A DNA stretch of 64,000 bases from Mesorhizobium sp. CAU 1732 (lineage in GTDB: Bacteria; Pseudomonadota; Alphaproteobacteria; Rhizobiales; Rhizobiaceae): the NCBI RefSeq assembly GCF_039888675.1, contig NZ_JBDQQR010000001.1, positions 372,001-436,000 on the forward strand, read 5' to 3'. A model generated the notes under the pieces. That model saw only the letters and a program-made list of their open reading frames with translations. It ran no database searches and was not told where the DNA came from. Both the position numbers and the translations under genes were made by a program. Below, piece by piece: positions 1 through 64,000 of the stretch; positions within the stretch are counted from its first letter, which is position 1, and each line of letters opens with the position of its first letter.

Positions 1-487
1 CGCCGATGCGGGGCAACCGTCGAAATTCTACCTGCTCTCCGCGCCCGCGCACCACACCTATCCGTCGCGCCTGATCAGGATCGCCGATGCCAAGCGCCTC
101 GATCTCGGCGCGCAGGTGACGTCGAACGAGCGCTCGATCTTCCAGTTCGTCCATCCCGACGTGATGGAGTCGTGCCAGCTTGTCGTCGGCATGACGGTTC
201 TGGCGCCGGGCTCCGTCTGGAACACCATGCCGTGCCACGTGCACGACCGCCGCTCGGAAGCCTATCTCTACTTCGATCTCGACCCGGCGCAGCGCGTCTT
301 CCATTTCATGGGTGAGCCGAGCGAGACGCGCCACATGGTGGTGGCGAACGAACAGGCGATCCTGTCGCCGGGCTGGTCGATCCACTCGGGAGCGGGAACG
401 TCGAACTACACCTTCGTCTGGGCGATGGCGGGCGACAATGTCGACTACCGCGACGTCGATGCCGTCGACATGGGAGACCTGCGATGA
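1..487 (+). CDS. kduI: 5-keto-4-deoxyuronate isomerase, C-terminal part (cut by window start)
   Basis: KduI isomerises 5-keto-4-deoxyuronate (DKI) to 2,5-diketo-3-deoxygluconate in pectin and uronate breakdown, in the cytoplasm. The frame is open from base 2, so the N-terminal part lies outside the window. About 160 of the usual 280 or so residues are present. The metal-binding cupin signature is visible: HVHDRRSE (His, His, Glu) and the later His in SPGWSIHSGAG. The stop overlaps the start of the next gene as ATGA, so translation of kduI and kduD is probably coupled. The pairing with kduD and a KdgF-like cupin makes the identification firm. Confidence 0.93.
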   Translation, partial: ADAGQPSKFYLLSAPAHHTYPSRLIRIADAKRLDLGAQVTSNERSIFQFVHPDVMESCQLVVGMTVLAPGSVWNTMPCHVHDRRSEAYLYFDLDPAQRVFHFMGEPSETRHMVVANEQAILSPGWSIHSGAGTSNYTFVWAMAGDNVDYRDVDAVDMGDLR

Positions 488-1245
488 CCGCCAACCCCTT
501 CGACCTCAGCGGCCGGCGCGCGATGGTCACAGGCGCCAACACGGGCATCGGCCAGGGCATCGCGGTGTCGCTGGCGCGTGCCGGCGCGGAGATCGTCGCG
601 GTCGGCCGGTCGTCCATGGACGACACGGCTGCGATGATCACCGAGGTCGGCGGCACTATGCACGCGGTCATGGCCGATCTCGGCAAGCCGCGCGAGGCTG
701 CCGACATGCTCGGTCGTGTATGGGACGAGATTGGGGCCCTCGACATCCTGATCAATAATGCAGGCATCATCCGGCGTGGCGACGCGATCGACTTCAGCGA
801 GGACGATTGGGACGACGTGCTCGACGTCAACCTCAAGACGGCTTTCATGCTGTGCCAGGCGCTGGCGCGCAGGGCGCTCGATGCCAAGCGCCCCGCAAAG
901 ATCGTCAACATCGCCTCGATGCTGTCTTTCCAGGGTGGCATCCGCATTGCGTCCTACACGGCCTCGAAAAGCGGACTGGCAGGCATAACCCGCCTTCTGG
1001 CGAACGAATGGGCGCCGCTCGGCATCAACGTCAACGCGATCGCGCCGGGCTATATCGCCACCAACAACACGGCGATCCTTCGCAAGGACGAGGAACGCAG
1101 CGCCGATATCATGAAGCGCATTCCAGCCGCGCGCTGGGGCGAACCGGAGGATCTGGGCGGCGCCGCCGTCTATCTGTCGAGCGATGCGGCGAATTATGTG
1201 CATGGCGTCATCCTGCCCGTCGACGGTGGATGGCTTGCGCGGTGA
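484..1245 (+). CDS. kduD: 2-dehydro-3-deoxy-D-gluconate 5-dehydrogenase (SDR family)
   Basis: This 253-residue short-chain dehydrogenase would reduce 2,5-diketo-3-deoxygluconate to 2-keto-3-deoxygluconate, the step after KduI. Visible motifs are the nucleotide-binding TGANTGIGQG near residue 16, NNAG near residue 91, a serine in the NIASML stretch, and the catalytic YTASK. The ATG overlaps the kduI stop. Its length is normal for the family. It is a cytoplasmic enzyme. Other SDR substrates such as gluconate cannot be excluded from the sequence alone, but the position after kduI argues for KduD. Confidence 0.9.
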   Translation: MTANPFDLSGRRAMVTGANTGIGQGIAVSLARAGAEIVAVGRSSMDDTAAMITEVGGTMHAVMADLGKPREAADMLGRVWDEIGALDILINNAGIIRRGDAIDFSEDDWDDVLDVNLKTAFMLCQALARRALDAKRPAKIVNIASMLSFQGGIRIASYTASKSGLAGITRLLANEWAPLGINVNAIAPGYIATNNTAILRKDEERSADIMKRIPAARWGEPEDLGGAAVYLSSDAANYVHGVILPVDGGWLAR

Positions 1246-1255
1246 GATGGTTGTT

Positions 1256-1594
1256 ATGACTATAAGCTCAATCTTCGTCCGCCCGACCGATGACCAGTGG
1301 GTGCCGACCGATCCCGGCGTGCGGCGGCGCGTGCTGACGCATGACGACCAGTTGATGATGGTCGAGTTCGCGTTCGAGGCAGGCGCGGAGGGCAAGCTTC
1401 ATTCGCATCCGCACATCCAGGCGAGCTACGTCGCCAAGGGCAGCTTCGAGGTGACGATCGATGGGCGGATGGAAACGCTGATGCAGGGCCAGAGCTTCAT
1501 CGTGCCGTCCAATGCCATCCACGGCGTGCGCGCGCTGGAGTCCGGCCTGCTTGTCGATTCCTTCACGCCCGCCCGCGCTGATTTCGTAAGCTGA
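1256..1594 (+). CDS. kdgF: Small cupin protein, KdgF-like uronate linearising enzyme
   Basis: A single-domain cupin of about 112 residues. It has a metal-site pattern HSHPHIQ followed by a later His (NAIHGV), and the GSFEVTIDG beta-turn typical of small cupins. KdgF proteins of this size convert 4,5-unsaturated monouronates from pectin or alginate lyases to the linear keto form used by KduI. The gene lies 10 bases after kduD, which fits that role. The start could be this ATG or the one three codons upstream at 1247; neither has a strong ribosome binding site. The function is inferred from fold and context. Confidence 0.7.
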   Translation: MTISSIFVRPTDDQWVPTDPGVRRRVLTHDDQLMMVEFAFEAGAEGKLHSHPHIQASYVAKGSFEVTIDGRMETLMQGQSFIVPSNAIHGVRALESGLLVDSFTPARADFVS

Positions 1595-1722
1595 AACTTA
1601 CAGATACGCGTTATTGTGCAGTGCTCCGGGCATGGCAGCCATGCTCCCGTGCCGGTTGACTGCCGGGGTGCGCGGTGGTCATCATCCGTCGGCTGAGTGG
1701 TCCACAAGAAGGCAATCATTGC

Positions 1723-3150
1723 ATGTCCAAAGCGGAAATCGGCCTCATCGGCCTTGGCGTCATGGGATCGAACCTCGCGCTCAATATCGCCGAGAAGGGC
1801 TATCCGGTCGCCGTCTACAACCGCACGTCCTCGCGCACCGGCGCGTTCTTCGAGAATGCCGGCGCATTGCGCGAGAACATCGTGCCGTGCACGTCGCTCG
1901 AGGAACTGGTCGCCCAGATCAAGCCGCCGCGCCCGATCATCCTCATGGTGCAGGCCGGAAAGGCGGTCGACGAACAGATCGAGGGTCTTCGCGACCTTCT
2001 GGCGAAAAACGACATCATCATCGATGCCGGCAATGCCAATTTCCGTGACACGATACGCCGGTTCGAGGAGCTGGAAGGCTCCGGCCTGACCTTTATCGGC
2101 ATGGGCGTTTCGGGTGGCGAAGAAGGTGCGCGCCACGGCCCGTCCATCATGGTCGGCGGCAAGGAAGACGCCTACCGCCGCGTCGAGCCGATCCTGACCG
2201 CCATCGCGGCGCGCTTCGAAGACGAGGCGTGTTCGGCATGGCTGGGCGAGGGTGGCGCGGGCCACTTCGTCAAGACCATCCACAACGGCATCGAATATGC
2301 CGACATGCAGATGATCGCCGAGATCTACGGCGTGCTGCGCGACGGGTTCGGTATGCCTGCCGCCGAGATTGGCAAGATTTTCGAGGGTTGGAACAAGGGA
2401 CGCCTGAATTCCTATCTCGTCGAAATCACGGCCGCGGTCCTCGCGGCGGCCGATCCCAAATCGGGTAAGCCGATCGTCGACATGATCCTGGACCGCGCCG
2501 GCCAGAAGGGCACGGGCCGCTGGGCCGCGATCGAAGCGCAGATGATGGGCGTGCCCGCGACCGCGATCGAATCCGCCGTCGCCGCGCGCAGCCTGTCCGC
2601 CGAGAAGACGATCCGCGAGGCTGCTGCTGCTGCGTATGGCCCTGCTGTGGCCCCGTCCGGCAAGGCGCCCGACGCCGCGTTCATCGACGATCTCGAACTG
2701 GCGCTCTTCGCGGGCAAGGTCGCGGCCTATGCGCAGGGTTTCGCGGTCATGGAAGAGGCATCGTCGGAGTTCAAATGGAACCTGCCGATGGCGACGATCG
2801 CGCGCATCTGGCGTGCCGGCTGCATCATCCGCTCGCAATTCCTGAGCACGCTTGCGCAATCCTTCGAGGCCGACCCGGACGCGGAGAACCTGCTGCTGAT
2901 CGACCATTTCGTCGGCCAGATGCAGGAGGCGCAGCCTTCTCTTCGCCGCATCGTGGCTCATGCCGCACTGGCGGGCCAGCCCGCGCCGGCTCTTTCCGCG
3001 GCCCTCGGCTATTTCGATAGCTTCAGGCAGGCACGCGGCACGGCCAACCTGATCCAGGCGCAGCGCGATTTCTTCGGGGCGCACGGCTTTGAGCGGATCG
3101 ACGAGGACGGCGCCCATCACGGGCCATGGGGATCGGGGTTGGCGGGCTGA
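1723..3150 (+). CDS. gnd: 6-phosphogluconate dehydrogenase, decarboxylating
   Basis: A 475-residue enzyme that oxidises 6-phosphogluconate to ribulose 5-phosphate and CO2 with NADP+. The N-terminal Rossmann motif GLIGLGVMGSNLA, the IIDAGNANFRDT segment, the GMGVSGGEEGARHGPSIM signature and the catalytic-lysine stretch GHFVKTIHNGIEY are all intact. The length matches the long, dimeric gnd class. The start at 1723 is preceded by an AAGAAGG ribosome binding site; the upstream in-frame ATG at 1675 has none. A 128-base gap separates it from kdgF. Its stop lies three bases from that of the convergent lacI-type gene. With rpe at 15.6 kb, it suggests that sugars from this island enter the pentose phosphate pathway. 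Confidence 0.95.
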   Translation: MSKAEIGLIGLGVMGSNLALNIAEKGYPVAVYNRTSSRTGAFFENAGALRENIVPCTSLEELVAQIKPPRPIILMVQAGKAVDEQIEGLRDLLAKNDIIIDAGNANFRDTIRRFEELEGSGLTFIGMGVSGGEEGARHGPSIMVGGKEDAYRRVEPILTAIAARFEDEACSAWLGEGGAGHFVKTIHNGIEYADMQMIAEIYGVLRDGFGMPAAEIGKIFEGWNKGRLNSYLVEITAAVLAAADPKSGKPIVDMILDRAGQKGTGRWAAIEAQMMGVPATAIESAVAARSLSAEKTIREAAAAAYGPAVAPSGKAPDAAFIDDLELALFAGKVAAYAQGFAVMEEASSEFKWNLPMATIARIWRAGCIIRSQFLSTLAQSFEADPDAENLLLIDHFVGQMQEAQPSLRRIVAHAALAGQPAPALSAALGYFDSFRQARGTANLIQAQRDFFGAHGFERIDEDGAHHGPWGSGLAG

Positions 3151-3153
3151 CCG

Positions 3154-4203
3154 TCAGCCGCGCGGCCCTTCCACGCCGTTCGGCACGGCGAGTGTCTGGA
3201 GCCCGCGCGGGTCGGCGCCTCCGATCGAGGCGATGACCGCGCGTGCCAGCTCGCGGCCCGCGAGGCGGAAATCCTCGTCCACGACCATCAGCTCGCGCCT
3301 GAACATCTGCACCAGCTTGCTCGATTGCTTCGTGACGATGTCGACGTCGGTGCCGAGACCAAGTCCCGCATCCTCGATCGCGGCGGCGAGCGCGAACGCG
3401 CCGGTGCCGCTCGAGCATACCAGCCCGTCCGGGCGGCGACTCGCGCTCATCAGCCTGAACGCGCGCTCGCGGATCATCTCGACCGGCTGATCGACCCAGA
3501 CGTCGCCGAGCGGCACCTCACTCGCGCCGGTCTCTGCGAGCCCGTCGACGAAGCCGTCGCGGGTGTGTTGATGGTAGGTGAGCCCGGGCGGAGGAGCGAG
3601 CAACGCCAGACGCCTCCGGCCTCTGGCTGCGAGCGCCTTCACCGCCTCGCGTGCGAAGACTTCATTGTCGAAATCGTGCCAGGGATGATCGAGCTTGATC
3701 TGCGTGCGTCCATGTGTGGCGAACGGGAATCTGTGCTCGATCATGTAGCGCACGCGCGGATCGTTGGGCTCGGTCTGGGAGATGATCACGCCGTCCGCGG
3801 AGTGGGTCTCGACCACGTAGCGGACCGGATCCATGGGATCGTTTCGGCTCGAATAGGGCGTTAGGATCAGATGATAGGGCGAGCCGGCGAGTTCTTCCGA
3901 AACGCCGTAGATGATGTCCGAAATGAAGGACAGCACCTGCTCGTCGGTGTTGAGGATCAGCGAGATGACATTGGTCTTGCCGGTGCGCAGCCGCACACCG
4001 GCGCGGTTGGGGCGATAGCCGATTTGCCGGGCCACCAGTTGGACGCGCTTCTTCGTCGCCTCGCCGATGTCCGGCGCGTCCTTGAGCGCGCGGGACACGG
4101 TGGTCACGCCGAGGCCGGTCATGAATGCGATCGTCTTGAGCGTCGGGCGCACGGCTTCGGCTTGCGCAGCGCCGGTGACGTCCCTGTCCCAATTGTCGTC
4201 CAT
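3154..4203 (-). CDS. LacI-family transcriptional repressor of the sugar ABC operon
   Basis: A 349-residue LacI/GalR regulator. An N-terminal helix-turn-helix (TLKTIAFMTGLGVTTVSRAL) and hinge (IGYRPNRAG) are followed by a periplasmic-binding-protein-like sensor domain. I chose the start at 4203 because it sits about 25 residues before the helix-turn-helix; the frame extends further upstream without family similarity. The gene is divergent from the sugar ABC operon. The intervening region has two perfect palindromes with the central CG step expected of LacI-family operators, one about 77 bases upstream of this start (autoregulation) and one just before the ABC operon. The effector is probably a sugar or sugar acid handled by the neighbouring genes. 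Confidence 0.92.
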   Translation of the reverse strand: MDDNWDRDVTGAAQAEAVRPTLKTIAFMTGLGVTTVSRALKDAPDIGEATKKRVQLVARQIGYRPNRAGVRLRTGKTNVISLILNTDEQVLSFISDIIYGVSEELAGSPYHLILTPYSSRNDPMDPVRYVVETHSADGVIISQTEPNDPRVRYMIEHRFPFATHGRTQIKLDHPWHDFDNEVFAREAVKALAARGRRRLALLAPPPGLTYHQHTRDGFVDGLAETGASEVPLGDVWVDQPVEMIRERAFRLMSASRRPDGLVCSSGTGAFALAAAIEDAGLGLGTDVDIVTKQSSKLVQMFRRELMVVDEDFRLAGRELARAVIASIGGADPRGLQTLAVPNGVEGPRG

Positions 4204-4279
4204 TCTCGACCCCTGACTTAAGCCCGGGCGGGACTTAGCGCATTCGCCAGATCGACGCCAGAGCCACGGAACATGCCAT

Positions 4280-4295
4280 TCTGTAACGTTACAGA
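4280..4295. promoter_or_regulatory. LacI-family operator 1
   Basis: Perfect 16-base palindrome TCTGTAACGTTACAGA, centred on CG. It lies upstream of the repressor gene and shares its 14-base core with operator 2. The two centres are about 284 bases apart, compatible with looping or independent autoregulation. Confidence 0.8.
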
Positions 4296-4530
4296 TTTTA
4301 TGCAGGAATGACCAGATGGAAGGCATCGATCTGTCCTCGGAGAGTTTCGGAGGTGGTCCGAAGGGCAGTCCATGCGTTGAAACGCTGCGTTGCAAAATGC
4401 CTGGAAATCAGCATGTTGCCGCTAATTTCGGGCGAAAAGCGCTGCATTGCAGCATCAGATTGCCGCGCTGCATCCTGGCAAACGCTTGCGCCCATTAATT
4501 CGCGTCACGAAAAAAATACGTCATCAGGCG

Positions 4531-4559
4531 TTGCGCATCGGTCGCGATTGCCATAGCCT
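4531..4559 (+). promoter_or_regulatory. Candidate promoter of the sugar ABC operon
   Basis: TTGCGC and TAGCCT separated by 17 bases. Operator 2 begins four bases after the -10-like element, so a repressor bound there would cover the transcription start. The match to the consensus is only moderate. Confidence 0.4.
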
Positions 4560-4562
4560 TTC

Positions 4563-4580
4563 AACTGTAACGTTACAGTT
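4563..4580. promoter_or_regulatory. LacI-family operator 2
   Basis: Perfect 18-base palindrome AACTGTAACGTTACAGTT just upstream of the GGGAGGA ribosome binding site of the binding-protein gene. The shared core with operator 1 and the adjacent LacI gene support the call. Confidence 0.85.
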
Positions 4581-4593
4581 TCAGGGAGGAAAT

Positions 4594-5835
4594 ATGATGC
4601 GTTATCGGCTCTTGACCGTCGCGTTCGCTGCGTCGGCTGCATTCCACATATCGTCGCCGGCACAGGCGACCGATCTCGAAGTCACGCATTGGTGGACATC
4701 CGGCGGCGAGGCGGCGGCAGTGGCCGAATTCGCCAAGGCGTTCGATGCCACCGGCAACAAATGGATCGACGGTGCGATCGCCGGATCGGGCGAAACCGCC
4801 CGCCCCGTTATGATCAGCCGCATCACCGGCGGTGACCCGATGGGCGCCACCCAGTTCAACCATGGACGTCAGGCGGAGGAACTCGTCGAAGCCGGTCTCA
4901 TGCGCGACCTCAGCGATATTGCCGAGGAGGGCAAATGGCGCGAGGTCATCCAGCCGTCGTCGCTGCTCGATAGCTGCACGCTCGACGGAAAAATCTACTG
5001 CGTCCCGGTCAACATCCACTCGCAGCAGTGGCTGTGGCTGTCCAACAAGGCCTTCGAGGATGCCGGCGTGCCTGTCCCGACCAATTGGGACGAGTTCGTC
5101 GCGGCGGCTCCGGCGCTCGAAAAGGCAGGCAAGATTCCGCTCGCCATCGGCCAGCAGCCCTGGCAGACGACGACCGCGTTCCAGGTCATTCTCGTCGCAA
5201 TCGCCGGCCCGGAAGCCTACACCAAGATCTTCGGCGAGAAAGACGCCGAACTTGCAGCCGGCCCGGAGATCGCCGAGGTCTTCGCGGCAGCCGACGAGGC
5301 GCGCAAGATGTCCGCCAAGTCCAACGTGCAGGACTGGAACCAGGCGACCAATCTGGTGATTTCCGGCCAGGCCGGCGGCCAGATCATGGGTGACTGGGCT
5401 CAGGGCGAGTTCCAGGTCGCCGGACAGGTGGCCGGCGAGGATTACACCTGCCTGCCGGGCCTTGGCGTCAACGAGGTCATCATGACGGGCGGCGACGCGT
5501 TCTACTTCCCGGTTCTCAAGGACGAGGCAAAGAGCGCGGCGCAGGCCGAGCTCGCGAAGGTCATGCTCTCGCCCGAAGTGCAGGTCGCCTTCAACCTGAA
5601 GAAGGGATCGCTGCCGGTGCGTGGCGACGTTGATCTCGAGGCCGCGAACGACTGCATGAAGAAGGGTCTCGAAATCCTTGCCAACGGCAACATCATCCAG
5701 TCGCCGGACCAGTTGATGTCGGCGGACTCGCTTCAGCAGGTCAACGACCTGTTCGTCGAGTTCTTCAACAACACCAGTCTTTCGGCCGAAGACGCGCAGG
5801 CGCGCTTCGTCGATCTGGTGGCCAGCGCCGACTGA
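4594..5835 (+). CDS. Sugar ABC transporter, periplasmic binding protein (family 1)
   Basis: A 413-residue extracellular solute-binding protein. The N-terminus (MMRYRLLTVAFAASAAF) is a Sec signal peptide that ends near residue 25 at AQA. The mature start LEVTHWWTSGGEAAAV is typical of sugar binding proteins of the glucose/mannose and oligosaccharide type. It would capture sugar in the periplasm and deliver it to the two permeases downstream. A strong GGGAGGA ribosome binding site sits four bases before the ATG. Expression is probably repressed by the LacI-type protein through the operator just upstream. The exact sugar is not evident; the adjacent beta-xylosidase suggests a xylo-oligosaccharide or a related hemicellulose or pectin sugar. 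Confidence 0.9.
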   Translation: MMRYRLLTVAFAASAAFHISSPAQATDLEVTHWWTSGGEAAAVAEFAKAFDATGNKWIDGAIAGSGETARPVMISRITGGDPMGATQFNHGRQAEELVEAGLMRDLSDIAEEGKWREVIQPSSLLDSCTLDGKIYCVPVNIHSQQWLWLSNKAFEDAGVPVPTNWDEFVAAAPALEKAGKIPLAIGQQPWQTTTAFQVILVAIAGPEAYTKIFGEKDAELAAGPEIAEVFAAADEARKMSAKSNVQDWNQATNLVISGQAGGQIMGDWAQGEFQVAGQVAGEDYTCLPGLGVNEVIMTGGDAFYFPVLKDEAKSAAQAELAKVMLSPEVQVAFNLKKGSLPVRGDVDLEAANDCMKKGLEILANGNIIQSPDQLMSADSLQQVNDLFVEFFNNTSLSAEDAQARFVDLVASAD

Positions 5836-5853
5836 TCATCGGTCACAGTCTCC

Positions 5854-5881
5854 TCTCCCGCTTCTCCTGAGAAGCGGGAGA
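5854..5881 (+). promoter_or_regulatory. Stem-loop after the binding-protein gene
   Basis: A 13-base perfect stem (TCTCCCGCTTCTC and its complement) in the 100 bases between the binding-protein and first permease genes. It has no T-tract. Such hairpins commonly protect the mRNA of the abundant binding protein and reduce read-through into the permease genes. Confidence 0.6.
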
Positions 5882-5935
5882 CGGAACCACGTGGCCTGCG
5901 CGCCCCGACTGCCCATCTCGACGGAGCCGACGCTC

Positions 5936-6829
5936 ATGCAGGATGCAAGACGGCCCAATCAGCTTCTGAAGAATCTCAGCGCCAAGATCGCCGCGATTCC
6001 CATGATCCTCACGGCTCTCGTGGTGTTTGCGGGAGGAACGATCTGGACGATCGTCTACTCGTTCACCAATTCGCGCCTTCTGCCGCGGGAGAACTTCGTC
6101 GGCCTGCAGCAATATGAGCGGCTGTGGGCGTCGAACAAATGGCACATCGCCATCGAGAACCTGATGATCTACGGCGTCTGCTCGTTGATCTTCTCGCTGG
6201 TGATCGGCTTCCTGCTGGCCGCACTTCTCGACCAGAAGATCCGGTTCGAGGACACGTTCCGCACGATCTTCCTCTACCCCTTCGCGCTGTCCTTCATCGT
6301 GACGGGGCTGGTCTGGCAGTGGATTCTCAACCCGGATTTCGGCGTCCAAAGCGTGGTGCGGTCACTCGGCTGGGAAAGCTTCGCCTTCGACCCGCTCTAC
6401 AATTCCCAGATCGTCATCTACGGCATCCTGATCGCCGGGCTGTGGCAAGGCACGGGTCTCGTCATGTGCCTGATGCTGGCGGGCCTGCGCGGCATCGACG
6501 AGGACATCTGGAAGGCAGCCCGCGTCGACGGCATCCCGATGTGGAAGACCTATCTGTTCATTGTCATACCAATGATGCGCCCCGTCTTCATCACGACGCT
6601 CGTCATCATCGCCTCGGGCATCGTCAAGCTCTACGACCTCGTGGTCGCTCAGACCAGCGGCGGGCCGGGCATTTCGTCTGAAGTGCCCGCCAAATATGTC
6701 TACGACGCGATGTTCCTGTCGCAGAATCTCGGCCAGGGCTTCGCCGCCTCGACGATGATGCTTCTGACGGTGCTGATCGTCCTCATCCCATGGGCCTATC
6801 TCGAATTCGGAGGCAAACGCCGTGGCTGA
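5936..6829 (+). CDS. Sugar ABC transporter permease, MalF/UgpA-like
   Basis: A 297-residue inner-membrane protein with about six transmembrane segments, beginning with a hydrophobic stretch around PMILTALVVFAGGTIWTIVY. The cytoplasmic EAA loop that contacts the ATPase is visible as DIWKAARVDGIPMWKTYLF. I placed the start at 5936, where a GGAG lies nine bases upstream; a GTG at 5891 is in frame but has no ribosome binding site. The 3' end overlaps the next permease by eight bases. It forms the channel with that permease. Confidence 0.9.
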   Translation: MQDARRPNQLLKNLSAKIAAIPMILTALVVFAGGTIWTIVYSFTNSRLLPRENFVGLQQYERLWASNKWHIAIENLMIYGVCSLIFSLVIGFLLAALLDQKIRFEDTFRTIFLYPFALSFIVTGLVWQWILNPDFGVQSVVRSLGWESFAFDPLYNSQIVIYGILIAGLWQGTGLVMCLMLAGLRGIDEDIWKAARVDGIPMWKTYLFIVIPMMRPVFITTLVIIASGIVKLYDLVVAQTSGGPGISSEVPAKYVYDAMFLSQNLGQGFAASTMMLLTVLIVLIPWAYLEFGGKRRG

Positions 6830-7751
6830 CGCAGCAACCATCGCGATGGCCGGGGCGGGCGCCGATTCGTCGGCAGAGCCAAGCGGCCCGCGTCCGCGCA
6901 AGACCCTGTCGCGCCGAAACATCTTTCTCTACGGCACCCTGTTCGTCGTGTCGGCCTATTACCTGCTGCCGCTCTACGTGATGATCGTCACGTCGCTGAA
7001 AGGCATGCCGGAAATCCGCCTCGGCAATATCTTCTCGCCGCCCGTCGAGATCACGTTCGAGCCGTGGGTGAAGGCTTGGGCCGAGGCGTGCACGGGCCTC
7101 AATTGCGACGGGCTCAGCCGAGGTTTCTGGAACTCGGTGCGGATCACCGTCCCTTCTGTCGTGCTGTCGATCGCGATCGCGTCCGTCAACGGCTACGCGC
7201 TCGCCAACTGGCGTTTCAAGGGCGCTGATCTATTCTTCACGATCCTGATCTTCGGCGCGTTCATTCCCTATCAGGTGATGCTCTATCCGATCGTCATCAT
7301 CCTGCGCGAAATGGGCCTCTATGGCGGGCTCTACGGGCTGGTCATCGTGCATTGCATCTTCGGCATGCCGATCCTGACCCTGCTCTTCCGCAACTATTTC
7401 ACGTCGCTGCCCGAAGAGCTGTTCAAGGCGGCGCGCGTCGACGGGGCCGGATTCTTGGGCATCTTCTTCAAGATCATGCTGCCCATGTCGATGCCGATCT
7501 TCGTCGTCGCCATCATCATCCAGGTGACGGGCATCTGGAACGACTTCCTGTTCGGCGTCGTCTACACGCGCCCCGAATATTACCCGATGACGGTCCAGCT
7601 CAACAACATCGTCAACTCGGTGATGGGCGTGAAGGAATACAACGTCAACATGGCGGCGACGCTGCTCACGGGCATCGTACCGCTCACCATCTACTTCATC
7701 TCCGGCAAACTCTTCGTGCGTGGCATCGCCGCGGGCGCGGTCAAAGGTTGA
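6822..7751 (+). CDS. Sugar ABC transporter permease, MalG/UgpE-like
   Basis: A 309-residue inner-membrane protein. A roughly 30-residue polar N-terminus precedes the first membrane helix (NIFLYGTLFVVSAYYLLPLY). The EAA loop reads ELFKAARVDGAGFLGIFFK, and the ending FVRGIAAGAVKG is typical of MalG-type permeases. It overlaps the upstream permease by eight bases, a sign of translational coupling. It pairs with that protein to form the transmembrane channel. Confidence 0.9.
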   Translation: MADAATIAMAGAGADSSAEPSGPRPRKTLSRRNIFLYGTLFVVSAYYLLPLYVMIVTSLKGMPEIRLGNIFSPPVEITFEPWVKAWAEACTGLNCDGLSRGFWNSVRITVPSVVLSIAIASVNGYALANWRFKGADLFFTILIFGAFIPYQVMLYPIVIILREMGLYGGLYGLVIVHCIFGMPILTLLFRNYFTSLPEELFKAARVDGAGFLGIFFKIMLPMSMPIFVVAIIIQVTGIWNDFLFGVVYTRPEYYPMTVQLNNIVNSVMGVKEYNVNMAATLLTGIVPLTIYFISGKLFVRGIAAGAVKG

Positions 7752-7768
7752 TTGGCAGGGACAGCGCA

Positions 7769-8854
7769 ATGGCCAGTGTCATCGTTCGCGACGTATCGCT
7801 CAATTTCGGATCGGTCGAGGTCCTCAAGAAGCTGAACATCGAGGTCGACAAGGGCGAGTTTCTCGTTCTCCTCGGACCGTCCGGCTGTGGGAAATCCACG
7901 CTGCTCAACTGCATTGCGGGCCTTCTCGACGTCTCCGACGGGCAGATCCACATCAGCGGCAAAAACGTCACCTGGCACGAGCCCAAGGATCGCGGCATCG
8001 GCATGGTGTTCCAGTCCTATGCGCTCTATCCGCAGATGACGGTGGAGGGGAACCTGTCCTTCGGCCTCAAGAATGCAGGCCTGCCGAAGGACGAGATCGC
8101 CCGGCGCATCAAGCGCGCCTCGGAAATCCTCCAGATCGAGCCCCTCCTGAAACGCAAGCCGTCCGCATTGTCGGGCGGGCAGCGCCAGCGCGTCGCGATC
8201 GGCCGCGCTCTGGTGCGCGACGTCGACGTGTTCCTGTTCGACGAGCCGCTGTCGAACCTCGACGCCAAGCTGCGCTCCGAATTGCGCGTCGAGATCAAAC
8301 GCCTGCACCAGAAGCTCGAGAACACGATGATCTACGTCACGCACGACCAGATCGAGGCGATGACGCTGGCCGACCGCATCGCGGTCATGCGCGGCGGCAT
8401 CATCCAGCAGCTCGACACCCCGCAGGCGATCTACTCGCGTCCGGTCAACCTCTTCGTCGCCGGCTTCATCGGCTCGCCCGGCATGAACTTCATCGAGGGC
8501 ACGATCGAGGAGCGCGATGGCGGCCCGGTCTTCGTGACGCCAGACATTGAGGTGCCGCTGGGGACATATCCGTTCCAGTCCGCGGCGAGGCCGTCCGGCC
8601 GCGTGGTGCTGGGCGTCCGCCCCGAGCATGTCGGCCTGAATTCGGGCGACGGCTGGCCCTTCGCGGAAACCGTCAAGGTCGATGTCGTGGAGCCGATGGG
8701 CTCCGACACGCTGGTCTGGACGAAGCTTGCCGGCCGGGATTTTTCCATCCGGGCAGCCTCGGAGCGTGCGCCCAACGTGGATGACGACGTCACGATCGGC
8801 TTCGATCCCATGCGCGCTTCACTCTTCGACGCAACCAGCGGCGAACGCATCTGA
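7769..8854 (+). CDS. Sugar ABC transporter ATP-binding protein, MalK/UgpC family
   Basis: A 361-residue ATPase that powers the sugar importer. Walker A is GPSGCGKST (residues 36-44), the Q-loop is VFQSYALYPQM, the ABC signature is LSGGQRQR and Walker B is FLFDEPLSNLD. A C-terminal regulatory TOBE-type domain of about 120 residues follows (GVRPEHVG), as in MalK and UgpC. The start at 7769 follows the permease by 17 bases; the frame is open much further upstream, but that part overlaps the permease gene and has no family similarity. It acts at the cytoplasmic face of the membrane. Confidence 0.93.
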   Translation: MASVIVRDVSLNFGSVEVLKKLNIEVDKGEFLVLLGPSGCGKSTLLNCIAGLLDVSDGQIHISGKNVTWHEPKDRGIGMVFQSYALYPQMTVEGNLSFGLKNAGLPKDEIARRIKRASEILQIEPLLKRKPSALSGGQRQRVAIGRALVRDVDVFLFDEPLSNLDAKLRSELRVEIKRLHQKLENTMIYVTHDQIEAMTLADRIAVMRGGIIQQLDTPQAIYSRPVNLFVAGFIGSPGMNFIEGTIEERDGGPVFVTPDIEVPLGTYPFQSAARPSGRVVLGVRPEHVGLNSGDGWPFAETVKVDVVEPMGSDTLVWTKLAGRDFSIRAASERAPNVDDDVTIGFDPMRASLFDATSGERI

Positions 8855-8885
8855 CACCAAATTTCACGAGCAACGGAAACAGGTC

Positions 8886-9632
8886 ATGAACTGGTCATTC
8901 CAACTCTATTCCGCACGCAACTTCCAGCCATGGGAAGACGTGCTCACAATGGTATCCACAGCCGGCTACACCCAGGTCGAGGGTTTCGGCGGGCTCTATG
9001 ACGACCCCGCCGCGCTGCGGGCGCAGCTTGACGCCAACGGGCTCTCGATGCCCACCGGCCATTTCTCGCTCGACATGCTGGAAGGCGACTTCGCGACCGC
9101 ACGCAAGATCGCCGAGACGCTCGGCATCGGAACGCTGATCTGCCCGCACATCGATGCCAAAGCGCGCCCGTCCGGCAGGGAGGGCTGGCGCGGTTTTGGC
9201 AGGCGTCTCGCGGCGGTCCAGGAGAACTGCCGCAAGGCGGGGCTCCGTTTCGCCTGGCACAACCACGATTTCGAGTTCGTGCCCGCCGAAGACGGTGCGA
9301 TCCCGCAGAAGGAAATCCTCGACGCAGCGCCCGAGATCGGCTGGGAGATCGACGTCGCCTGGGTCGTGCGCGGCGGCGGTGACCCGCTCGCGTGGATCGA
9401 CGACTACGCCTCGCGCATCGTCGCGGCCCATGTGAAGGACATCGCCAAACCCGGCGAGAAGGCGGACGAGGACGGCTGGGAAGATGTCGGCCACGGCACG
9501 ATGGACTGGCGCGCGATCATGACGGCACTGCGCGAGAAGACGCCGGCGAAGGTCTTCGTCATGGAGCACGACAATCCGAGCGACGTTGCCCGGTTTGCGC
9601 GCCGCTCGATCGATGCGGCGAACGGCTTCTAG
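8886..9632 (+). CDS. Sugar phosphate isomerase/epimerase family protein (TIM barrel)
   Basis: A 248-residue AP-endonuclease-2-like TIM barrel, the family that includes xylose isomerases and inosose or hydroxypyruvate isomerases. It begins NWSFQLYSARNF. Metal-ligand-type residues appear in FAWHNHDFEF, in GWEIDVAWVVRGG and in AAHVKDIA near the C-terminus. There is no signal peptide. It sits in the ABC operon directly before a Gfo/Idh/MocA dehydrogenase, a pairing often seen in sugar or inositol catabolism, where the two act on the same keto or aldose intermediate. The exact substrate is unknown. Confidence 0.82.
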   Translation: MNWSFQLYSARNFQPWEDVLTMVSTAGYTQVEGFGGLYDDPAALRAQLDANGLSMPTGHFSLDMLEGDFATARKIAETLGIGTLICPHIDAKARPSGREGWRGFGRRLAAVQENCRKAGLRFAWHNHDFEFVPAEDGAIPQKEILDAAPEIGWEIDVAWVVRGGGDPLAWIDDYASRIVAAHVKDIAKPGEKADEDGWEDVGHGTMDWRAIMTALREKTPAKVFVMEHDNPSDVARFARRSIDAANGF

Positions 9633-9643
9633 GGGCAAGCGAC

Positions 9644-10786
9644 ATGGCCAGGAAACTCGGCGTCGGCATCATCGGCTGCGGCAACATTTCCGCCGCCTAT
9701 CTCAACCTCGCGCCGCTCTTCAAGGGCGTCGAGATGCGGGCCTGCGCGGACATCGACGTGAAGGCGGCGCAGGCGCGCGCGAAGGAGTTCGGCGTTCGCG
9801 CCGAAACCGTCGATGGCCTGCTTGGAGCCACAGATATCGACATCGTCGTCAATCTGACGATTCCGGCGGCGCACTACGCGGTGTCGAAGTCGATCCTCGA
9901 TGCCGGCAAGCACGTCTATTCGGAAAAACCCTTCGTGCTGTCGGTCAGGGAAGGGCTCGACCTGAAGAAGCGCGCGGAAAAGAAGGGCCTTCGGATAGGC
10001 TCGGCGCCCGACACCTTCCTCGGCGGCGCGCACCAGCTCGTGCGCAGCCTGATCGATACCGGCAAGGTCGGGCGCATCACCAGCGGCACCTGCTACGTGA
10101 TGAGCCACGGCATGGAGCACTGGCACCCGAACCCGGACTTCTTCTTCGCGCCCGGAGGCGGTCCGATCCTCGATCTCGGGCCGTATTACATCTCGAACCT
10201 CGTCCAGCTCATCGGGCCGGTCAGACGCGTCGCGGCACTCGCCTCGATCCCGGCAAAGGAGCGCACCATCACCTCGAAGCCACGCTATGGCCAGAAGGTG
10301 CCGGTCACGACGCCGACGACGATCCACGCTCTGATGGAGTTCGAGAACGGTGCCGCGATCACCTTCAACGCGAGCTGGGATGTCTGGAAGCACGGCCACG
10401 CGCCGATCGAGCTCTATGGCGAGGAGGGAACGATCTTCGTGCCCGACCCGAACTTTTTTGGCGGGGACGTCCAGTTCACGAACAGGGCCGATCCGGAGAA
10501 GAAGATGCCGAAATGGGACCATGCCTTCGCGGTTCCGAACCAGCAGCACGGCGAGGGCATGATGGCGAATTATCGCGCGTCGGGGCTTGCCGACATGGCG
10601 CTCGGCATCATCGAGGATCGCCCGCACCGCTGCTCGCTCGACATGTCGCTGCATGTGATCGACGTGATGACCGGCATCCTGAAATCCGGCGAGACGGGCA
10701 GGTTCGTGGCGATGCAGACGACCTGCGAACGCCCCGAGGCGCTGTCGCCCGCGCAGGCGAAGACTATGCTGGTGAAGCGGAAATAA
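9644..10786 (+). CDS. Gfo/Idh/MocA-family NAD(P)-dependent sugar dehydrogenase
   Basis: A 380-residue oxidoreductase. The N-terminal Rossmann fold carries GVGIIGCGNISAAYL. The conserved EKP motif (YSEKPFVLS) near residue 93 supplies the catalytic lysine, and a C-terminal alpha/beta substrate domain follows (GGGPILDLGPYYIS). Family members oxidise or reduce sugars, inositols or sugar acids. The gene starts 11 bases after the isomerase gene and is probably co-transcribed with it. The substrate cannot be named from the sequence. Confidence 0.87.
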   Translation: MARKLGVGIIGCGNISAAYLNLAPLFKGVEMRACADIDVKAAQARAKEFGVRAETVDGLLGATDIDIVVNLTIPAAHYAVSKSILDAGKHVYSEKPFVLSVREGLDLKKRAEKKGLRIGSAPDTFLGGAHQLVRSLIDTGKVGRITSGTCYVMSHGMEHWHPNPDFFFAPGGGPILDLGPYYISNLVQLIGPVRRVAALASIPAKERTITSKPRYGQKVPVTTPTTIHALMEFENGAAITFNASWDVWKHGHAPIELYGEEGTIFVPDPNFFGGDVQFTNRADPEKKMPKWDHAFAVPNQQHGEGMMANYRASGLADMALGIIEDRPHRCSLDMSLHVIDVMTGILKSGETGRFVAMQTTCERPEALSPAQAKTMLVKRK

Positions 10787-10839
10787 GTTAGAAAAGGGTC
10801 GGCGCGCCACTGCGCCGGCCTCGCATGGAAGGAAGCCGC

Positions 10840-11886
10840 ATGACCTATACGCCTGCCGAGAACCGCTACGCCGAGATGACCTACAACCGATGCGGTCGCT
10901 CGGGCCTGAAGCTGCCGGCGATCTCGCTTGGCCTGTGGCACAATTTCGGCGGCGACACACCGCACGAGACCAAGCGCGCCATCTGCCGCAAGGCGTTTGA
11001 TCTCGGCATCACGCATTTCGATCTCGCCAACAATTACGGCCCGCCGCCCGGTTCGGCCGAGACCGCATTCGGCGAACTCCTGCGCACCGATTTCGCCGGC
11101 TATCGCGACGAGATGATCATCTCGACCAAGGCCGGCTACAATATGTGGGCCGGTCCCTATGGCGAGTGGGGCAGCCGCAAATACGTGCTCGCTTCGCTCG
11201 ACCAGAGCCTGAAGCGCATGGGGCTCGACTATGTCGATATCTTCTATTCGCACCGCTTCGACCCCGAGACTCCGCTCGAAGAGACGATGATGGCGCTCGA
11301 TCACGCGGTGCGCTCAGGCAAGGCACTCTATGCCGGCCTGTCATCCTACAATTCGAAGCGCACGCGAGAGGCGGTAGCGATCCTGAAACAGCTCGGCACG
11401 CCGTGCCTGATCCATCAGCCCAGCTATTCGATGATCAACCGCTGGGTCGAGGAGGACGGTCTTCTCGACACGCTGGATGATCTCGGCGTCGGCTCCATCG
11501 TGTTTTCGCCGCTGGCGCAGGGCATGCTGACGACGAAGTACCTCAAGGGCGTGCCGGACGACGCGCGCGCCGCGCAGGGCAAGTCGCTGCGGCCTGAATT
11601 CCTCAACGAGAAGACCCTCGCCAACATCCGCGCCCTCAACGATATCGCCGAGCGGCGCGGCCAGACGCTCGCCCAGATGGCATTGGCCTGGGTGCTGCGC
11701 GGCGACCGCGTGACGACGGCGTTGATCGGCGCCAGCCGGCCCGAACAGGTCGAGGACTGCGTCGGCGCGCTCGTCAACCGCAACTTCAGCGACGCCGAAC
11801 TGGCCGAGATCGACACCTATGCGAAGGATGCCGACATCAATCTCTGGGCCGCATCGGCGGAGCGCAAGGGACCGGTGAGGAAGTAG
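10840..11886 (+). CDS. Aldo/keto reductase, YghZ-like (L-glyceraldehyde 3-phosphate reductase type)
   Basis: A 348-residue NADPH-dependent aldo/keto reductase. The catalytic tetrad can be placed: Asp and Tyr in HFDLANNYG, Lys in IISTKAGYNMW and His in FYSHRFDPETP. The sequence around GPPPGSAE and AGPYGEWGSRKY is characteristic of the YghZ/AKR14 subgroup, which reduces L-glyceraldehyde 3-phosphate and other aldehydes. The ATG at 10840 is preceded by GGAAGGA; the ATG at 10825 overlaps that ribosome binding site and is less likely. Its job in a cell-wall sugar operon is probably to reduce an aldose or an aldehyde breakdown product. Confidence 0.87.
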   Translation: MTYTPAENRYAEMTYNRCGRSGLKLPAISLGLWHNFGGDTPHETKRAICRKAFDLGITHFDLANNYGPPPGSAETAFGELLRTDFAGYRDEMIISTKAGYNMWAGPYGEWGSRKYVLASLDQSLKRMGLDYVDIFYSHRFDPETPLEETMMALDHAVRSGKALYAGLSSYNSKRTREAVAILKQLGTPCLIHQPSYSMINRWVEEDGLLDTLDDLGVGSIVFSPLAQGMLTTKYLKGVPDDARAAQGKSLRPEFLNEKTLANIRALNDIAERRGQTLAQMALAWVLRGDRVTTALIGASRPEQVEDCVGALVNRNFSDAELAEIDTYAKDADINLWAASAERKGPVRK

Positions 11887-11892
11887 CGACCC

Positions 11893-13512
11893 ATGATCCG
11901 CAATCCCATCCTGCCGGGCTTCAATCCCGATCCGTCGATCTGCAGGGTGGGCGCAGACTACTACATCGCGACGTCCACCTTCGAATGGTATCCCGGCGTC
12001 CAGATCCATCATTCCACCGATCTGGTGAACTGGCGGCTGGTGAAGCGGCCGCTCGACCGGGCGAGCCAGCTCGACATGCGTGGCAACCCGGATTCCGGCG
12101 GCATTTGGGCGCCGTGCCTGTCTTATGCGGAGGGCCTGTTCTGGCTGGTCTATACCGACGTGAAGCGCCTCGACGGGTCGTTCAAGGACAGCCACAATTA
12201 CATCGTGACCGCGCCTGCGATCGAGGGTCCATGGTCGGACCCGGTGCATGTGAATTCGTCCGGCTTCGACCCGTCGCTGTTCCACGACGACGACGGCCGC
12301 AAATGGTTCATGAACATGCTCTGGAACCACATCTCGTCCGGCGTCGGCGGGCAGCCGAAGCACCCGTCCTTCGCCGGCATCCTGCTGCAGGAATACGACC
12401 CGCGCACCAGATCGCTCATTGGTGAGGCGCGCAACATCTTCCACGGCAGCGCGCACGGGCTGGTCGAAGGTCCGCACGTGTTCAAGCGCGACGGCTGGTA
12501 CTATCTGACGACGGCGGAGGGCGGCACCGGCTACGGTCATGCCGTCACCATGGCGCGGTCGCGGGCGCTGGACGGTCCCTACGAGATGCATCCGCTGACG
12601 CATGTGATCACGTCGAAGGACGCGCCGGAGGCACAATTGCAGCGCGCGGGGCATGGCCAGTTGGTCGAGACGCCGGAGGGCGAGTTCTACCACACGCATC
12701 TCTGCTCACGTCCGCTGCCGGGCATCAGGCGATCGCCGCTCGGTCGCGAGACCGCGATCCAGAAATGCGTCTGGAAAGAGGATGGCTGGCTCTATCTGGA
12801 ACAGGGCGGGCAAATTCCGGATGTGGACGTGGCGGCACCGCGGGGTGCGGGCGAGCGCGAGCCGCTGCCGACGACGGTCCGTCACGATTTCGACGATCAC
12901 AAGCTGCCGCTTGATTTCCAGTGGTTGCGCACGCCGGACTGGGAGCGCCTGTTTTCCCTGTCCGAGCGTCCCGGATTCCTGCGGCTGTTCGGGCGTGAAT
13001 CCATCGGAAGTTGGTACGAGCAGGCGCTTGTCGCACGCCGCCAGGAAGACATCGACTTTCGTGCCGAGACCGAGCTCGATTTCCAGCCATCGACCTTCCA
13101 GCAGGCGGCCGGCCTGACGCATTACTACAACCGCCACAAGTTCCACTTCCTGGCAGTGACGCATGATGCGCGGTTGGGGCGCGTGCTGACGGTCATGAGT
13201 TGCCCCGGCGACTGGCCGGATGGGCGGCTTATAGTCCCGCTTGCCGAGCCGATCCCGTTGCCCGGCGGCGGTCCGGTCGGGCTCGCGGCGGAGGTTCGGG
13301 GAGCGGAACTGGTCTTCTCCTGTCGCGTGGATGGCAAATGGGTGCAGGTCGGCCCGGTGCTGGACGCCAGCGTCATCTCCGACGAGGGCGGGCGTGGCGA
13401 GCACGGCTCGTTCACCGGCGCCTTCGTCGGCATGCTGGCCTTCGACACGAGCGGCAGCGGCGCGCTCGCCGATTTCGACTGGTTCTCGTATGAGCGCGGG
13501 CCGCTGGCATGA
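11893..13512 (+). CDS. xynB: Glycoside hydrolase family 43 beta-xylosidase
   Basis: A 539-residue enzyme with the GH43 five-bladed propeller followed by a C-terminal beta-sandwich of about 200 residues, the layout of XynB-type beta-D-xylosidases. The start [17 protein letters not shown] gives the catalytic base Asp13. Asp126 in [12 protein letters not shown] is the pKa modulator and Glu192 in [16 protein letters not shown] is the general acid. There is no signal peptide, so it acts in the cytoplasm on imported xylo-oligosaccharides, possibly also as an alpha-L-arabinofuranosidase. It begins six bases after the reductase gene and overlaps the next gene by four bases. Confidence 0.93.
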
Positions 13513-14342
13513 AGAGCGAAATCGTCCTCCACGAGTGCGCGTCCGGCACCGAGACGGTCGTTCACGCGACCGACGACCTGATCGAGGCGCCGAACTGGTC
13601 GCCTGACGGAAAGTTCCTCGTCTTCAACGGCGATGGCCTGATCCATCGCCTCGATCTCGATGGCCGTTCCGCGCCGCGACGCATCGACACCGGCTTCGCC
13701 ACCGCCTGCAACAACGACCACGGCATTTCGCCGGACGGCTCGACGCTGGTCATCAGCGACAAGACCGAGACCGGCAAGTCCTGCATCTACACGCTGCCGA
13801 TCGAAGGCGGCACGCCGCGCCGCGTGACGCCGAACGTGCCGTCCTGGTGGCATGGCTGGTCGCCGGACGGCAAGACGCTGACATATGCAGCCGCGCGCAG
13901 CGGCGTCCTCGACATCTACACGATCGGCATCGATGGCGGCGACGAGATGCGGTTGACCGACGGCGCGGGTCACCATGACGGTCCCGACTACACGCACGAC
14001 GGCGACTGGATATGGTTCAATTCCGATCGTGGCGGATCGATGCAGCTCTGGCGGGTTCGCACAGACGGCAGCGCTCTCGAGCAGATGACGGATGACGATC
14101 GCGTCAACTGGTTTCCGCACCCGTCGCCCGATGGCGCGAGCGTGCTCTATCTGGCCTATGAGCCCGGAACCGAAGGCCACCCGCGCGACCGCGATGTCGA
14201 GCTGCGCATGATGGATGCCGCGGGCGGGAACATCCGCACCGTGGTCTCGCTGTTCGGCGGGCAGGGGTCTATCAATGTACCCTGCTGGGCTCCCGATTCG
14301 CGCGCTTTCGCCTATGTGCGCTACGCGCGCACCTCCCGATGA
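13509..14342 (+). CDS. TolB-like beta-propeller protein of unknown function
   Basis: A 277-residue protein made of WD40/PD40 (TolB-type) propeller repeats, each centred on a SPDG-like turn: [53 protein letters not shown] and [11 protein letters not shown]. No signal peptide is present, unlike true TolB, so it is probably cytoplasmic. Most blades carry a His just before the turn (NNDHGIS, WWHGWS, HHDGPDY, WFPHPS), which may form a ring at one face. The operon context suggests an enzyme or binding role in sugar acid breakdown; family-22 oligogalacturonate lyases share this general fold. The start overlaps the xynB stop (ATGA). Confidence 0.75.
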
Positions 14343-14358
14343 AATGAAAGGACGACAC

Positions 14359-15417
14359 ATGCCATCCACCATGAAGGGACCGGGTATCTTCCTCGCGCAA
14401 TTCGCCGGCGACGAAGAGCCATTCAACTCGCTGGCGTCGGTTGCCGAATGGGCGGGCGACCTCGGCTACAAAGGTATTCAGGTGCCGTCCGGCGACGCGC
14501 GCTTCATGGACCTCGAAAAGGCCGCGTCCTCGAAAGACTATTGCGACGAGCTGAAAGGCGTTTGCGCCGAGGCCGGCGTCGAGATCACCGAACTGTCGAC
14601 CCATACGCAGGGCCAGCTCGTCGCGGTTCATCCTGCCTATGACGCGCAGTTCGACGGTTTCGCGCCGAAGGCGGTGCATGGCAATCCGAAGGCGCGTCAG
14701 GAATGGGCTGTTGAGCAGATGAAGCTCGCGGCAAAGGCGTCGAAGAATCTCGGCCTCAAGGCCTGCGTGTCCTTCACCGGCTCGCTCGCCTTTCCTTATC
14801 TCTACCCGTGGCCGCAGCGCCCGGCGGGGCTGGTCAAAGAGGCGTTCGGCGAACTCGGCCGGCGCTGGAAGCCGATCATGGATGCCTATGAGGATGCCGA
14901 TTGCGATCTCGCCTTCGAGTTGCATCCGGGCGAAGACGCCTTCGACGGCGCGACGTTCGAGATGCTGCTGGATGCGGTCGGCGATCACAAGCGCTGCACG
15001 ATCAATTACGATCCGTCGCATTTCCTGCTTCAGCAGCTCGATTATCTCGCCTTCATCGATATCTATCACGAGCGCATCGCCGCCTTCCATGTGAAGGATG
15101 CCGAGTTCAATCCGAGCGGGCGTCAGGGCGTCTATTCCGGCTATCAGGGTTGGGTCGAGCGCGCGGGGCGGTTCCGCTCGCTGGGCGACGGGCAGGTCGA
15201 TTTCGTCGGCATCTTCTCCAAACTGGCGCAGTATGGCTACGACCGCTGGGCCGTTCTGGAGTGGGAATGCGCGCTGAAAAATTCCGAGGACGGAGCGGCC
15301 GAGGGCGCGCCCTTCATCGAGCATCACATCATCCGTGTCACCGACAAGGCGTTCGACGATTTCGCGGGGTCGGATGTCGACCGCGCGGCGCTGCGCAAGA
15401 TGATGGGGATCGTCTAG
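14359..15417 (+). CDS. Sugar phosphate isomerase/epimerase family protein, second copy
   Basis: A 352-residue TIM-barrel protein of the xylose-isomerase-like / AP-endonuclease-2 family. It is longer than the copy at 8.9 kb and not a close duplicate. Metal and substrate residues are suggested by DLAFELHPGEDAFDG, INYDPSHF, AAFHVKDAEFNPSGRQG and the late VLEWECALK. Long versions of this type occur in sugar and inositol operons beside dehydrogenases. The start at 14359 has GAAAGGA upstream; ATGs at 14344 and 14371 are alternatives. No signal peptide is seen. The specific reaction is unknown. Confidence 0.82.
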   Translation: MPSTMKGPGIFLAQFAGDEEPFNSLASVAEWAGDLGYKGIQVPSGDARFMDLEKAASSKDYCDELKGVCAEAGVEITELSTHTQGQLVAVHPAYDAQFDGFAPKAVHGNPKARQEWAVEQMKLAAKASKNLGLKACVSFTGSLAFPYLYPWPQRPAGLVKEAFGELGRRWKPIMDAYEDADCDLAFELHPGEDAFDGATFEMLLDAVGDHKRCTINYDPSHFLLQQLDYLAFIDIYHERIAAFHVKDAEFNPSGRQGVYSGYQGWVERAGRFRSLGDGQVDFVGIFSKLAQYGYDRWAVLEWECALKNSEDGAAEGAPFIEHHIIRVTDKAFDDFAGSDVDRAALRKMMGIV

Positions 15418-15466
15418 ATCGCCATGCGTCCTACGGACGCCCAAGTGGCGATCTATCTCTTGGTTT

Positions 15467-15516
15467 GAGCATCGGAATAGCCCGAAAACCGGATTCCACT
15501 TTTCGGTCCGATGCTC
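15467..15516. repeat. Rhizobial-type palindromic intergenic repeat
   Basis: Inverted repeat with arms GAGCATCGGA and TCCGATGCTC around CCGAAAACCGGATTCCAC. I recognise this as a dispersed palindromic element frequent in intergenic regions of Hyphomicrobiales genomes. It lies in the 171 bases between the isomerase gene and rpe and may act as a weak terminator or mRNA stabiliser. Confidence 0.75.
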
Positions 15517-15588
15517 CAAGCCCGCTCCGCCTCTCGACAAGCCGACCTCTGCGCGCTACGCGGTCGCCATCGCGCAGAGGAAGCACCC

Positions 15589-16275
15589 ATGGCCAGCCCC
15601 ACCATTATCGCACCGTCCGTCCTGTCGGCGGATTTCTCGAAGCTCGGCGACGAGGTCGAGGCGGTCGTGGCGGCGGGCGCGGACTGGATCCATCTCGACG
15701 TGATGGACGGCCATTTCGTGCCGAACATCACCTTTGGCCCGCAGATCATCAAGTCGATCCGCAACCGGACGGACAAGGTGTTCGACTGCCATCTGATGAT
15801 TTCGCCGACCGATGCCTATCTGGCCGCCTTCGCGGATGCGGGTTGTGACATCATCACGGTTCACGCCGAAGCCGGCCCGCATCTCGACCGCTCGTTGCAG
15901 GCGATCAAGGCGCTCGGCAAGAAGGCTGGCGTTTCGCTCAATCCCTCGACGCCCGAAAACGTCATCGAATACGTGCTCGACCGGCTCGACCTGGTGCTTC
16001 TGATGACCGTCAATCCCGGCTTCGGCGGCCAGGCGTTCATCCCGGCGGTCGTCGAGAAGGTCTGCCGCGTGAAAGCGCTGATCGGCGACCGGCCGATCGA
16101 CATCGAGATCGACGGCGGCGTGACGCCCGAGACCGCACCACTCGTCACCAAGGCAGGCGCAAACGTGCTGGTGGCAGGCTCAGCGGTGTTCAAGGGCGAC
16201 TCGACGGACGCCTATGCGAAGAACATCGCGGCGATCAGGAATGCGGCTGACGCGGCGGTCGGGCGTCTGGTCTGA
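15589..16275 (+). CDS. rpe: Ribulose-phosphate 3-epimerase
   Basis: A 228-residue TIM barrel that interconverts ribulose 5-phosphate and xylulose 5-phosphate. Visible signatures are [31 protein letters not shown] (metal and catalytic His/Asp), [19 protein letters not shown] and EIDGGV. The start at 15589 has GAGGAAG upstream. It closes the sugar island and complements gnd at its other end, so released pentoses could be processed here. It could also be the general housekeeping copy, since rpe often stands alone. Confidence 0.95.
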
Positions 16276-16361
16276 AAGCTGCGCGCACGTCATAGACGCC
16301 ACGCCCCGTTTCCGGTCTGGCCATTTCAGAAATCCGTTCGCCGTCCTGCCTTCCCGCGCCG

Positions 16362-17102
16362 TCATGACGTGTCGGGACGCTCCATCGCCCAGAAGGCGAG
16401 ATCGTGGACGGCGGTCAGGACATGGTGGACCTCGTGGCTTGGCTGCTTTCGCCAGCCCGGCGGTCGGCCGGGGCGCAGGGGCCATACGCGGCGAATGACG
16501 ACGCGCCGTCCCCGGTCTCGCTTGCCTGCGGCATCGGGTTCTCTCATTTGCGTGGCCGCGGCGTCGCGGTTTGCCCGCCAGCGCGCGAAGCGGCGGGCGT
16601 GGGCGGGCAGATCGTCGAGCGCGCGGCCGAGCGCCTGAAGGCGAAGCGCGAGACGCGCCGCATCGACTGGATCGTTGGCCCGGGGCGGACGGCGCAGGAC
16701 AAGCATGGACGGCGCGCTGAAGCCGGGAATGCGGATGCGTGGCACGCCGGATGCCGCCGACCGCCTGTGCTCCCGCCATCGCGGCAGCGGATCGAACAGC
16801 GGCAGGGGCAGTGTTTTGGCCGGATTTTTTGGGGTGGTGCCGGGCTTGAGGTGCACGACAGGCGCTGGCGGCGTCGCCTTGCGTGCCGGCGGCGGAGCCA
16901 TGTCGCGCGCGGCGACGATGATCAGCCGCCGCGCTGCCGCCTCGGCCGGGCGGAGCAGCCTGAGCACGGTCCGGTGGAGAAGGCGGGGCAGGGTGGCGGT
17001 GCGGTCCACGCCGCCGTCGGTGATGCCGGCGAGTGCCACAAGGCTCGCCAGCACGCGCTTCAGCGCCTGACGGTTCGTCTCGATCGCGGCATTCCAGTCC
17101 AT
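16362..17102 (-). CDS. Conserved hypothetical protein rich in arginine and proline
   Basis: A 246-residue protein starting MDWNAAIETNRQALKRV. It resembles a conserved hypothetical family I recognise from rhizobia: a hydrophobic/basic N-terminal segment with RLLRPAEAAARRLIIVAA, a proline-rich linker, the phrase LPLFDPLPRW, and an arginine-dense C-terminus with PLRPGRPPGW and a final ALERPDTS-like ending (here AMERPDTS). No enzymatic motif or clear membrane helix can be assigned. The high Arg/Pro content could fit nucleic-acid binding, but that is a guess. The start at 17102 is chosen from the family beginning; an ATG at 17120 is possible. Confidence 0.6.
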   Translation of the reverse strand: MDWNAAIETNRQALKRVLASLVALAGITDGGVDRTATLPRLLHRTVLRLLRPAEAAARRLIIVAARDMAPPPARKATPPAPVVHLKPGTTPKNPAKTLPLPLFDPLPRWREHRRSAASGVPRIRIPGFSAPSMLVLRRPPRANDPVDAARLALRLQALGRALDDLPAHARRFARWRANRDAAATQMREPDAAGKRDRGRRVVIRRVWPLRPGRPPGWRKQPSHEVHHVLTAVHDLAFWAMERPDTS

Positions 17103-17433
17103 CGCGTCCTCCGCGCCCATTCGGTCAGGGCGGTGGCAGTATATCGCGCGGCTCGGGAGGGGGAGGAAAAAGATGTGCGGAATTGCGGCGATGTTTTTCG
17201 CAAGTGATTGATCGGGCGTCGGAAAAGGGTTCGGCGATGCGAAATCCATTCCACCTGCGGTTTGTCGTGAATGCACGAGTTTCTGGACCTCCCTGCGGCG
17301 GGGCCGGCGAGGCATGGTTCTCGGGTCTGTGCCCGAGAACGACGACGTGGGGTGGGTACGTTCATCGGCATCGAGGGTGGTCCGAAAAGGCAGATGGGCG
17401 ACCCTTGGTGTCAGGCGATGCCGCTTCGTCCGG
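17103..17433. other. Intergenic region with no recognised gene
   Basis: 331 bases between two genes on the minus strand. It must hold the promoter of the Arg/Pro-rich protein gene. The frame of that gene stays open upstream to 17471, but the translation there shows no family character. Nothing else was seen. Confidence 0.5.
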
Positions 17434-17910
17434 CTAACGCTCGAATTCTTCGCGAAAAATCTCGTAGACAACGAAACGCGTCGATCCGCCTGTCAGAAGT
17501 TCGACCATGAGCGGCCGGACGTCGGTATCCCATGACAGTTTGCCGAGGCCCGCACCGATCTTGGGCAGGGCGACCGAGCCTATTCCATGTTTGGCGGACC
17601 AGCGCGACAGGTTCTTGAGCGCGCGGCGAAGGTAGGGAAGCGTCGCGTGATACATATCCGGCTGTGTCGCGAGATAGACGAAACCCGGACGTTCACCGCC
17701 CGGCGACAAAATCCAGATGTCTCCGCCGTTGAAACGCCCTGACCTGGCGTGCTTCTTGAACGCGATTTGCACGTCCGGCCAGCGGCGGGATATCTTGAGG
17801 GCAAGGCCGGTTCCGAGCCCTTCCTGATTTCCTTCCGCCACGCCTTGGGCGATGTAGTCTTCTTCCGCGTCCAGCAGATTTCCCGCCACGAACTCGATCA
17901 TGGGCGGCAA
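17434..17910 (-). CDS. Macro-domain protein, ALC1/TARG1-like class
   Basis: A 158-residue protein that is essentially one macro domain. Features are IEFVAGNLLDAEEDYIAQGV (strand and first ligand loop), EGLGTGLALKISRRWPDV, FVYLATQPD and the late loop SVALPKIGAGLGKLSWDTD. The ordering matches macro domains of the TARG1/DarG class that bind or remove ADP-ribose. From memory, TARG1 uses a Lys in the YLITKK segment and an Asp in CGLDRL; the matching positions here appear to be Gln and Gly, so de-ADP-ribosylation by the TARG1 mechanism is doubtful. It starts seven bases after the polA stop on the same strand and is probably co-transcribed with polA. Confidence 0.83.
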   Translation of the reverse strand: MPPMIEFVAGNLLDAEEDYIAQGVAEGNQEGLGTGLALKISRRWPDVQIAFKKHARSGRFNGGDIWILSPGGERPGFVYLATQPDMYHATLPYLRRALKNLSRWSAKHGIGSVALPKIGAGLGKLSWDTDVRPLMVELLTGGSTRFVVYEIFREEFER

Positions 17911-17917
17911 GGCGTGG

Positions 17918-20863
17918 TCAATGCGCCTCGTCCCAGTTGTGGGCGGCGCGGGCGTCGACGTGGAGCGGGACCTTCATGGAAAGTGCCGGCATCGCCGCGT
18001 GTTCCATGACCTGGCGGATCACCGGGATCGCGGCCTCGACTTCCGACTCCGGCGCCTCGAAGATGAGTTCGTCGTGCACTTGCAGGAGCATCTGGATCTG
18101 CGTCAGGCCGGCATCGGCCAGAGCAGGCTCCATGCGCACCATCGCGCGGCGGATGATGTCGGCGGCGGAACCCTGGATCGGGGCGTTGATCGCCGCGCGT
18201 TCGTTGAAGGCACGGACAGACGCATTTGGCGAGCGGATTTCCGGGTAGTGCGCCCGGCGTCCGAAGATCGTCTCGACATAGCCGTTTTCGCGCGCGAACG
18301 CCTTGGTGGCGTCCATGTAGTCCCGGATGCCGGGGAAGCGCTCGAAATACTTTTTGATGTAAGAGCCGGCTTCCTCGCGCGGGATCGAGAGCTGGTTGGC
18401 GAGGCCGAAGGCCGAGATGCCGTAGATGATGCCGAAATTGATGGCCTTGGCGCGGCGGCGCACCTCGCCGGGCATGCCCTCGACAGGCACGCCGAACATT
18501 TCCGACGCCGTCATCGCGTGGATGTCCACGCCGTCCGCGAAGGCCTGCGTGAGCTGTGGGATGTCGGCCACATGGGCCAGCACGCGCAACTCGATCTGGC
18601 TGTAGTCGGCCGAGATCAGCTTGTTTCCGGGTTCCGCGATGAAGGCCGTCCTGATCTTGCGGCCTTCCGCCGTCCGGATCGGGATGTTCTGGAGGTTTGG
18701 CTCCGAGGAGGACAGCCGCCCGGTGGTCGTCGCGGCCAGCGCGTAGGATGTGTGGACGCGCCTGGTGTCGGGATGAACGTAACCCGGCAGCGCGTCCGTA
18801 TAGGTCGATTTCAGCTTGGTGAGCTGACGCCAGTCGACGATCTTGCGCGGCAGTTCGTGGCCTTCGGCTGCGAGATCCTCAAGCACCTGCGCCGAGGTCG
18901 ACCACTGGCCGGTCTTGGTCTTCGAGCCGCCGGGCAGGCCCAGCCGGCCGAACAGTATGTCGCCGAGCTGCTTGGGCGAGCCGATGGTGAAGCGCTCTCC
19001 GACAAGCTGGTAAATCTCGTCCTCGAACGCGGCGGCGCGCTGCGCGAGTTCGCCGGAAAGCCGGCTCAGGATCTGGCGGTCGACCGAGATGCCGCGCTCT
19101 TCCATACGCGCGAGAACGGGCACGAGCGGGCGCTCCAGCCGCTCATAGACGGACACAAGGCCCTTCTCGACAAGACGCGGTTTCAGGACGCGCCAGAGCC
19201 GCAGCGTGACGTCGGCATCTTCGGCGGCATAGGCGGTCGCCTTGTCGAGATCGACGAGATCGAAGGTGATCAAGGTCTTGCCAGAGCCGCAGACGTCCTT
19301 GAACGCGATCGGCGTGTGGCCGAGCCAGCGCTCCGACAGTGCGTCCATGCCGTGACCGCCGAAGACGCCGGCGTCAAGCACATAGGAGATGAGCATCGTG
19401 TCGTCATAGGGCGCGACGTCGATGCCGTGGCGATGCATCATCACCAGATCGTATTTGAGGTTCTGCGCGATCTTGAGGACGGAGCGGTCCTCCATAAGGG
19501 TCTTCAATTCGGCCAGCGCCTCGCGCGCCGGAATCTGCCCTTCGACGGGGCCGCCGCCGAGAAGGTCGTTGGCGCCCGATTTGTGGATCAGCGGCACATA
19601 GGCCGCGCGGCCGGGCCGGCTGGCGATCGAAAAGCCGCAGAGCTCGGCCTGCATGGGATCGAGCGACGTCGTCTCGGTGTCGAAGGCGACCACGCCTGCC
19701 TCGCGCGCCTCCGCGATCCACGCCTTCAGCGTGGCGAGGTCACGGATGCAGGTATAGGCGGTAACGTCGATCTTGGCCGAAAGGGCCTCGGACGCACGGG
19801 ACGCGGCAAGCGAGGCCGGCGTATCACCCGGCTCGCGCGATTCCGGAGACGGCGCGATGTCGCCGCTCGACGCGGATTCGGGATCGGACGATGGCGACGC
19901 TTCGAGGTCGGGGCCGTGCGCGGACTTGCCTGTCAGGACGTCGACATGCGCCGGCTCGATCTCGGCCGCGTCCGCGCCGGAAGCTTCGGCGACGCGGCGG
20001 GTCAGCGTGGTGAATTCCATCGTCTTGAGGAAGGAGATGAGCTTCGGCCCGTTCGGCGGCTGCAGGACGAAGTTTTCCAGCGGCTCGACATCCGGCACGT
20101 CGTTCCTCAGGCGCACCAGTTCGCGCGACATGCGGGCTTTGTCAGCATTCTCGATCAGCGTCTCGCGGCGCTTGTTCTGCTTGATCTCGGAGGCGCGGGC
20201 GAGGAGCGTGTCCAGGTCGCCGAATTCCTCGAGAAGCTGGGCGGCCGTCTTCTGCCCGATGCCCGGAACGCCGGGAATGTTGTCGACGGAATCGCCCATC
20301 AGCGCCTGGAGGTCGATCATCTTCTCCGGCGGCACGCCCCATTTCTCGATGACTTCGGGGACCTTGATCTCCTTGTCCTTCATCGGGTCGTACATCGAGA
20401 CGGTCGGCCCGACGAGCTGCATCAGGTCCTTGTCCGACGAGATGATCGTCGTGTCGCCGCCGGCATCGCAGGCAAGCCGCGCATAGGTGGCGATCAGGTC
20501 GTCGGCCTCGAAACCCTCCATCTCGATGCAAGGCAGGTCGAACGCCTTGGTGGCATGGCGGATCAGCCCGAATTGCGGGATCAAATCTTCCGGCGGCGCG
20601 GAGCGGTTGGCCTTGTATTCGGGGTAAAGCTCGTTGCGGAACGTCTTGGACGAGTAGTCGAAGATCACCGCGAAATGGGTGGGGGTCACGCCGACATCGG
20701 TGTTGCGCGCATCCTGCATCAGCTTCCACAGCATGTTGCAGAAACCGGACACCGCGCCGACGGGAAGGCCGTCGGACTTGCGCGTCAGCGGAGGCAGTGC
20801 GTGATAGGCCCGGAAGATGTAGCCGGAGCCGTCGACGAGGAAGAGATGATCGCCCTTTTTCAT
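17918..20863 (-). CDS. polA: DNA polymerase I
   Basis: A 981-residue DNA polymerase I with all three domains. The N-terminal 5'-3' exonuclease (about 1-290) begins HLFLVDGSGYIFRAYHAL and has the helix-hairpin motif GVPGIGQKTAAQLL. The 3'-5' proofreading domain has FDTETTSLD (near residue 394), NLKYDLVMMH and YAAEDADVT, so its acidic residues look intact. The polymerase domain has motif A DYSQIELR (near 752), motif B RRRAKAINFGIIYG and motif C QVHDELIFE (near 929). The start at 20863 matches the family N-terminus. It works in repair and Okazaki fragment processing. Confidence 0.97.
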   Translation of the reverse strand: MKKGDHLFLVDGSGYIFRAYHALPPLTRKSDGLPVGAVSGFCNMLWKLMQDARNTDVGVTPTHFAVIFDYSSKTFRNELYPEYKANRSAPPEDLIPQFGLIRHATKAFDLPCIEMEGFEADDLIATYARLACDAGGDTTIISSDKDLMQLVGPTVSMYDPMKDKEIKVPEVIEKWGVPPEKMIDLQALMGDSVDNIPGVPGIGQKTAAQLLEEFGDLDTLLARASEIKQNKRRETLIENADKARMSRELVRLRNDVPDVEPLENFVLQPPNGPKLISFLKTMEFTTLTRRVAEASGADAAEIEPAHVDVLTGKSAHGPDLEASPSSDPESASSGDIAPSPESREPGDTPASLAASRASEALSAKIDVTAYTCIRDLATLKAWIAEAREAGVVAFDTETTSLDPMQAELCGFSIASRPGRAAYVPLIHKSGANDLLGGGPVEGQIPAREALAELKTLMEDRSVLKIAQNLKYDLVMMHRHGIDVAPYDDTMLISYVLDAGVFGGHGMDALSERWLGHTPIAFKDVCGSGKTLITFDLVDLDKATAYAAEDADVTLRLWRVLKPRLVEKGLVSVYERLERPLVPVLARMEERGISVDRQILSRLSGELAQRAAAFEDEIYQLVGERFTIGSPKQLGDILFGRLGLPGGSKTKTGQWSTSAQVLEDLAAEGHELPRKIVDWRQLTKLKSTYTDALPGYVHPDTRRVHTSYALAATTTGRLSSSEPNLQNIPIRTAEGRKIRTAFIAEPGNKLISADYSQIELRVLAHVADIPQLTQAFADGVDIHAMTASEMFGVPVEGMPGEVRRRAKAINFGIIYGISAFGLANQLSIPREEAGSYIKKYFERFPGIRDYMDATKAFARENGYVETIFGRRAHYPEIRSPNASVRAFNERAAINAPIQGSAADIIRRAMVRMEPALADAGLTQIQMLLQVHDELIFEAPESEVEAAIPVIRQVMEHAAMPALSMKVPLHVDARAAHNWDEAH

Positions 20864-21084
20864 GGTTGCAACGCGTAGCGTGGGGCAGTCCGGCTGTCCA
20901 TCCCGAAGCGCCCGTCGCCCCATGGATCCTGCCATTTGACGACACAAATCCCGCGCTCACGTCCATGTTACATAAGTGTAATGTTCATGCCCTTGAATCG
21001 CCACTTTGGGAAACCCAAATGCTGGGTATCGGCAATTATCGCCGAGTCCGGATACAGGCTCGTCCCCCGCCTCAACCGGACACT

Positions 21085-21171
21085 GCGGGAGCCTCACCCC
21101 CCTCTCCGGGCTCCCGCTACGTTTAAAGCAAAGGCCGCCGTGGTTCCCCTCCGCCACGGCGGCACTTTTTT
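21085..21171 (+). ncRNA. Candidate small RNA (two hairpins), possibly the alpha-r8/MmgR family
   Basis: In the 389-base gap between polA (minus) and the dipeptidase (plus) lie two hairpins. The first pairs GCGGGAGC (21085-21092) with GCTCCCGC (21110-21117). A linker with TTTAAAGCAAA follows, then a 10-base-pair terminator hairpin with a T-tract. No coding gene precedes the terminator on this strand, so an independent short transcript is likely. From memory, rhizobia carry a conserved small RNA of about this size (alpha-r8, MmgR) in the gap between polA and a dipeptidase gene. The 5' end is not known. Confidence 0.55.
21134..21171 (+). terminator. Rho-independent terminator of the candidate small RNA
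   Basis: GCCGCCGTGG (21134-21143) pairs perfectly with CCACGGCGGC (21154-21163) across a 10-base loop, followed by ACTTTTTT. It lies upstream of the dipeptidase gene and is not at the end of any protein gene. Confidence 0.85.
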
Positions 21172-21252
21172 GTGCGGTTGGCATAAGGTCCGGGGCTTTT
21201 CGACGGCGGGCAGCGCCTATAGGGTCGCCGCGCAAGAATCGAAAGGTCAGCC

Positions 21253-22638
21253 ATGCCACCAGTCGCCCCCGTTCTCGATCAGCTCGACGCAAATCTGGAC
21301 CAGAGCCTGGAGCGCCTGTTCGCGCTCGTTCGCATTCCGTCGATCTCGACCGATCCCGCCTTTGCAAAGGATTGCCGCCGGGCGGCCGAGTGGCTCGTCG
21401 AGGATCTGAAGACGATCGGCTTCGAGGCCAGCGTGCGCGATACGACCGGCCACCCGATGGTGGTCGCGCATCACGACGGTCCGGCGGGCTCCCCGCATGT
21501 CCTATTCTACGGCCATTATGACGTTCAGCCGGTCGATCCGCTGGAGCTGTGGGAAGACGACCCGTTCGACCCGAAGGTCAAGGAACTGGAACCCGGCCGC
21601 AAGGTGATCACCGGCCGCGGCTCGTCGGACGACAAGGGGCAGCTCATGCTCTTCGTCGAAGCCTGCCGCGCCTGGAAACAGGTCCATGGCTCGCTGCCGT
21701 GCAAGATCACGTTGTTGTTCGAAGGCGAGGAAGAATCCGGCTCGCCGTCCCTGAAACCCTTCCTCGAAGCCAATGCGGCGGAACTGAAGGCGGATTTCGC
21801 CATGGTCTGCGACACCGGCATGTGGGACCGCGATACGCCCGCCATCAGCGTCGGCCTGCGCGGCCTCGTCGGCGAGGAAGTCACGATCCACGCGGCCGAT
21901 CGCGACCTCCATTCCGGCCACTACGGCGGCGCAGCGGCGAACCCGATCCGTATCCTCGCCAAGGTGCTGGCGGACGTTCATGACGAGAACGGCAAGGTGA
22001 CGATCCCCGGCTTCTATGACGGGGTCGAGGAAACGCCGACGCAGGTCAAGGCATCGTGGGACGCGCTCGGACAGACCCCGGAAAAGTTCCTCGGCGAGAT
22101 CGGCCTCTCAATTCCGTCAGGCGAAAAGGGACGTTCGCTGCTGGAGCTGATCTGGGCGCGCCCGACTGCCGAGTTCAATGGGATTTCGGGCGGCTACGAA
22201 GGCGACGGCTTCAAGACCGTCATCGCCGCCAAGGCCAGCGCCAAGGTGTCCTTCCGCCTCGTTCACAAGCAGGACCCGGAGGCGATCCGCGCCGCGTTTC
22301 GTGCTTTTGTGGAGGAGCGGCTGCCTGCCGACTGCACGGCCTCGTTCCACAAGCATGGTGGTTCGCCGGCGATCCAGCTTTCCTACGATTCCCCGATCGT
22401 CACCAAGGCGAAGAACGCGCTGTCCGACGAGTGGAACAAGGCGGCTTTGACCATCGCCATGGGCGGATCGATCCCGATCGTCGGCGATTTCCAGAAGCTG
22501 CTCGGCATGGAATCCCTGCTGGTCGGCTTCGGGCTCGATGACGACCGCATCCATTCGCCCAACGAGAAATACGACCTGTCGTCCTTCCACAAGGGCCAGA
22601 GAAGCTGGGCGCGCATCCTTGCGGCGCTGACCGCGTGA
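21253..22638 (+). CDS. M20-family metallopeptidase (dipeptidase)
   Basis: A 461-residue cytoplasmic zinc peptidase of the M20 dipeptidase type. Metal and catalytic motifs are visible: FYGHYDVQPVDP with downstream WEDDPF, GRGSSDDKGQ (bridging Asp), FEGEEESGS (catalytic Glu pair) and DLHSGHYGG in the dimerisation-domain region. The late NEKYDLSSFHKG carries the last His ligand region. Length is normal. It would cleave dipeptides or acylated amino acids; the substrate is not determined. Confidence 0.92.
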   Translation: MPPVAPVLDQLDANLDQSLERLFALVRIPSISTDPAFAKDCRRAAEWLVEDLKTIGFEASVRDTTGHPMVVAHHDGPAGSPHVLFYGHYDVQPVDPLELWEDDPFDPKVKELEPGRKVITGRGSSDDKGQLMLFVEACRAWKQVHGSLPCKITLLFEGEEESGSPSLKPFLEANAAELKADFAMVCDTGMWDRDTPAISVGLRGLVGEEVTIHAADRDLHSGHYGGAAANPIRILAKVLADVHDENGKVTIPGFYDGVEETPTQVKASWDALGQTPEKFLGEIGLSIPSGEKGRSLLELIWARPTAEFNGISGGYEGDGFKTVIAAKASAKVSFRLVHKQDPEAIRAAFRAFVEERLPADCTASFHKHGGSPAIQLSYDSPIVTKAKNALSDEWNKAALTIAMGGSIPIVGDFQKLLGMESLLVGFGLDDDRIHSPNEKYDLSSFHKGQRSWARILAALTA

Positions 22639-22655
22639 AAGGAATGAGTGCCGAG

Positions 22656-23273
22656 ATGACGATCCGCTTCCACGTGGGCGACCTGCCCGACCTGTCCAAC
22701 TACGACGTCGATGCCGTTGCGATCGATACGGAGACGTTGGGCCTCAATCCGCATCGCGACCGGCTCTGCGTGGTGCAGATTTCGCCGGGCGACGGCACCG
22801 CCGACGTGATCCAGATCGCGGCGGGTCAGAAGCGCGCGCCCAACCTCGTCAGCATCCTGAAGAACCGCAAGATCACGAAGCTGTTCCATTTCGGGCGCTT
22901 CGATCTGGCGGTGCTGTACCAAGCGTTCGGCGCGATGCCGGAGCCGGTGTTCTGCACGAAGATCGCCTCGCGTCTCGTGCGCACCTACACGGACCGGCAT
23001 GGCCTCAAGGACATCTGCAACGAGCTTCTGGGCGTCAGCCTGTCGAAGCAGCAGCAATCATCGGACTGGGCGGCCGAAACACTGTCGCCGGAGCAGCTCG
23101 AATATGCGGCTTCCGACGTGCTGTATCTGCATGCCCTGCGCGACAAGCTGGCTGGAAGGCTGGAGCGCGACGGACGCGTGAAGGAGGCGGATGCCTGCTT
23201 CAAATTCCTGCCGACGCGTTCGAAGCTGGACCTGATGGGCTGGGACGAAGAGGACATCTTCGCCCATTCGTGA
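22656..23273 (+). CDS. Ribonuclease D-like 3'-5' exonuclease (DEDDy family)
   Basis: A 205-residue protein consisting of the DEDDy exonuclease domain alone, without the HRDC domains of full RNase D. Exo motif I is AIDTETLGLNPHRDRL, motif II lies in KLFHFGRFDLAVL, and motif III is YAASDVLYL, the Tyr-X3-Asp form. Short single-domain versions are common in alphaproteobacteria. The frame opens at a GTG overlapping the dipeptidase stop; I prefer the ATG at 22656 from the family N-terminus (MTIRFHVGDLPDLS). It is probably co-transcribed with the dipeptidase and acts in RNA trimming. Confidence 0.88.
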   Translation: MTIRFHVGDLPDLSNYDVDAVAIDTETLGLNPHRDRLCVVQISPGDGTADVIQIAAGQKRAPNLVSILKNRKITKLFHFGRFDLAVLYQAFGAMPEPVFCTKIASRLVRTYTDRHGLKDICNELLGVSLSKQQQSSDWAAETLSPEQLEYAASDVLYLHALRDKLAGRLERDGRVKEADACFKFLPTRSKLDLMGWDEEDIFAHS

Positions 23274-23297
23274 GGGGTTGTGCAGCGGATAGGGCGC

Positions 23298-23424
23298 TAC
23301 CCCCACCCCTCCCCACAAGGGGGAGGGGGATTCTGAAACGCGGATGCTTGGCACGAACGTTTCCGAAAATCGTGAGGCATCGAGGTCTCCCTCCCCCTTG
23401 TGGGGAGGGGTAGGGGTGGGGGTA
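23298..23424. repeat. Inverted repeat pair between convergent genes
   Basis: Two C-rich/G-rich arms of about 30-38 bases face each other: the left arm runs from TACCCCCACCCCTCCCCACA at 23298, the right arm from CTCCCTCCCCCTTGTGGGGA near 23388 to 23424. They differ mainly by a six-base TAGGGG insertion in the right arm. Each arm also contains its own small hairpin (CCCCACAAGGGG type). I recognise similar elements as dispersed repeats in Mesorhizobium-like genomes. It lies between the convergent exonuclease and acyltransferase genes and may end both transcripts. Confidence 0.75.
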
Positions 23425-23503
23425 TGAAGCAGCGCAGCGCTTGTCATTCCCCCTGTGCGATAACCCTCCCTCGACGGGGGAGGTGAATCCCGCGCGAAGC
23501 TCT

Positions 23504-24598
23504 CTACTCCGCTGCGATCGTAGCCGCGCGCCCTGCAGGCTTGCGGTCGATATAGGCCCAGTCGGGGCGCTCGAACAGGAAGCGTCCCCAGCCGGTCCAT
23601 TGTACCAGCCCATAGAGGATGACAGGTCCGACCACGCCGGCAATCGTCACCAGGAGCGAGATCGTGCCGACATCGGTGATGATGCCGGTCCTGATCAGGA
23701 TCGCGCGCGAGATGGCCATGGGCAGGAAGAACGCCAGGTAGATCACGATCGAGTGGGCGCCGAGCCAGGTGAGCCAGCGGCTCCATGGCGCGCGCGCGGC
23801 CAGCGACGAGACCGTGACGATGGCCATGGCACCTGCGGCTCCCAATGCGAGCGACAGGATCGGCAGGCCGGCAAGGCTCGGATGAGCAACCGCCGCGCCG
23901 TCGCCCTGCGCGAAGGCTTCGAGCGCCAGCGGCGCGGGCGTGAAGACGAACCATGCGTTGAGCATGGCCCATGCTGCGAGGCCGAGCAGCGCCTGCGGGC
24001 GGTTCTTCTCGACCCAGTCCGCAAGGCTGAAGATGTGCGTGGCAAGCGCATAGCCAGCGAAGAAATAGACGTATCGGGCGCAGAATTCGTCGAACAGCAC
24101 AGAGCCGGTGTGGATCGGCAGCATTTCGAGCGCCGCCGCCCAGACGAGAACCAGCCAGACGGGCAGGTTCTTCACGAGCCGGGTGAAGACGAAGAAGATC
24201 GGCAGGATGTAGACGAACCACAGCGTACCGAAGGGCTGCACGAAAGCGAGCAGATATTCGGTGAAGGGTGCGGCGAGTCCGTCTTCCATCGCCATGCCCG
24301 GCGCCTTGAAGGCGAACTGGATCGTCAGCCAGAGAATGTAGAAATAGAGGAAGTGAACGACCTTGCGGTCGACATAACGCAGCCACGGCCGATCGATCAC
24401 GAGGGCGAGGAACAAGCCCGAGATCAGGAAGAAGTCCGGCATGCGGAAGGGGCGGGCGAAGGCGACGACGTGATGCATCCAGCCTTCCGCGCCCATCGCG
24501 ATGCCGACGCCGAGCGTCGAATGCATCATCACCACGAAGATGATGCAGATACCCTTGGCCGTATCGACCCAACCGACACGCGATGCTGCGTCCGCCAT
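23504..24598 (-). CDS. Membrane acyltransferase, acyltransferase-3 family
   Basis: A 364-residue integral membrane protein with about ten hydrophobic segments. The N-terminus RVGWVDTAKGICIIFVVMMH carries the conserved family start with a catalytic-type His in the first helix. Members transfer acetyl or succinyl groups to sugars of exopolysaccharides, lipopolysaccharide or glucans. The start at 24598 is preceded on the minus strand by an AAGGAGG ribosome binding site; the frame remains open further upstream without family character. No adjacent polysaccharide genes indicate the acceptor. Confidence 0.87.
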   Translation of the reverse strand: MADAASRVGWVDTAKGICIIFVVMMHSTLGVGIAMGAEGWMHHVVAFARPFRMPDFFLISGLFLALVIDRPWLRYVDRKVVHFLYFYILWLTIQFAFKAPGMAMEDGLAAPFTEYLLAFVQPFGTLWFVYILPIFFVFTRLVKNLPVWLVLVWAAALEMLPIHTGSVLFDEFCARYVYFFAGYALATHIFSLADWVEKNRPQALLGLAAWAMLNAWFVFTPAPLALEAFAQGDGAAVAHPSLAGLPILSLALGAAGAMAIVTVSSLAARAPWSRWLTWLGAHSIVIYLAFFLPMAISRAILIRTGIITDVGTISLLVTIAGVVGPVILYGLVQWTGWGRFLFERPDWAYIDRKPAGRAATIAAE

Positions 24599-24901
24599 GA
24601 CTGCCTCCTTAACGCCCCGTCTGGATGCGGGTTTGGAGGCATGCGTAGCAGGTAAAGGCGACCGAACCGTTAAATCGACCTGTGAAAAACCGTGTATTCG
24701 ACGTCGGATCAAGCAACATGCAGCATCGTTCTGCATTGATTGCGATGGTTTCCTTGCGCGCCGGTGTGCAGGAGTTTCCGAAGATTTCGCGCATAACGCA
24801 CTGACCCCGCGTCAACACGATTCCGTCTTGCTCTGTGCCTCCGCTTGCCCATAATCGCCCCACCCAGAGGCGGGAGGCAGCCTCAAGAGGAGAACAAAGA
24901 C
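24599..24901. other. Divergent intergenic region (acyltransferase / oppA)
   Basis: 303 bases that must hold both promoters. A candidate oppA promoter is listed separately. No small gene was recognised. Confidence 0.6.
24828..24856 (+). promoter_or_regulatory. Candidate oppA promoter
   Basis: TTGCTC and ATAATC separated by 17 bases, about 45 bases upstream of the oppA start codon. Moderate match to the housekeeping consensus. Confidence 0.4.
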
Positions 24902-26497
24902 ATGACACGAACTTTCCTGAACGCGGCAATGCTGTCGACGGCTCTCACGCTTGCGGGCGGAATGGCGGCCACGCAGGCCTTTGCCGAAGTCGTCTACAAT
25001 CGCGGCAACGATACGGACCCGACGACACTCGATCACCACAAGACCTCGACGGTCGCCGAGGGCAACCTCATGCGCGACCTTTATGAAGGTCTCGTCGTCC
25101 AGAACAACAAGGCCGAGGTCGTGCCAGGCGTCGCGGAGAGCTGGGAAGTCTCCGATGACGGGCTGACCTACACCTTCAAGCTGCGCGCCGATGCGAAATG
25201 GTCGAACGGCGACCCGGTCAAGGCGAGCGATTTCGTCTTCGCCTACCAGCGGATCCAGAACCCGGAAACCGCCGCTCCCTACGCCAACATGCTCTATCCG
25301 ATCGAGAACGCCGAGGCGATCAACAAGGGCGAGAAGGAGCTTTCCGAGCTTGGCGCGACGGCGATCGACGACCAGACGCTCGAGATCAAGCTGAACCAGC
25401 CGACACCGTATTTCCTGGAGCTTTTGACGCACCAGACCGGTCATCCGATCCATCAGGCCTCGGTCGAGGAGTTTGGCACGGACTTCACCCGTCCGGGCAA
25501 CATGGTGACCAACGGCGCCTACATGCTGGAGAGCTTCACGCCGAACGACAAGATCGTGATGCGGAAGAACCCGAATTTCCATGATGCCGACAACGTCAAG
25601 ATCGACGTCGTCAACTTCATTCCGTTTGAAGACCGCGCGACCTGCCTGCGCCGCTTCGAGGCAGCGGAAGTCCAGTCCTGCTCGGATCTCGACAATCAGC
25701 AGATGGACTACATGAAGGCAAATCTGGGCGACCAGGTGCGCGTCGCGCCCTATCTCGGCAGCTACTATCTGCCGGTCAAGGTGAAGAAGGAAAAGCTCGC
25801 CGATCCGCGCGTCCGTCAGGCGCTCTCGATGGCGATCGACCGCGACTTCCTCGCGAACGAGATCTGGCGCGGCTCGATGCTGCCGGGCTACTCGATCGTG
25901 CCGCCCGGCATCGCCAACTACGACAACCCGGTCTTCCTCGACTACAAGGACACCGATGTCCTCGATCGGGAGGATGCGGCCAAGGCGCTGCTCGAAGAGG
26001 CAGGCGTCGAGGAAGGCTCGCTGACCGTCGAACTCCGCTACAACACGTCGGAGAACCACAAGAACACGATGACGGCGATCGGCGACATGCTGAAGAACAT
26101 CGGCGTCAACTCCACCATCGTCGAGATGGAGGGCACCGGCTACTTCGACTACATGAAGCAGGATGGCGACTTCGACATCACGCGCGCAGGCTGGATCGGC
26201 GATTATTCCGACCCGCAGAACTTCCTGTTCCTGTTCGAGAGCCAGAATCTCGGCTTCAACTACCCGCGCTGGGAAAACGCCGATTACGACGCGCTGATGA
26301 AGAAGGCCGGCGAGACCGCCGACCTGAAGGAGCGCGGCGAAGTGCTGCGTCAGGCCGAGGAAATCTTCCTCAAGGAAGTGCCGGCGATCCCGATCATGTA
26401 TTACTCGTCGGGTTCGCTCGTGTCCTCCAAGCTGAAGGGCTGGGAAGACAACGTCATGAACGTCCACGGCACGCGCTGGATGTCGATCGAGCAGTAA
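24902..26497 (+). CDS. oppA: Oligopeptide ABC transporter, periplasmic binding protein
   Basis: A 531-residue family-5 extracellular solute-binding protein. A Sec signal peptide (MTRTFLNAAMLSTALTLAGG) ends near residue 29 at AFA. The mature start EVVYNRGNDTDPTTLDHHKT, the AESWEVSDDGLTYTFKLR motif and the ending MYYSSGSLVSSKLKGW match OppA closely. It captures oligopeptides in the periplasm for the permeases downstream. A good AAGAGGAG ribosome binding site precedes the ATG. Confidence 0.93.
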   Translation: MTRTFLNAAMLSTALTLAGGMAATQAFAEVVYNRGNDTDPTTLDHHKTSTVAEGNLMRDLYEGLVVQNNKAEVVPGVAESWEVSDDGLTYTFKLRADAKWSNGDPVKASDFVFAYQRIQNPETAAPYANMLYPIENAEAINKGEKELSELGATAIDDQTLEIKLNQPTPYFLELLTHQTGHPIHQASVEEFGTDFTRPGNMVTNGAYMLESFTPNDKIVMRKNPNFHDADNVKIDVVNFIPFEDRATCLRRFEAAEVQSCSDLDNQQMDYMKANLGDQVRVAPYLGSYYLPVKVKKEKLADPRVRQALSMAIDRDFLANEIWRGSMLPGYSIVPPGIANYDNPVFLDYKDTDVLDREDAAKALLEEAGVEEGSLTVELRYNTSENHKNTMTAIGDMLKNIGVNSTIVEMEGTGYFDYMKQDGDFDITRAGWIGDYSDPQNFLFLFESQNLGFNYPRWENADYDALMKKAGETADLKERGEVLRQAEEIFLKEVPAIPIMYYSSGSLVSSKLKGWEDNVMNVHGTRWMSIEQ

Positions 26498-26510
26498 GGC
26501 ATTGCCTTTC

Positions 26511-26588
26511 CCGCGGGCGCCGTTGAGGGAGGGTGCCCGCGGCCTGCCTTTTGACTGGACAGGCCCCTGCCGCGCCAAGGCGGCAGGG
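26511..26588 (+). promoter_or_regulatory. Two stem-loops between oppA and oppB
   Basis: First hairpin: CCGCGGGC (26511-26518) with GCCCGCGG (26535-26542), followed by CCTGCCTTTTG. Second: CCCTGCCGC (26565-26573) with GCGGCAGGG (26580-26588). They fill the 117-base gap and probably give partial termination or 3' protection, favouring oppA expression over the permeases. Confidence 0.6.
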
Positions 26589-26614
26589 TGCTATCTCGAC
26601 CGGAGCAGATCCCC

Positions 26615-27532
26615 ATGTTCGCCTATGTGCTGAGGCGTTTCGCCGGCGCGGTGCCGACGCTCTTCATCATCGTCACGATTGCCTTCTTCATGATCCGGCT
26701 GGCGCCGGGCGGTCCGTTCGACCTCGAACGCCCGCTCGATCCGCTGATCATGGCGAACCTCGAACGCGCCTACAATTTCGACAAGCCGCTCTGGCATCAG
26801 TACCTGATCTATCTGGGCAATCTGGCGCAGGGCGACCTGGGGCCGAGCTTCACGCGGCGCGACTTCACCGTGATGGATCTCTTCCGCACCGGGCTGCCGG
26901 TGTCGATCCAGCTTGGCGGCATCGCGCTGTCGATCGCGCTCGTCATCGGCGTGTTCTTGGGCGCGATGGCGGCTTTGCGCCAGAATACGTGGGTCGACTA
27001 TCTGATCGTCGGCACGGCGACATTCGGCATCACCATCCCCACCTTCGTCATCGCGCCGCTGCTCAGCCTGTTCTTCGGCGTCATGATGGGTTGGCTGCCC
27101 GCCGGCGGCTGGGGAACGTGGCAGCACATGATCCTGCCGATAACCACGCTGGCACTGCCGCAGATCGCGATCATCGGGCGCCTGACGCGCGGCGCGACCA
27201 TCGAGGCGCTGCGCTCGAACCACGTGCGCACAGCGCGCGCCTACGGCCTGCCGCAACGTGTCGTGGTCGGCGTCCATGCGTTGCGCGCGGCGATCCTTCC
27301 CGTCGTTTCCTATCTCGGGCCGACGGCTGCCGCGCTCCTGACGGGGTCGGTCGTCGTCGAGACGATCTTCGGCATTCCGGGCATCGGCCGCTATTTCGTG
27401 CAGGGCGCGCTCGGCCGCGACTACACGCTGGTCATGGGAACCGTCGTCGTCATCGCGTGCTTCGTGATCCTGTTCAACTTGATCGTCGATATCCTCTATG
27501 CGTGGCTCGATCCGCGCGTCCGGTACGACTGA
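26615..27532 (+). CDS. oppB: Oligopeptide ABC transporter permease OppB
   Basis: A 305-residue inner-membrane permease with about six transmembrane segments. It starts FAYVLRRFAGAVPTLFIIV, typical of DppB/OppB, with the hallmark RLAPGGPFD. The EAA-type loop reads RTARAYGLPQRVVVGVHALR, and the ending IVDILYAWLDPRVRYD is characteristic of this subfamily. The ATG at 26615 follows CGGAGCAG; an in-frame codon at 26588 is unlikely. It forms the channel with OppC. Confidence 0.94.
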   Translation: MFAYVLRRFAGAVPTLFIIVTIAFFMIRLAPGGPFDLERPLDPLIMANLERAYNFDKPLWHQYLIYLGNLAQGDLGPSFTRRDFTVMDLFRTGLPVSIQLGGIALSIALVIGVFLGAMAALRQNTWVDYLIVGTATFGITIPTFVIAPLLSLFFGVMMGWLPAGGWGTWQHMILPITTLALPQIAIIGRLTRGATIEALRSNHVRTARAYGLPQRVVVGVHALRAAILPVVSYLGPTAAALLTGSVVVETIFGIPGIGRYFVQGALGRDYTLVMGTVVVIACFVILFNLIVDILYAWLDPRVRYD

Positions 27533-27541
27533 GGACGCATC

Positions 27542-28699
27542 ATGACAAACCTCACTCCGACCCTCGAACAGGTCCCGACCGTGACACCGACCGTCGCGGG
27601 GCGCTCGCTCGGCCAGGACGCCTGGATCCGGCTACGGCGCAACAAGGCGGCGGTGGCGAGCGCCGTCGTCCTCATCCTGATCGCGCTTGCCGGCATCGTG
27701 GGGCCGTGGCTCACGGCCCATCCCTATGACCGGATCTATCCGCAATATGTCCGCGCGCCGGCAAGCCTGGAGGCCTATCCGAAGGAAGACGCGATCCTGC
27801 CGGCCTTCGAGAGTGCGGTGTCGCGCGCCCGCGTCGACACGGGCGAGGTCGAACTGGACGGCTCCACGGTCAGGGTCGCCGTCTCCGACAGAGGGGCTAT
27901 CGATCCCCGGATCGTGCGCTATGTCGAGCGATCCGATCTCTTCTCGAACGCACGGCTCGAGGACGAGGACGGCAATGCCATGGCGGAAGGCGCGACGAGC
28001 GCCGTGCTTGCCGCGGACGTCCAGCGCGTGCGCTTCCTGTTCGGCACGGACGCCAATGGCCGCGATCTCCTGTCGCGCATCCTGATCGGCATCCGCATCT
28101 CGCTGGCCATCGGCGTGCTGGCCTCGGTGATGGCGCTGATGCTGGGCGTGACCTATGGCGCGATCGCCGGCTATGTCGGCGGGCGGGTCGATAACGTCAT
28201 GATGCGGGTGGTGGACATCCTCTATTCGCTGCCCTTCATCTTCTTCGTCATCCTGCTCGTCGTGTTCTTCGGGCGAAGTTTCGTGCTCATCTTCATCGCC
28301 ATCGGCTGTACCGAATGGCTCGACATGGCGCGTATCGTGCGCGGCCAGACGCTGACGATCAAACGGCAGGAATATGTGCAGGCGGCCGAAGCGCTCGGCG
28401 TGAGCGATGCGGGCATCGTGCGCCGCCACATCATCCCGAACGCGCTGGGTCCCGTCGTCGTCTTCGTGACGCTCCTGGTGCCCAAGGCGATCCTGCTCGA
28501 GAGCCTCCTGTCATTCCTGGGCCTCGGCGTGCAGGAGCCGCTGACGAGCCTCGGCCTCCTGATCGCGGAAGGCGCATCCAACATGCGCGGCGCGGCGTGG
28601 CTGCTGATCTATCCCGCGGTGACGCTGACGGCGATCCTGTTCGCGCTCAATTTCCTCGGTGACGGATTGCGCGACGCGCTCGATCCGAAGGACCGCTAG
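27542..28699 (+). CDS. oppC: Oligopeptide ABC transporter permease OppC
   Basis: A 385-residue permease, longer than the usual 300 or so residues. The extra length is a hydrophilic stretch of about 100 residues between the first membrane helix and the core, where FGTDANGRDLLSRILIG begins the conserved region. Late motifs FLGLGVQEPLTSLGLLI and LGDGLRDALDPKDR are typical of OppC. The extra segment should lie in the periplasm and may contact OppA. It starts nine bases after oppB. Confidence 0.93.
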   Translation: MTNLTPTLEQVPTVTPTVAGRSLGQDAWIRLRRNKAAVASAVVLILIALAGIVGPWLTAHPYDRIYPQYVRAPASLEAYPKEDAILPAFESAVSRARVDTGEVELDGSTVRVAVSDRGAIDPRIVRYVERSDLFSNARLEDEDGNAMAEGATSAVLAADVQRVRFLFGTDANGRDLLSRILIGIRISLAIGVLASVMALMLGVTYGAIAGYVGGRVDNVMMRVVDILYSLPFIFFVILLVVFFGRSFVLIFIAIGCTEWLDMARIVRGQTLTIKRQEYVQAAEALGVSDAGIVRRHIIPNALGPVVVFVTLLVPKAILLESLLSFLGLGVQEPLTSLGLLIAEGASNMRGAAWLLIYPAVTLTAILFALNFLGDGLRDALDPKDR

Positions 28700-28701
28700 C
28701 G

Positions 28702-30336
28702 ATGAGTGTCATGGAAGAAAACGAAGCCATCCTGAGTGTCCGCGGCCTTCACGTGGACTTCGAGACGAATGACGGCACGGTCCGCGCGGTGCGGGGGATC
28801 GATCTCGACGTCATGCCGGGCGAAAGCGTTGCCATCGTCGGTGAATCGGGATCCGGAAAGAGCCAGACGACGATGGCGATGATGGGCCTCCTCGCCTCCA
28901 ATGGCCGCGCGCGCGGCTCGGCGAAATATCGCGGCAAGGAACTGATCGGACTGCCGGAGCGCCAGCTCAACACGGTGCGCGGCGAGAAGATCACGATGAT
29001 CTTCCAGGAGCCGATGACGTCGCTCGACCCGCTCTACAAGATCGGGCGCCAGATCGCCGAGCCGATCATCTACCATCGCGGCCTGAACGCGAAAGCAGCG
29101 CGCAAGCGTGTCATCGAACTGCTCGACCTCGTCGGCATCCCGAACCCGGAGCGGCGCGTGGATGCCTATCCGCATGAGCTGTCCGGCGGCCAGCGCCAGC
29201 GCGTGATGATCGCGATGGCGCTCGCAAACGACCCCGACATGCTGATCGCCGACGAGCCGACCACCGCGCTCGACGTGACGATCCAGGCGCAGATCCTGAC
29301 GCTTCTGGCGCAGCTCCAGAAGAAGCTCGGCATGGCCATCGTCTTCATCACGCACGATCTCGGGATCGTCCGGCGTTTCGCCGACCGGGTCTACGTCATG
29401 CGTGCCGGCGAAGTCGTCGAGCAGGGGACCACGGACGGGCTCTTCGCAGCACCGAAGCATCCCTACACCCGGATGCTGCTCGCGGCCGAGCCGACGGGCC
29501 GCAAGGCGCCGGCGGCGGACACCGCGCCGATCCTGCTCGAAGGTCGAAACGTCGAGGTGGTGTTCAGCGGTGGCGGCGGCTGGTTTTCCGCCGCGCCATC
29601 GGAAATCCGTGCGGTGGACGGCATATCGATCGCGCTGCACCGGGGCCAGACGATCGGCATCGTCGGCGAGTCCGGGTCGGGAAAGTCGACATTGGGCCGC
29701 GCGCTCCTGCGGCTTTTGCCGAGCAGCGGCGTCGTGCGCTTCGACGGTCACGATATCTCCACAACCGACAAGCGCGGCATGCGGCCGCTCCGCAAGCAAC
29801 TACAGCTCGTCTTCCAGGACCCGTTCGGCTCGCTGTCACCGCGCATGACCGTCGGCCAGGTCGTGACGGAGGGCCTCAAGGTGCACGAACCGGAACTCCC
29901 GGCGCGCGAGCGCGACCGGCGCGCCATCGAGGCGCTGAAGGAGGTTGGTCTCGACCCCGACATGCGCAATCGCTACCCACACGAATTCTCGGGCGGACAG
30001 CGCCAGCGCATCGCGATCGCCCGCGCGATAATTCTGAAGCCCAAGGTCGTCGTGCTCGACGAGCCGACATCGGCGCTCGACCGCTCGGTGCAGAAGCAGA
30101 TCGTCGACCTGCTGCGCGACCTCCAGAAGGCGCACGACCTGTCCTATCTGTTCATCAGCCACGACCTTGCCGTGGTGCGCGCCATGGCGGACCACATCAT
30201 CGTCATGAAACAGGGAAAGATCGTGGAGCAGGGGCCGACCGAAGCGATCTTCGACGCACCCCAGGAGCCCTACACGCAGGCGCTTATGGCCGCCGCCATC
30301 GACGGCACGCCGTTCAGGCAGGTCGCGGCCGGCTGA
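28702..30336 (+). CDS. oppDF: Fused oligopeptide ABC ATPase (OppD-OppF in one chain)
   Basis: A 544-residue protein with two complete ABC domains. Domain 1 has Walker A GESGSGKS (near residue 48), signature LSGGQRQR and Walker [12 protein letters not shown]. Domain 2 has Walker [10 protein letters not shown] (near residue 325), signature FSGGQRQR and Walker [12 protein letters not shown]. The first half ends with the OppD-type [12 protein letters not shown] segment. It replaces the separate OppD and OppF subunits and energises the OppBC channel. It starts two bases after oppC, closing the operon. Confidence 0.93.
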
Positions 30337-30351
30337 CGGCCGGCCGTTTTT
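30326..30351 (+). terminator. Rho-independent terminator of the opp operon
   Basis: CGGCCGGC (30326-30333) pairs with GCCGGCCG (30339-30346) across TGACG, followed by TTTTT. The hairpin overlaps the oppDF stop codon. Confidence 0.88.
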
Positions 30352-30363
30352 GCGCGATGCGCC

Positions 30364-31059
30364 TTACCGCGCGATCTCGGAAATGCCGCCATGGGCGGCC
30401 GACCATTTGAGGGGCTCGTTGAGGAAGCTTTCGACGGCCGCCAGTGTTTCCGGCGAGTAGCGCTTCTCCGCCTTGCAGACGGCAAGCACGTCCCACCACG
30501 TCGCGAGGTAGTGGAGCCGCATGCCGGCATCCAGAAGGCGCTGCGGCGTATCCGGGAAGATATCGTAATAGAAGACGGCGAAGGTGTCGGTCGTGTTCGC
30601 GCCGGCTGTGCTGAGCGCTTCGGCGAACTTGACCTTGCTGCCGCCATCCGTGGTCAAATCCTCGACCAACAGGACGCGGGACCCCTCGGGCAGGGACCCC
30701 TCGATCTGCGCGTCGCGACCGAAACCCTTCGGCTTCTTGCGCACATAGATCATCGGCAGCGCCATCTTGTCCGACAGCCATGCCGCGAAGGGAATGCCGG
30801 CCGTCTCGCCGCCGGCCACCACGTCGAACTGCTCGAAGCCGACATTCCGGTAGATGACGGAGGCTGCGAAATCCATGATCGCCGAGCGGATGCGCGGGTA
30901 CGAAATGAGCTTGCGTCCGTCGATATAGACCGGGCTCGCGAGGCCGGAGGTGAACTTGTATGGCTCGTCGGCGCGGAAATGCACCGCCTCGATCTCCAGG
31001 AGCATCCTGGCCACCGTTTCGGCGATGACCGCGCGGTCGGGGAATGTGTTGGAGAACAT
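30364..31059 (-). CDS. pyrE: Orotate phosphoribosyltransferase
   Basis: A 231-residue enzyme that makes orotidine 5'-phosphate from orotate and PRPP in pyrimidine synthesis. The PRPP-binding motif is [14 protein letters not shown]; the orotate-binding region [18 protein letters not shown] and the KKPKGFGR loop (catalytic lysines) are present. The start at 31059 ([16 protein letters not shown]) matches the family; an ATG 13 codons upstream is less likely. It converges on the opp operon and lies downstream of the IalB-family gene on the same strand. Confidence 0.95.
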
Positions 31060-31176
31060 CGCTTCGTCCTGCTCGTTGACTATGCCCCTCGCTATCAATT
31101 TCGAAGGGGCCTAGCCAGTGCGAGGCAGCATATTCCAGTGGATCGGAGCAATCGCCGCGGCGTTTGCACAAAGCAG

Positions 31177-31199
31177 ACGGCCGCGCGCGACGCGGCCGT
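31177..31199 (-). terminator. Stem-loop downstream of the IalB-family gene
   Basis: ACGGCCGCG (31177-31185) pairs perfectly with CGCGGCCGT (31191-31199) across a five-base loop, 24 bases past the IalB-family stop on the minus strand. It has no strong T-tract, so its efficiency is uncertain. Confidence 0.55.
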
Positions 31200-31222
31200 G
31201 GCTGTATCGATGATGTAAGGGG

Positions 31223-31879
31223 TCAGCCGGAGACTTTTGCGTCCGCAAGGCTCCTGGCGGCACCGCTCAGCGGCAGCGGCAGGTCGATCGCATTGTCGTC
31301 CACGGAATAGACGGTGACCTTGCCCGCGCTGCCCTGGCGCATCGCCTCGAGAAGCTCGTCGGAGGCGGCGTCCTCGACGATGCAGCCTTGCGCCGTGCAC
31401 CGGCTGATCTTCAGCGTCTGGCTGAACGCCCCGATCGTCAGGGTTGCTCCGCGCGCGACGTCCACGCCGAGCGGCAGAGCGATCTGCAAGCGAGAGCCGG
31501 TCTCGGCCGACGGGCGGGCGACGGCCATGACCAACGCCACCTGCTCCCCCACCTTGCTGCGAACGATCGCCTGGCACATGTCCTTGCGCTCGCCTTCACT
31601 GCATTCGGATTGCCAGTCCGTTGCCGACGCCGAGGCGGCCGGGCGCTGCGCCGGCTGTTCCGCTGCCGGTCGCGGCGCTGCCTGCGCCGGTGGTGCTGCG
31701 GGAACCGCAGGCGCGCCTGTCGGCTCCGGCGCCTGCTCAGGCAATCCAATGGTCGGTTCCCTCTGGAGCGGCGCAACGAGCGGCCCCGAATTCGGGTCTA
31801 TCTGGGCATTCGCCGGTAGAACTCCAAAGACCAGCCATGCCGCAAAAGTCAAAATCCGGCCTTTATCAAGCGATTTCAT
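31223..31879 (-). CDS. Invasion-associated locus B (IalB) family secreted protein
   Basis: A 218-residue exported protein. The signal peptide MKSLDKGRILTFAAWLVFGV is cut near ANA at residue 25. A proline/alanine-rich linker (about residues 45-90) precedes an IalB-like domain with a Cys pair around QSECSEGERKDMCQAIV and a second pair in ISRCTAQGCIVED. The GVDVARGATLTIG and ARSLA phrases are typical of the family. IalB proteins are periplasmic or outer-membrane-associated in alphaproteobacteria, and their biochemical role is unclear. The start at 31879 gives a clean signal peptide. Confidence 0.82.
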   Translation of the reverse strand: MKSLDKGRILTFAAWLVFGVLPANAQIDPNSGPLVAPLQREPTIGLPEQAPEPTGAPAVPAAPPAQAAPRPAAEQPAQRPAASASATDWQSECSEGERKDMCQAIVRSKVGEQVALVMAVARPSAETGSRLQIALPLGVDVARGATLTIGAFSQTLKISRCTAQGCIVEDAASDELLEAMRQGSAGKVTVYSVDDNAIDLPLPLSGAARSLADAKVSG

Positions 31880-32037
31880 CAGTTCCCGCTCCCGCAAAAA
31901 ATGGTTCAAGATAACTTTACTTCAATGTCGGGAGATCGCAAATGGTTTGCGAATCACTATCCGGCATTTGTTCTATTGCGGTCATGAATAGGCGCTGATA
32001 TGAGCACGAAATGGATGAGCCGCCTGATGGGGCCAAG

Positions 32038-32397
32038 ATGTCGTTGAAGTCACTGCGCCTCTTTTGCACGGTCGGTGTTTTGAGCATCGTGCCTTCTGCT
32101 TTGGCTCAGTCGATGTCCGATGTGTATCTCAACCAGGCCGACCCGTCGACGCGGGGCGGTGGCGTCTACCTCAACCAGGTGCCGGAGACGGCGCGTCCCG
32201 TGGCGCCACGGCCGCGTGCCGCCGCACCGGCGCGGAAGCGCCCAGCGCAGACGGCCGCGGCGCCCGTCGTCTCGGCGCGTGCGGCTGGCAATTTGCCGAG
32301 ACTGCCCGACGTCGGGGCAGGCGTGGCGCTGGCCTTGTCGCCGGCTGCCGCTGACGAGCGGTTTCCCAACATCGGACGTGGTGTCGGCGGACATTAG
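32038..32397 (+). CDS. Small secreted protein with VYLNQ motifs, curli-locus associated
   Basis: A 119-residue protein I cannot assign to a family. The signal peptide SLKSLRLFCTVGVLSIV ends at SALA (residue 23). The mature start has DVYLNQADPSTRGGGVYLNQ, two copies of VYLNQ about 15 residues apart, followed by an alanine/proline/arginine-rich stretch and an ending ERFPNIGRGVGGH. It is the first gene of the curli locus and the only one of unknown type, so a role as a secretion accessory or fibre-associated protein is possible. An in-frame ATG at 32011 would spoil the signal peptide. Confidence 0.6.
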   Translation: MSLKSLRLFCTVGVLSIVPSALAQSMSDVYLNQADPSTRGGGVYLNQVPETARPVAPRPRAAAPARKRPAQTAAAPVVSARAAGNLPRLPDVGAGVALALSPAAADERFPNIGRGVGGH

Positions 32398-32751
32398 CCG
32401 GACAGATCCGCCTTTGGGCGTAGTCCCCTACCAAATGGTATTAGGCACCCCTGATCGGGCCGCATTTGCTATGGAGCAAGAAAAAGATGCTCGCGATCAG
32501 GAATAGAGGATTCCATATCAAATGACGGTGCGTTGCTGACTGGCAACACTCCTTTTCCATTAATCTTGATTGGAAATTGTTTTGTAGGAGTTGCTTGTAT
32601 CCGGGCGAAAGAGTCGATATTGCGAGTCTAGGGTTAGGGTGTTTCAAGAATCTCCATGCCGTTTAGGCAGCATTTTCGGCCGAACGCCAGATGAACTGGC
32701 GATGTGGGGAATCCACGTCATGGTTGGAGTGCTGGAGATCTAGGGGGAATT
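32398..32751. promoter_or_regulatory. AT-richer intergenic region upstream of csgG
   Basis: 354 bases without a convincing gene, noticeably more AT-rich than the flanking genes. It contains a small dyad TACCAAATGGTA at 32429-32440 (arms TACC/GGTA), which could be a regulator site, and presumably the csgG promoter. Nothing else was recognised. Confidence 0.45.
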
Positions 32752-33606
32752 ATGCTTCGTGTAAGTATTGTGAGCACGATGGTTGCTGCGGGCATGGCGC
32801 TTTCGGGCTGTGCGACGGGGCAGCAGCTTCCCACGCCGCCGGCCAAGCTCGAGGCGGCGACAAAGACGACGCACAAGATCAAGCAGATCCCGGCTCCGTC
32901 CCAGCCGGTCGATGTGGCGGTCTACGAATTTCCCGACCTGACCGGCCAGGCAAAGCCGAACGACAGTTTCGCCGAGTACAGCCGCGCGGTGACGCAGGGC
33001 GGCGCGAACCTCCTGATCGACGTGCTCAAGGCCACCGGCGGCGGCCAGTGGTTCCGCGTCGTCGAGCGTTCGGGCCTGAAGAACCTCGTCCAGGAGCGCA
33101 CGCTGATCGAGAACACGCAGCGCGCATACAATCCGGGTTCCGGTGCGCTGCCTCCCGTCCGCTTTGCTGGCCTTATCCTCGAAGGCGGCATCGTCGGCTA
33201 TGACTCGAACGAGCGCACCGGCGGCGCGGGTGCGCGCTATCTCGGCATCGGCGGCGACATGCAGTACCGGTCGGATCTGGTGACGGTTTCGCTGCGCGCG
33301 GTGAGCGTGCAGAACGGCGAAGTGCTCGCCTCGACGACCACGTCCAAGCAGATCTACTCCTATATGATGAGGGGCGGCGCCTATAAGTTTGCTGTGGCCG
33401 AAGAGCTGCTCGAGATCGAGGCCGGCATCTCCTACAACGACCCGGGACACCTCGCGGTGCGCGAGGGTATCGAACTCGCTGTGTATTCGCTGATCGTCGA
33501 CGGCCTCAAGAACGGCCTCTGGCGTCTGGCCGATCCGGCACAGCAAGAGTTGCTCATTCGACAGTTCTCAAAGGATTATGCAGGAAAAAAGCCCGCAGGA
33601 TCATAG
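32752..33606 (+). CDS. csgG: Curli secretion channel lipoprotein CsgG
   Basis: A 284-residue outer-membrane lipoprotein. The signal peptide ends in the lipobox LSGC with the lipidated Cys20. Family hallmarks follow: VYEFPDLTGQAKPNDSFAEY, VTQGGANLLIDVLKATGGG, WFRVVERSGLKNLVQERTLI, LILEGGIVGYDSN and SVQNGEVLASTTTSKQIYS. CsgG forms the nonameric pore that exports curlin subunits across the outer membrane. The start at 32752 follows AGGGGGAA. Its cargo would be the curlin-repeat proteins encoded next to it. Confidence 0.96.
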   Translation: MLRVSIVSTMVAAGMALSGCATGQQLPTPPAKLEAATKTTHKIKQIPAPSQPVDVAVYEFPDLTGQAKPNDSFAEYSRAVTQGGANLLIDVLKATGGGQWFRVVERSGLKNLVQERTLIENTQRAYNPGSGALPPVRFAGLILEGGIVGYDSNERTGGAGARYLGIGGDMQYRSDLVTVSLRAVSVQNGEVLASTTTSKQIYSYMMRGGAYKFAVAEELLEIEAGISYNDPGHLAVREGIELAVYSLIVDGLKNGLWRLADPAQQELLIRQFSKDYAGKKPAGS

Positions 33607-33977
33607 AAAGACTGGCAGAGAATGCTTTTGGCGAGAGGATAATTCCTCACTAAGGCGCCTTCAAAAATCACAGAGATAATCATTTCAGGCGGATGATCCA
33701 AAGTGGGTCGTTCGCCTTTTCTTTGTACGAAACATATAAGCCGTGTATTGAAAAAAGACATATTTGGCAGATGCGTAAGCTATGTATTACGCCAAATGGC
33801 TACTATGTGCCAAAGCAACAGATTCACCATTTAACTTTTTAGTCACCGTATTGCACTTGCGTGAATCACTCGCGCTCTGGTAATTAACCGCCTGTTAACG
33901 CTCCTCGTCACGCGCATCCGGGGAGTGGGGCGGGGCACCGATGTTGCCCTACGGGTTTAGCGCTAGGGAGACATTCA
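33607..33977. promoter_or_regulatory. Intergenic region between csgG and the giant curlin gene
   Basis: 371 AT-richer bases. The first part holds the csgG terminator (listed separately). The rest is probably promoter and 5' leader of the giant curlin gene, whose ribosome binding site AGGGAG is at 33965-33970. No small gene was recognised. Confidence 0.55.
33687..33724 (+). terminator. Terminator downstream of csgG
   Basis: AGGCGGATGATCC pairs with GGGTCGTTCGCCT across a short loop, using some G-U pairs, and is followed by TTTTCTTT. It would separate csgG transcription from the giant curlin gene. Confidence 0.7.
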
Positions 33978-36900
33978 ATGTCACGTAAGACACTTCTGAT
34001 GGCGAGCGTCGCCATGATACCGCTGGCCGGGGCCGCGCACGCGCAGGGCAACTCGGCCTATGTCGGTCAGCTCAACAACAGCAACCTCGCCTATCTGTCG
34101 CAGGTCGGTTCGAACGACGCGTTCGTTTACCAGCACGGCACCGGCAACTTCTTCCTGCCGTACATGAATCCGATCAATCCCGACGGCGGCTCGGACGCGC
34201 AGCGCGGCACCAACACGCTCGGCACCATGCAGCTTGGCACCGCCAACTTTATCGGCGACCAGTTCCTGCAAAGCGGCAAGAACACCGCCGGCATCGCGCA
34301 GTTCGGCTCGAACAACATCGTCAACAAGTTCCTGCAGACCGGTGAGAACCGCGCCGCGGTCTTCCAGGGCGGCTACGCCAACGTTGCTCAGAACGTCCAG
34401 ACTGGCGAGAACAACGACACCGGCATCATCCAGTTGAACCTGGATTCAGCCTCGGTCGGCAACTTCGCGTCCAGCACGCAGGTTGCAGGCGCGCACAACG
34501 CCACCAACAATTCTTTCTCGGGCATTCTCCAGGGCGGATCGGGCAACGCCGCGACCGTTCTGCAGAAGGGCCAGAACGATTCGAGATCCACCATCGCACA
34601 GGGTGGCACGAGCAACGTCGCACTCAACAGCCAGACGGTCGATTTCTACGATCCGCTCGGCGAGGCCGTAGTCGATCAATACGACATGGGTCATTCCAAC
34701 GAGGCCGGCACGCTTCAGGTCGGCTCCGGCAACCTCGCGATCAACAGCCAGGATTCGAGCACGAATGGCTCCGCCACGATCATCCAGGGTGGCGATGACA
34801 ATGACGGCTTCAACCTGCATCAGGGCGGAACCGACCACAGCGCCGCCATCGGCCAGTTCGGCGACGACAACACCGCCTACAATCTGAGCCGCGACGGCAC
34901 CGGTAGCACCGCCGCAACGCTGCAGGTCGGCAACCAGAACGCTGCCACGAACAGCTCGACCAACGGTTTCGGCGACGTCGCCGGCATCGCGCAGGTCGGC
35001 AACGAGAACATCGCCGCGAACACCCAGTCCGGGTCCAGCAATCTCGTGATCCCGAATTCGGGTGCGACCGCGCTCATCGCGCAGTTCGGCAACGAGAACC
35101 AGGCTGCCAACCTTCAGAGCAACCAGGGTCCATCCAGCAACAACGTTGCCGGAATTGCCCAGGTCGGCGATCTGAACCGCGCTGGCAACACGCAGCTTGG
35201 CGGTGCTTCCAACGAGGCCGGCATTCTGCAGGTGGGTATCGGCAACACCGAAACCGACTACAACATCGCGGGCAACCTTCAGGATGGCGGTGCAGGCAAT
35301 TCGGCCGGCATAGTCCAGGTCGGCGCAGCCAACACCGGCTACAACACGCAGAACGGCACTGACGGGTCCGATGCCACGATCGCGCAGTTCGGCGCCGGCA
35401 ACACCGGAACCAACCTGCAGAACGGCAAGATGCCGCGTCTTGGCCAGTCGAACGAAGCCTCGATCCTCCAGGTCGGCGTCGACAACACGGCGGTCAACCT
35501 TCAGGTCGACCTGGCCGGCAGCCTGACCAATCCGGGCGGCCCCTTCGACAGCAGCACCGACATCGTGCAGGTCGGTCGCGACAACACCGCGAGCGGGTAT
35601 CAGTACGAGACGAGCACCGGACGCCAGACGACAGGCCAGTTCGGCGCGCGCAACGCCGCAGTGACGCTTCAGGCGCAGGGCACGGGCGCCGGATCGGATA
35701 CGCTCCAGATCGGCGCGGACAACACGTCCTTCACGTCGCAACTGCACTCGCAGTCCAACGTTTCGGATGCGTTCGACGTAAACACGGCGGCAACGCTGCA
35801 GGTGGGTTCGAACAACGCTGCCTCCAATCTCCAGTCCGTGGTTCGCACGACGTCGGCCGCGATCGGCCAGTTCGGCGACTGGAACTCCGGTTTGAACGTC
35901 CAGAACGGCGGCGAAAACAACGCGGCCGGCATTCTGCAGGTCGGCATCGGCGCCGCTTCCGACGCACGGAACTCGGCGGTCAACGCGCAGGATGGCGGCA
36001 ATACAAACACTGCGAACATCATCCAGGCCGGCAACACCAACGCGGGCCTCAACACTCAGACGGGTGGCTCGGATGCGACGGCACTCATCGTGCAGGCCGG
36101 TTCGAACAATGTCGGCGTGAACACGCAGACCAATGTCGATCCGACCTCGGCGACCGTGATCCAGCTCGGTTCGGGCAGCACCGGTGTCAACACGCAGACA
36201 AACGTCAACGACTCCAGCGCCCTCATCGTCCAGTACGGCGACGGCTCGGCGCAGAACGTGGGCGCTAACACGCAGACAGATGTCAACGACAGCTCGGCGA
36301 TCATCATCCAGGGCAATAACGGGGGCGCAACCAACTTCGCCTTCAATATCCAGAACGGCGTGATCGACTCCACTGCCTTCATTGCGCAGTTCGGCGCAGG
36401 CAATTTTGCGACCAACACGCAGCACGCTGGCAGCGCCAGCGTCGATGCGGCGATCGTGCAAGCCGGCACCGGCAACATTGCCGGCAACACGCAGGGGCAG
36501 GTCTTTTCAGTTTCGCATAGCTTTGATGCGTTTACCGAGATCACCGGAAGCACTGGCGGACCGAATGGCTCCCCCAACAAGCGCACGGTGTATAGCGGAA
36601 CGACCGTGACCGTCGATGGAAATGCGGCCGCAGTCGGGTCTGCGGCGGCGATTGCCCAGATCGGCAACAACAACGTCGCGTCGAATTCGCAGATCGGCAG
36701 TGCCGCGTTTTCGGCTACGAGCTATACGACCTCCGCTCAGAGGCAGACGAAGAATGGCAATGGCGTCTGGGTAAACAACGGGCAACCGACTCAGGAAGTC
36801 GTGCTTCTCGACACACCGATCGTTGGCAATTCGGCTGCAGCAACCGCGTCCAACGCCATCATCGGCCAGTTCGGCGACGGCAACTTCGCGACCAACAGCC

Positions 36901-37946
36901 AGATCGCGACATCGGGGGCGGATGCCGCTTCGGTGCAGATCGGTGACGGCAATGCCGCCGTCAACACGCAGACGGTCGCGGTTGATGCCAAGGCTGCGAA
37001 CCTTCAGGTCGGCAACAACAACGCCGCTCTGAACACGCAGACCGGCGGTGTCGGTGCAGCCGCTGCCAACATTCAGGTCGGCGGCGACAACGTTGCAACG
37101 AACGAGCAGGTTGGGGTTGCGGGCTCCGGTGCTCTGAACATCCAGATCGGTGACGGTAGCGGTGCGTCGAACGTCCAGACGGCAACGGTTGGCTCGGATG
37201 CCGCCAACGTTCAGGTGGGTGACGGCAACATTGCGGCGAACCTGCAGCTCGAAACCACTGACGCCACGGCAGCCAACGCCCAGTTCGGCAACGGCAACGT
37301 CGCCGGAAACACGCAGCAGAACGGCTCTTCGCAGGTTGCTGCCGGCATAGCTCAGATCGGCAACGACAACGTCGCGGCGACACTGCAGCTTGCCTCGGTC
37401 GGCGCGATCTCCGGAACGCTTCAGATCGGTGATCTGAACACGTCAGCGACCACCCAGTCAGCCGTGGCGGGCGTAGCTGCTGCGACGGTTCAGAGTGGAA
37501 CGGGCAACACCGCCTCCGTGCTGCAGCACACGTCTGCGCTCTCGGCAGCCGGCACCGTTCAGATCGGCAGCAACAACGGTGCATCAACCGTCCAGCAGAA
37601 CGGCACGGGAAACACCGCGCTGACGTTCCAGAACGGAAGCAACAACCTTGCGTCCACACTGCAGATCGCCAGCACCGGCAGCTCGTCGCTCATCGTGCAG
37701 AACGCCACGAACTCGGGGGCAGGCGTTCTCCAGACCGGCACCTCGCATTCCTCGACCATTCTCCAGTCGGGCGATCTGAGCTTTGCCTATGTCGACCAGA
37801 GCGGCAGCGGCAACACCTCGCTGGTCATCCAGGACGGCCTCGGCGGCAATGCCAACATCGCAACCGTGACGCAGCGCAACTCCGGCCAGAACTCGCTGGT
37901 CTTCCAGCAGGGTCGCGGGAACGTCGCTGCGGTCATCCAGAACTAA
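33978..37946 (+). CDS. Giant curlin-repeat protein (about 48 repeats), major curli-type amyloid subunit
   Basis: A 1322-residue secreted protein. The signal peptide SRKTLLMASVAMIPLAG ends at AHA (residue 22). Almost all the rest is curlin-like repeats of about 22-23 residues with the pattern I-x-Q-[VFI]-G-x2-N-x-A-x3-Q, for example IAQFGNENQAANLQ and VQVGDGNIAANLQ. By hand I count about 48 units; E. coli CsgA has five. Two non-repeat insertions of about 50 residues lie near residues 839-889 and 905-960. It should be exported through CsgG and form a beta-solenoid amyloid. The last unit, LVFQQGRGNVAAVIQN, resembles the end of the small curlin at 39.5 kb. Strong periodicity at the DNA level accompanies the protein repeat. 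Confidence 0.93.
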   Translation: MSRKTLLMASVAMIPLAGAAHAQGNSAYVGQLNNSNLAYLSQVGSNDAFVYQHGTGNFFLPYMNPINPDGGSDAQRGTNTLGTMQLGTANFIGDQFLQSGKNTAGIAQFGSNNIVNKFLQTGENRAAVFQGGYANVAQNVQTGENNDTGIIQLNLDSASVGNFASSTQVAGAHNATNNSFSGILQGGSGNAATVLQKGQNDSRSTIAQGGTSNVALNSQTVDFYDPLGEAVVDQYDMGHSNEAGTLQVGSGNLAINSQDSSTNGSATIIQGGDDNDGFNLHQGGTDHSAAIGQFGDDNTAYNLSRDGTGSTAATLQVGNQNAATNSSTNGFGDVAGIAQVGNENIAANTQSGSSNLVIPNSGATALIAQFGNENQAANLQSNQGPSSNNVAGIAQVGDLNRAGNTQLGGASNEAGILQVGIGNTETDYNIAGNLQDGGAGNSAGIVQVGAANTGYNTQNGTDGSDATIAQFGAGNTGTNLQNGKMPRLGQSNEASILQVGVDNTAVNLQVDLAGSLTNPGGPFDSSTDIVQVGRDNTASGYQYETSTGRQTTGQFGARNAAVTLQAQGTGAGSDTLQIGADNTSFTSQLHSQSNVSDAFDVNTAATLQVGSNNAASNLQSVVRTTSAAIGQFGDWNSGLNVQNGGENNAAGILQVGIGAASDARNSAVNAQDGGNTNTANIIQAGNTNAGLNTQTGGSDATALIVQAGSNNVGVNTQTNVDPTSATVIQLGSGSTGVNTQTNVNDSSALIVQYGDGSAQNVGANTQTDVNDSSAIIIQGNNGGATNFAFNIQNGVIDSTAFIAQFGAGNFATNTQHAGSASVDAAIVQAGTGNIAGNTQGQVFSVSHSFDAFTEITGSTGGPNGSPNKRTVYSGTTVTVDGNAAAVGSAAAIAQIGNNNVASNSQIGSAAFSATSYTTSAQRQTKNGNGVWVNNGQPTQEVVLLDTPIVGNSAAATASNAIIGQFGDGNFATNSQIATSGADAASVQIGDGNAAVNTQTVAVDAKAANLQVGNNNAALNTQTGGVGAAAANIQVGGDNVATNEQVGVAGSGALNIQIGDGSGASNVQTATVGSDAANVQVGDGNIAANLQLETTDATAANAQFGNGNVAGNTQQNGSSQVAAGIAQIGNDNVAATLQLASVGAISGTLQIGDLNTSATTQSAVAGVAAATVQSGTGNTASVLQHTSALSAAGTVQIGSNNGASTVQQNGTGNTALTFQNGSNNLASTLQIASTGSSSLIVQNATNSGAGVLQTGTSHSSTILQSGDLSFAYVDQSGSGNTSLVIQDGLGGNANIATVTQRNSGQNSLVFQQGRGNVAAVIQN

Positions 37947-38014
37947 GCGACACCTTGCAGGGCGCGTGTCTTGTGGCACGCGCCCTGCATCTTCCTGAGC
38001 AAAGGGAGGCGAGG

Positions 38015-38422
38015 ATGTTTCAAAAAGCGACGATCGCCGGCGGCATCTTCTTCCTTTCGGGCATGACAGGCGAAGCTTCGATGAATGACCGGATCGTAAC
38101 AGGCGAGATCCTCGACCAGCGCCTCGCGCAATGCGGCGTGCGGATCGACGGAACCGAGATCGCGACGCTGCGGCCCTTCATCGAAACGTCGGAAGCACTG
38201 ACCGGGACCTTTCGCATCAACGTCACCAAGCGTTCGCGTTCGGGAACAAGCATGACGAGCCAGTCCAACCGGTTCGCCAACGGCTCGCTCGGCGAGACGG
38301 TTCTCGCGGTCGATCGGCCGTCCACGGTCGTGATCGACATGCAGGTGAACGGGATGGACGGGAAGACCTACTGCCGCGTGAATGCGGAAATCGAGCTCGA
38401 AGAGCCCTCGATACGGCTCTGA
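38015..38422 (+). CDS. csgH: CsgH-like curli chaperone
   Basis: A 135-residue exported protein resembling alphaproteobacterial CsgH, a CsgC-like immunoglobulin-fold periplasmic chaperone that delays curlin amyloid formation. Visible are Cys in RLAQCGVRIDG and in KTYCRVNAEIEL (a probable disulfide), and the strand pattern TGTFRINVTKRSRSGTS ... GETVLAV. The hydrophobic N-terminus FQKATIAGGIFFLSGMTG acts as signal sequence. The start at 38015 follows AAAGGGAGG. It sits between two curlin-repeat genes, consistent with its guarding them in the periplasm. Confidence 0.8.
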   Translation: MFQKATIAGGIFFLSGMTGEASMNDRIVTGEILDQRLAQCGVRIDGTEIATLRPFIETSEALTGTFRINVTKRSRSGTSMTSQSNRFANGSLGETVLAVDRPSTVVIDMQVNGMDGKTYCRVNAEIELEEPSIRL

Positions 38423-38456
38423 ACGAGCCGCAGAGAGCAACAGGCGGGGAACGTAC

Positions 38457-39065
38457 ATGCGCAATTGGAAATCCAAGCTTGCAGGGGCGGTCGCCGCACT
38501 GGTGATCGGTTCGGTCGGTGCAAACGCCGAAGGCATCAAGATCATCGATCAGTCGGAGTATACCGGACAGGAAGCGACGGACGTGATCGGTGCTCTCATG
38601 CAGCCGATCAACCCGTTCATCACGGGCGCTGCTCAGACCACGACCTCGATCACGCAGATCGGCGAGAACAACTTCGCGACGTCGTCAGTGGAGGGCACGA
38701 GCAGCCTGTCGCTGATCGAACAGAGCGGCACGCGCAACCGTGCGGTCCAGGCGATCGAGGGGCACAACTCCGCGCTGTTGCTCGTGCAGGGCGGCACCAA
38801 CAACAACGTGCTCCAGGCGAGTCGTGGTGACAACAACTTCCAGTTGGTCGGCGTCTCCGGCCAGAACAACAATGTCGGTTTCGTCCAGGTCGGCGACAAT
38901 CTGGCCGGCGTTCTCGATGTTCGCGGTTCGACGAATTCGACTGTGATTGCGGTGCAAACGCCACAGTCGGGAAACTATATGATGCCGACGGGACTTCGCG
39001 GTCTGCAAAACACCGCAGTGGTTATTGTTCCCGGTCGCATGTATGTGATACCTGTCAACAGATAA
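38457..39065 (+). CDS. Second curlin-repeat protein
   Basis: A 202-residue exported protein with signal peptide MRNWKSKLAGAVAALVIG cut after ANA (residue 24). After a spacer of about 45 residues come roughly five to six curlin-type units: ITQIGENNFATSS, LIEQSGTRNRAVQA, LVQGGTNNNVLQA, VGVSGQNNNVGFV and VQVGDNLAGVLDV. The C-terminus (AVVIVPGRMYVIPVNR) is not repeat-like. It may be a nucleator or a minor subunit of the fibre formed by the giant curlin. I cannot decide between CsgA and CsgB roles from sequence. It starts 34 bases after csgH. Confidence 0.85.
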   Translation: MRNWKSKLAGAVAALVIGSVGANAEGIKIIDQSEYTGQEATDVIGALMQPINPFITGAAQTTTSITQIGENNFATSSVEGTSSLSLIEQSGTRNRAVQAIEGHNSALLLVQGGTNNNVLQASRGDNNFQLVGVSGQNNNVGFVQVGDNLAGVLDVRGSTNSTVIAVQTPQSGNYMMPTGLRGLQNTAVVIVPGRMYVIPVNR

Positions 39066-39114
39066 ACGATCTGATGGAATCTTGCGCCGCAAGTTGTCCG
39101 CGTGGGGAAGAGAA

Positions 39115-39393
39115 ATGAAGATACTTTCAACACTGTTCGCATCTGCGATCGTCATCGGTTCAATCGGCGCGGCAAGCGCGTCTGAGCTCGTCTATCGCCC
39201 CGTCAATCCGTCGTTCGGCGGCGATCCGCTCAACGGCAACTGGCTGCTGTCGCAGGCGACGTCACAGACGCCGGGCGGCGGCTCGCCGGGGTTCACGATC
39301 GATTTCCCTGATTTCGGCGGGATTCCGCAGCCCACGCCTACTCCAACCCCCTTGCCCGAAGTGCCGGGCGGACCGGCTGCTGCGGGCGGCTGA
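39115..39393 (+). CDS. csgF: Curli assembly factor CsgF
   Basis: A 92-residue exported protein. The signal peptide MKILSTLFASAIVIGSIG is cut near SAS. The mature N-terminus LVYRPVNPSFGGDPLNGNWL is the hallmark of CsgF, the segment known to plug into the CsgG pore. The usual C-terminal domain is short here and replaced by a Pro/Thr/Gly-rich tail (PQPTPTPTPLPEVPGG), so it is smaller than E. coli CsgF. It probably anchors the curli nucleator at the CsgG channel. Confidence 0.93.
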   Translation: MKILSTLFASAIVIGSIGAASASELVYRPVNPSFGGDPLNGNWLLSQATSQTPGGGSPGFTIDFPDFGGIPQPTPTPTPLPEVPGGPAAAGG

Positions 39394-39409
39394 GACCAGT
39401 CCACACCAA

Positions 39410-39447
39410 CGAAGAACGGCTCCGACGATCGTCGGAGCCGTTCTTCG
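39410..39447. terminator. Perfect 38-base palindrome between convergent curli genes
   Basis: CGAAGAACGGCTCCGACGA is followed directly by its exact complement, ending at 39447. It lies between csgF (plus) and the small curlin gene (minus) and would end transcripts from both sides. The T content at each end (TTCTTCG) is compatible with weak intrinsic termination in both directions. Confidence 0.8.
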
Positions 39448-39464
39448 TTCGATGGGTATCGATC

Positions 39465-39854
39465 TCAGCGCTGGCGGATGATCGCGACGTTGCCGCGGCC
39501 TTGCTGGAACACCAACGCCTGATGTCCGATGCCGGACTGGCTGATCGATGCCACGTTGTCGAGGCCGATCTGCCGGATCAGGCCGACATTGCGGCTACCG
39601 GTCTGCTCGATGTTGGCGTTGTTGTTGATGCCGTCCTGCCAGATCAGGCCGAGATTGCCGGGCCCGTTGGGACGAAGCGACGGCATCTGGGACGCCAGGC
39701 TGATGATCGGCGCCACCAGCTCGCTCGTGCTCAGGCGAACCGTTGCCGCCGTGGAGCTGACCTGCTGGATGTAGGCCGGCGATGAGAAAGGCTCAGCGGT
39801 CGCGACAGAGCCAAAGAACGTCAATACTGCAAATGTCGAGATGATTGTTTTCAT
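39465..39854 (-). CDS. Third curlin-repeat protein, CsgB-like nucleator candidate
   Basis: A 129-residue exported protein with signal peptide MKTIISTFAVLTFFGSVATA. After a spacer come about four curlin units: LIWQDGINNNANIEQTG, SRNVGLIRQIG, LDNVASISQSG and HQALVFQQGRGNVAIIRQR. The arginine-containing last repeat ending in RQR recalls the C-terminus of E. coli CsgB, which tethers the nucleator to the cell. The last unit shares ALVFQQGRGNVA-like wording with the end of the giant curlin. It is encoded convergently to csgF. Start at 39854; an ATG three codons upstream is also possible. Confidence 0.85.
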   Translation of the reverse strand: MKTIISTFAVLTFFGSVATAEPFSSPAYIQQVSSTAATVRLSTSELVAPIISLASQMPSLRPNGPGNLGLIWQDGINNNANIEQTGSRNVGLIRQIGLDNVASISQSGIGHQALVFQQGRGNVAIIRQR

Positions 39855-40083
39855 TGTCCCCATTCCTTCCCTGTTATGTGAAGAATTATAAGGACAACCG
39901 AATAAGAACCGGCAAAGAGACGTGGTTTAACTTGTCGTATCGACATGGGCGGAATTTGAGGCGGCCTCTTTATACTGCGTTAACCATCCAGAATGGGGCC
40001 TGTTCGTCCGTCGCCGTCAACCGGCATTCCAGACGGCATGCGCTTCCTGCCCTCTCCCTCCTGATTTCGCCAGGACAGCCAAT

Positions 40084-40167
40084 ATGCGTATCGCCCTGGT
40101 CTTGTCCGGTCTCGGGTTTGCGTGCATCACATCGGTCGAGAGAACATCCGAACGAGGCCTGATCTGA
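40084..40167 (+). CDS. Possible 27-residue leader peptide before the lhgO-like gene
   Basis: ATGCGTATCGCCCTGG opens a short frame (MRIALVLSGLGFACITSVER, then TSERGLI) with CCAGGACAG upstream as a weak ribosome binding site. Its TGA at 40165-40167 overlaps a CTG codon in the frame of the next gene as CTGA. It could be a translated leader that couples to the downstream start, or a chance frame. Confidence 0.25.
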   Translation: MRIALVLSGLGFACITSVERTSERGLI

Positions 40168-41360
40168 GATACGAATTCTGCGTCATCGGCGGTGGCATCA
40201 TCGGCATTGCTACCGCGCGTGAACTGCTGCACCGCCATCGCGGCGCAAGCCTCGTCCTGCTCGAAAAGGAAGACGACCTCGCGCGTCATCAGACCGGCCG
40301 CAACAGCGGTGTGATCCACGCGGGCGTCTATTACGCGCCGGGCAGCCTCAAGGCGACGCTGTGCCGCGAGGGCGCGCGCGCGACGCGGGATTATTGCGAC
40401 GAGCATGGCGTTCCCTACGAGATTTGCGGCAAGCTGATCGTCGCGACGACGCCGTCCGACGTGTCCCGCCTCGGCGATCTGGCGGATCGGTGCCAAGCAA
40501 ACGAGATTGAAGTCATCCCCCAGTCAAAAGGCGAATTGCGCGAGCGAGAGCCGCACATCACGGGATTGCAGGCGCTCTTCGTCCCGTCGACCGGCATCGT
40601 CGACTATGTCGGGATGGTGCGCGCGATGCGGGCCGAAGTGGAGGCGCTGGGCGGGCGGATCGTCACGGGCAGCGAAGTGACCGCGATCAGGGAAGATGTC
40701 GACGGCGTCGAATGCGTTGCGGGCGGCACCGCATATCGCGCCAATCGGCTTGTGGCATGCGCCGGACTGCAGTCCGACCGTGTCGCGCGTCTGGCGGGGC
40801 TCGCTATCGATCATCGTATCGTGCCGTTCCGCGGCGAGTATTTCCGTCTGCCGGCCAGCCGCAATGCCCTTATCCGTCATCTTATCTATCCGGTGCCGGA
40901 CCCATCGATGCCCTTTCTGGGCGTCCATCTCACGCGCATGATCGACGGCGGGGTGACGGTCGGCCCGAACGCCGTGCTCGGCATGGCGCGCGAAGGCTAT
41001 GGGCGCTTTTCGATCGATGCCGCCGACCTTGCCTCGACGCTGGGCTTTCCCGGATTCTGGAAGACGCTCGCCCGCCATCGCAAGGCCGCTTTCGGCGAGC
41101 TTCGATCCTCGCTGTCGAAAGCGCATTATCTCGATTTGTGCAGGCGATACTGTCCGGAACTGCAACTGGACGATCTCGGTCCCCAGCCGGCTGGCATCCG
41201 CGCCCAGGCCGTTTTGCGCGACGGAACGCTGGTTCACGATTTCATGTTTTCGCAGACCGATCGCATGCTCCACGTCTGCAACGCGCCATCGCCGGCAGCG
41301 ACCTCGGCGCTGCCGATCGCGCGCATGATCGGCGACAAGCTTATGAGCGGAAGAAGCTAG
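40122..41360 (+). CDS. lhgO: L-2-hydroxyglutarate oxidase-like FAD enzyme
   Basis: An FAD-dependent DAO-family oxidase of about 400 residues. The FAD-binding Rossmann motif is FCVIGGGIIGIATARELL, followed by QTGRNSGVIHAGVYYAPGS, a signature of L-2-hydroxyglutarate oxidase/dehydrogenase (LhgO, YgaF). It would oxidise L-2-hydroxyglutarate to 2-oxoglutarate, probably at the inner membrane face with electrons going to quinone. The start is uncertain: 40122 is a GTG without a clear ribosome binding site, while family members begin about two residues before FCVIGGG, where only a CTG (40164, preceded by GAGG) is available. Confidence 0.85.
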   Translation: MHHIGRENIRTRPDLRYEFCVIGGGIIGIATARELLHRHRGASLVLLEKEDDLARHQTGRNSGVIHAGVYYAPGSLKATLCREGARATRDYCDEHGVPYEICGKLIVATTPSDVSRLGDLADRCQANEIEVIPQSKGELREREPHITGLQALFVPSTGIVDYVGMVRAMRAEVEALGGRIVTGSEVTAIREDVDGVECVAGGTAYRANRLVACAGLQSDRVARLAGLAIDHRIVPFRGEYFRLPASRNALIRHLIYPVPDPSMPFLGVHLTRMIDGGVTVGPNAVLGMAREGYGRFSIDAADLASTLGFPGFWKTLARHRKAAFGELRSSLSKAHYLDLCRRYCPELQLDDLGPQPAGIRAQAVLRDGTLVHDFMFSQTDRMLHVCNAPSPAATSALPIARMIGDKLMSGRS

Positions 41361-41567
41361 CGCGCTCTGGCCGGCATCATGGCCTCACGCCGTGTTTACC
41401 AAGCGTTAACCCCGGTGCCGGGCCTGTGTGGACCGACCTGTCGCCGGCGTTGCCGTTCCACCGGCCATGACTACGGTCCCGCATGCGATCCGCGGATCGC
41501 GAGCGGGTCGGCGTAACCGGGGTAGCGGACCACCTAGGGGCCACGCCGGCCCGCAACGGCGGCGGCA

Positions 41568-43034
41568 TCAATCTCTGGGACGCCGAAGGCTGTCGCACAG
41601 GGCCTGCACGTCGCGGCCGAGCGGACGGTCCTGCGAAAGCGTGGCCGAGACGCTGCGCACGACATCGTGCACGCGCCGAAGCTCGGGCAACAGGATGCAA
41701 CTCGCCTGAAGATCGACCGCCTGTGCGGCGGCCAGAAGCTCGAACGCGACTATCTGGCGCCACAGCGCGATCATCTCGCGGCACTTCTCGACCGCAAGCG
41801 CCGTCTGCGGCGCATGATCCTCGACCCCTTCTGAGACCGCGAAGAAATCGAGCATCACCGGGTTCGCCTTGTGGCGGATCGCTGCCATCAGCGCCGCGAC
41901 TGTCTTCTGCAACGGCACGAAGCCCGCCGAAGCGCCGCCGACCGGCGACAAATATTTCGGCAACCCGCCGCGTCCCGAACCCGTCAATTGCACGAAGCGG
42001 GCGGCACTCGCCGCCGCGCATTGCGCGATCGCGAGGCCGAGCGTCTCGAAGGCGATCGCGATCGCGGGCGTATGGAAATTGCCGGTCGAGAGCACGAGCC
42101 CGTCATCCACCAGCACGAGCGGGTTGTCGCCCGCGCTGTTCAACTCCAGTTCGATGTTTTCGCGCGCGGATGCGATCGCATGATCGAGCGCGCCGAGGAT
42201 CGAGGGTGCGCAGCGTATGCTGAGCGGGTCCTGCAACTTGGCGGCTTGCTCAGAAGGCCCGAGGAGGTCGCGGAGCCTGGATGCGGCGTTGATCTGCCCG
42301 CTTGCAGGCCGTGCCTGGTTGATCCTCGCATCGAGGATCGACCGGTTGGCGCCGATGCCGGCCATGGTGAGCGCGGCGGCTTCGGTCTGGCGCGCAAGGA
42401 GATGGCTCGCCTCGACGACACCGAGCGCGCCAAGCCCCACCGATATGCTCGATGCATTGATCAGCGAGAGCCCGTCCTTGGGTGCGAGCGCGACCGGTTC
42501 GAGACCGGCGGCTGCCAGTGCCGCCGCCCCGTCCATGACGGTGCCATCGAACCGCGCCCTTCCGCCGCCGATCAGAACCTCCGCAATCGGGGCGAGCATG
42601 ACCAGATCGCCGGCTCCGATCGATCCGAAGCGGGGCACGATTGGGGTCACGCCCGCGTTCAGCAGCGCCACAAGCGCGTCGAGCACATGGGGGGAGATGC
42701 CGGAGCCGCCCTGCGCAAGCATGACGATCCGGGCAGCGATGACCGCGCGGACATCGCGGTCCGGCAGCGCGTCTCCGACGCCTGCGCTGCGGCCTTCGAC
42801 CAGCGTGCGTTGGAACGCGGATGCGTCGTCACTGACGCTGCTGCCGATATTCGCGCCGAGGCCGGTGTTCAGCCCGTAAATCTGCTGGCCTGCCGCCGCA
42901 GCGCGGTCGATAATTTTTCGCGCGACGATCAGGCGCTCACGGACGTCCGGCGCGATTCCGATCGACGTGCCATCGGCAACGCCCGCAATATCGCCGACGT
43001 CGACCTTGGTCGTGGATATGGTGAGCCGCCTCAC
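41568..43034 (-). CDS. Histidine ammonia-lyase family protein lacking the MIO triad
   Basis: A 488-residue aromatic amino acid lyase-family protein. Family landmarks are present: YGLNTGLGANIG (catalytic Tyr loop), LINASSISVG, AKLQDPLSIRCAPSILG, GDNPLVLVDDGLVLSTGNFH and LTGSGRGGLPKYLSP. At the cofactor site, near residue 137, it reads FGSIGAGDLVMLAPIAE where active lyases have GSVGASGDLAPLA; the serine of Ala-Ser-Gly is missing, so the MIO prosthetic group cannot form in the usual way. It may catalyse an MIO-free elimination, as reported for ergothionase-type enzymes (from memory). It starts with GTG overlapping the stop of the ornithine-cyclodeaminase-family gene (GTGA), so the two are coupled. 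Confidence 0.85.
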   Translation of the reverse strand: MRRLTISTTKVDVGDIAGVADGTSIGIAPDVRERLIVARKIIDRAAAAGQQIYGLNTGLGANIGSSVSDDASAFQRTLVEGRSAGVGDALPDRDVRAVIAARIVMLAQGGSGISPHVLDALVALLNAGVTPIVPRFGSIGAGDLVMLAPIAEVLIGGGRARFDGTVMDGAAALAAAGLEPVALAPKDGLSLINASSISVGLGALGVVEASHLLARQTEAAALTMAGIGANRSILDARINQARPASGQINAASRLRDLLGPSEQAAKLQDPLSIRCAPSILGALDHAIASARENIELELNSAGDNPLVLVDDGLVLSTGNFHTPAIAIAFETLGLAIAQCAAASAARFVQLTGSGRGGLPKYLSPVGGASAGFVPLQKTVAALMAAIRHKANPVMLDFFAVSEGVEDHAPQTALAVEKCREMIALWRQIVAFELLAAAQAVDLQASCILLPELRRVHDVVRSVSATLSQDRPLGRDVQALCDSLRRPRD

Positions 43035-44032
43035 GCGAAGCGCAGCTTCTGGCCGATCCCCTGGCGGTTGGCCTTTTCCAGCATGGCGGCGCCGAGCGCG
43101 ATGTCGCTCAGCGACAGGCCGCGATGCCAGAACAGGATCGTTTCGTCGTCGGTCTCGCGGCCGGGTGCGAGGCTAGCGGCGATCTGCCCGAGTTCCGCGT
43201 GCAGCGTGTCTTCGCTCAGCTTGCCGCTCTCGACATGGGCGCGCAGCGAACCGAACTTGCCGCCCTTGCACTGGCCCCAATCGTCCACGACCATCTTGCT
43301 CATGATGTCCGTCAGGGACAGTTCCACCGCGCTCATCGTGCCGTAGGGAACCACCAGCGCGCCGGGCTTTATCCACGCCGTCTTGAGAAGCGGCGTGGGC
43401 TTTTCGAGGCGCGATGCCTCGACCACGATATCCGCGCCTTCGACGCAGGCCTGCCAGTTGTCCACCGCGACGACGGGCTTGCCGAGGTCGTTGGACAGCC
43501 GTTCGGCAAATCCGTCGCGGCTCTCGGGCCGGCGCGAATGAACGCGGATTTCGTCAAAGTCGAAGAAGTGGTCGAGCAGCCGCACATTCCAGTAGGCGGT
43601 GCCGCGCGCGCCGATATGGCCCAGCACTTTCGAGCCCTTGCGCGCCAGATGCTTCGCGCCGATCGCGGTGACTGCGCCGGTGCGCATGTCGGTGATGGCG
43701 GTCGCGTCGAGGATCGCGCGCGGCATGCCGGTGCGCGGGTCGAACAAATTGAGGATGCCGAATTCCGATGGCAGGCCCTGCAGATAATTGTCGACATAGT
43801 CGCCGACGATCTTCACGCCCGCGAAGCCGAGCGGCGCGACGTAGCCGCGCAGGACGTTGAAGTGCCCCCGGAACGCGGGGTCCGGTTCCAGATGCACGCG
43901 CGGCTCGATCACGGTTTCCTTGCGGCCCTGCGCGATCAGGCCACTTTCCACGGCATCGAGGATTTCGGCGTCGGTCAATGCGAGATTTTCGATATCGACG
44001 GCGTTGAGAAAATCGATGTGAATGGCTTGCAT
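43031..44032 (-). CDS. Ornithine cyclodeaminase / mu-crystallin family protein
   Basis: A 333-residue NAD(P)-binding protein of the ornithine cyclodeaminase, alanine dehydrogenase and ketimine reductase family. The substrate domain has FNVLRGYVAPLGFAGVKIVG and PRAILDATAITDMRTGAV (conserved Thr-Asp-Arg-Thr-Gly-Ala-like segment); the dinucleotide fold has VLGHIGARGTAYWNVRLL; SLSDIALGAAML lies near the C-terminus. The start at 44032 matches the family; the frame is open upstream without similarity. It is the first gene of a two-gene unit with the MIO-less lyase-like protein and diverges from the betaine-type ABC operon. The substrate is unknown; EutC in ectoine breakdown is one related enzyme. 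Confidence 0.85.
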   Translation of the reverse strand: MQAIHIDFLNAVDIENLALTDAEILDAVESGLIAQGRKETVIEPRVHLEPDPAFRGHFNVLRGYVAPLGFAGVKIVGDYVDNYLQGLPSEFGILNLFDPRTGMPRAILDATAITDMRTGAVTAIGAKHLARKGSKVLGHIGARGTAYWNVRLLDHFFDFDEIRVHSRRPESRDGFAERLSNDLGKPVVAVDNWQACVEGADIVVEASRLEKPTPLLKTAWIKPGALVVPYGTMSAVELSLTDIMSKMVVDDWGQCKGGKFGSLRAHVESGKLSEDTLHAELGQIAASLAPGRETDDETILFWHRGLSLSDIALGAAMLEKANRQGIGQKLRFA

Positions 44033-44237
44033 GGATCTCTGATCGTGGGAGGGGAGGCGCCTGTAATGGCTGCGGGAACAATGATATGGGGTCCGAAGTT
44101 CCGAGGATAACAAATCTGTTCCCGAAAACACCGGGAAAACGAAACATTTTCGCCTGCTTGCCCGCGCCTCGTCTCTGTAGTGTAGTGTCATCCGCTCCTC
44201 CCAGCGCACCCCTCGTATCGTCCCTTTGGAGAACACC

Positions 44238-45119
44238 ATGGCTTCCACAACCCTCAAGGCATTCGGCCTGGGCCTCGCTCTGTCCGTCGCCTTCGCATCC
44301 GCGAGCCTTGCCGAGCCGGTCAAGATCGGCAGCAAGAACTTCACCGAGCAGTTCATTGTCGCCGAGATTTATGCGCAGGCGCTGGAGAAGTCCGGCATCG
44401 AGGTCCAGCGTCGCCTCAATCTCGGCGCGACCCAGATCGCCCACAGCGCGCTGACCAGCGGCGAGATCGACTTCTATCCGGAATATACCGGCACTGCTCT
44501 GGCCGCCGTCGTGAAGGGCGAACTCGATGGCGACGCCGACAAGATCTACCAGGACGTGAAGACCTATTACGAGAACGAGCTCAAGCTGACGCTGCTCGAG
44601 CCGACCCAGATCAACAACGGCTATGCGATCATCCTGCTGCCGGAAACAGCGGAGGCAAACGGCCTCAAGACGTTGAGCGATCTCGGACCGAAGTCGAAGG
44701 ATTTGACCTTCGGCGCGGAAGGCACGTTCGGCGAGCGCAAGGATGGCCTGCCGGGCCTGAAGGATGTCTACGGCATCGAGTTCAAGGAATTCGTCCAGTT
44801 CGCCAAGCTCGGCATTCGCTACAGCGCGCTGACCAGCAAGCAGATCGACGTGTCCTTCGGCTTCGCCACGGACTGGCAGATAGAGGACAGCAAGTTGACG
44901 GTGCTGGACGACGACAAGGCGCTCTTCCCGCCCTACTACCTCGTCCCCGTCGTTCGCCAGGACGCGCTGGAAGCCAATCCGCAATTGGCCGAGGTGCTGA
45001 ACAAGGTGAGCCCGCTGCTCAACAACGAGAACATGCGCGCGCTCAACGCGGCGGTCGAACGTGACCGCAAGGAACCTGCCGAAGTCGCGGCCGATTTCCT
45101 TGCCGAGAACGGTATCTGA
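44238..45119 (+). CDS. Betaine/osmoprotectant-type ABC transporter binding protein (OpuC/OsmF-like)
   Basis: A 293-residue periplasmic binding protein of the quaternary-amine family. The signal peptide ends at SLA (about residue 26). The mature N-terminus VKIGSKNFTEQFIVAEIYAQ and GEIDFYPEYTGTAL are hallmarks of OpuBC/OpuCC/OsmF proteins, which bind choline, betaines and similar trimethylammonium compounds; the ergothioneine-binding EgtU belongs to this broad group. GGAG lies six bases before the ATG at 44238. It opens an operon of two permeases and an ATPase. Its position divergent from a lyase-like gene suggests import of a catabolic substrate more than osmoprotection. Confidence 0.9.
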   Translation: MASTTLKAFGLGLALSVAFASASLAEPVKIGSKNFTEQFIVAEIYAQALEKSGIEVQRRLNLGATQIAHSALTSGEIDFYPEYTGTALAAVVKGELDGDADKIYQDVKTYYENELKLTLLEPTQINNGYAIILLPETAEANGLKTLSDLGPKSKDLTFGAEGTFGERKDGLPGLKDVYGIEFKEFVQFAKLGIRYSALTSKQIDVSFGFATDWQIEDSKLTVLDDDKALFPPYYLVPVVRQDALEANPQLAEVLNKVSPLLNNENMRALNAAVERDRKEPAEVAADFLAENGI

Positions 45120-45206
45120 CCCTAACTTGGTGCTGACTTCCAATCCGGGCAACGACATCGCCGCGTGCGGTGTCGTGGCCCATCCTCGTATCGGTTTGGG
45201 CCACGC

Positions 45207-45830
45207 GTGACCTGGGCGCACAAGAACATCGACCAAATCCTCCAGGCGGCCGGGCAGCATCTCTTCCTTTCGCTGTCGTCCGTGCTGATCGGCTGCGCGA
45301 TCGCCATGGTGCTCGGCATCATCTGCGCGCGAAGGCAGCGGCTTTATGCGATCGCGCTGACCGTCACCGGCATCATCTTCGTCATTCCAAGCCTCGCGCT
45401 GTTCGCGTTCCTGATCCCGATCATGGGACTGGGCATGAAGCCGGCGCTGACGGGCCTGTCGTCCTATTGCCTGCTGATCCTCCTCAGAAACGTCGTGACC
45501 GGCCTGCGCAACGTGCCGGCCGAGGTGCTGGACGCGGCAGACGGCATGGGGTTCAGCCGATGGCAGCGCCTTGTGCGCGTTGAGCTGCCGCTGGCACTTC
45601 CGCTGATCGTCTCCGGCATCCGCATCGCGCTCGTCACGGTGATCGGCATCGCCACCGTCGCGGCGTTCATCGATGCGGGCGGGCTGGGCGCCATCATTCT
45701 TGCCGGCATCGACCAGAACTATCCCGAAAAGGTGATCGTCGGCGGCGTGCTGACTGCGCTGATGGCGATCTTCTTCGACTTCCTGCTGACCGCCGTCGAG
45801 CGCGGCCTCCTTCGCTGGAGGCGCGCATGA
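45207..45830 (+). CDS. Betaine-type ABC transporter permease 1 (OpuCB/OsmW-like)
   Basis: A 207-residue inner-membrane permease with about five transmembrane segments, including LFLSLSSVLIGCAIAMVLG and IIFVIPSLALFAFLIPIMG. The EAA loop is VLDAADGMGFSRWQRLVRVE and the ending ILAGIDQNYPEKVIVGGV is typical of OpuCB/YehW proteins. The start is probably GTG at 45207 (VTWAHKNIDQIL); a GTG at 45165 is also in frame. It overlaps the second permease by four bases (ATGA). Confidence 0.9.
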   Translation: MTWAHKNIDQILQAAGQHLFLSLSSVLIGCAIAMVLGIICARRQRLYAIALTVTGIIFVIPSLALFAFLIPIMGLGMKPALTGLSSYCLLILLRNVVTGLRNVPAEVLDAADGMGFSRWQRLVRVELPLALPLIVSGIRIALVTVIGIATVAAFIDAGGLGAIILAGIDQNYPEKVIVGGVLTALMAIFFDFLLTAVERGLLRWRRA

Positions 45831-46474
45831 ACGTCGTGATGGAAGCCCTGACGTGGATCTGGGAGAATCCGGCCCCGTTCAATCGCGCCCTCGGCCAGCA
45901 TCTCGTGATGTCGGGATACGCGATGCTGTTCGCGCTGATGATCGGGCTTCCGCTGGCCATCGTGATCATCAATCGTGCCGGTCTCGCCTTTGCCGCGGTC
46001 AATTCCGTCAACGCGCTGCGCACGCTGCCGAGCCTCGCCATCCTCGCGATCATGATGCCGATCCTCGGCATCGGGCTGTGGCCGTCGATCGTGGCGCTGA
46101 CGATCTTGGCTCTGCCGCCGATCCTCATCAACACCTATATCGGCCTGCGCGACGTCGATGCGGATTCGGTGGAAGCCGCGACCGGCATGGGCATGAGCCA
46201 GTCGCAAATTCTCTGGAAGATTCGCGTGCCGCTCGCCGCACCGGCCATGTTCGCCGGCGTGCGAACGGCAGCCGTGCAGGTTCTGGCGGGCGCGACGCTG
46301 GCTCCGTTTATCGGCGGCGGCGGCCTCGGCGATTTCATCGCGGTCGGTATCGCCGGCATGAACCCGTCGCGTCTTCTCGTGGGCGCGGTGCCGATCGCGC
46401 TTCTCGCGCTCCTGACGGAATTCATCCTCGGCCAGACGGAAAAGGCGCTGTTCGCCGAAAGGTCCCGCTCATGA
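45827..46474 (+). CDS. Betaine-type ABC transporter permease 2 (OpuCD/OsmY-like)
   Basis: A 215-residue permease of the same family as its neighbour. Membrane segments include LVMSGYAMLFALMIGLPLAI and LPSLAILAIMMPILGIGLW. The EAA loop is SVEAATGMGMSQSQILWKIR. It overlaps both the upstream permease and the downstream ATPase genes by four bases, so all are translationally coupled. It forms the membrane channel with permease 1. Confidence 0.9.
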   Translation: MNVVMEALTWIWENPAPFNRALGQHLVMSGYAMLFALMIGLPLAIVIINRAGLAFAAVNSVNALRTLPSLAILAIMMPILGIGLWPSIVALTILALPPILINTYIGLRDVDADSVEAATGMGMSQSQILWKIRVPLAAPAMFAGVRTAAVQVLAGATLAPFIGGGGLGDFIAVGIAGMNPSRLLVGAVPIALLALLTEFILGQTEKALFAERSRS

Positions 46475-47403
46475 TCACCATGAAGAACGTGACGAAGCGC
46501 TACGGCGAGGGCACGGCGCCTGCGGTGGACGATCTCAGCATGGAGATTCCCGAAGGCGTGACGGTCGCGCTCGTCGGGCCATCGGGTTGCGGCAAGACCA
46601 CGACGATGCGCATGATCAACCGGCTGATCGAGCCGACCGAAGGCCAGATCGTCGTCAATGGCGAGGATGTGCGCGCGGTCGATCCGGTGATCTTCCGCCG
46701 CCATATCGGTTACGTGATCCAGCAGGTCGGCCTGTTCCCGCACATGACGATCGCGCAGAATGTCGGATCGGTTCCGAAGCTTCTCGGCTGGCCAGCGCAG
46801 AAGATCGCCGCGCGCAATGAGGAGCTGATGCATCTGGTCGGGCTCGATCCGGCAGCCATGCTCGATCGCTATCCGCGCCAGCTTTCCGGCGGCCAGCGCC
46901 AGCGCGTCGGCGTGGCGCGTGCGCTTGCCGCCGACCCGCCCGTGCTGTTGATGGACGAGCCGTTCGGCGCCATCGATCCGATCGCGCGCACGCGGCTCCA
47001 GGACGAGTTCCGGCTGATTCTCCAGCGCGTCCGCAAGACGGTGGTGCTCGTGACGCACGACATCGACGAAGCCGTGCGGCTCGGCGATCGCATCGCGATC
47101 ATGCGTGACGGCAAGATCGTGCAATACGACACGCCGGACGCGATCCTCTCCAGCCCCATCAACGCGTTCGTGGAGAATTTCGTCGGCGCGGATCGTTCAC
47201 TGAAGCGGCTCAGCCTCTACAGAGTGAGCGATGCGATGCAGCCGGGCGAAGGGGGTAACGCGGGCGCGAGCGTCAAGCCGATGGATGATCTGCGTGACGC
47301 GCTGGCGGCGATGATTTCCGCCAATTCCGACCGTCTTGCCGTGGTGGATGAAACAGGCGCGGTCGTCGGCAGCATCACGCGCGACGCGATCTTCGCGGTC
47401 TGA
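46471..47403 (+). CDS. Betaine-type ABC transporter ATPase with C-terminal CBS-like segment
   Basis: A 310-residue ATPase of the OpuCA/OsmV type. Walker A is GPSGCGKTTTM (near residue 33), the signature [15 protein letters not shown] and Walker B LLMDEPFGAIDP. The C-terminal 65 residues form a CBS-like unit (AVVDETGAVVGSITRDAIF), which in related transporters senses ionic strength or nucleotides; only one CBS-like motif is clear. ATGA overlap with permease 2. The gene is followed 13 bases later by the first flavin monooxygenase, so the operon probably continues. Confidence 0.92.
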   Translation: MITMKNVTKRYGEGTAPAVDDLSMEIPEGVTVALVGPSGCGKTTTMRMINRLIEPTEGQIVVNGEDVRAVDPVIFRRHIGYVIQQVGLFPHMTIAQNVGSVPKLLGWPAQKIAARNEELMHLVGLDPAAMLDRYPRQLSGGQRQRVGVARALAADPPVLLMDEPFGAIDPIARTRLQDEFRLILQRVRKTVVLVTHDIDEAVRLGDRIAIMRDGKIVQYDTPDAILSSPINAFVENFVGADRSLKRLSLYRVSDAMQPGEGGNAGASVKPMDDLRDALAAMISANSDRLAVVDETGAVVGSITRDAIFAV

Positions 47404-47416
47404 TTGGCAGGACAAT

Positions 47417-48325
47417 ATGCATATAGGACTTTCGCTGGAGGGACGGGTCACGGAAGGCGCGTGGCGTCTCGGCGACATTCAGCGTGCCGTGCGGGCGGCC
47501 GAAAAGGCAGGTTTCGATTTCGTGGTGTTGCCGGATGAGACAGCCGCAGCCGGCCAAGCCGGCTCCTGGCCGGAAGCGACGACCACGCTTGCCTGGCTGG
47601 CCGCATCGACGGACAGGATCGGGCTCGTCTCGCAGGCTTCGACCGTGCGCCACGAGCCCTACAATCTGGCCCGCCGCTTCGCGTCGCTCGACCAGATCAG
47701 CCATGGCCGGATCGGCTGGCTCGCGCCGCTCGAGGCCGATCGCGCGGATTTCGAGAATTTCAGTGGCGCGTTGCGCCTGGGTGAGGCTGATTTCGACGAG
47801 CGTGCCGCCGAGTTCATTGCCATCGTTCATGCACTGTGGCGCGGGTGGGACGCGGATGCGCTGGTCCTCGACCGCGAGGGCGGCCGTTTCTTCGATCCGG
47901 CGAAGATGCATCATCTCGATCATGCCGGCCCGCATTTTTCGGTGCGCGGCCCGCTGAATGTCGCGCGCTCGCCGCAAGGCGCGCCGGTGATCTTCAGCGG
48001 CACTGCCGGCGGGTCGATTGCCGCCAAAGCGGATGTGATCATCGTCGATGCGGAAACACGTCCGTCAGCCGATGGCGCTCGGACCTTGCGCCGGATCGAT
48101 CTGTCCAAGGCTTCCACTCCCGTCGATGCGCACCGTCTCGAGACGATCGCGACCGAGGATGGGCTCGACGGGTTCCTGTTCGTGGCATCGTCGCCCGACG
48201 CTGCGGAGTTCGCGACAGGGCAACTGGCGGCGGATCTTCGTGGCCGGAACCTGCTGCGCGAGACGTATGCGGGCGCAACGCTTCGCGACCATCTCGGGCT
48301 TGCGCAGAAGGGAGCGGCGCGATGA
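47417..48325 (+). CDS. Luciferase-like (LLM) flavin-dependent oxidoreductase, short form
   Basis: A 302-residue member of the bacterial luciferase-like superfamily (FMN TIM barrel). It begins MHIGLSLEG and has GFDFVVLPDETAAA, IGLVSQASTVRHEPYNLARRF, FASLDQISHGRIGW and the substrate/flavin segment FSVRGPLNVARSPQGAPVIF. It is shorter than its neighbour and lacks part of the usual C-terminal half, so it may form a heteromeric pair with it. The start at 47417 lies 13 bases after the ABC ATPase gene. A role in oxidising the imported compound is inferred from position. Confidence 0.82.
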   Translation: MHIGLSLEGRVTEGAWRLGDIQRAVRAAEKAGFDFVVLPDETAAAGQAGSWPEATTTLAWLAASTDRIGLVSQASTVRHEPYNLARRFASLDQISHGRIGWLAPLEADRADFENFSGALRLGEADFDERAAEFIAIVHALWRGWDADALVLDREGGRFFDPAKMHHLDHAGPHFSVRGPLNVARSPQGAPVIFSGTAGGSIAAKADVIIVDAETRPSADGARTLRRIDLSKASTPVDAHRLETIATEDGLDGFLFVASSPDAAEFATGQLAADLRGRNLLRETYAGATLRDHLGLAQKGAAR

Positions 48326-49596
48326 CCGCCTCGAAAAAGCAGATGAAGCTCGGCGCGTTCCTGATGCCGACCGGGCACCACATCGCGGCCTGGCGTCATC
48401 CCGAAGCGGCCATCGACGCCGGCATCGACGTCGACCACTACGTGCGGCTGGCGCAGTCGGCGGAAGCTGCCGGCTTCGACATGCTGTTCCTCGAGGATGC
48501 GGCCGGGGTGCGCGAGGCCGATGCGGAGATCGCCAGCCAGACGTCGCGGTCGATCGGCTTCGAACCGCTCAGCCTGCTCGCGGCGATCGCGGCCAGGACG
48601 AGCACGATCGGTTTGGTCGCGACAGCCTCGACCTCCTACAACGAGCCCTACGGCCTGGCGCGTACCTTCGCCACGATCGATCTCCTGAGCGGCGGCCGTG
48701 CGGGCTGGAACCTCGTCACATCGGCAAGCGAGATCGAGGCGGCGAATTTTGGCGCGCGCGGGCTGCGTCCGCATGTCGACCGCTACGAACGCGCGACCGA
48801 GTTCGCCGATGTCGTCCAACGGCTGTGGAACCCCAACAATCGTACCGCAGCACTCGACCACAAGGGCGAGCATTTCGAGGTCAAAGCCGGGCTGGGGCTG
48901 GAGCCCTCTCCGCAAGGCTCGCCCGTCATGGTGCAGGCGGGATCGTCCGACGTCGGCCGCAACCTCGCGGCGCGAACGGCAGACGTCGTCTTCGTCGCGA
49001 CCCAGACCTTCGACAGCGCCAAATCCTTCTACGACGACCTGAAAGCGCGGGTGAGCGCCGCCGGCCGGCATCCGGACGCGGTGAAGATCATGCCGGGCGT
49101 TTCGCCGGTCGTCGCGGAAACGCGGGCCGAGGCGCAGGCGAAGTTCGACGAATTGCAGGAACTGATCCCCGACGAGGTCGGCATCGCGCTCCTTGCAAGC
49201 TACCTCAGCACCGATGCCCTCAAGGGCCTGCCGCTCGACGGCCCGCTTCCCGAACTGACGGCGACGCAGGGCATGCAGAGCAGGCAGGCGCTGGTCGTCG
49301 AGCAGGCACGGCGTGATAACCTCTCGATCCGGGAGGTCGCGCGGCATTTCGCAGGCGCGCGCGGTCACTGGCGTCTGGTCGGCACGGCGCAGGATATCGT
49401 GGACGAACTGGAGCATTGGTTCGTGGGCGGCGCGGCCGACGGCTTCAATGTCATGCCGGCTTTCTTCCCCGGCGAACTCGACGCGTTCAACGCGCTGATC
49501 ATTCCGGAACTGCGGCGGCGCGGGCTGTTTCGCACCGCTTACGAGGGCAGCACCTTGCGCGCGAATCTGGGTCTTACGAACGGTGCGGGCGCATGA
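48322..49596 (+). CDS. Flavin-dependent monooxygenase, NtaA/SnaA/DszA type (LLM family)
   Basis: A 424-residue FMNH2-dependent monooxygenase of the NtaA/SnaA/DszA group. Signatures are MKLGAFLMPTGHHIAAWRHP, FDMLFLEDAAG, ATASTSYNEPYGLARTFATI, LSGGRAGWNLVTSAS and the late GAADGFNVMPAFFPGELDAF. It needs reduced flavin supplied by a separate reductase, not seen here. Relatives oxidise nitrilotriacetate, dibenzothiophene sulfone and similar compounds. It overlaps the short LLM gene by four bases and the next hydratase gene by four bases. Confidence 0.88.
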   Translation: MTASKKQMKLGAFLMPTGHHIAAWRHPEAAIDAGIDVDHYVRLAQSAEAAGFDMLFLEDAAGVREADAEIASQTSRSIGFEPLSLLAAIAARTSTIGLVATASTSYNEPYGLARTFATIDLLSGGRAGWNLVTSASEIEAANFGARGLRPHVDRYERATEFADVVQRLWNPNNRTAALDHKGEHFEVKAGLGLEPSPQGSPVMVQAGSSDVGRNLAARTADVVFVATQTFDSAKSFYDDLKARVSAAGRHPDAVKIMPGVSPVVAETRAEAQAKFDELQELIPDEVGIALLASYLSTDALKGLPLDGPLPELTATQGMQSRQALVVEQARRDNLSIREVARHFAGARGHWRLVGTAQDIVDELEHWFVGGAADGFNVMPAFFPGELDAFNALIIPELRRRGLFRTAYEGSTLRANLGLTNGAGA

Positions 49597-50369
49597 GCAC
49601 GGCCGTTTCCGACCGCATCGTCTCCGATATCCGCAACGGCCGGCCGTTCCAGCGTTACGCTGACGAGGTCGGAACGGATTTGGCGGAAGCCTATCACATT
49701 CAGGACGCGGTGACCGAACGGCTTCTCGGCGACGTGCCGGGGCGACGCATCGCAGGCTACAAGATCGCGTTCAACAAAGGCTCTTCGCTCGCCTATTACG
49801 GCCTCTCGGAGCCCTGCATCGCGCCGGTCTTTTCCGATCTGGTCGTGGGATCCGGCGCACGCTTCGATGCAAACCGCTACCGCGACTTCGTGATCGAGCC
49901 GGAACTGGTGATCACGCTCTCCGAAGATTTGGTCCATGACGTAGAGCGCGACGATGCTGGTCTCGCACGTCATGTCGCATCGGTTCGCGCAGGGATCGAG
50001 CTGATGGATGTCCGGGGCGCGTTCGCGCATGATCCGAGTGCCGCCGAGGCCGTCGCACAGGGCGTCTACAATGTCGGTGCGGTACTTGGCCCGGAGGAAG
50101 TCGCGATTGGAGACCTCGACGTCGAGCGCATCATCACGACCTTGCATCGCAACGGCAAGCTGGAGGGGGAGGCCACCGGCGCCGCCCCGCAGCATCCGCT
50201 CGACGTTCTGCGGTGGCTGTCGGAGCGTCTCGACCGCGACGGCAGGGCACTGGAGGCCGGCATGATCGTCCTGTGCGGAACGCACCTGCCCGGCCATCCG
50301 GTCAGCGGACCCGCATCCATCGATATCGCGATGGGACCGCTGGGCAAGGTGGGCTTCTATTTCGTCTGA
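49593..50369 (+). CDS. 2-keto-4-pentenoate hydratase-like protein (FAH superfamily)
   Basis: A 258-residue protein of the hydratase/decarboxylase branch of the fumarylacetoacetase superfamily (MhpD-like). Typical segments are YHIQDAVTERLLG, GYKIAFNKGSS, FVIEPELVITLSEDL (acidic metal ligands), GIELMDVRG and IVLCGTHLPGHPVSGPASI. Such enzymes hydrate 2-hydroxypenta-2,4-dienoate-like intermediates or decarboxylate keto-acids. It ends the operon that begins with the betaine-type ABC transporter and probably handles a later carbon-chain intermediate. Confidence 0.84.
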   Translation: MSTAVSDRIVSDIRNGRPFQRYADEVGTDLAEAYHIQDAVTERLLGDVPGRRIAGYKIAFNKGSSLAYYGLSEPCIAPVFSDLVVGSGARFDANRYRDFVIEPELVITLSEDLVHDVERDDAGLARHVASVRAGIELMDVRGAFAHDPSAAEAVAQGVYNVGAVLGPEEVAIGDLDVERIITTLHRNGKLEGEATGAAPQHPLDVLRWLSERLDRDGRALEAGMIVLCGTHLPGHPVSGPASIDIAMGPLGKVGFYFV

Positions 50370-50379
50370 TCGGCCGTGT

Positions 50380-51042
50380 CTACTCGGCCGCGACAAACCT
50401 CAGGATCATCTCGACCGAATTGTCCTTCAACCGTTCCAGCATTGCCGGCGTACCGATGTCGCGTTCGAAGATTTTCGAGAACGTGGCCCTGTTCGAGACG
50501 TTGAAGAAGCACAGCGCGCTCACCTGCCAGTGAAGCTCGACCGGATCGAGGCCCGCGCGGAACACGCCCTCCGCGACGCCGCGCCGGTAGATTTCGGCGA
50601 TGTGATCGATCGCGGTGACGTTGAGGTCGCGGATCACATCGGATTTGTCGATATATTCGCCGTGATGGATGTTCTCGATCATCACCATGCGGATGAATTC
50701 CTCATGCTCGTGATGATGATCGAAGGTGAATTCGACGAGCCGCCGAAGCGCATCGGACGGTGACAAGCCCTCGGTGTCGAGCGCGCTCTCGCCCTGGCGC
50801 ACCTGCTGGTAGGCGTTCTCCAGCGCGCGCAGATAGAGCCCCTCCTTGTCGCCGAAATAATAATAGATCATTCGCTTCGACGATTTGGTCCGCGCCGCGA
50901 TCTCGTCGATGCGCGCCCCCGAAAGCCCGTTCAGCGCGAACTCGCGGGATGCCGTCTCCAGGATGTCCCGGCGCGTGCCCTCGGGGTCCTGCGACCGCTT
51001 CGGTGTCCGCCTCTTCCTCGCGCCCGTATCGTCCAAAGCCAT
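50380..51042 (-). CDS. TetR-family transcriptional regulator
   Basis: A 220-residue repressor. The N-terminal helix-turn-helix is clear: TRRDILETASREFALNGLSG and IDEIAARTKSSKRMIYYYFG. The C-terminal ligand domain (VELHWQVSALCFFNVSNRAT) resembles TetR_C proteins that regulate aromatic or pyrimidine-type catabolic genes. It faces the hydratase gene (gap of 10 bases) and diverges from the shikimate-dehydrogenase-like operon, with an inverted repeat in the gap, so it probably controls that operon and itself. Confidence 0.92.
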   Translation of the reverse strand: MALDDTGARKRRTPKRSQDPEGTRRDILETASREFALNGLSGARIDEIAARTKSSKRMIYYYFGDKEGLYLRALENAYQQVRQGESALDTEGLSPSDALRRLVEFTFDHHHEHEEFIRMVMIENIHHGEYIDKSDVIRDLNVTAIDHIAEIYRRGVAEGVFRAGLDPVELHWQVSALCFFNVSNRATFSKIFERDIGTPAMLERLKDNSVEMILRFVAAE

Positions 51043-51070
51043 TCAATCCTCGCCGCAGCACGAGGCTGCG

Positions 51071-51098
51071 TTGACAAACTAACTATTTCGTACATAGT
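51071..51098. promoter_or_regulatory. Candidate promoter and TetR operator
   Basis: A perfect -35 hexamer TTGACA at 51071 is followed by the inverted repeat ACTAT (51082-51086) and ATAGT (51094-51098), which overlaps where a -10 element would lie. Placement just upstream of the TetR start and in front of the divergent operon fits repression of both. Confidence 0.5.
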
Positions 51099-51202
51099 GG
51101 CTCCATGCACGTGACTGCCATTTACCGGCGGTGACGTGCGGAAGACAAGCGGCAGGAGGTTGCCGCCGCGCATGCAGGCAATGCATGCGCATGGGAGGCG
51201 CA

Positions 51203-52120
51203 GTGCATTCGAACGAAACGACGGTCCTTGGCGGACTTCGCGAACTCATAGAAGATCGCCGGAAACAGGCGGGTCGCGTGGGCGAGGCGACTCTGGTCGG
51301 GCTGATCGGACGCGGCATCCAGGCGTCCCGCACGCCGGCCATGCATGAGCTTGAGGCCGCGCGTCAGGGCAGTGCGTGTACCTATGTCCTCATCGATTTC
51401 GACCGTCTCGGCCTCGATAACGACGCGCTTGGCGCAGTGCTGCAAGGCGCGCGCGAGTGCGGCTTCGCCGGCGTCAACGTCACGCACCCCTTCAAGCAGG
51501 CAATCATTCCATATCTCGACGGTCTGTCGACGGAATCCGCCGCCATCGGTGCTGTGAACACGGTCGTGCTGGGCGACGGCAAGGCCGTCGGCCACAACAC
51601 CGATTGCTGGGGCTTTACGGAAGCGTTCCGCACCGGAATGCAGGGTGTCTCGCTGGAGCGCGTCATCCAATTCGGCGCGGGCGGAGCGGGTGCGGCTGTC
51701 GCCTACGCGCTTTTGCAGATGGGGGTGCGCGCGCTGTCGATCGTCGATACCGACGCAGAGCGCGCGACTGCTTTGGCCGAGCACATGCGCAAGGTGAGCC
51801 GCGCCGATGTGACGGCAACGGCAGATATCGCCGCCGCCATCTCGCAGGCATCCGGCATCGTCAACACGACGCCTGTCGGCATGAAGAAATATCCGGGCAT
51901 GCCGTTCGATCGTGCACGTCTGACGCCCGATCACTGGGTCGCGGAGATCATCTATTTCCCGACTGAGACCGAGCTTCTGCGCAATGCGCGCGGCCTCGGT
52001 TGCAAGGTCCTGCCGGGCATCGGTATGGCGATCGGCCAGGCCGTGCGCGCCTTCGAGCTCTTTACCGGCCGCGCAACCGACATGACGAGCATGGCGAATC
52101 ATTTCGAGGCGGCGGCATGA
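51203..52120 (+). CDS. Quinate/shikimate dehydrogenase-like protein (AroE family)
   Basis: A 305-residue AroE-family dehydrogenase. Catalytic Lys98 lies in NVTHPFKQ, Asn in GAVNTVVL, and Asp134 in HNTDCWGF. The substrate-carboxylate pair is Ser42 and Thr44 (QASRTPAMH) where biosynthetic AroE has Ser-Lys-Ser; a Thr here recalls quinate/shikimate dehydrogenases. The cofactor region GAGGAGAAVAYAL is followed by IVDTDAER, with an Asp that favours NAD+ over NADP+. The likely role is catabolic oxidation of quinate or shikimate. I prefer a GTG start at 51203 (GGGAGG upstream); ATGs at 51185 and 51191 are alternatives. Confidence 0.83.
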   Translation: MHSNETTVLGGLRELIEDRRKQAGRVGEATLVGLIGRGIQASRTPAMHELEAARQGSACTYVLIDFDRLGLDNDALGAVLQGARECGFAGVNVTHPFKQAIIPYLDGLSTESAAIGAVNTVVLGDGKAVGHNTDCWGFTEAFRTGMQGVSLERVIQFGAGGAGAAVAYALLQMGVRALSIVDTDAERATALAEHMRKVSRADVTATADIAAAISQASGIVNTTPVGMKKYPGMPFDRARLTPDHWVAEIIYFPTETELLRNARGLGCKVLPGIGMAIGQAVRAFELFTGRATDMTSMANHFEAAA

Positions 52121-53010
52121 CGATGCACGTGGCCGCTCATCGCATCGAGGCTGTCGTGCGCGGCGGGGACCAGCTCGGCGAAACCCCGCTCTGGTGCGCC
52201 CGCACGCAGCGCCTGTGGTGGATCGACATCGAGCAGCCGAAATTGCAGTCGTTCGATCCCGCGACCGGCGGCCACACGGCCCAGCCGCTCGATGGGACGT
52301 TCGCGGGAACGCTGGCTCTGACCGAAAGCGGCAGGCATCTCCTGGCGCGCGATCTCGAACTCTACAGCTTTGATACATCCGGCGGCGCGAAGGCGCCTCT
52401 GGTCTCCGTCGAGCCCGGCTTCGACAATCGTCTCAACGACGGACGCGTCGATGCGCGCGGACGCTTCTGGGTCGGCACGATGGACAACCAGCTTCACCGC
52501 CCCAATGGCGGGCTTTATCGCATCGATCCGGATGGTACCGCGACGCGCTTTGCCGACGACGTGATCGTCGCCAACGGCATCGCCTTTTCGCCCGACGGCA
52601 AGACGCTCTATTTCACCGACACGCGCCGCTACCAGAGCTTTGCCTTCGATCTCGACCTCGACGACGGGGTGGTGACGCGGCGTCGGCTGCTGGCCGACTA
52701 TTCCTCCACCGGAGATCGCCCCGACGGCGCCTGCGTGGATGTCGACGGATGCCTGTGGGCCGCCTTCTTCGCCGGCGGACGTATCGTGCGCTATGCGCCG
52801 GACGGGCGTATCGATCGCAGCATCGCGCTGCCGGTCACCAACCCGACATGCCTGTGCTTCGGAGGGGCAGGCTTGAAGACGCTCTACGTGACGAGCGCCA
52901 CCAAGTTCCTCAGCGCCGAACAGCGCGCGGCGGAACCGCTGGCGGGTGCGCTTTTTGCCATCGAGGGTGCAGGACAGGGCCTGCCCGAACACCGCTTTGC
53001 AGACATTTGA
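52117..53010 (+). CDS. SMP-30/gluconolactonase family protein
   Basis: A 297-residue six-bladed propeller lactonase. Metal ligands typical of the family are visible: GETPLWCARTQRLWWIDI (Glu), NDGRVDARGRFWVGTMD (Asn/Asp), VIVANGIAFSPDGKTLYFTD (Asn) and PDGACVDVDGCLWAA (Asp). It hydrolyses sugar or related lactones in the cytoplasm. ATGA overlap with the dehydrogenase gene suggests that its product yields a lactone to be opened here. Confidence 0.9.
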   Translation: MTMHVAAHRIEAVVRGGDQLGETPLWCARTQRLWWIDIEQPKLQSFDPATGGHTAQPLDGTFAGTLALTESGRHLLARDLELYSFDTSGGAKAPLVSVEPGFDNRLNDGRVDARGRFWVGTMDNQLHRPNGGLYRIDPDGTATRFADDVIVANGIAFSPDGKTLYFTDTRRYQSFAFDLDLDDGVVTRRRLLADYSSTGDRPDGACVDVDGCLWAAFFAGGRIVRYAPDGRIDRSIALPVTNPTCLCFGGAGLKTLYVTSATKFLSAEQRAAEPLAGALFAIEGAGQGLPEHRFADI

Positions 53011-53027
53011 ACAAGGGGGGATTTTTG

Positions 53028-54017
53028 ATGACCTATTCGATGACGCGACGTCTTTTCACCGCCGCTATGCTGGCGGCGGGTTTGCTCGCGACAGCCGGCC
53101 ACGCGATGGCCGATCCGATAAAGCTCCGATTTGCCGATTCCACGACGGCGGACGCACCGCGCTCCAAGGCGCTGGTCGATATCTTCGCCAAACAGCTCGG
53201 GGACGGCTTTGTCTTCGAGCCCTATTTTGGCTCGACACTCTACAAGCAAGGCACCGAAATCGTCGCCGTCCAGCGCGGCAATCTGGAAATGGCGCTCATG
53301 CCGCCGTCCGATTTTGCCAAGCAGGTCCCGGCGTTCTCTATTCTGACGGCCGCCTATCTGGTGCGCGACGCCGCGCATATGAAGGCGATCTTCGAGAGCG
53401 AGGTTGGCGACGAATTCAAGGCGATGGCGCGCGATACCATGGGCGTCGTCATTCTGGCGCCCGCCTATTACGGCACGCGCCACGTCAATCTGCGCGGCGA
53501 CAAGAAGATCAACGTGCCGGAGGATCTGGCCGGCATCAAGCTGCGCATGCCGGGCGGTGAATCCTGGCAGTTCCTCGGCGAGTCGATCGGCGCCAATCCG
53601 ACCGCGATGGACTATGCCGAGGTCTATACGGGGCTTCAGACCGGCGCCATCGACGCGCAGGACAACCCGCTGCCGAACAACCGCCTGATGAAGTTCCACG
53701 AGGTCACCGATCAGGTCGTCCTGACCGGTCACAATGTCGGCTTCGGCATTCTGCTCGTCAGCGCCAAGCTGTTCGACAGCCTGACGCCCGAACAGCAACA
53801 GGCGATGCAGGAAGCTGCCGACGCAGCCTTTGAATGGAGCAACGCGGAGTACATCAAGGAAGAGGCCGAACTCATCGATTACTTCAAGGGCGAAGGGCTC
53901 GACGTCTACACGCCGGACGTAGAGGCATTCCGGGCCTTCTCGAACAAGAAGTACCTCGATTCCGAACTCTCCAAGGAATGGCCTGAAGGGATGCTCGAGA
54001 AGATCAACGCGCTCTGA
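53028..54017 (+). CDS. TRAP transporter periplasmic binding protein 1 (DctP family)
   Basis: A 329-residue periplasmic binding protein. The signal peptide TRRLFTAAMLAAGLLATAG is cut near AMA. The DctP family core is clear: GIKLRMPGGESWQFLGESIG, NPTAMDYAEVYTGLQTGAID, AQDNPLPNNRLMKFHEV and the end SKEWPEGMLEKINAL. The arginine in LRMPGG binds the substrate carboxylate. A good AAGGGGGG ribosome binding site precedes the ATG. It is about half identical by eye to the next gene product and probably serves the same membrane subunits. Confidence 0.92.
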   Translation: MTYSMTRRLFTAAMLAAGLLATAGHAMADPIKLRFADSTTADAPRSKALVDIFAKQLGDGFVFEPYFGSTLYKQGTEIVAVQRGNLEMALMPPSDFAKQVPAFSILTAAYLVRDAAHMKAIFESEVGDEFKAMARDTMGVVILAPAYYGTRHVNLRGDKKINVPEDLAGIKLRMPGGESWQFLGESIGANPTAMDYAEVYTGLQTGAIDAQDNPLPNNRLMKFHEVTDQVVLTGHNVGFGILLVSAKLFDSLTPEQQQAMQEAADAAFEWSNAEYIKEEAELIDYFKGEGLDVYTPDVEAFRAFSNKKYLDSELSKEWPEGMLEKINAL

Positions 54018-54098
54018 TCGCCGACTAGGGGGCGCAGGGAGGAAACCGGCGCCCTTCAACAGACTGCACCGAGTGAACGTTCAACAGGGAGGACTATC

Positions 54099-55085
54099 AT
54101 GACTTTTTCGACGACACGCCGCGCGCTGCTGCTTGCGGCAGGCGTTCTCGCCTCGGCGGCCATGCTGCCGGCCTATGCCCAGGACAAGCCGAAGCTGCGC
54201 TTCTCGGCTGTGTTTTCCGAGCAGGACATTCGCGCGAACATGATGAAAATGCTCGCCGAGGACATCGCGAGCGACTTCACCTTCGAGGGCTATTACGGCG
54301 GCACCCTGTTCAAGCAGGGCACCGAGCTCGTCGCGCTTCAGCGCGGCAATCTTGAGATGGGCAACATCGCGCCGCAGGATATCTCCAACCAGATACCCGA
54401 GTGGTCGATCCTCACATCGGCTTACCTCTTCCGTGACGCCGCACACCTGAAGACGTTCTTTGCGAGCGATCTCGGTGAGGAAATGAAGAAACTCGCGGAG
54501 GATCAGCTTGGTGTCCGCGTTCTCGGCCCGACATTCTTCGGTACCCGTCAGGTCGGCCTCGTGACGGACAAGAAGATCCAGACGCCTGCCGATATGGCCG
54601 GCATCAAGCTGCGCATGCCGGGCGGTGACGCCTGGCAGTTCCTGGGCCAGTCCATCGGCGCCAATCCGACTCCGATGGCCTATGCGGAGGTCTATACCGG
54701 CCTCCAGACGGGTGCGATCGACGGCCAGGACAACCCGCTGCCGAACGTTCAGAACATGAAGTTCTACGAGGTCATGTCGCAGATCGTCCTGACCTCGCAC
54801 CTCATCGGCTTCGACCTGCTGACGGTCTCGTCGAAGGTCTGGAACGACATGACGCCCGAGCAGCAGGCGGCGCTTCAGGCAGCGGCCGACAAGGCGATCG
54901 ACTGGAGCACGGAGCAGCACCTCAAGCAGGAAGAAGAGCTCGCGGCCTCGTTCAAGGAGAGAGGCCTTGAGGTCTACGAACCCGACATCGAGGCGTTCCG
55001 GACCCACGCCCAGAAGATGTATCTCGAATCCGAGCTGGCCAAGAGCTGGCCGGACGGTCTGATCGAGAAGATCAACGCGCTCTGA
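54099..55085 (+). CDS. TRAP transporter periplasmic binding protein 2 (DctP family)
   Basis: A 328-residue paralogue of the preceding protein. The signal peptide TRRALLLAAGVLASAAM is cut near AYA. Core motifs are GIKLRMPGGDAWQFLGQSIG, NPTPMAYAEVYTGLQTGAID and GQDNPLPNVQNMKFYEV, with the same C-terminal EKINAL. Differences cluster in the N-terminal lobe (VFSEQDIRANMM against DSTTADAPRSKA), suggesting a different ligand or affinity. It lies between its paralogue and the dctQ gene. Confidence 0.92.
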   Translation: MTFSTTRRALLLAAGVLASAAMLPAYAQDKPKLRFSAVFSEQDIRANMMKMLAEDIASDFTFEGYYGGTLFKQGTELVALQRGNLEMGNIAPQDISNQIPEWSILTSAYLFRDAAHLKTFFASDLGEEMKKLAEDQLGVRVLGPTFFGTRQVGLVTDKKIQTPADMAGIKLRMPGGDAWQFLGQSIGANPTPMAYAEVYTGLQTGAIDGQDNPLPNVQNMKFYEVMSQIVLTSHLIGFDLLTVSSKVWNDMTPEQQAALQAAADKAIDWSTEQHLKQEEELAASFKERGLEVYEPDIEAFRTHAQKMYLESELAKSWPDGLIEKINAL

Positions 55086-55162
55086 TCCTTCGAGGTCTCT
55101 TCGGCTGCCGATCGCATGGCCGGCAGCCGCTTTCCTCCAGATACCCGCCGCAAGTGGAGCCC

Positions 55163-55687
55163 ATGATGAGCAGTTCATCCGCCACGAAGACATTGGAATG
55201 GTTTCGCGAAAGAGCGGAGAACATCGCCTGCGCGATGCTCGCGGCGATGTTCGTGGCCTTCATTTTGCAGATCACGTTCCGCTATCTCCTCAACCTGCCG
55301 ATCGGCTGGACGCATGAGATCAGCGTCGTCCTGTGGATCTGGCTCGTGCTGTTCGGCAGCGCCTTCGTGGTGCGGGAGCGCGAGGAAATCCGCTTCGATC
55401 TCGTCTATGGGGCTGTCAGCGACAATCCCAGGCGGGTGATGGCGATCATCACGGCTGCGGCGCTCATCATCCTGTTCGGCATGTCTCTGCCGGCGGTCAT
55501 CGACTACGTCATGTTCATGAAGGTCGAGCGCTCGGCCTATCTCAAGATCCGCTTCGATTATCTCTATTCAATCTATGTCGTCTTCGCCGTCGCGATGATC
55601 ATCCGCTATATCTGGATCGCCTGGGAGGCGGTTCGCGGACAAGCGCCCGAAGCCTACGACCCTACCAAGGCGAGCTCCGGCGTATGA
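55163..55687 (+). CDS. TRAP transporter small permease (DctQ family)
   Basis: A 174-residue inner-membrane protein with four transmembrane segments, including MLAAMFVAFILQITFRYLL and VVLWIWLVLFGSAFVVRERE, the hallmark of DctQ. The start at 55163 has GGAG upstream; an adjacent ATG three bases later is equivalent. ATGA overlap with dctM. It pairs with DctM and one or both binding proteins. Confidence 0.9.
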   Translation: MMSSSSATKTLEWFRERAENIACAMLAAMFVAFILQITFRYLLNLPIGWTHEISVVLWIWLVLFGSAFVVREREEIRFDLVYGAVSDNPRRVMAIITAAALIILFGMSLPAVIDYVMFMKVERSAYLKIRFDYLYSIYVVFAVAMIIRYIWIAWEAVRGQAPEAYDPTKASSGV

Positions 55688-56985
55688 ACCTCACAAGCCC
55701 CTTCTCGATCGCCATCGTCGTCATCACGGCTCTCGCATTCCTGGGATTGCCGATCGGTCTCGCGATGCTGTCCGGCTCGATCCTCTATCTCTTCCTGGCC
55801 GGTCTCGACATGGGAACCGTTGCCGAGCAATTCCTGAACGGCATGTATTCCAACTATGTGATCCTCGCGGTCCCGCTCTTCGTGCTGGCAGCCGAGATCA
55901 TGAACAGCGGGTCGATGACCGAGCGCCTGCTGCGCTTCTGCAACGTGCTCGTAGGGCGGTTTCGCGGCGGGTTGGCGCAGGTCAACATCGTGCAGTCGAT
56001 CATCTTCGCCGGCATGTCCGGATCGGCGATCGCGGATGCTGCCGGCAGCGGCCGCATGATGCAGAACATGATGACACGCGAGGGGCGCTACACGCCGAGC
56101 TATGCTGCAGCACTGACCGCTGTCACGGCCGTGGTCGGCCCGATCATTCCGCCCTCGATCCCGCTGGTCATCTACGCGCTCGTGTCCGATGCGTCGATCG
56201 GCTATCTCTTCCTCGCCGGCGTGGTTCCCGGCCTGCTGATGTCGTTTATGCAGATGGGGCAGGTCGCGTGGACGGCGCGGCGCAACAATTTCCCCGTCGA
56301 GGAGGCCGTGCCGCTGCGCGAGATCCCGCGCATCACGTGGCGTGCTTTCCCCGCGCTGATGATGCCGGTCATCCTGCTTGGCTGTATTTATTCGGGCATC
56401 ACCACGCCAACGGAGGCTGCGGCGCTGGCTGCCTTCTATGCACTCGTCATCTCTGTCGTCTTCTACCGCAGCCTGACGGCCAGGGAGGCCTACAGCGCGC
56501 TTCTCATCAGCACCAAGACCAGCGCGTCGATCGGTATGCTGATCGCCGGATCTCTGGTGTTCAACTACGTGGTCACCGTCGAGAACATCCCCAACAGCCT
56601 GCGCGTCATCCTGACGGCCTGGGAACTAACGCCGATCCAGTTCCTCATACTCGTCAACGTGATCCTGCTTCTGCTGGGCTGCGTGCTGGAGGGAACGGCC
56701 ATCCTGCTGATCATCGTGCCTGTGTTCATCCCGACAGCGCAGGGGCTGGGCATCGACATGGTCCATTTCGGCGTCGTCGTCGTCGTCAACATCATGCTGG
56801 GATTGGTGACGCCGCCTTACGGGCTGCTGTTGTTCATCATGACCAACATCTCCGGCGCGCCGATCAAGGACATCATCCGCGACTGCCTGCCGTTCCTGTT
56901 CTGGATGGTGGTATGCCTCGGCTTGATAACCTTCATTCCCGAGATCGTGCTCTGGCTGCCGCGCATGGCCGGTTATGCCGGCTGA
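55684..56985 (+). CDS. TRAP transporter large permease (DctM family)
   Basis: A 433-residue inner-membrane protein with about twelve hydrophobic segments. DctM landmarks are VPLFVLAAEIMNSGSMTERL, FAGMSGSAIADAAGSGRMM, AVVGPIIPPSIPLVIYAL, GITTPTEAAALAAFYAL and TPPYGLLLFIMTNISG. It is the sodium-coupled transport channel of the TRAP system, importing a carboxylate. Confidence 0.94.
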   Translation: MNLTSPFSIAIVVITALAFLGLPIGLAMLSGSILYLFLAGLDMGTVAEQFLNGMYSNYVILAVPLFVLAAEIMNSGSMTERLLRFCNVLVGRFRGGLAQVNIVQSIIFAGMSGSAIADAAGSGRMMQNMMTREGRYTPSYAAALTAVTAVVGPIIPPSIPLVIYALVSDASIGYLFLAGVVPGLLMSFMQMGQVAWTARRNNFPVEEAVPLREIPRITWRAFPALMMPVILLGCIYSGITTPTEAAALAAFYALVISVVFYRSLTAREAYSALLISTKTSASIGMLIAGSLVFNYVVTVENIPNSLRVILTAWELTPIQFLILVNVILLLLGCVLEGTAILLIIVPVFIPTAQGLGIDMVHFGVVVVVNIMLGLVTPPYGLLLFIMTNISGAPIKDIIRDCLPFLFWMVVCLGLITFIPEIVLWLPRMAGYAG

Positions 56986-57019
56986 TACGATAAATTTCTG
57001 ACAGACTGGATAGCGACCA

Positions 57020-57457
57020 ATGACCAATCCGATTTTCGTGCTGAACGGTCCCAATCTCAACCGGCTCGGCAAACGCGAGCCGGAGATTTACGGACACACG
57101 ACGCTGGCCGAGGTGGAGGCGATGTGCCGTGAGGCGGCGGGCGACAGACCTGTCGTGTTCCGTCAGACGAACGCCGAATACGAGCTCGTAAACTGGATCC
57201 ACGAGGCGATCGACACACCGGCTGCGGGTATCGTCATCAACCCGGCGGGACTGACATTCACGTCGATCCCCATTCTCGATGCGCTGAAGATGTTTCCCGC
57301 GCCGATCATCGAATTGCACATCTCCAACATCCATCGGCGCGAGGCGATCTATCACAACTCGCTCGTCTCGAAGGTCGCCACGGCGGTGATCGCGGGGCTC
57401 GGCCCGAATGGCTATCGCCACGCGGTCAATGCGATGCTGGAGCTTGCCGAAGCGTAG
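57020..57457 (+). CDS. Type II 3-dehydroquinate dehydratase-like protein (AroQ family) with active-site changes
   Basis: A 145-residue AroQ-fold protein. Conserved parts are VLNGPNLNRLGKREPEIYG (Asn, Arg and catalytic Tyr), the Asn of VINP and His100 in IELHISNIH. Two usually conserved residues differ: the His of the normal NPGAYTHTS loop is Phe80 (NPAGLTFTS), and the Arg of the FRHHS-type motif is Tyr111 (EAIYHNS). In the well-studied enzymes these contact the ring hydroxyls, so the substrate may not be standard 3-dehydroquinate. It ends the TRAP operon, consistent with a catabolic role. Confidence 0.85.
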   Translation: MTNPIFVLNGPNLNRLGKREPEIYGHTTLAEVEAMCREAAGDRPVVFRQTNAEYELVNWIHEAIDTPAAGIVINPAGLTFTSIPILDALKMFPAPIIELHISNIHRREAIYHNSLVSKVATAVIAGLGPNGYRHAVNAMLELAEA

Positions 57458-57465
57458 ACGTGAAT

Positions 57466-57510
57466 TTGCTGGCCCGCAGCGTGCGTTGCTCGCACGCTGC
57501 GGGCCAGCAA
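57466..57510. terminator. Strong stem-loop between convergent genes
   Basis: TTGCTGGCCCGCAGCGTGCG (57466-57485) pairs perfectly with its complement at 57491-57510 across a five-base loop. It sits between the AroQ-like gene and the aldehyde dehydrogenase gene and probably ends both transcripts. Confidence 0.85.
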
Positions 57511-57513
57511 TGA

Positions 57514-58962
57514 TCAGCCGCTCATCTGGGTGACGAACTTCGTCGACAGGTAGGCGTTGATGGCTTCCGAGCCGCCTTCGGTTCCGTGGCCGGAATCCTT
57601 GATGCCGCCGAACGGCACTTCCGGCAGCGCCAGTCCGTTGTGGTTGATCGTCGTCATGCCCGCCTCGATGCGCAGGCCAAGCTGGTTGGCCGTGTCCGCC
57701 GAACCGGTGAAGGCGTAGCTCGCGAGACCGAAGGGCAGGCGGTTCGCTTCCTCGATGACCTCATCGAGCGTGTCGAACGAGCGGAATATGGCGACCGGGC
57801 CGAACGGCTCCTCGTTCATGATGCGGGCCTCCACCGGGACGTCGGCGAGGACGGTCGGCTCGAAGAAGTTGCCCTTGTTGCCGATCCGGCCACCGCCCGT
57901 CGTGAGGCGCGCGCCGTGTTCGACCGCGTCCGCGATCAGCTCCTGAAGGACGGGAATGCGACGCTCATTGGCGAGTGGTCCCATCTGGGTCCCGTCATCC
58001 CAGCCATTGCCCACCTTGATCGACTTGGCGGCAACGGTGAACGCATCGACGACGCGCTCATAGACGTTTTCCTGCACGAGGAAGCGCGTCGGCGACACGC
58101 AGACCTGGCCGGCATTGCGGTATTTCGAAGCCGCGAGCACCTTCACCGCCTTGTCGATATCGGCGTCGCCGAAGACGATCGCCGGCGCATGGCCGCCGAG
58201 TTCCATCGTGGCGAGCTTCATGTGCTGTCCGGCAAGTGCGGCGAGATGCTTGCCGACAGGCGTGGAGCCGGTGAACGAAATCTTCCGGATCACCGGATGG
58301 GGGATGAGATATTCGGAAATTTCGGCCGGCACGCCGTAGACGAGGTTGACCACGCCGGCGGGAATGCCCGCATCAACGAAAACGCGCAGCAATTCGGCAG
58401 GCGACGCGGGCGTCTCCTCCGGCGCCTTGACGATGATCGAGCAGCCTGCGGCGATCGCGGCCGACAATTTGCGCACCACCTGGTTGATCGGGAAGTTCCA
58501 CGGCGTGAAGGCCGCGACCGGACCCACCGGCAGCTTGATCGCCATCTGGGTGACGCCCGGCAGGCGGGCCGGAATGATCTGCCCGTAGGTGCGGCGCGCC
58601 TCCTCGGCGAACCAGTCGATCACGTCGGCGCCGGCGAGAACTTCGCCCTTGGCTTCCGCGACGGGCTTGCCCTGCTCGAGCGTCATCAACTGGGCGATCT
58701 TGCCCGCGCGCTCGCGCAGCAGGTCGGCCGCCTTACGCATGATCTTCGAGCGCTCGTAAGCCGACGTGGCGCTCCAGACCTTGAAGCCGCGATCGACCGC
58801 GGCGAGGGCCGCGTCGAGATCGGGTCTGGTCGCGTGGGCGACGGTGCCGATGACTTCATCGGTTGCCGGGTTGACGACATCAATCGTGCGGCCCTCGGCG
58901 GCGGGACGCCACTCCCCGTCGATCAGAAGGAGCGTGTCGGTGTAGGCGGTGGCTGCGGTCAT
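57514..58962 (-). CDS. NAD(P)-dependent succinate-semialdehyde dehydrogenase-type aldehyde dehydrogenase
   Basis: A 482-residue aldehyde dehydrogenase close to GabD. Landmarks are [20 protein letters not shown], the cofactor loop [14 protein letters not shown], catalytic Glu in [10 protein letters not shown], catalytic Cys in [13 protein letters not shown], and EEPFGPVA. The end [19 protein letters not shown] is typical of succinate-semialdehyde and related dehydrogenases. The start at 58962 matches the family; the frame is open upstream but without similarity. It converges on the TRAP operon and could serve it or act separately. Confidence 0.9.
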
Positions 58963-59161
58963 GGTCGGTCCCTTGCGTTTACGGTCTAAACTATATGGGT
59001 ATGCGGAAGCCTCGATCGAGACCCCGTCGGATCGATGCCCTCGGATAACGTCTCCTCGCCAATGGTCAAGGGCGCACGCATGGTGACGCCGTTGGGGCAC
59101 GCTGGTAGGAAACGCACCGGGCGTCGGCTACACACACCGCCCAACCGGATTGAGGACGACG

Positions 59162-59845
59162 ATGATTCCCTGGGAAACGCTCGACACCGCAAGCATTCCC
59201 GGCGGCCGCGAGACGCTGCGGCTGAAGCGCCGCGGCACCGAGTTCTCGATCATGCTTGGCACCAACGAACTCATGAACAGCAGGCTGAGCGGCTCCGAAG
59301 AGGCGCTGGCGCGTCTCACCATCGAGCGACTCTCTCATCCCGCACCGCGCATCCTCATCGGTGGGCTCGGCATGGGCTTCACGCTCCGGGTCGCCCTGCC
59401 GCTTCTGCCGCCGAAGGCACAGGTGACGGTTGCGGAACTGGTGCCGGCCGTCGTGACCTGGGCGCGGGGGCCGCTGGCCGCGCTGCATGGCGACAGCCTC
59501 GACGATCCGCGCGTGACGATCCTGGAAGACGATGTCGGCGTGTCGATGACCGAAGCCGGCGCCTGGCACGCGATCCTGCTCGACGTCGACAATGGCCCGG
59601 AAGGGTTGAGCCGGCAGGGCAACGACGCGCTCTACAGTGCCACTGGGCTGCACTCCGCCTTCGCGGCACTCGCACCCGGTGGCGTCCTGTCCGTCTGGTC
59701 GTCCGGTCCCGACGCGGCGTTCACCCGCCGCCTGCGTCAGGCAGGCTTCAAGGTCGAGGAGGTCGGCGTTCGCGCCGGCACCACGCGGCGCGGCGCGCGT
59801 CATGTCATCTGGCTGGCGACGCGCCCGGCGGCATCGAAGATCTGA
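59162..59845 (+). CDS. Spermidine synthase-like methyltransferase-fold protein
   Basis: A 227-residue protein of the spermidine synthase-like Rossmann fold. The nucleotide/SAM-type motif is ILIGGLGMGFTLRVALPLL, followed by VTVAELVPAVVTWARGPL and HAILLDVDNGPEGL. It lacks a clear polyamine-binding N-terminal domain and is shorter than true spermidine synthases (about 280 residues), so the function is uncertain. The start at 59162 follows GAGGA. It is a single gene with no obvious operon partners. Confidence 0.75.
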   Translation: MIPWETLDTASIPGGRETLRLKRRGTEFSIMLGTNELMNSRLSGSEEALARLTIERLSHPAPRILIGGLGMGFTLRVALPLLPPKAQVTVAELVPAVVTWARGPLAALHGDSLDDPRVTILEDDVGVSMTEAGAWHAILLDVDNGPEGLSRQGNDALYSATGLHSAFAALAPGGVLSVWSSGPDAAFTRRLRQAGFKVEEVGVRAGTTRRGARHVIWLATRPAASKI

Positions 59846-60013
59846 CGGCGAAGCCGGACCGCGTGCAGCGGTCGAGCGTCTTTTCAAGGCTCGCCCCGGT
59901 CGACCACACTCGGCACCGCGCCGCTCTCGCGGCAGGCGGATGACATCGTTCCTCCCCCAGGCCTGAAATCGTGCAGCCTATTCCTCGCTGCGCCGAAACT
60001 AGAGTATTAGATT

Positions 60014-60039
60014 TCTATAAATTCTATCAAATATATAGA
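60014..60039. promoter_or_regulatory. AT-rich dyad upstream of the ssu operon
   Basis: TCTATA (60014-60019) and TATAGA (60034-60039) flank an AT-rich centre in the 280-base gap before the permease gene. It stands out from the GC-rich surroundings and may be a promoter with a regulator site for sulfur-starvation control. Confidence 0.4.
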
Positions 60040-60125
60040 CATTAGGCATGTCGGTGCGCCCGACTTGGTCGCGATCGCCGCCGCTGACGGCACGGCGAAC
60101 CGAGACGCTTAACGAGAGAAGAAGC

Positions 60126-61040
60126 ATGCAAAGCGCAAAATCTGTTCAGCCGGGTACGAGCGCCGGCTGGGAGGGCTACGACCACAGGGCCGAGCTCGGC
60201 GTCAATCCGCGCCGGTCTCTGGTGCCGCTGTCGATCCGGCCCGAGGCCACGGTGGGGCGCCTCGTCTCGATCGGCAGCAGCAATGCGGCGCGTCTCCTCG
60301 CTCCGGCCATTCTTCTGGTCGTGTGGCAGGTGACGGCCGGCCTCGGTCTGATCGACAAGCGCATTCTCGACACGCCGGTGGCGGTCGTGATGGCGCTCTG
60401 GGAACTCGCCCGCTCCGGCGTCCTGCTCGAAAGCCTCATCGCGTCGGCGCAGCGGTCCGCCTCGGGCTTCATCATCGGCGGGGCCACCGGCCTGACGCTG
60501 GGCCTCATCGGCGGCCTCTCCAATCTCGGGGAAAAGGCACTCGATGCGCTCATGCAGATGCTGCGCATGGTGCCCTTCCTTGCGCTGATCCCGCTCTTCA
60601 TCGTCTGGTTCGGCGTCGGTGAGCAGCCGAAGATCACGCTGATCGCGGTCGCCTGCACGTTCCCGGTTTACATGAACACATTCGCCGGTGTCCGGAATGT
60701 CGACGCCAAGGTGGTGGAAGCGGCGCGGGTTTTCGGCCTCTCCCGCCTCCAGATCGCCACTCAGATCGTGCTGCCGCTGGCCATGCCCACCATCCTCATC
60801 GGCATTCGCTGGGCGATGGGAACGTCGCTTCTGGCGCTCGTGGCGGCCGAACAGATCAATGCGCGGTCCGGTATCGGCTATCTCGCCTTGAACCCGCGCG
60901 CGGCACTTCGCACCGACATCGTGCTGGCCATCATCCTGCTCTACGCCTTCCTCGGCCTGTTCGTGGATTTCACCATCCGCACGATCCAGCGCGTGGCGCT
61001 TCCTTGGCACAGGACCATCGTCGGGGAGCCGACCCGATGA
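60126..61040 (+). CDS. ssuC: Aliphatic sulfonate/nitrate-type ABC transporter permease (SsuC-like)
   Basis: A 304-residue inner-membrane permease with about six transmembrane segments after a 50-residue polar N-terminus. Family motifs are LLAPAILLVVWQVTAGLGL, RMVPFLALIPLFIVWFGVGE and the EAA loop VVEAARVFGLSRLQIATQIV. The ending YAFLGLFVDFTIRTIQR is typical of SsuC/TauC. GAGAGAAGAAG precedes the ATG at 60126. It is coupled by ATGA overlap to the ATPase gene. Taurine or nitrate as substrates remain possible, but the SsuD-like gene favours sulfonates. Confidence 0.88.
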   Translation: MQSAKSVQPGTSAGWEGYDHRAELGVNPRRSLVPLSIRPEATVGRLVSIGSSNAARLLAPAILLVVWQVTAGLGLIDKRILDTPVAVVMALWELARSGVLLESLIASAQRSASGFIIGGATGLTLGLIGGLSNLGEKALDALMQMLRMVPFLALIPLFIVWFGVGEQPKITLIAVACTFPVYMNTFAGVRNVDAKVVEAARVFGLSRLQIATQIVLPLAMPTILIGIRWAMGTSLLALVAAEQINARSGIGYLALNPRAALRTDIVLAIILLYAFLGLFVDFTIRTIQRVALPWHRTIVGEPTR

Positions 61041-61822
61041 ACGTGGTATCCCTCGACCGCGATATCGCAGCGTCCTCTCCGCACGAGCTTTCGGTCGACA
61101 TCGAATACGGACGCAAGGCGTTCGGCGACCGGACCATCCTCGACGGCATCTCGCTCCAGATCAGGAGGGGCGAACTCGTTGCCCTGCTGGGAAAGTCGGG
61201 ATCGGGCAAGACGACCATCCTGCGCATCCTGCTCGGGCTCGATCAGTTCGACGAGGGGGCGGCATGGGTCGCGGAGCCCCGGTCGGTGGTGTTTCAGGAG
61301 CCGCGCCTGGTTCCATCGCAGCGCGTCTGGCGCAACGTGCTGCTCGGCATCGAGAGGGCGTCGGATGCCCGCGAACGCGCGATCGACGCCCTTCGCGAGG
61401 TCGGCCTCGAATCGCATGCCGATGCCTGGCCCGGAACCCTGTCGGGCGGCGAGGCGCAGCGTGTCGCGCTCGCCCGCTCGCTCATCCGCGCACCCCGTCT
61501 TCTCCTTCTAGACGAGCCGTTCGCGGCGCTCGATGCCCTGACCCGGCTCAAGATGCAGAACCTCGTGCGGGAGTTGTTCGCACGGCACACGCCGGGCGTC
61601 CTTCTGGTCACGCACGACGTCGAGGAGGCGTTGCGCCTCGCAGACCGCATCCTCGTCCTCCACGAGGGGCGGCTGTCGGTGGATGTGACGCTGCCGCAGG
61701 CATCCGACCCATCCAGCCCTGAGATCGGCGACATCCGCCAGCGGCTTTTCGCCGAGCTGGGCGTGGCCGACTACCGCGCCTCCTTCGATTCCCCAAGCAA
61801 CCCAGACAGGACCAAGCCATGA
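61037..61822 (+). CDS. ssuB: Aliphatic sulfonate ABC transporter ATP-binding protein (SsuB-like)
   Basis: A 261-residue ATPase. Walker A is GKSGSGKTTIL (near residue 52), the Q-loop SVVFQEPRLVPSQRV, the signature LSGGEAQRVALARSL and Walker B LLLDEPFAALD. FQEPRLVPSQRVWRNV is typical of the nitrate/sulfonate/taurine ATPases. It overlaps both neighbours by four bases. Confidence 0.9.
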   Translation: MNVVSLDRDIAASSPHELSVDIEYGRKAFGDRTILDGISLQIRRGELVALLGKSGSGKTTILRILLGLDQFDEGAAWVAEPRSVVFQEPRLVPSQRVWRNVLLGIERASDARERAIDALREVGLESHADAWPGTLSGGEAQRVALARSLIRAPRLLLLDEPFAALDALTRLKMQNLVRELFARHTPGVLLVTHDVEEALRLADRILVLHEGRLSVDVTLPQASDPSSPEIGDIRQRLFAELGVADYRASFDSPSNPDRTKP

Positions 61823-62892
61823 GCCTTGATTTCACTTCCCGACTTCATCTTGTGTCGCGACGCGTTGCGATGCTCCTGATGGCCGGCGCTGCCGCCGCCT
61901 CGTTCTCCGCAGCTCCCGCATCGGCCGAAGAACCGGACCTTTCGGACGTCACGCTGAATGTCGGCATCTTCCAGGAGGTCCAGTTCCTCCAGATCGCACT
62001 GACCGATCACTTCAAGGATACGCCCTACAAGATCGAATGGGTCCGCCTGAACGGCGCGGGCGGAACCATGCAGGCGCTCGGCGCCGGCGCGATCGACCTG
62101 AGCTGGGGTCTGAGCGACGTGGCCGTGCCCAATGCGTCCGCCCTCGACGTCGCGCCGTGGACCGCCGACACCGCGCCGCTGAAGCACATCGCGCTGCTCG
62201 CACCTCTGGACGCCGCCGCCTATCCGTCCCACGTCATCGTCGCCAACACGGCAAGCGGCATTACCGCGCTCGATCAGGTCGCCGGCCACAGCTACACCTA
62301 TCAGGAAGGCGGCAACAGCGCGGCCGCGGCGCTGCTCGCGCTGAAGTCCGTCGGACTCACGGCCGATGACGTCGACATCACGCTCATCCCGGCCGATTCC
62401 ATTCCGGCGTCGGTGATCTCGGGCGCGGTGGATGTCGCGACAGTGCAGTGGGCGCAAATCCAGGAGGCGCTGGACGACGGCACGGTCACACGCCTCGCGT
62501 CGAGCTATGAAGCCGGCTTCCCGGGTTATACCTCGATCACCGCGCGCACGCAGTCGATCGAGGATCCCAAGAAGAGCGCCGCGATCGCCGACTTCCTGAC
62601 GCGCGCCACCGCCTACTCCAACTGGCGGGTCGACCACCTCGAAGCCGTCGCGCAGACCTATGTCGAGGCGCAGCAGTTGAACCCGGATCAGGCGGCGCGC
62701 GCGGCCGCGAGTGCGGCAACGACCATCGTGCCGCTCGTCGCAGGCGGCGAGGGCGTGAAGATCCAGACCGAGCTCCAAGATGCACTTTTCGCCAGCGGGT
62801 TCCTCGCCCGCGAGGTCGATTACTCGCAGCTCTACGACGACCGTTTCGCAGATGCGATCGAGGCCGGCGAGGCGCTTGGCGCGACGGAGTAA
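61819..62892 (+). CDS. ssuA: Aliphatic sulfonate ABC transporter binding protein (SsuA-like)
   Basis: A 357-residue periplasmic binding protein of the SsuA/THI5 family. A long signal peptide (RVAMLLMAGAAAASFSAAPA) ends near ASA at residue 36. The mature protein has WVRLNGAGGTMQALGAGAID, LSWGLSDVAVPNASA, TYQEGGNSAAAALLALKSVG and DVATVQWAQIQEAL. It would bind an organosulfonate and hand it to SsuC. It starts with ATGA overlap to ssuB. Confidence 0.87.
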   Translation: MSLDFTSRLHLVSRRVAMLLMAGAAAASFSAAPASAEEPDLSDVTLNVGIFQEVQFLQIALTDHFKDTPYKIEWVRLNGAGGTMQALGAGAIDLSWGLSDVAVPNASALDVAPWTADTAPLKHIALLAPLDAAAYPSHVIVANTASGITALDQVAGHSYTYQEGGNSAAAALLALKSVGLTADDVDITLIPADSIPASVISGAVDVATVQWAQIQEALDDGTVTRLASSYEAGFPGYTSITARTQSIEDPKKSAAIADFLTRATAYSNWRVDHLEAVAQTYVEAQQLNPDQAARAAASAATTIVPLVAGGEGVKIQTELQDALFASGFLAREVDYSQLYDDRFADAIEAGEALGATE

Positions 62893-62900
62893 TGCCGCAC

Positions 62901-62929
62901 GACAGCCGCCCGTCCGACGGGCGGCTGTC
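62901..62929 (+). promoter_or_regulatory. Stem-loop between ssuA and the SsuD-like gene
   Basis: GACAGCCGCCCGTC pairs with its complement around a single central base. It has no T-tract. It lies in the 72-base gap and may tune expression of the monooxygenase relative to the transporter. Confidence 0.55.
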
Positions 62930-62964
62930 ACACCCGCTTCTGGCAAGCACCCACAGGTGACATC

Positions 62965-64000
62965 ATGACCGCCCCCCATTTCCACTGGTTCCTGCCCACG
63001 ACCTATGACAGCCGGGATGTCATGCCGTCGGGCACCAACTATCGCGCGCCGGATATCGGCTATCTGGCGGACGTCGCGCGCGCGGCCGAGCGAAACGGCT
63101 TCGAATCGTTGCTGACGCCAACGGGTATCCAGTGCGAGGACGCGTGGCTCGTCACCGCAGCGCTCACCGCGCTGACCGAGCGTATCAAGTTCCTGATCGC
63201 GTTCCGGCCGGGATATCTCCTGCCCACACTGGCCGCGCAGATGGCAGCGAGCTTCCAGAGGCTTTCGAACAACCGGCTGGCGCTCAACATCGTCACGGGC
63301 GGCAACGATGCCGATCAGCGGGGCTATGGCGATTACCTCGACAAGGACAGCCGCTACGCACGCACGAGCGAGTTTCTCGACGTCCTGAAACTGTGCTGGG
63401 AGGGCAAGGGGCAGTCCTACGAGGGCCAATTCTACAAATTCGAGAATGGCGGCAATGAGATACCGCTGGCCCACAGGCCGAAGATTTTCTTCGGCGGCGC
63501 ATCCGATGCGGCGCAGGACGTCGCGGTGCGCCATGTCGATGTGCAACTCATGTTCGGAGAGCCGCCCCGCATGGCCGGCGAACGGATTGCGGCGCTTCGG
63601 GAACGGGCCCGGCTGGCCGGTCGCGAGATCGAGTTCGGCATCCGCATCCACGTGGTGACGCGCGATACGGAGGATGCCGCCTGGCGCGAGGCGGAACGGC
63701 TTTTGTCCAACATGGATTTCAGCCTGGTGCGCAAGCAGCAGAACGCGATCGAAAAATCTCAGGCCGTCGGCCAGCAGCGCATGATCGACGTGAAGAAGGA
63801 CCTCACCATCGATATCGATGCGCTGGAGAATGGCAGTTTCGACGTGCGCTCGTTGCAGGTTCACCCCAATATATGGGCGGGAACCGGCCTGCTGCGCGGC
63901 GGCGGCGGAAGCACCGCACTGGTGGGCAGCCACCAGCAGATCGCCGAACGCATTCGCGAGTACCAGTCGGTCGGCATCAGCCACTTCATCCTGTCCGGCT
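62965..64000 (+). CDS. ssuD: FMNH2-dependent alkanesulfonate monooxygenase (SsuD-like), cut by window end
   Basis: An LLM-family monooxygenase open to the last base of the window, so its C-terminus is missing; 345 residues are visible of about 380-390. It starts MTAPHFHWFLPTTYDSRDVM. Landmarks are GIQCEDAWLVTAALTALTER, FRPGYLLPTLAAQMAA, LALNIVTGGNDADQRGYGD and the SsuD hallmark GTGLLRGGGGSTALVGSH. It releases sulfite from alkanesulfonates for sulfur supply, using reduced flavin from a partner reductase not seen in the window. The cytoplasmic enzyme fits directly after the ssu-type transporter. Confidence 0.92.
   Translation, partial: MTAPHFHWFLPTTYDSRDVMPSGTNYRAPDIGYLADVARAAERNGFESLLTPTGIQCEDAWLVTAALTALTERIKFLIAFRPGYLLPTLAAQMAASFQRLSNNRLALNIVTGGNDADQRGYGDYLDKDSRYARTSEFLDVLKLCWEGKGQSYEGQFYKFENGGNEIPLAHRPKIFFGGASDAAQDVAVRHVDVQLMFGEPPRMAGERIAALRERARLAGREIEFGIRIHVVTRDTEDAAWREAERLLSNMDFSLVRKQQNAIEKSQAVGQQRMIDVKKDLTIDIDALENGSFDVRSLQVHPNIWAGTGLLRGGGGSTALVGSHQQIAERIREYQSVGISHFILSG

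Follow-up and report, generated by a model that had tools for sequence, protein, structure and literature searches.

Among the closest known systems to the protein reported here are the long CsgA homologues of curli, the adhesive amyloid fibres of biofilms. In the available text of a 2012 survey, the largest CsgA has 529 aa and up to 22 repeats (PMC3521004), and the CsgA of Pontibacter korlensis, R15.5, is given 15.5 repeats (PMC10192328). As far as the accessible parts of two later sources go, the survey of CsgA homologues by Sleutel et al. (2023) spans 4–62 repeats, with WP_189563214.1 as the extreme (PMC10192328), and a 2025 review lists curlins of 3–52 repeats (PMC12822426). A sequence-only reading of the DNA studied here had proposed that a single curlin chain of such length would be a different design from fibres of small subunits. 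Given these ranges, great length is not a new design, and the interpretation is partly supported overall. Length alone is already known; what goes beyond it is a cassette in which a giant curlin is combined with a short CsgF, described here from a 64,000-nucleotide stretch (the window) of the genome of a soil-type bacterium, Mesorhizobium sp. CAU 1732. We conclude that the giant curlin is probably the major fibre subunit of a Rhizobiales curli (type VIII secretion) system.

Gene content of the cassette

The giant curlin is encoded alongside csgG, csgH, csgF, and a CsgB-like gene within 32.7–39.9 kb of the window (Table 1). The gene order is IalB, small protein, csgG, giant curlin, csgH, 200-aa curlin, csgF, and CsgB-like, and the position between csgG and csgH that had been read from the letters was correct. 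CsgG carries the pore domain over nearly the full profile length and matches E. coli CsgG (3x2r, E 1.8e-49), and the genome holds no other CsgG match; judged by eye, the true start of csgG is perhaps the ATG at 32752. The csgH product passed its NCBIfam cut-off, scored 15.0 bits with Pfam CsgH (cut-off 27), and had no sequence match among the solved CsgH structures; its true start probably lies downstream of the TTG.

The short curlin, which is about 200 aa long in several relatives, reached 19.9 bits with Pfam Curlin_rpt, slightly below the cut-off of 20.7, and its best segment was 57–74% identical in all 14 named loci (L010–L023). The CsgB-like small curlin was found in 14/14 of these loci and scored 54.3 bits with NCBIfam CsgB, under the equivalog cut-off of 165. 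An IalB homologue lay left of csgG in every one of the 14, and the 128-aa protein, which had no Pfam match at E ≤ 1, had a homologue in nine (blastp, 1e-3). A second CsgA-CsgH-CsgB set is present in the same genome at C1:3.33 Mb.

Table 1. Features of the giant-curlin cassette (positions in the window)
Feature	Position	Strand	Description
IalB-family secreted protein	31223..31909	-	Divergent, left cassette edge; Pfam IalB 73.4 bits
Small signal-bearing protein, 128 aa	32011..32397	+	Signal read by eye; without known family
csgG, outer-membrane secretion pore	32704..33606	+	Pfam CsgG 175.1 bits, profile 2-208 of 210
Giant curlin	33978..37946	+	1322 aa, ~50 repeats of 22-23 aa after signal-like N-terminus
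Conserved N-terminal array part	34047..34937	+	Residues 24 to ~320, one-to-one alignment among giant curlins
Lineage-specific block, ~265 aa	35190..35987	+	Residues ~405-670; curlin-like
Predicted continuous beta-solenoid	36027..37943	+	Residues 684-1322; residues 954-1311 superpose on solved curlin
csgH, CsgC-like periplasmic amyloid inhibitor	37955..38422	+	NCBIfam NF041112 47.0 bits, cut-off 35
Short curlin, 227 aa as listed	38382..39065	+	Few repeats and conserved non-curlin C-terminus
csgF, short	39082..39393	+	CsgG-binding N-terminal part and Pro-rich tail; Pfam CsgF 50.6 bits, covering only positions 6-46 of its 132-position profile
CsgB-like small curlin, 132 aa	39465..39863	-	Convergent, right cassette edge; Pfam Curlin_rpt 45.4 bits

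Repeats of the giant curlin

The giant frame starts with an ATG immediately preceded by a purine-rich stretch, and its N-terminus was judged signal-like by eye. The curlin repeat N-x-psi-x-psi-x-Q-x-G-x-x-N-x-psi-x-psi-x-Q (about 23 residues) is present in tandem. The strict motif Q-x-G-x-x-N occurs 44 times and the looser Q-x-G-x-x-[NST] 52 times, against a mean of 5.55 for the loose motif in shuffles of the protein (n = 20), confirming a curlin frame of many repeats. A repeat profile seeded with 19 giant curlins, which is partly circular in that the query is among them, reported 52 stretches, 40 of them with i-E < 1e-3; 41 spanned at least 16 of the 23 profile positions at i-E < 0.01. When the protein was shuffled (n = 20), none of 100 reported stretches reached i-E 1e-3. 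A profile built from the giant curlin alone gave 53 stretches. The earlier count of about 48 repeats was therefore fair, although Pfam alone gives a handful: Curlin_rpt passed its family cut-off (25.4 versus 20.7 bits), but only four stretches were individually significant. NCBIfam CsgB and CsgA scored 100.4 bits (nine stretches) and 87.8 bits (eight stretches), below the respective equivalog cut-offs (165 and 160), and the sequence matched the solved CsgA 8c50 at E 3.2e-15.

The array is interrupted after residues 840 and 909, where about 47 and about 48 aa, respectively, lie between units, and it has shorter gaps elsewhere. In the alignment of giant curlins, near-invariant Q/G/N columns run from residue 25 to 316, and both ends of the chain are well conserved. 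The lineage-specific block shares 31–34% identity with parts elsewhere in the array, shows near-zero conservation across the 18 other giants, and corresponds to a 265-aa gap in the four comparisons listed. Recent tandem expansion at the DNA level was rejected because internal repeats longer than 100 bases are only 64–72% identical; closer repeats (up to 96%) are only 24–60 bases long. Cysteine is absent from 16 of the 19 giants.

These data bear on whether the protein could be an ordinary CsgA that lengthened through neutral gain of repeats, with no function in the length and only an incidental truncation of CsgF. This account, which we consider possible but doubtful, overlaps with the fibre-subunit reading, which claims no adaptive length. 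It is favored by the wide variation of curlin repeat numbers in the published text available (PMC10192328, PMC12822426) and by the 265-aa block, which has no counterpart in relatives. On the other hand, the 19 giants hold at 931–1375 aa (counted from the earliest possible start, so that these lengths may be some tens of residues too high) despite only 41–61% identity in all but five of 171 pairs, and the gene's internal DNA repeats appear to be old.

Structure prediction

It had also been proposed that the chain could form a very long beta-solenoid. A continuous fold of this kind was predicted for residues 684–1322, whereas the N-terminal half (residues 24–690) reached a pLDDT of only 70.6, and its neighbours listed by Foldseek and VIA were beta-helix proteins, with no curli chain among them. 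In the predicted model, residues 954–1311 adopt the two-sheet curli beta-solenoid fold and superpose on 8c50 with an rmsd of 1.1 Å over 354 of 355 residues; residues 684–900 are predicted beta and lie outside this superposition. Only one of the five AF2 models of the C-terminal half was above pLDDT 80, and the Foldseek alignment of this half with 8c50 gave an rmsd of 17.6 and a TM of 0.29, yet an E of 5.2e-9. These two results, like the N-terminal model and the two long gaps in the array, count against the fibre-subunit reading. The structure alignments covered 12 of the 14 named loci, with L017 and L021 left out. According to the text available, AF2 often assigns curlins the wrong hand when alignments are sparse (PMC10192328), so that the beta-helix neighbours are not decisive, and the lack of a listed curli neighbour for the N-terminal model does not show a different fold.

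Spread of the cassette and the short CsgF

Similar csgG or 200-aa curlin genes served to locate the giant loci. Giants of 931–1375 aa were present in 14/14 Rhizobiales loci found through CsgG, and the cassette occurred in just nine of 394 family genomes. The set of 19 giant loci counts L068, L069, and L071 once, as duplicates of L011, L010, and L019, and excludes the decayed copy L072. When the full giant was used as the protein-search query, no homologue was obtained at E ≤ 0.001 among 7992 scored candidates; since the locus search did recover orthologues, this null result is taken to be a putative effect of compositional bias. The giant loci appear to share one ancestor, and the giant subunit and the short CsgF therefore count as one evolutionary event. 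Neither the cassette nor a shortened CsgF is described in the passages available from open-licence papers, among them PMC3521004, PMC10192328, PMC12822426, PMC4838910, PMC6957492, and PMC7304575.

In all 19 giant loci, CsgF stops shortly after the part that plugs CsgG, leaving no room for a CsgB-binding domain, whereas 28/28 other CsgF are longer (17 of the 45 other curli loci had no CsgF match at 1e-5 with the window CsgF as query and were excluded). The Pfam CsgF match ended by position 48 of 132 in 9/9 cassette genomes. In E. coli, the C-terminal domain of CsgF binds CsgB; in the window, the N-terminal CsgG-binding part is present and this domain is not. The idea that a different frame of the window encodes it was rejected, as only 71 bases separate csgF from the convergent CsgB-like frame.

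CsgE and subunit length

A CsgE search of the CAU 1732 genome found nothing at E ≤ 10, and in the 12 family curli genomes, including all nine cassette genomes searched, nothing scored over the cut-off; weak matches (E 0.27–0.65) were seen in four of the 12. Where tested, the giants come from genomes without CsgE over the cut-off. A phylum draw of 398 Pseudomonadota genomes contained 27 with CsgE. In the stretches read from these 27, complete subunit frames did not exceed 553 aa, a ceiling that leaves out G248, G429, G478, and further curlin places of G394; frames of 761–862 aa belonged to genomes in which CsgE had no match. However, absence of CsgE as the cause of great length is inseparable from ancestry in this draw, because CsgE occurs in every one of the 27 curlin genomes outside Alphaproteobacteria and in no other genome of the draw (0/14 alphaproteobacterial curlin genomes had CsgE). 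The largest curlin was only 117–196 aa in five of ten stretches from CsgE-less alphaproteobacterial genomes, counted without frames running off a stretch, which include a 258-aa frame in L033 and a 1938-aa frame in L061 that has only four loose motifs.

Proposed role of the giant curlin

As a fibre subunit, the giant chain would leave the cytoplasm by Sec, stay unfolded in the periplasm through CsgH, and pass the CsgG pore, in which the short CsgF sits as a plug. Outside the cell, it would fold into a rod-like beta-solenoid, a single unbroken rod across the whole chain; with roughly 50 rungs spaced 4.8 Å apart, the rod would be about 24 nm long. Such rods would then stack by their ends, giving a curli fibre with about one-tenth of the joints of E. 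coli curli. The short CsgF suggests that the anchoring of this fibre may differ from that of E. coli curli and use a bond other than that between the CsgF C-domain and CsgB; candidate tethers are the 200-aa curlin and the two ends of the giant chain, all of which are conserved. Only tentatively, we suggest a re-wired pathway in which a chain of 1000–1400 residues, which would not fit the CsgG cage if CsgE caps it, is exported without CsgE, the giant itself or the 200-aa curlin holds the fibre in place of the CsgF–CsgB link, and CsgF serves as a pore-narrowing ring.

It is improbable that the giant is instead a non-polymerising surface adhesin or matrix cross-linker, a single long rod beside a fibre formed by small curlins. 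The two small curlins of the cassette and the second CsgA-CsgH-CsgB set would suit this role, as would the reach of about 24 nm that 50 rungs alone would give, the conservation of both giant ends, and the loss of the CsgB-recruiting part of CsgF. However, ordinary curlin motifs stand at both ends, where no extra capping domain was found, and the C-terminus resembles that of the CsgB-like protein (34% over 85 residues by blastp, E 8e-6). An artefact of assembly or annotation is extremely improbable, since the internal DNA repeats are too diverged to mislead assembly and the same gene lies in the same place in assemblies of other species, common as collapse or expansion is for repetitive genes.

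The cassette offers a natural experiment on the role of the CsgF C-terminal domain, which is missing in 19/19 copies, and on the relation of CsgE to substrate size. The giants, mostly free of cysteine, could in addition supply materials work with very long curlin rods.

Comparison with known curli systems

The giant is of the same kind as the long CsgA homologues and falls inside the published repeat range (available text of PMC10192328 and PMC12822426). For those proteins, nothing was found in the same text on a cassette or CsgF like those of the giant. With the CsgA of Pontibacter korlensis, R15.5 (8c50; PMC10192328, text in part), the canonical repeat and the fold of residues 954–1311 are held in common, but the giant has about 50 repeats rather than 15.5, and its array is broken by the gaps of 47–48 aa. 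In the part of Dueholm 2012 available (PMC3521004), the alphaproteobacterial CsgA/B and CsgH sets share with the cassette a CsgH next to the subunit and the absence of CsgE. The CsgA/B and CsgH set of the same genome at 3.33 Mb is unlike the cassette, with subunits of about 140 aa and no adjoining csgG. The E. coli system (csgBAC, csgDEFG) shares the CsgG pore, curlin subunits, and a CsgC-like inhibitor, here CsgH; the likeness of the short CsgF to the E. coli plug motif is weak (E 0.012). Unlike E. coli curli, the cassette has no CsgE match, a CsgF without the CsgB-binding domain, and an extra 200-aa curlin, and its giant subunit is nearly nine times longer than the enterobacterial CsgA of about 152 aa (PMC3521004, text in part).

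Repeats of the Giant Curlin

Starting at residue 25, curlin motifs ran to the very end of the 1322-residue open frame, confirming the sequence-only reading that this gene encodes a giant curlin. Strict counting gave 44 motifs and loose counting gave 52; 20 shuffles of the protein averaged 5.55 loose motifs. A repeat profile built from 19 giant curlins found 52 stretches, 40 of them with i-E < 1e-3, and none at that threshold in 20 shuffles, this profile being partly circular because the window giant was among its seed sources. The earlier estimate of about 48 repeats was sound. The Pfam Curlin_rpt check upheld the curlin match, which lay above the cut-off, but returned just 4 significant stretches, fewer than about 48. 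NCBIfam CsgB and CsgA matched 9 and 8 stretches, respectively, both under their equivalog cut-offs, and the solved curlin 8c50 matched with an E of 3.2e-15. These independent tests report the same kind of protein with a lower repeat count than the 19-giant profile. Without its first 23 residues, the protein is acidic (about 128 kDa, computed pI 4.05) and contains no cysteine. G+C-rich codon use most likely accounts for the antisense frame inside its gene.

Features of the cassette and of related loci (window positions unless a locus or contig is named; L078, own genome; L072 and L074, curli loci of genomes G498 and G027)
Feature	Position	Strand	Description
Giant curlin	33978-37946	+	1322 aa
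csgG, csgH, short curlin, csgF, convergent CsgB-like gene	flanking giant		family-profile matches
IalB-family gene	left of giant		profile match
Small secreted-looking protein	left of giant, 32011-32397		repeated VYLNQ motif, no known family
Antisense open frame	34446-36461	-	671 aa, inside giant gene
Second curli set	C1:3329652-3331137 (L078 7653-9138)		CsgA-like 144 aa, CsgH 91.8 bits, CsgB-like 138 aa
RTX-like protein	L078 10442-12217		592 aa, calcium-binding RTX-like repeats (read by eye), adjoins second curli set
Decayed cassette	L072 4446-7014		csgH, 200-aa curlin, short csgF and CsgB-like gene left
Curlin-like ORF	L074, from 5080		1135 aa, 16 curlin-like motifs

Conservation and Distribution of the Cassette

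The CsgG scan yielded 16 loci, 14 of them from Rhizobiales (Aliihoeflea, Rhizobium, Ensifer, Ahrensia, and further isolates). In these 14, csgG, the giant, csgH, the 200-aa curlin, the short csgF, the CsgB-like gene, and IalB held constant places, and the giants measured 931-1375 aa, counted from the first possible start; the largest curlins of the two sphingomonad loci were 742 and 759 aa. The small VYLNQ protein was kept next to csgG in 9 of the 14 (blastp). Genomes of the same family supplied four more giant loci. Identity among 19 giants was 41-61% in all except 5 of 171 pairs. Both ends of the array could be aligned one to one, and their Q, G, and N columns were near-invariant; blocks were gained and lost in the middle. 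A 265-aa block of the window giant had near-zero conservation over all 18 other giants and was missing in all four relatives with gaps listed relative to it (L010, L066, L067, and L070).

A curlin match at E <= 0.001 was present in 27 of 101 drawn Rhizobiaceae genomes. With the 200-aa curlin as query (E <= 1e-10), the cassette was found in 9 of 394 family genomes, spread over 8 of 109 genera; it was not found in any of the 6 other genomes drawn from the window's own genus. At the 14 Rhizobiales loci, about 8 kb of left and 4 kb of right flank held no homologue of the window neighbours at E <= 1e-20 except transporter genes. The whole cassette appears to move, or to be lost, as one unit. Of its nine copies, the one at L072 has decayed: a 233-aa C-terminal frame is the only curlin remnant, and neither csgG nor IalB was found in 15 kb. 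Other genomes carry intact copies.

CsgE and Subunit Length

Of 398 Pseudomonadota genomes drawn (curlins called at E <= 1e-4), 41 carried curlins and 27 carried CsgE; comparison of the two lists showed that the 27 coincided with the full set of non-alphaproteobacterial curlin genomes. Complete curlin frames in the CsgE genomes (30 stretches) reached at most 553 aa. The CsgE-less alphaproteobacteria (10 stretches) reached 862 aa, and 5 of the 10 had just 117-196 aa. CsgE exceeded the cut-off in none of 12 family curli genomes, nine with the cassette, with weak matches in four. Complete frames above 900 aa among the loci read were the cassette giants and the L074 ORF, which is perhaps a curlin-like adhesin; no csgG, csgF, or csgH was found within 15 kb of it. 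Long subunits and absent CsgE co-occur; since this is seen inside a single class, ancestry accounts for the association no less well than mechanism does.

The window's own genome gave a single CsgG match, with none at the second curli set, and no CsgE match at E <= 10. The second set may use the giant cassette's CsgG as well.

The Short CsgF and Known Curli Systems

The window CsgF retains the plug motif (E. coli CsgF match, E 0.012; Pfam CsgF, 50.6 bits). Measured from the start of the NPSFGG motif, CsgF ended after 53-67 residues in all 19 giant loci, whereas it ended after 101-146 residues in other loci with CsgF (28/45), a contrast by length. The Pfam CsgF match lay within positions 3-48 of 132 in 9/9 cassette genomes and reached position 132 in 3/3 other curli genomes of the family. 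In giant-locus CsgF, the plug is followed by a conserved stretch that resembles SPGFSIDFPDFGG and, in most cases, by a Pro-rich tail.

In the parts of the published record consulted, the novelty claimed for the length of the giant is mostly known already. Dueholm et al. (2012), who named csgH, gave a maximum of 22 repeats and 529 aa (PMC3521004); CsgH inhibits CsgA amyloid formation (PMC4838910). Sleutel et al. (2023) reported 4-62 repeats, built solenoid models for 2686 curlins, and stated that the length of the monomer scales with repeat number (PMC10192328), and a 2025 review gives 3-52 repeats (PMC12822426). A 50-repeat curlin therefore belongs to a known kind. The same portions of the literature yielded no description of a cassette with a shortened CsgF.

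In E. coli, residues 20-53 of CsgF line the CsgG pore (PMC7304575) and its C-terminal part binds CsgB (PMC6957492), giving the chain CsgG, CsgF N-part, CsgF C-part, CsgB, CsgA. Because CsgF of the giant cassette ends early, without the CsgB-binding part, this chain is short of one link. The 200-aa curlin, 57-74% conserved and with a conserved non-curlin C-terminus, is a candidate substitute. The fresh point is that CsgF consistently lacks its fibre-holding domain in the copies of the cassette that were read.
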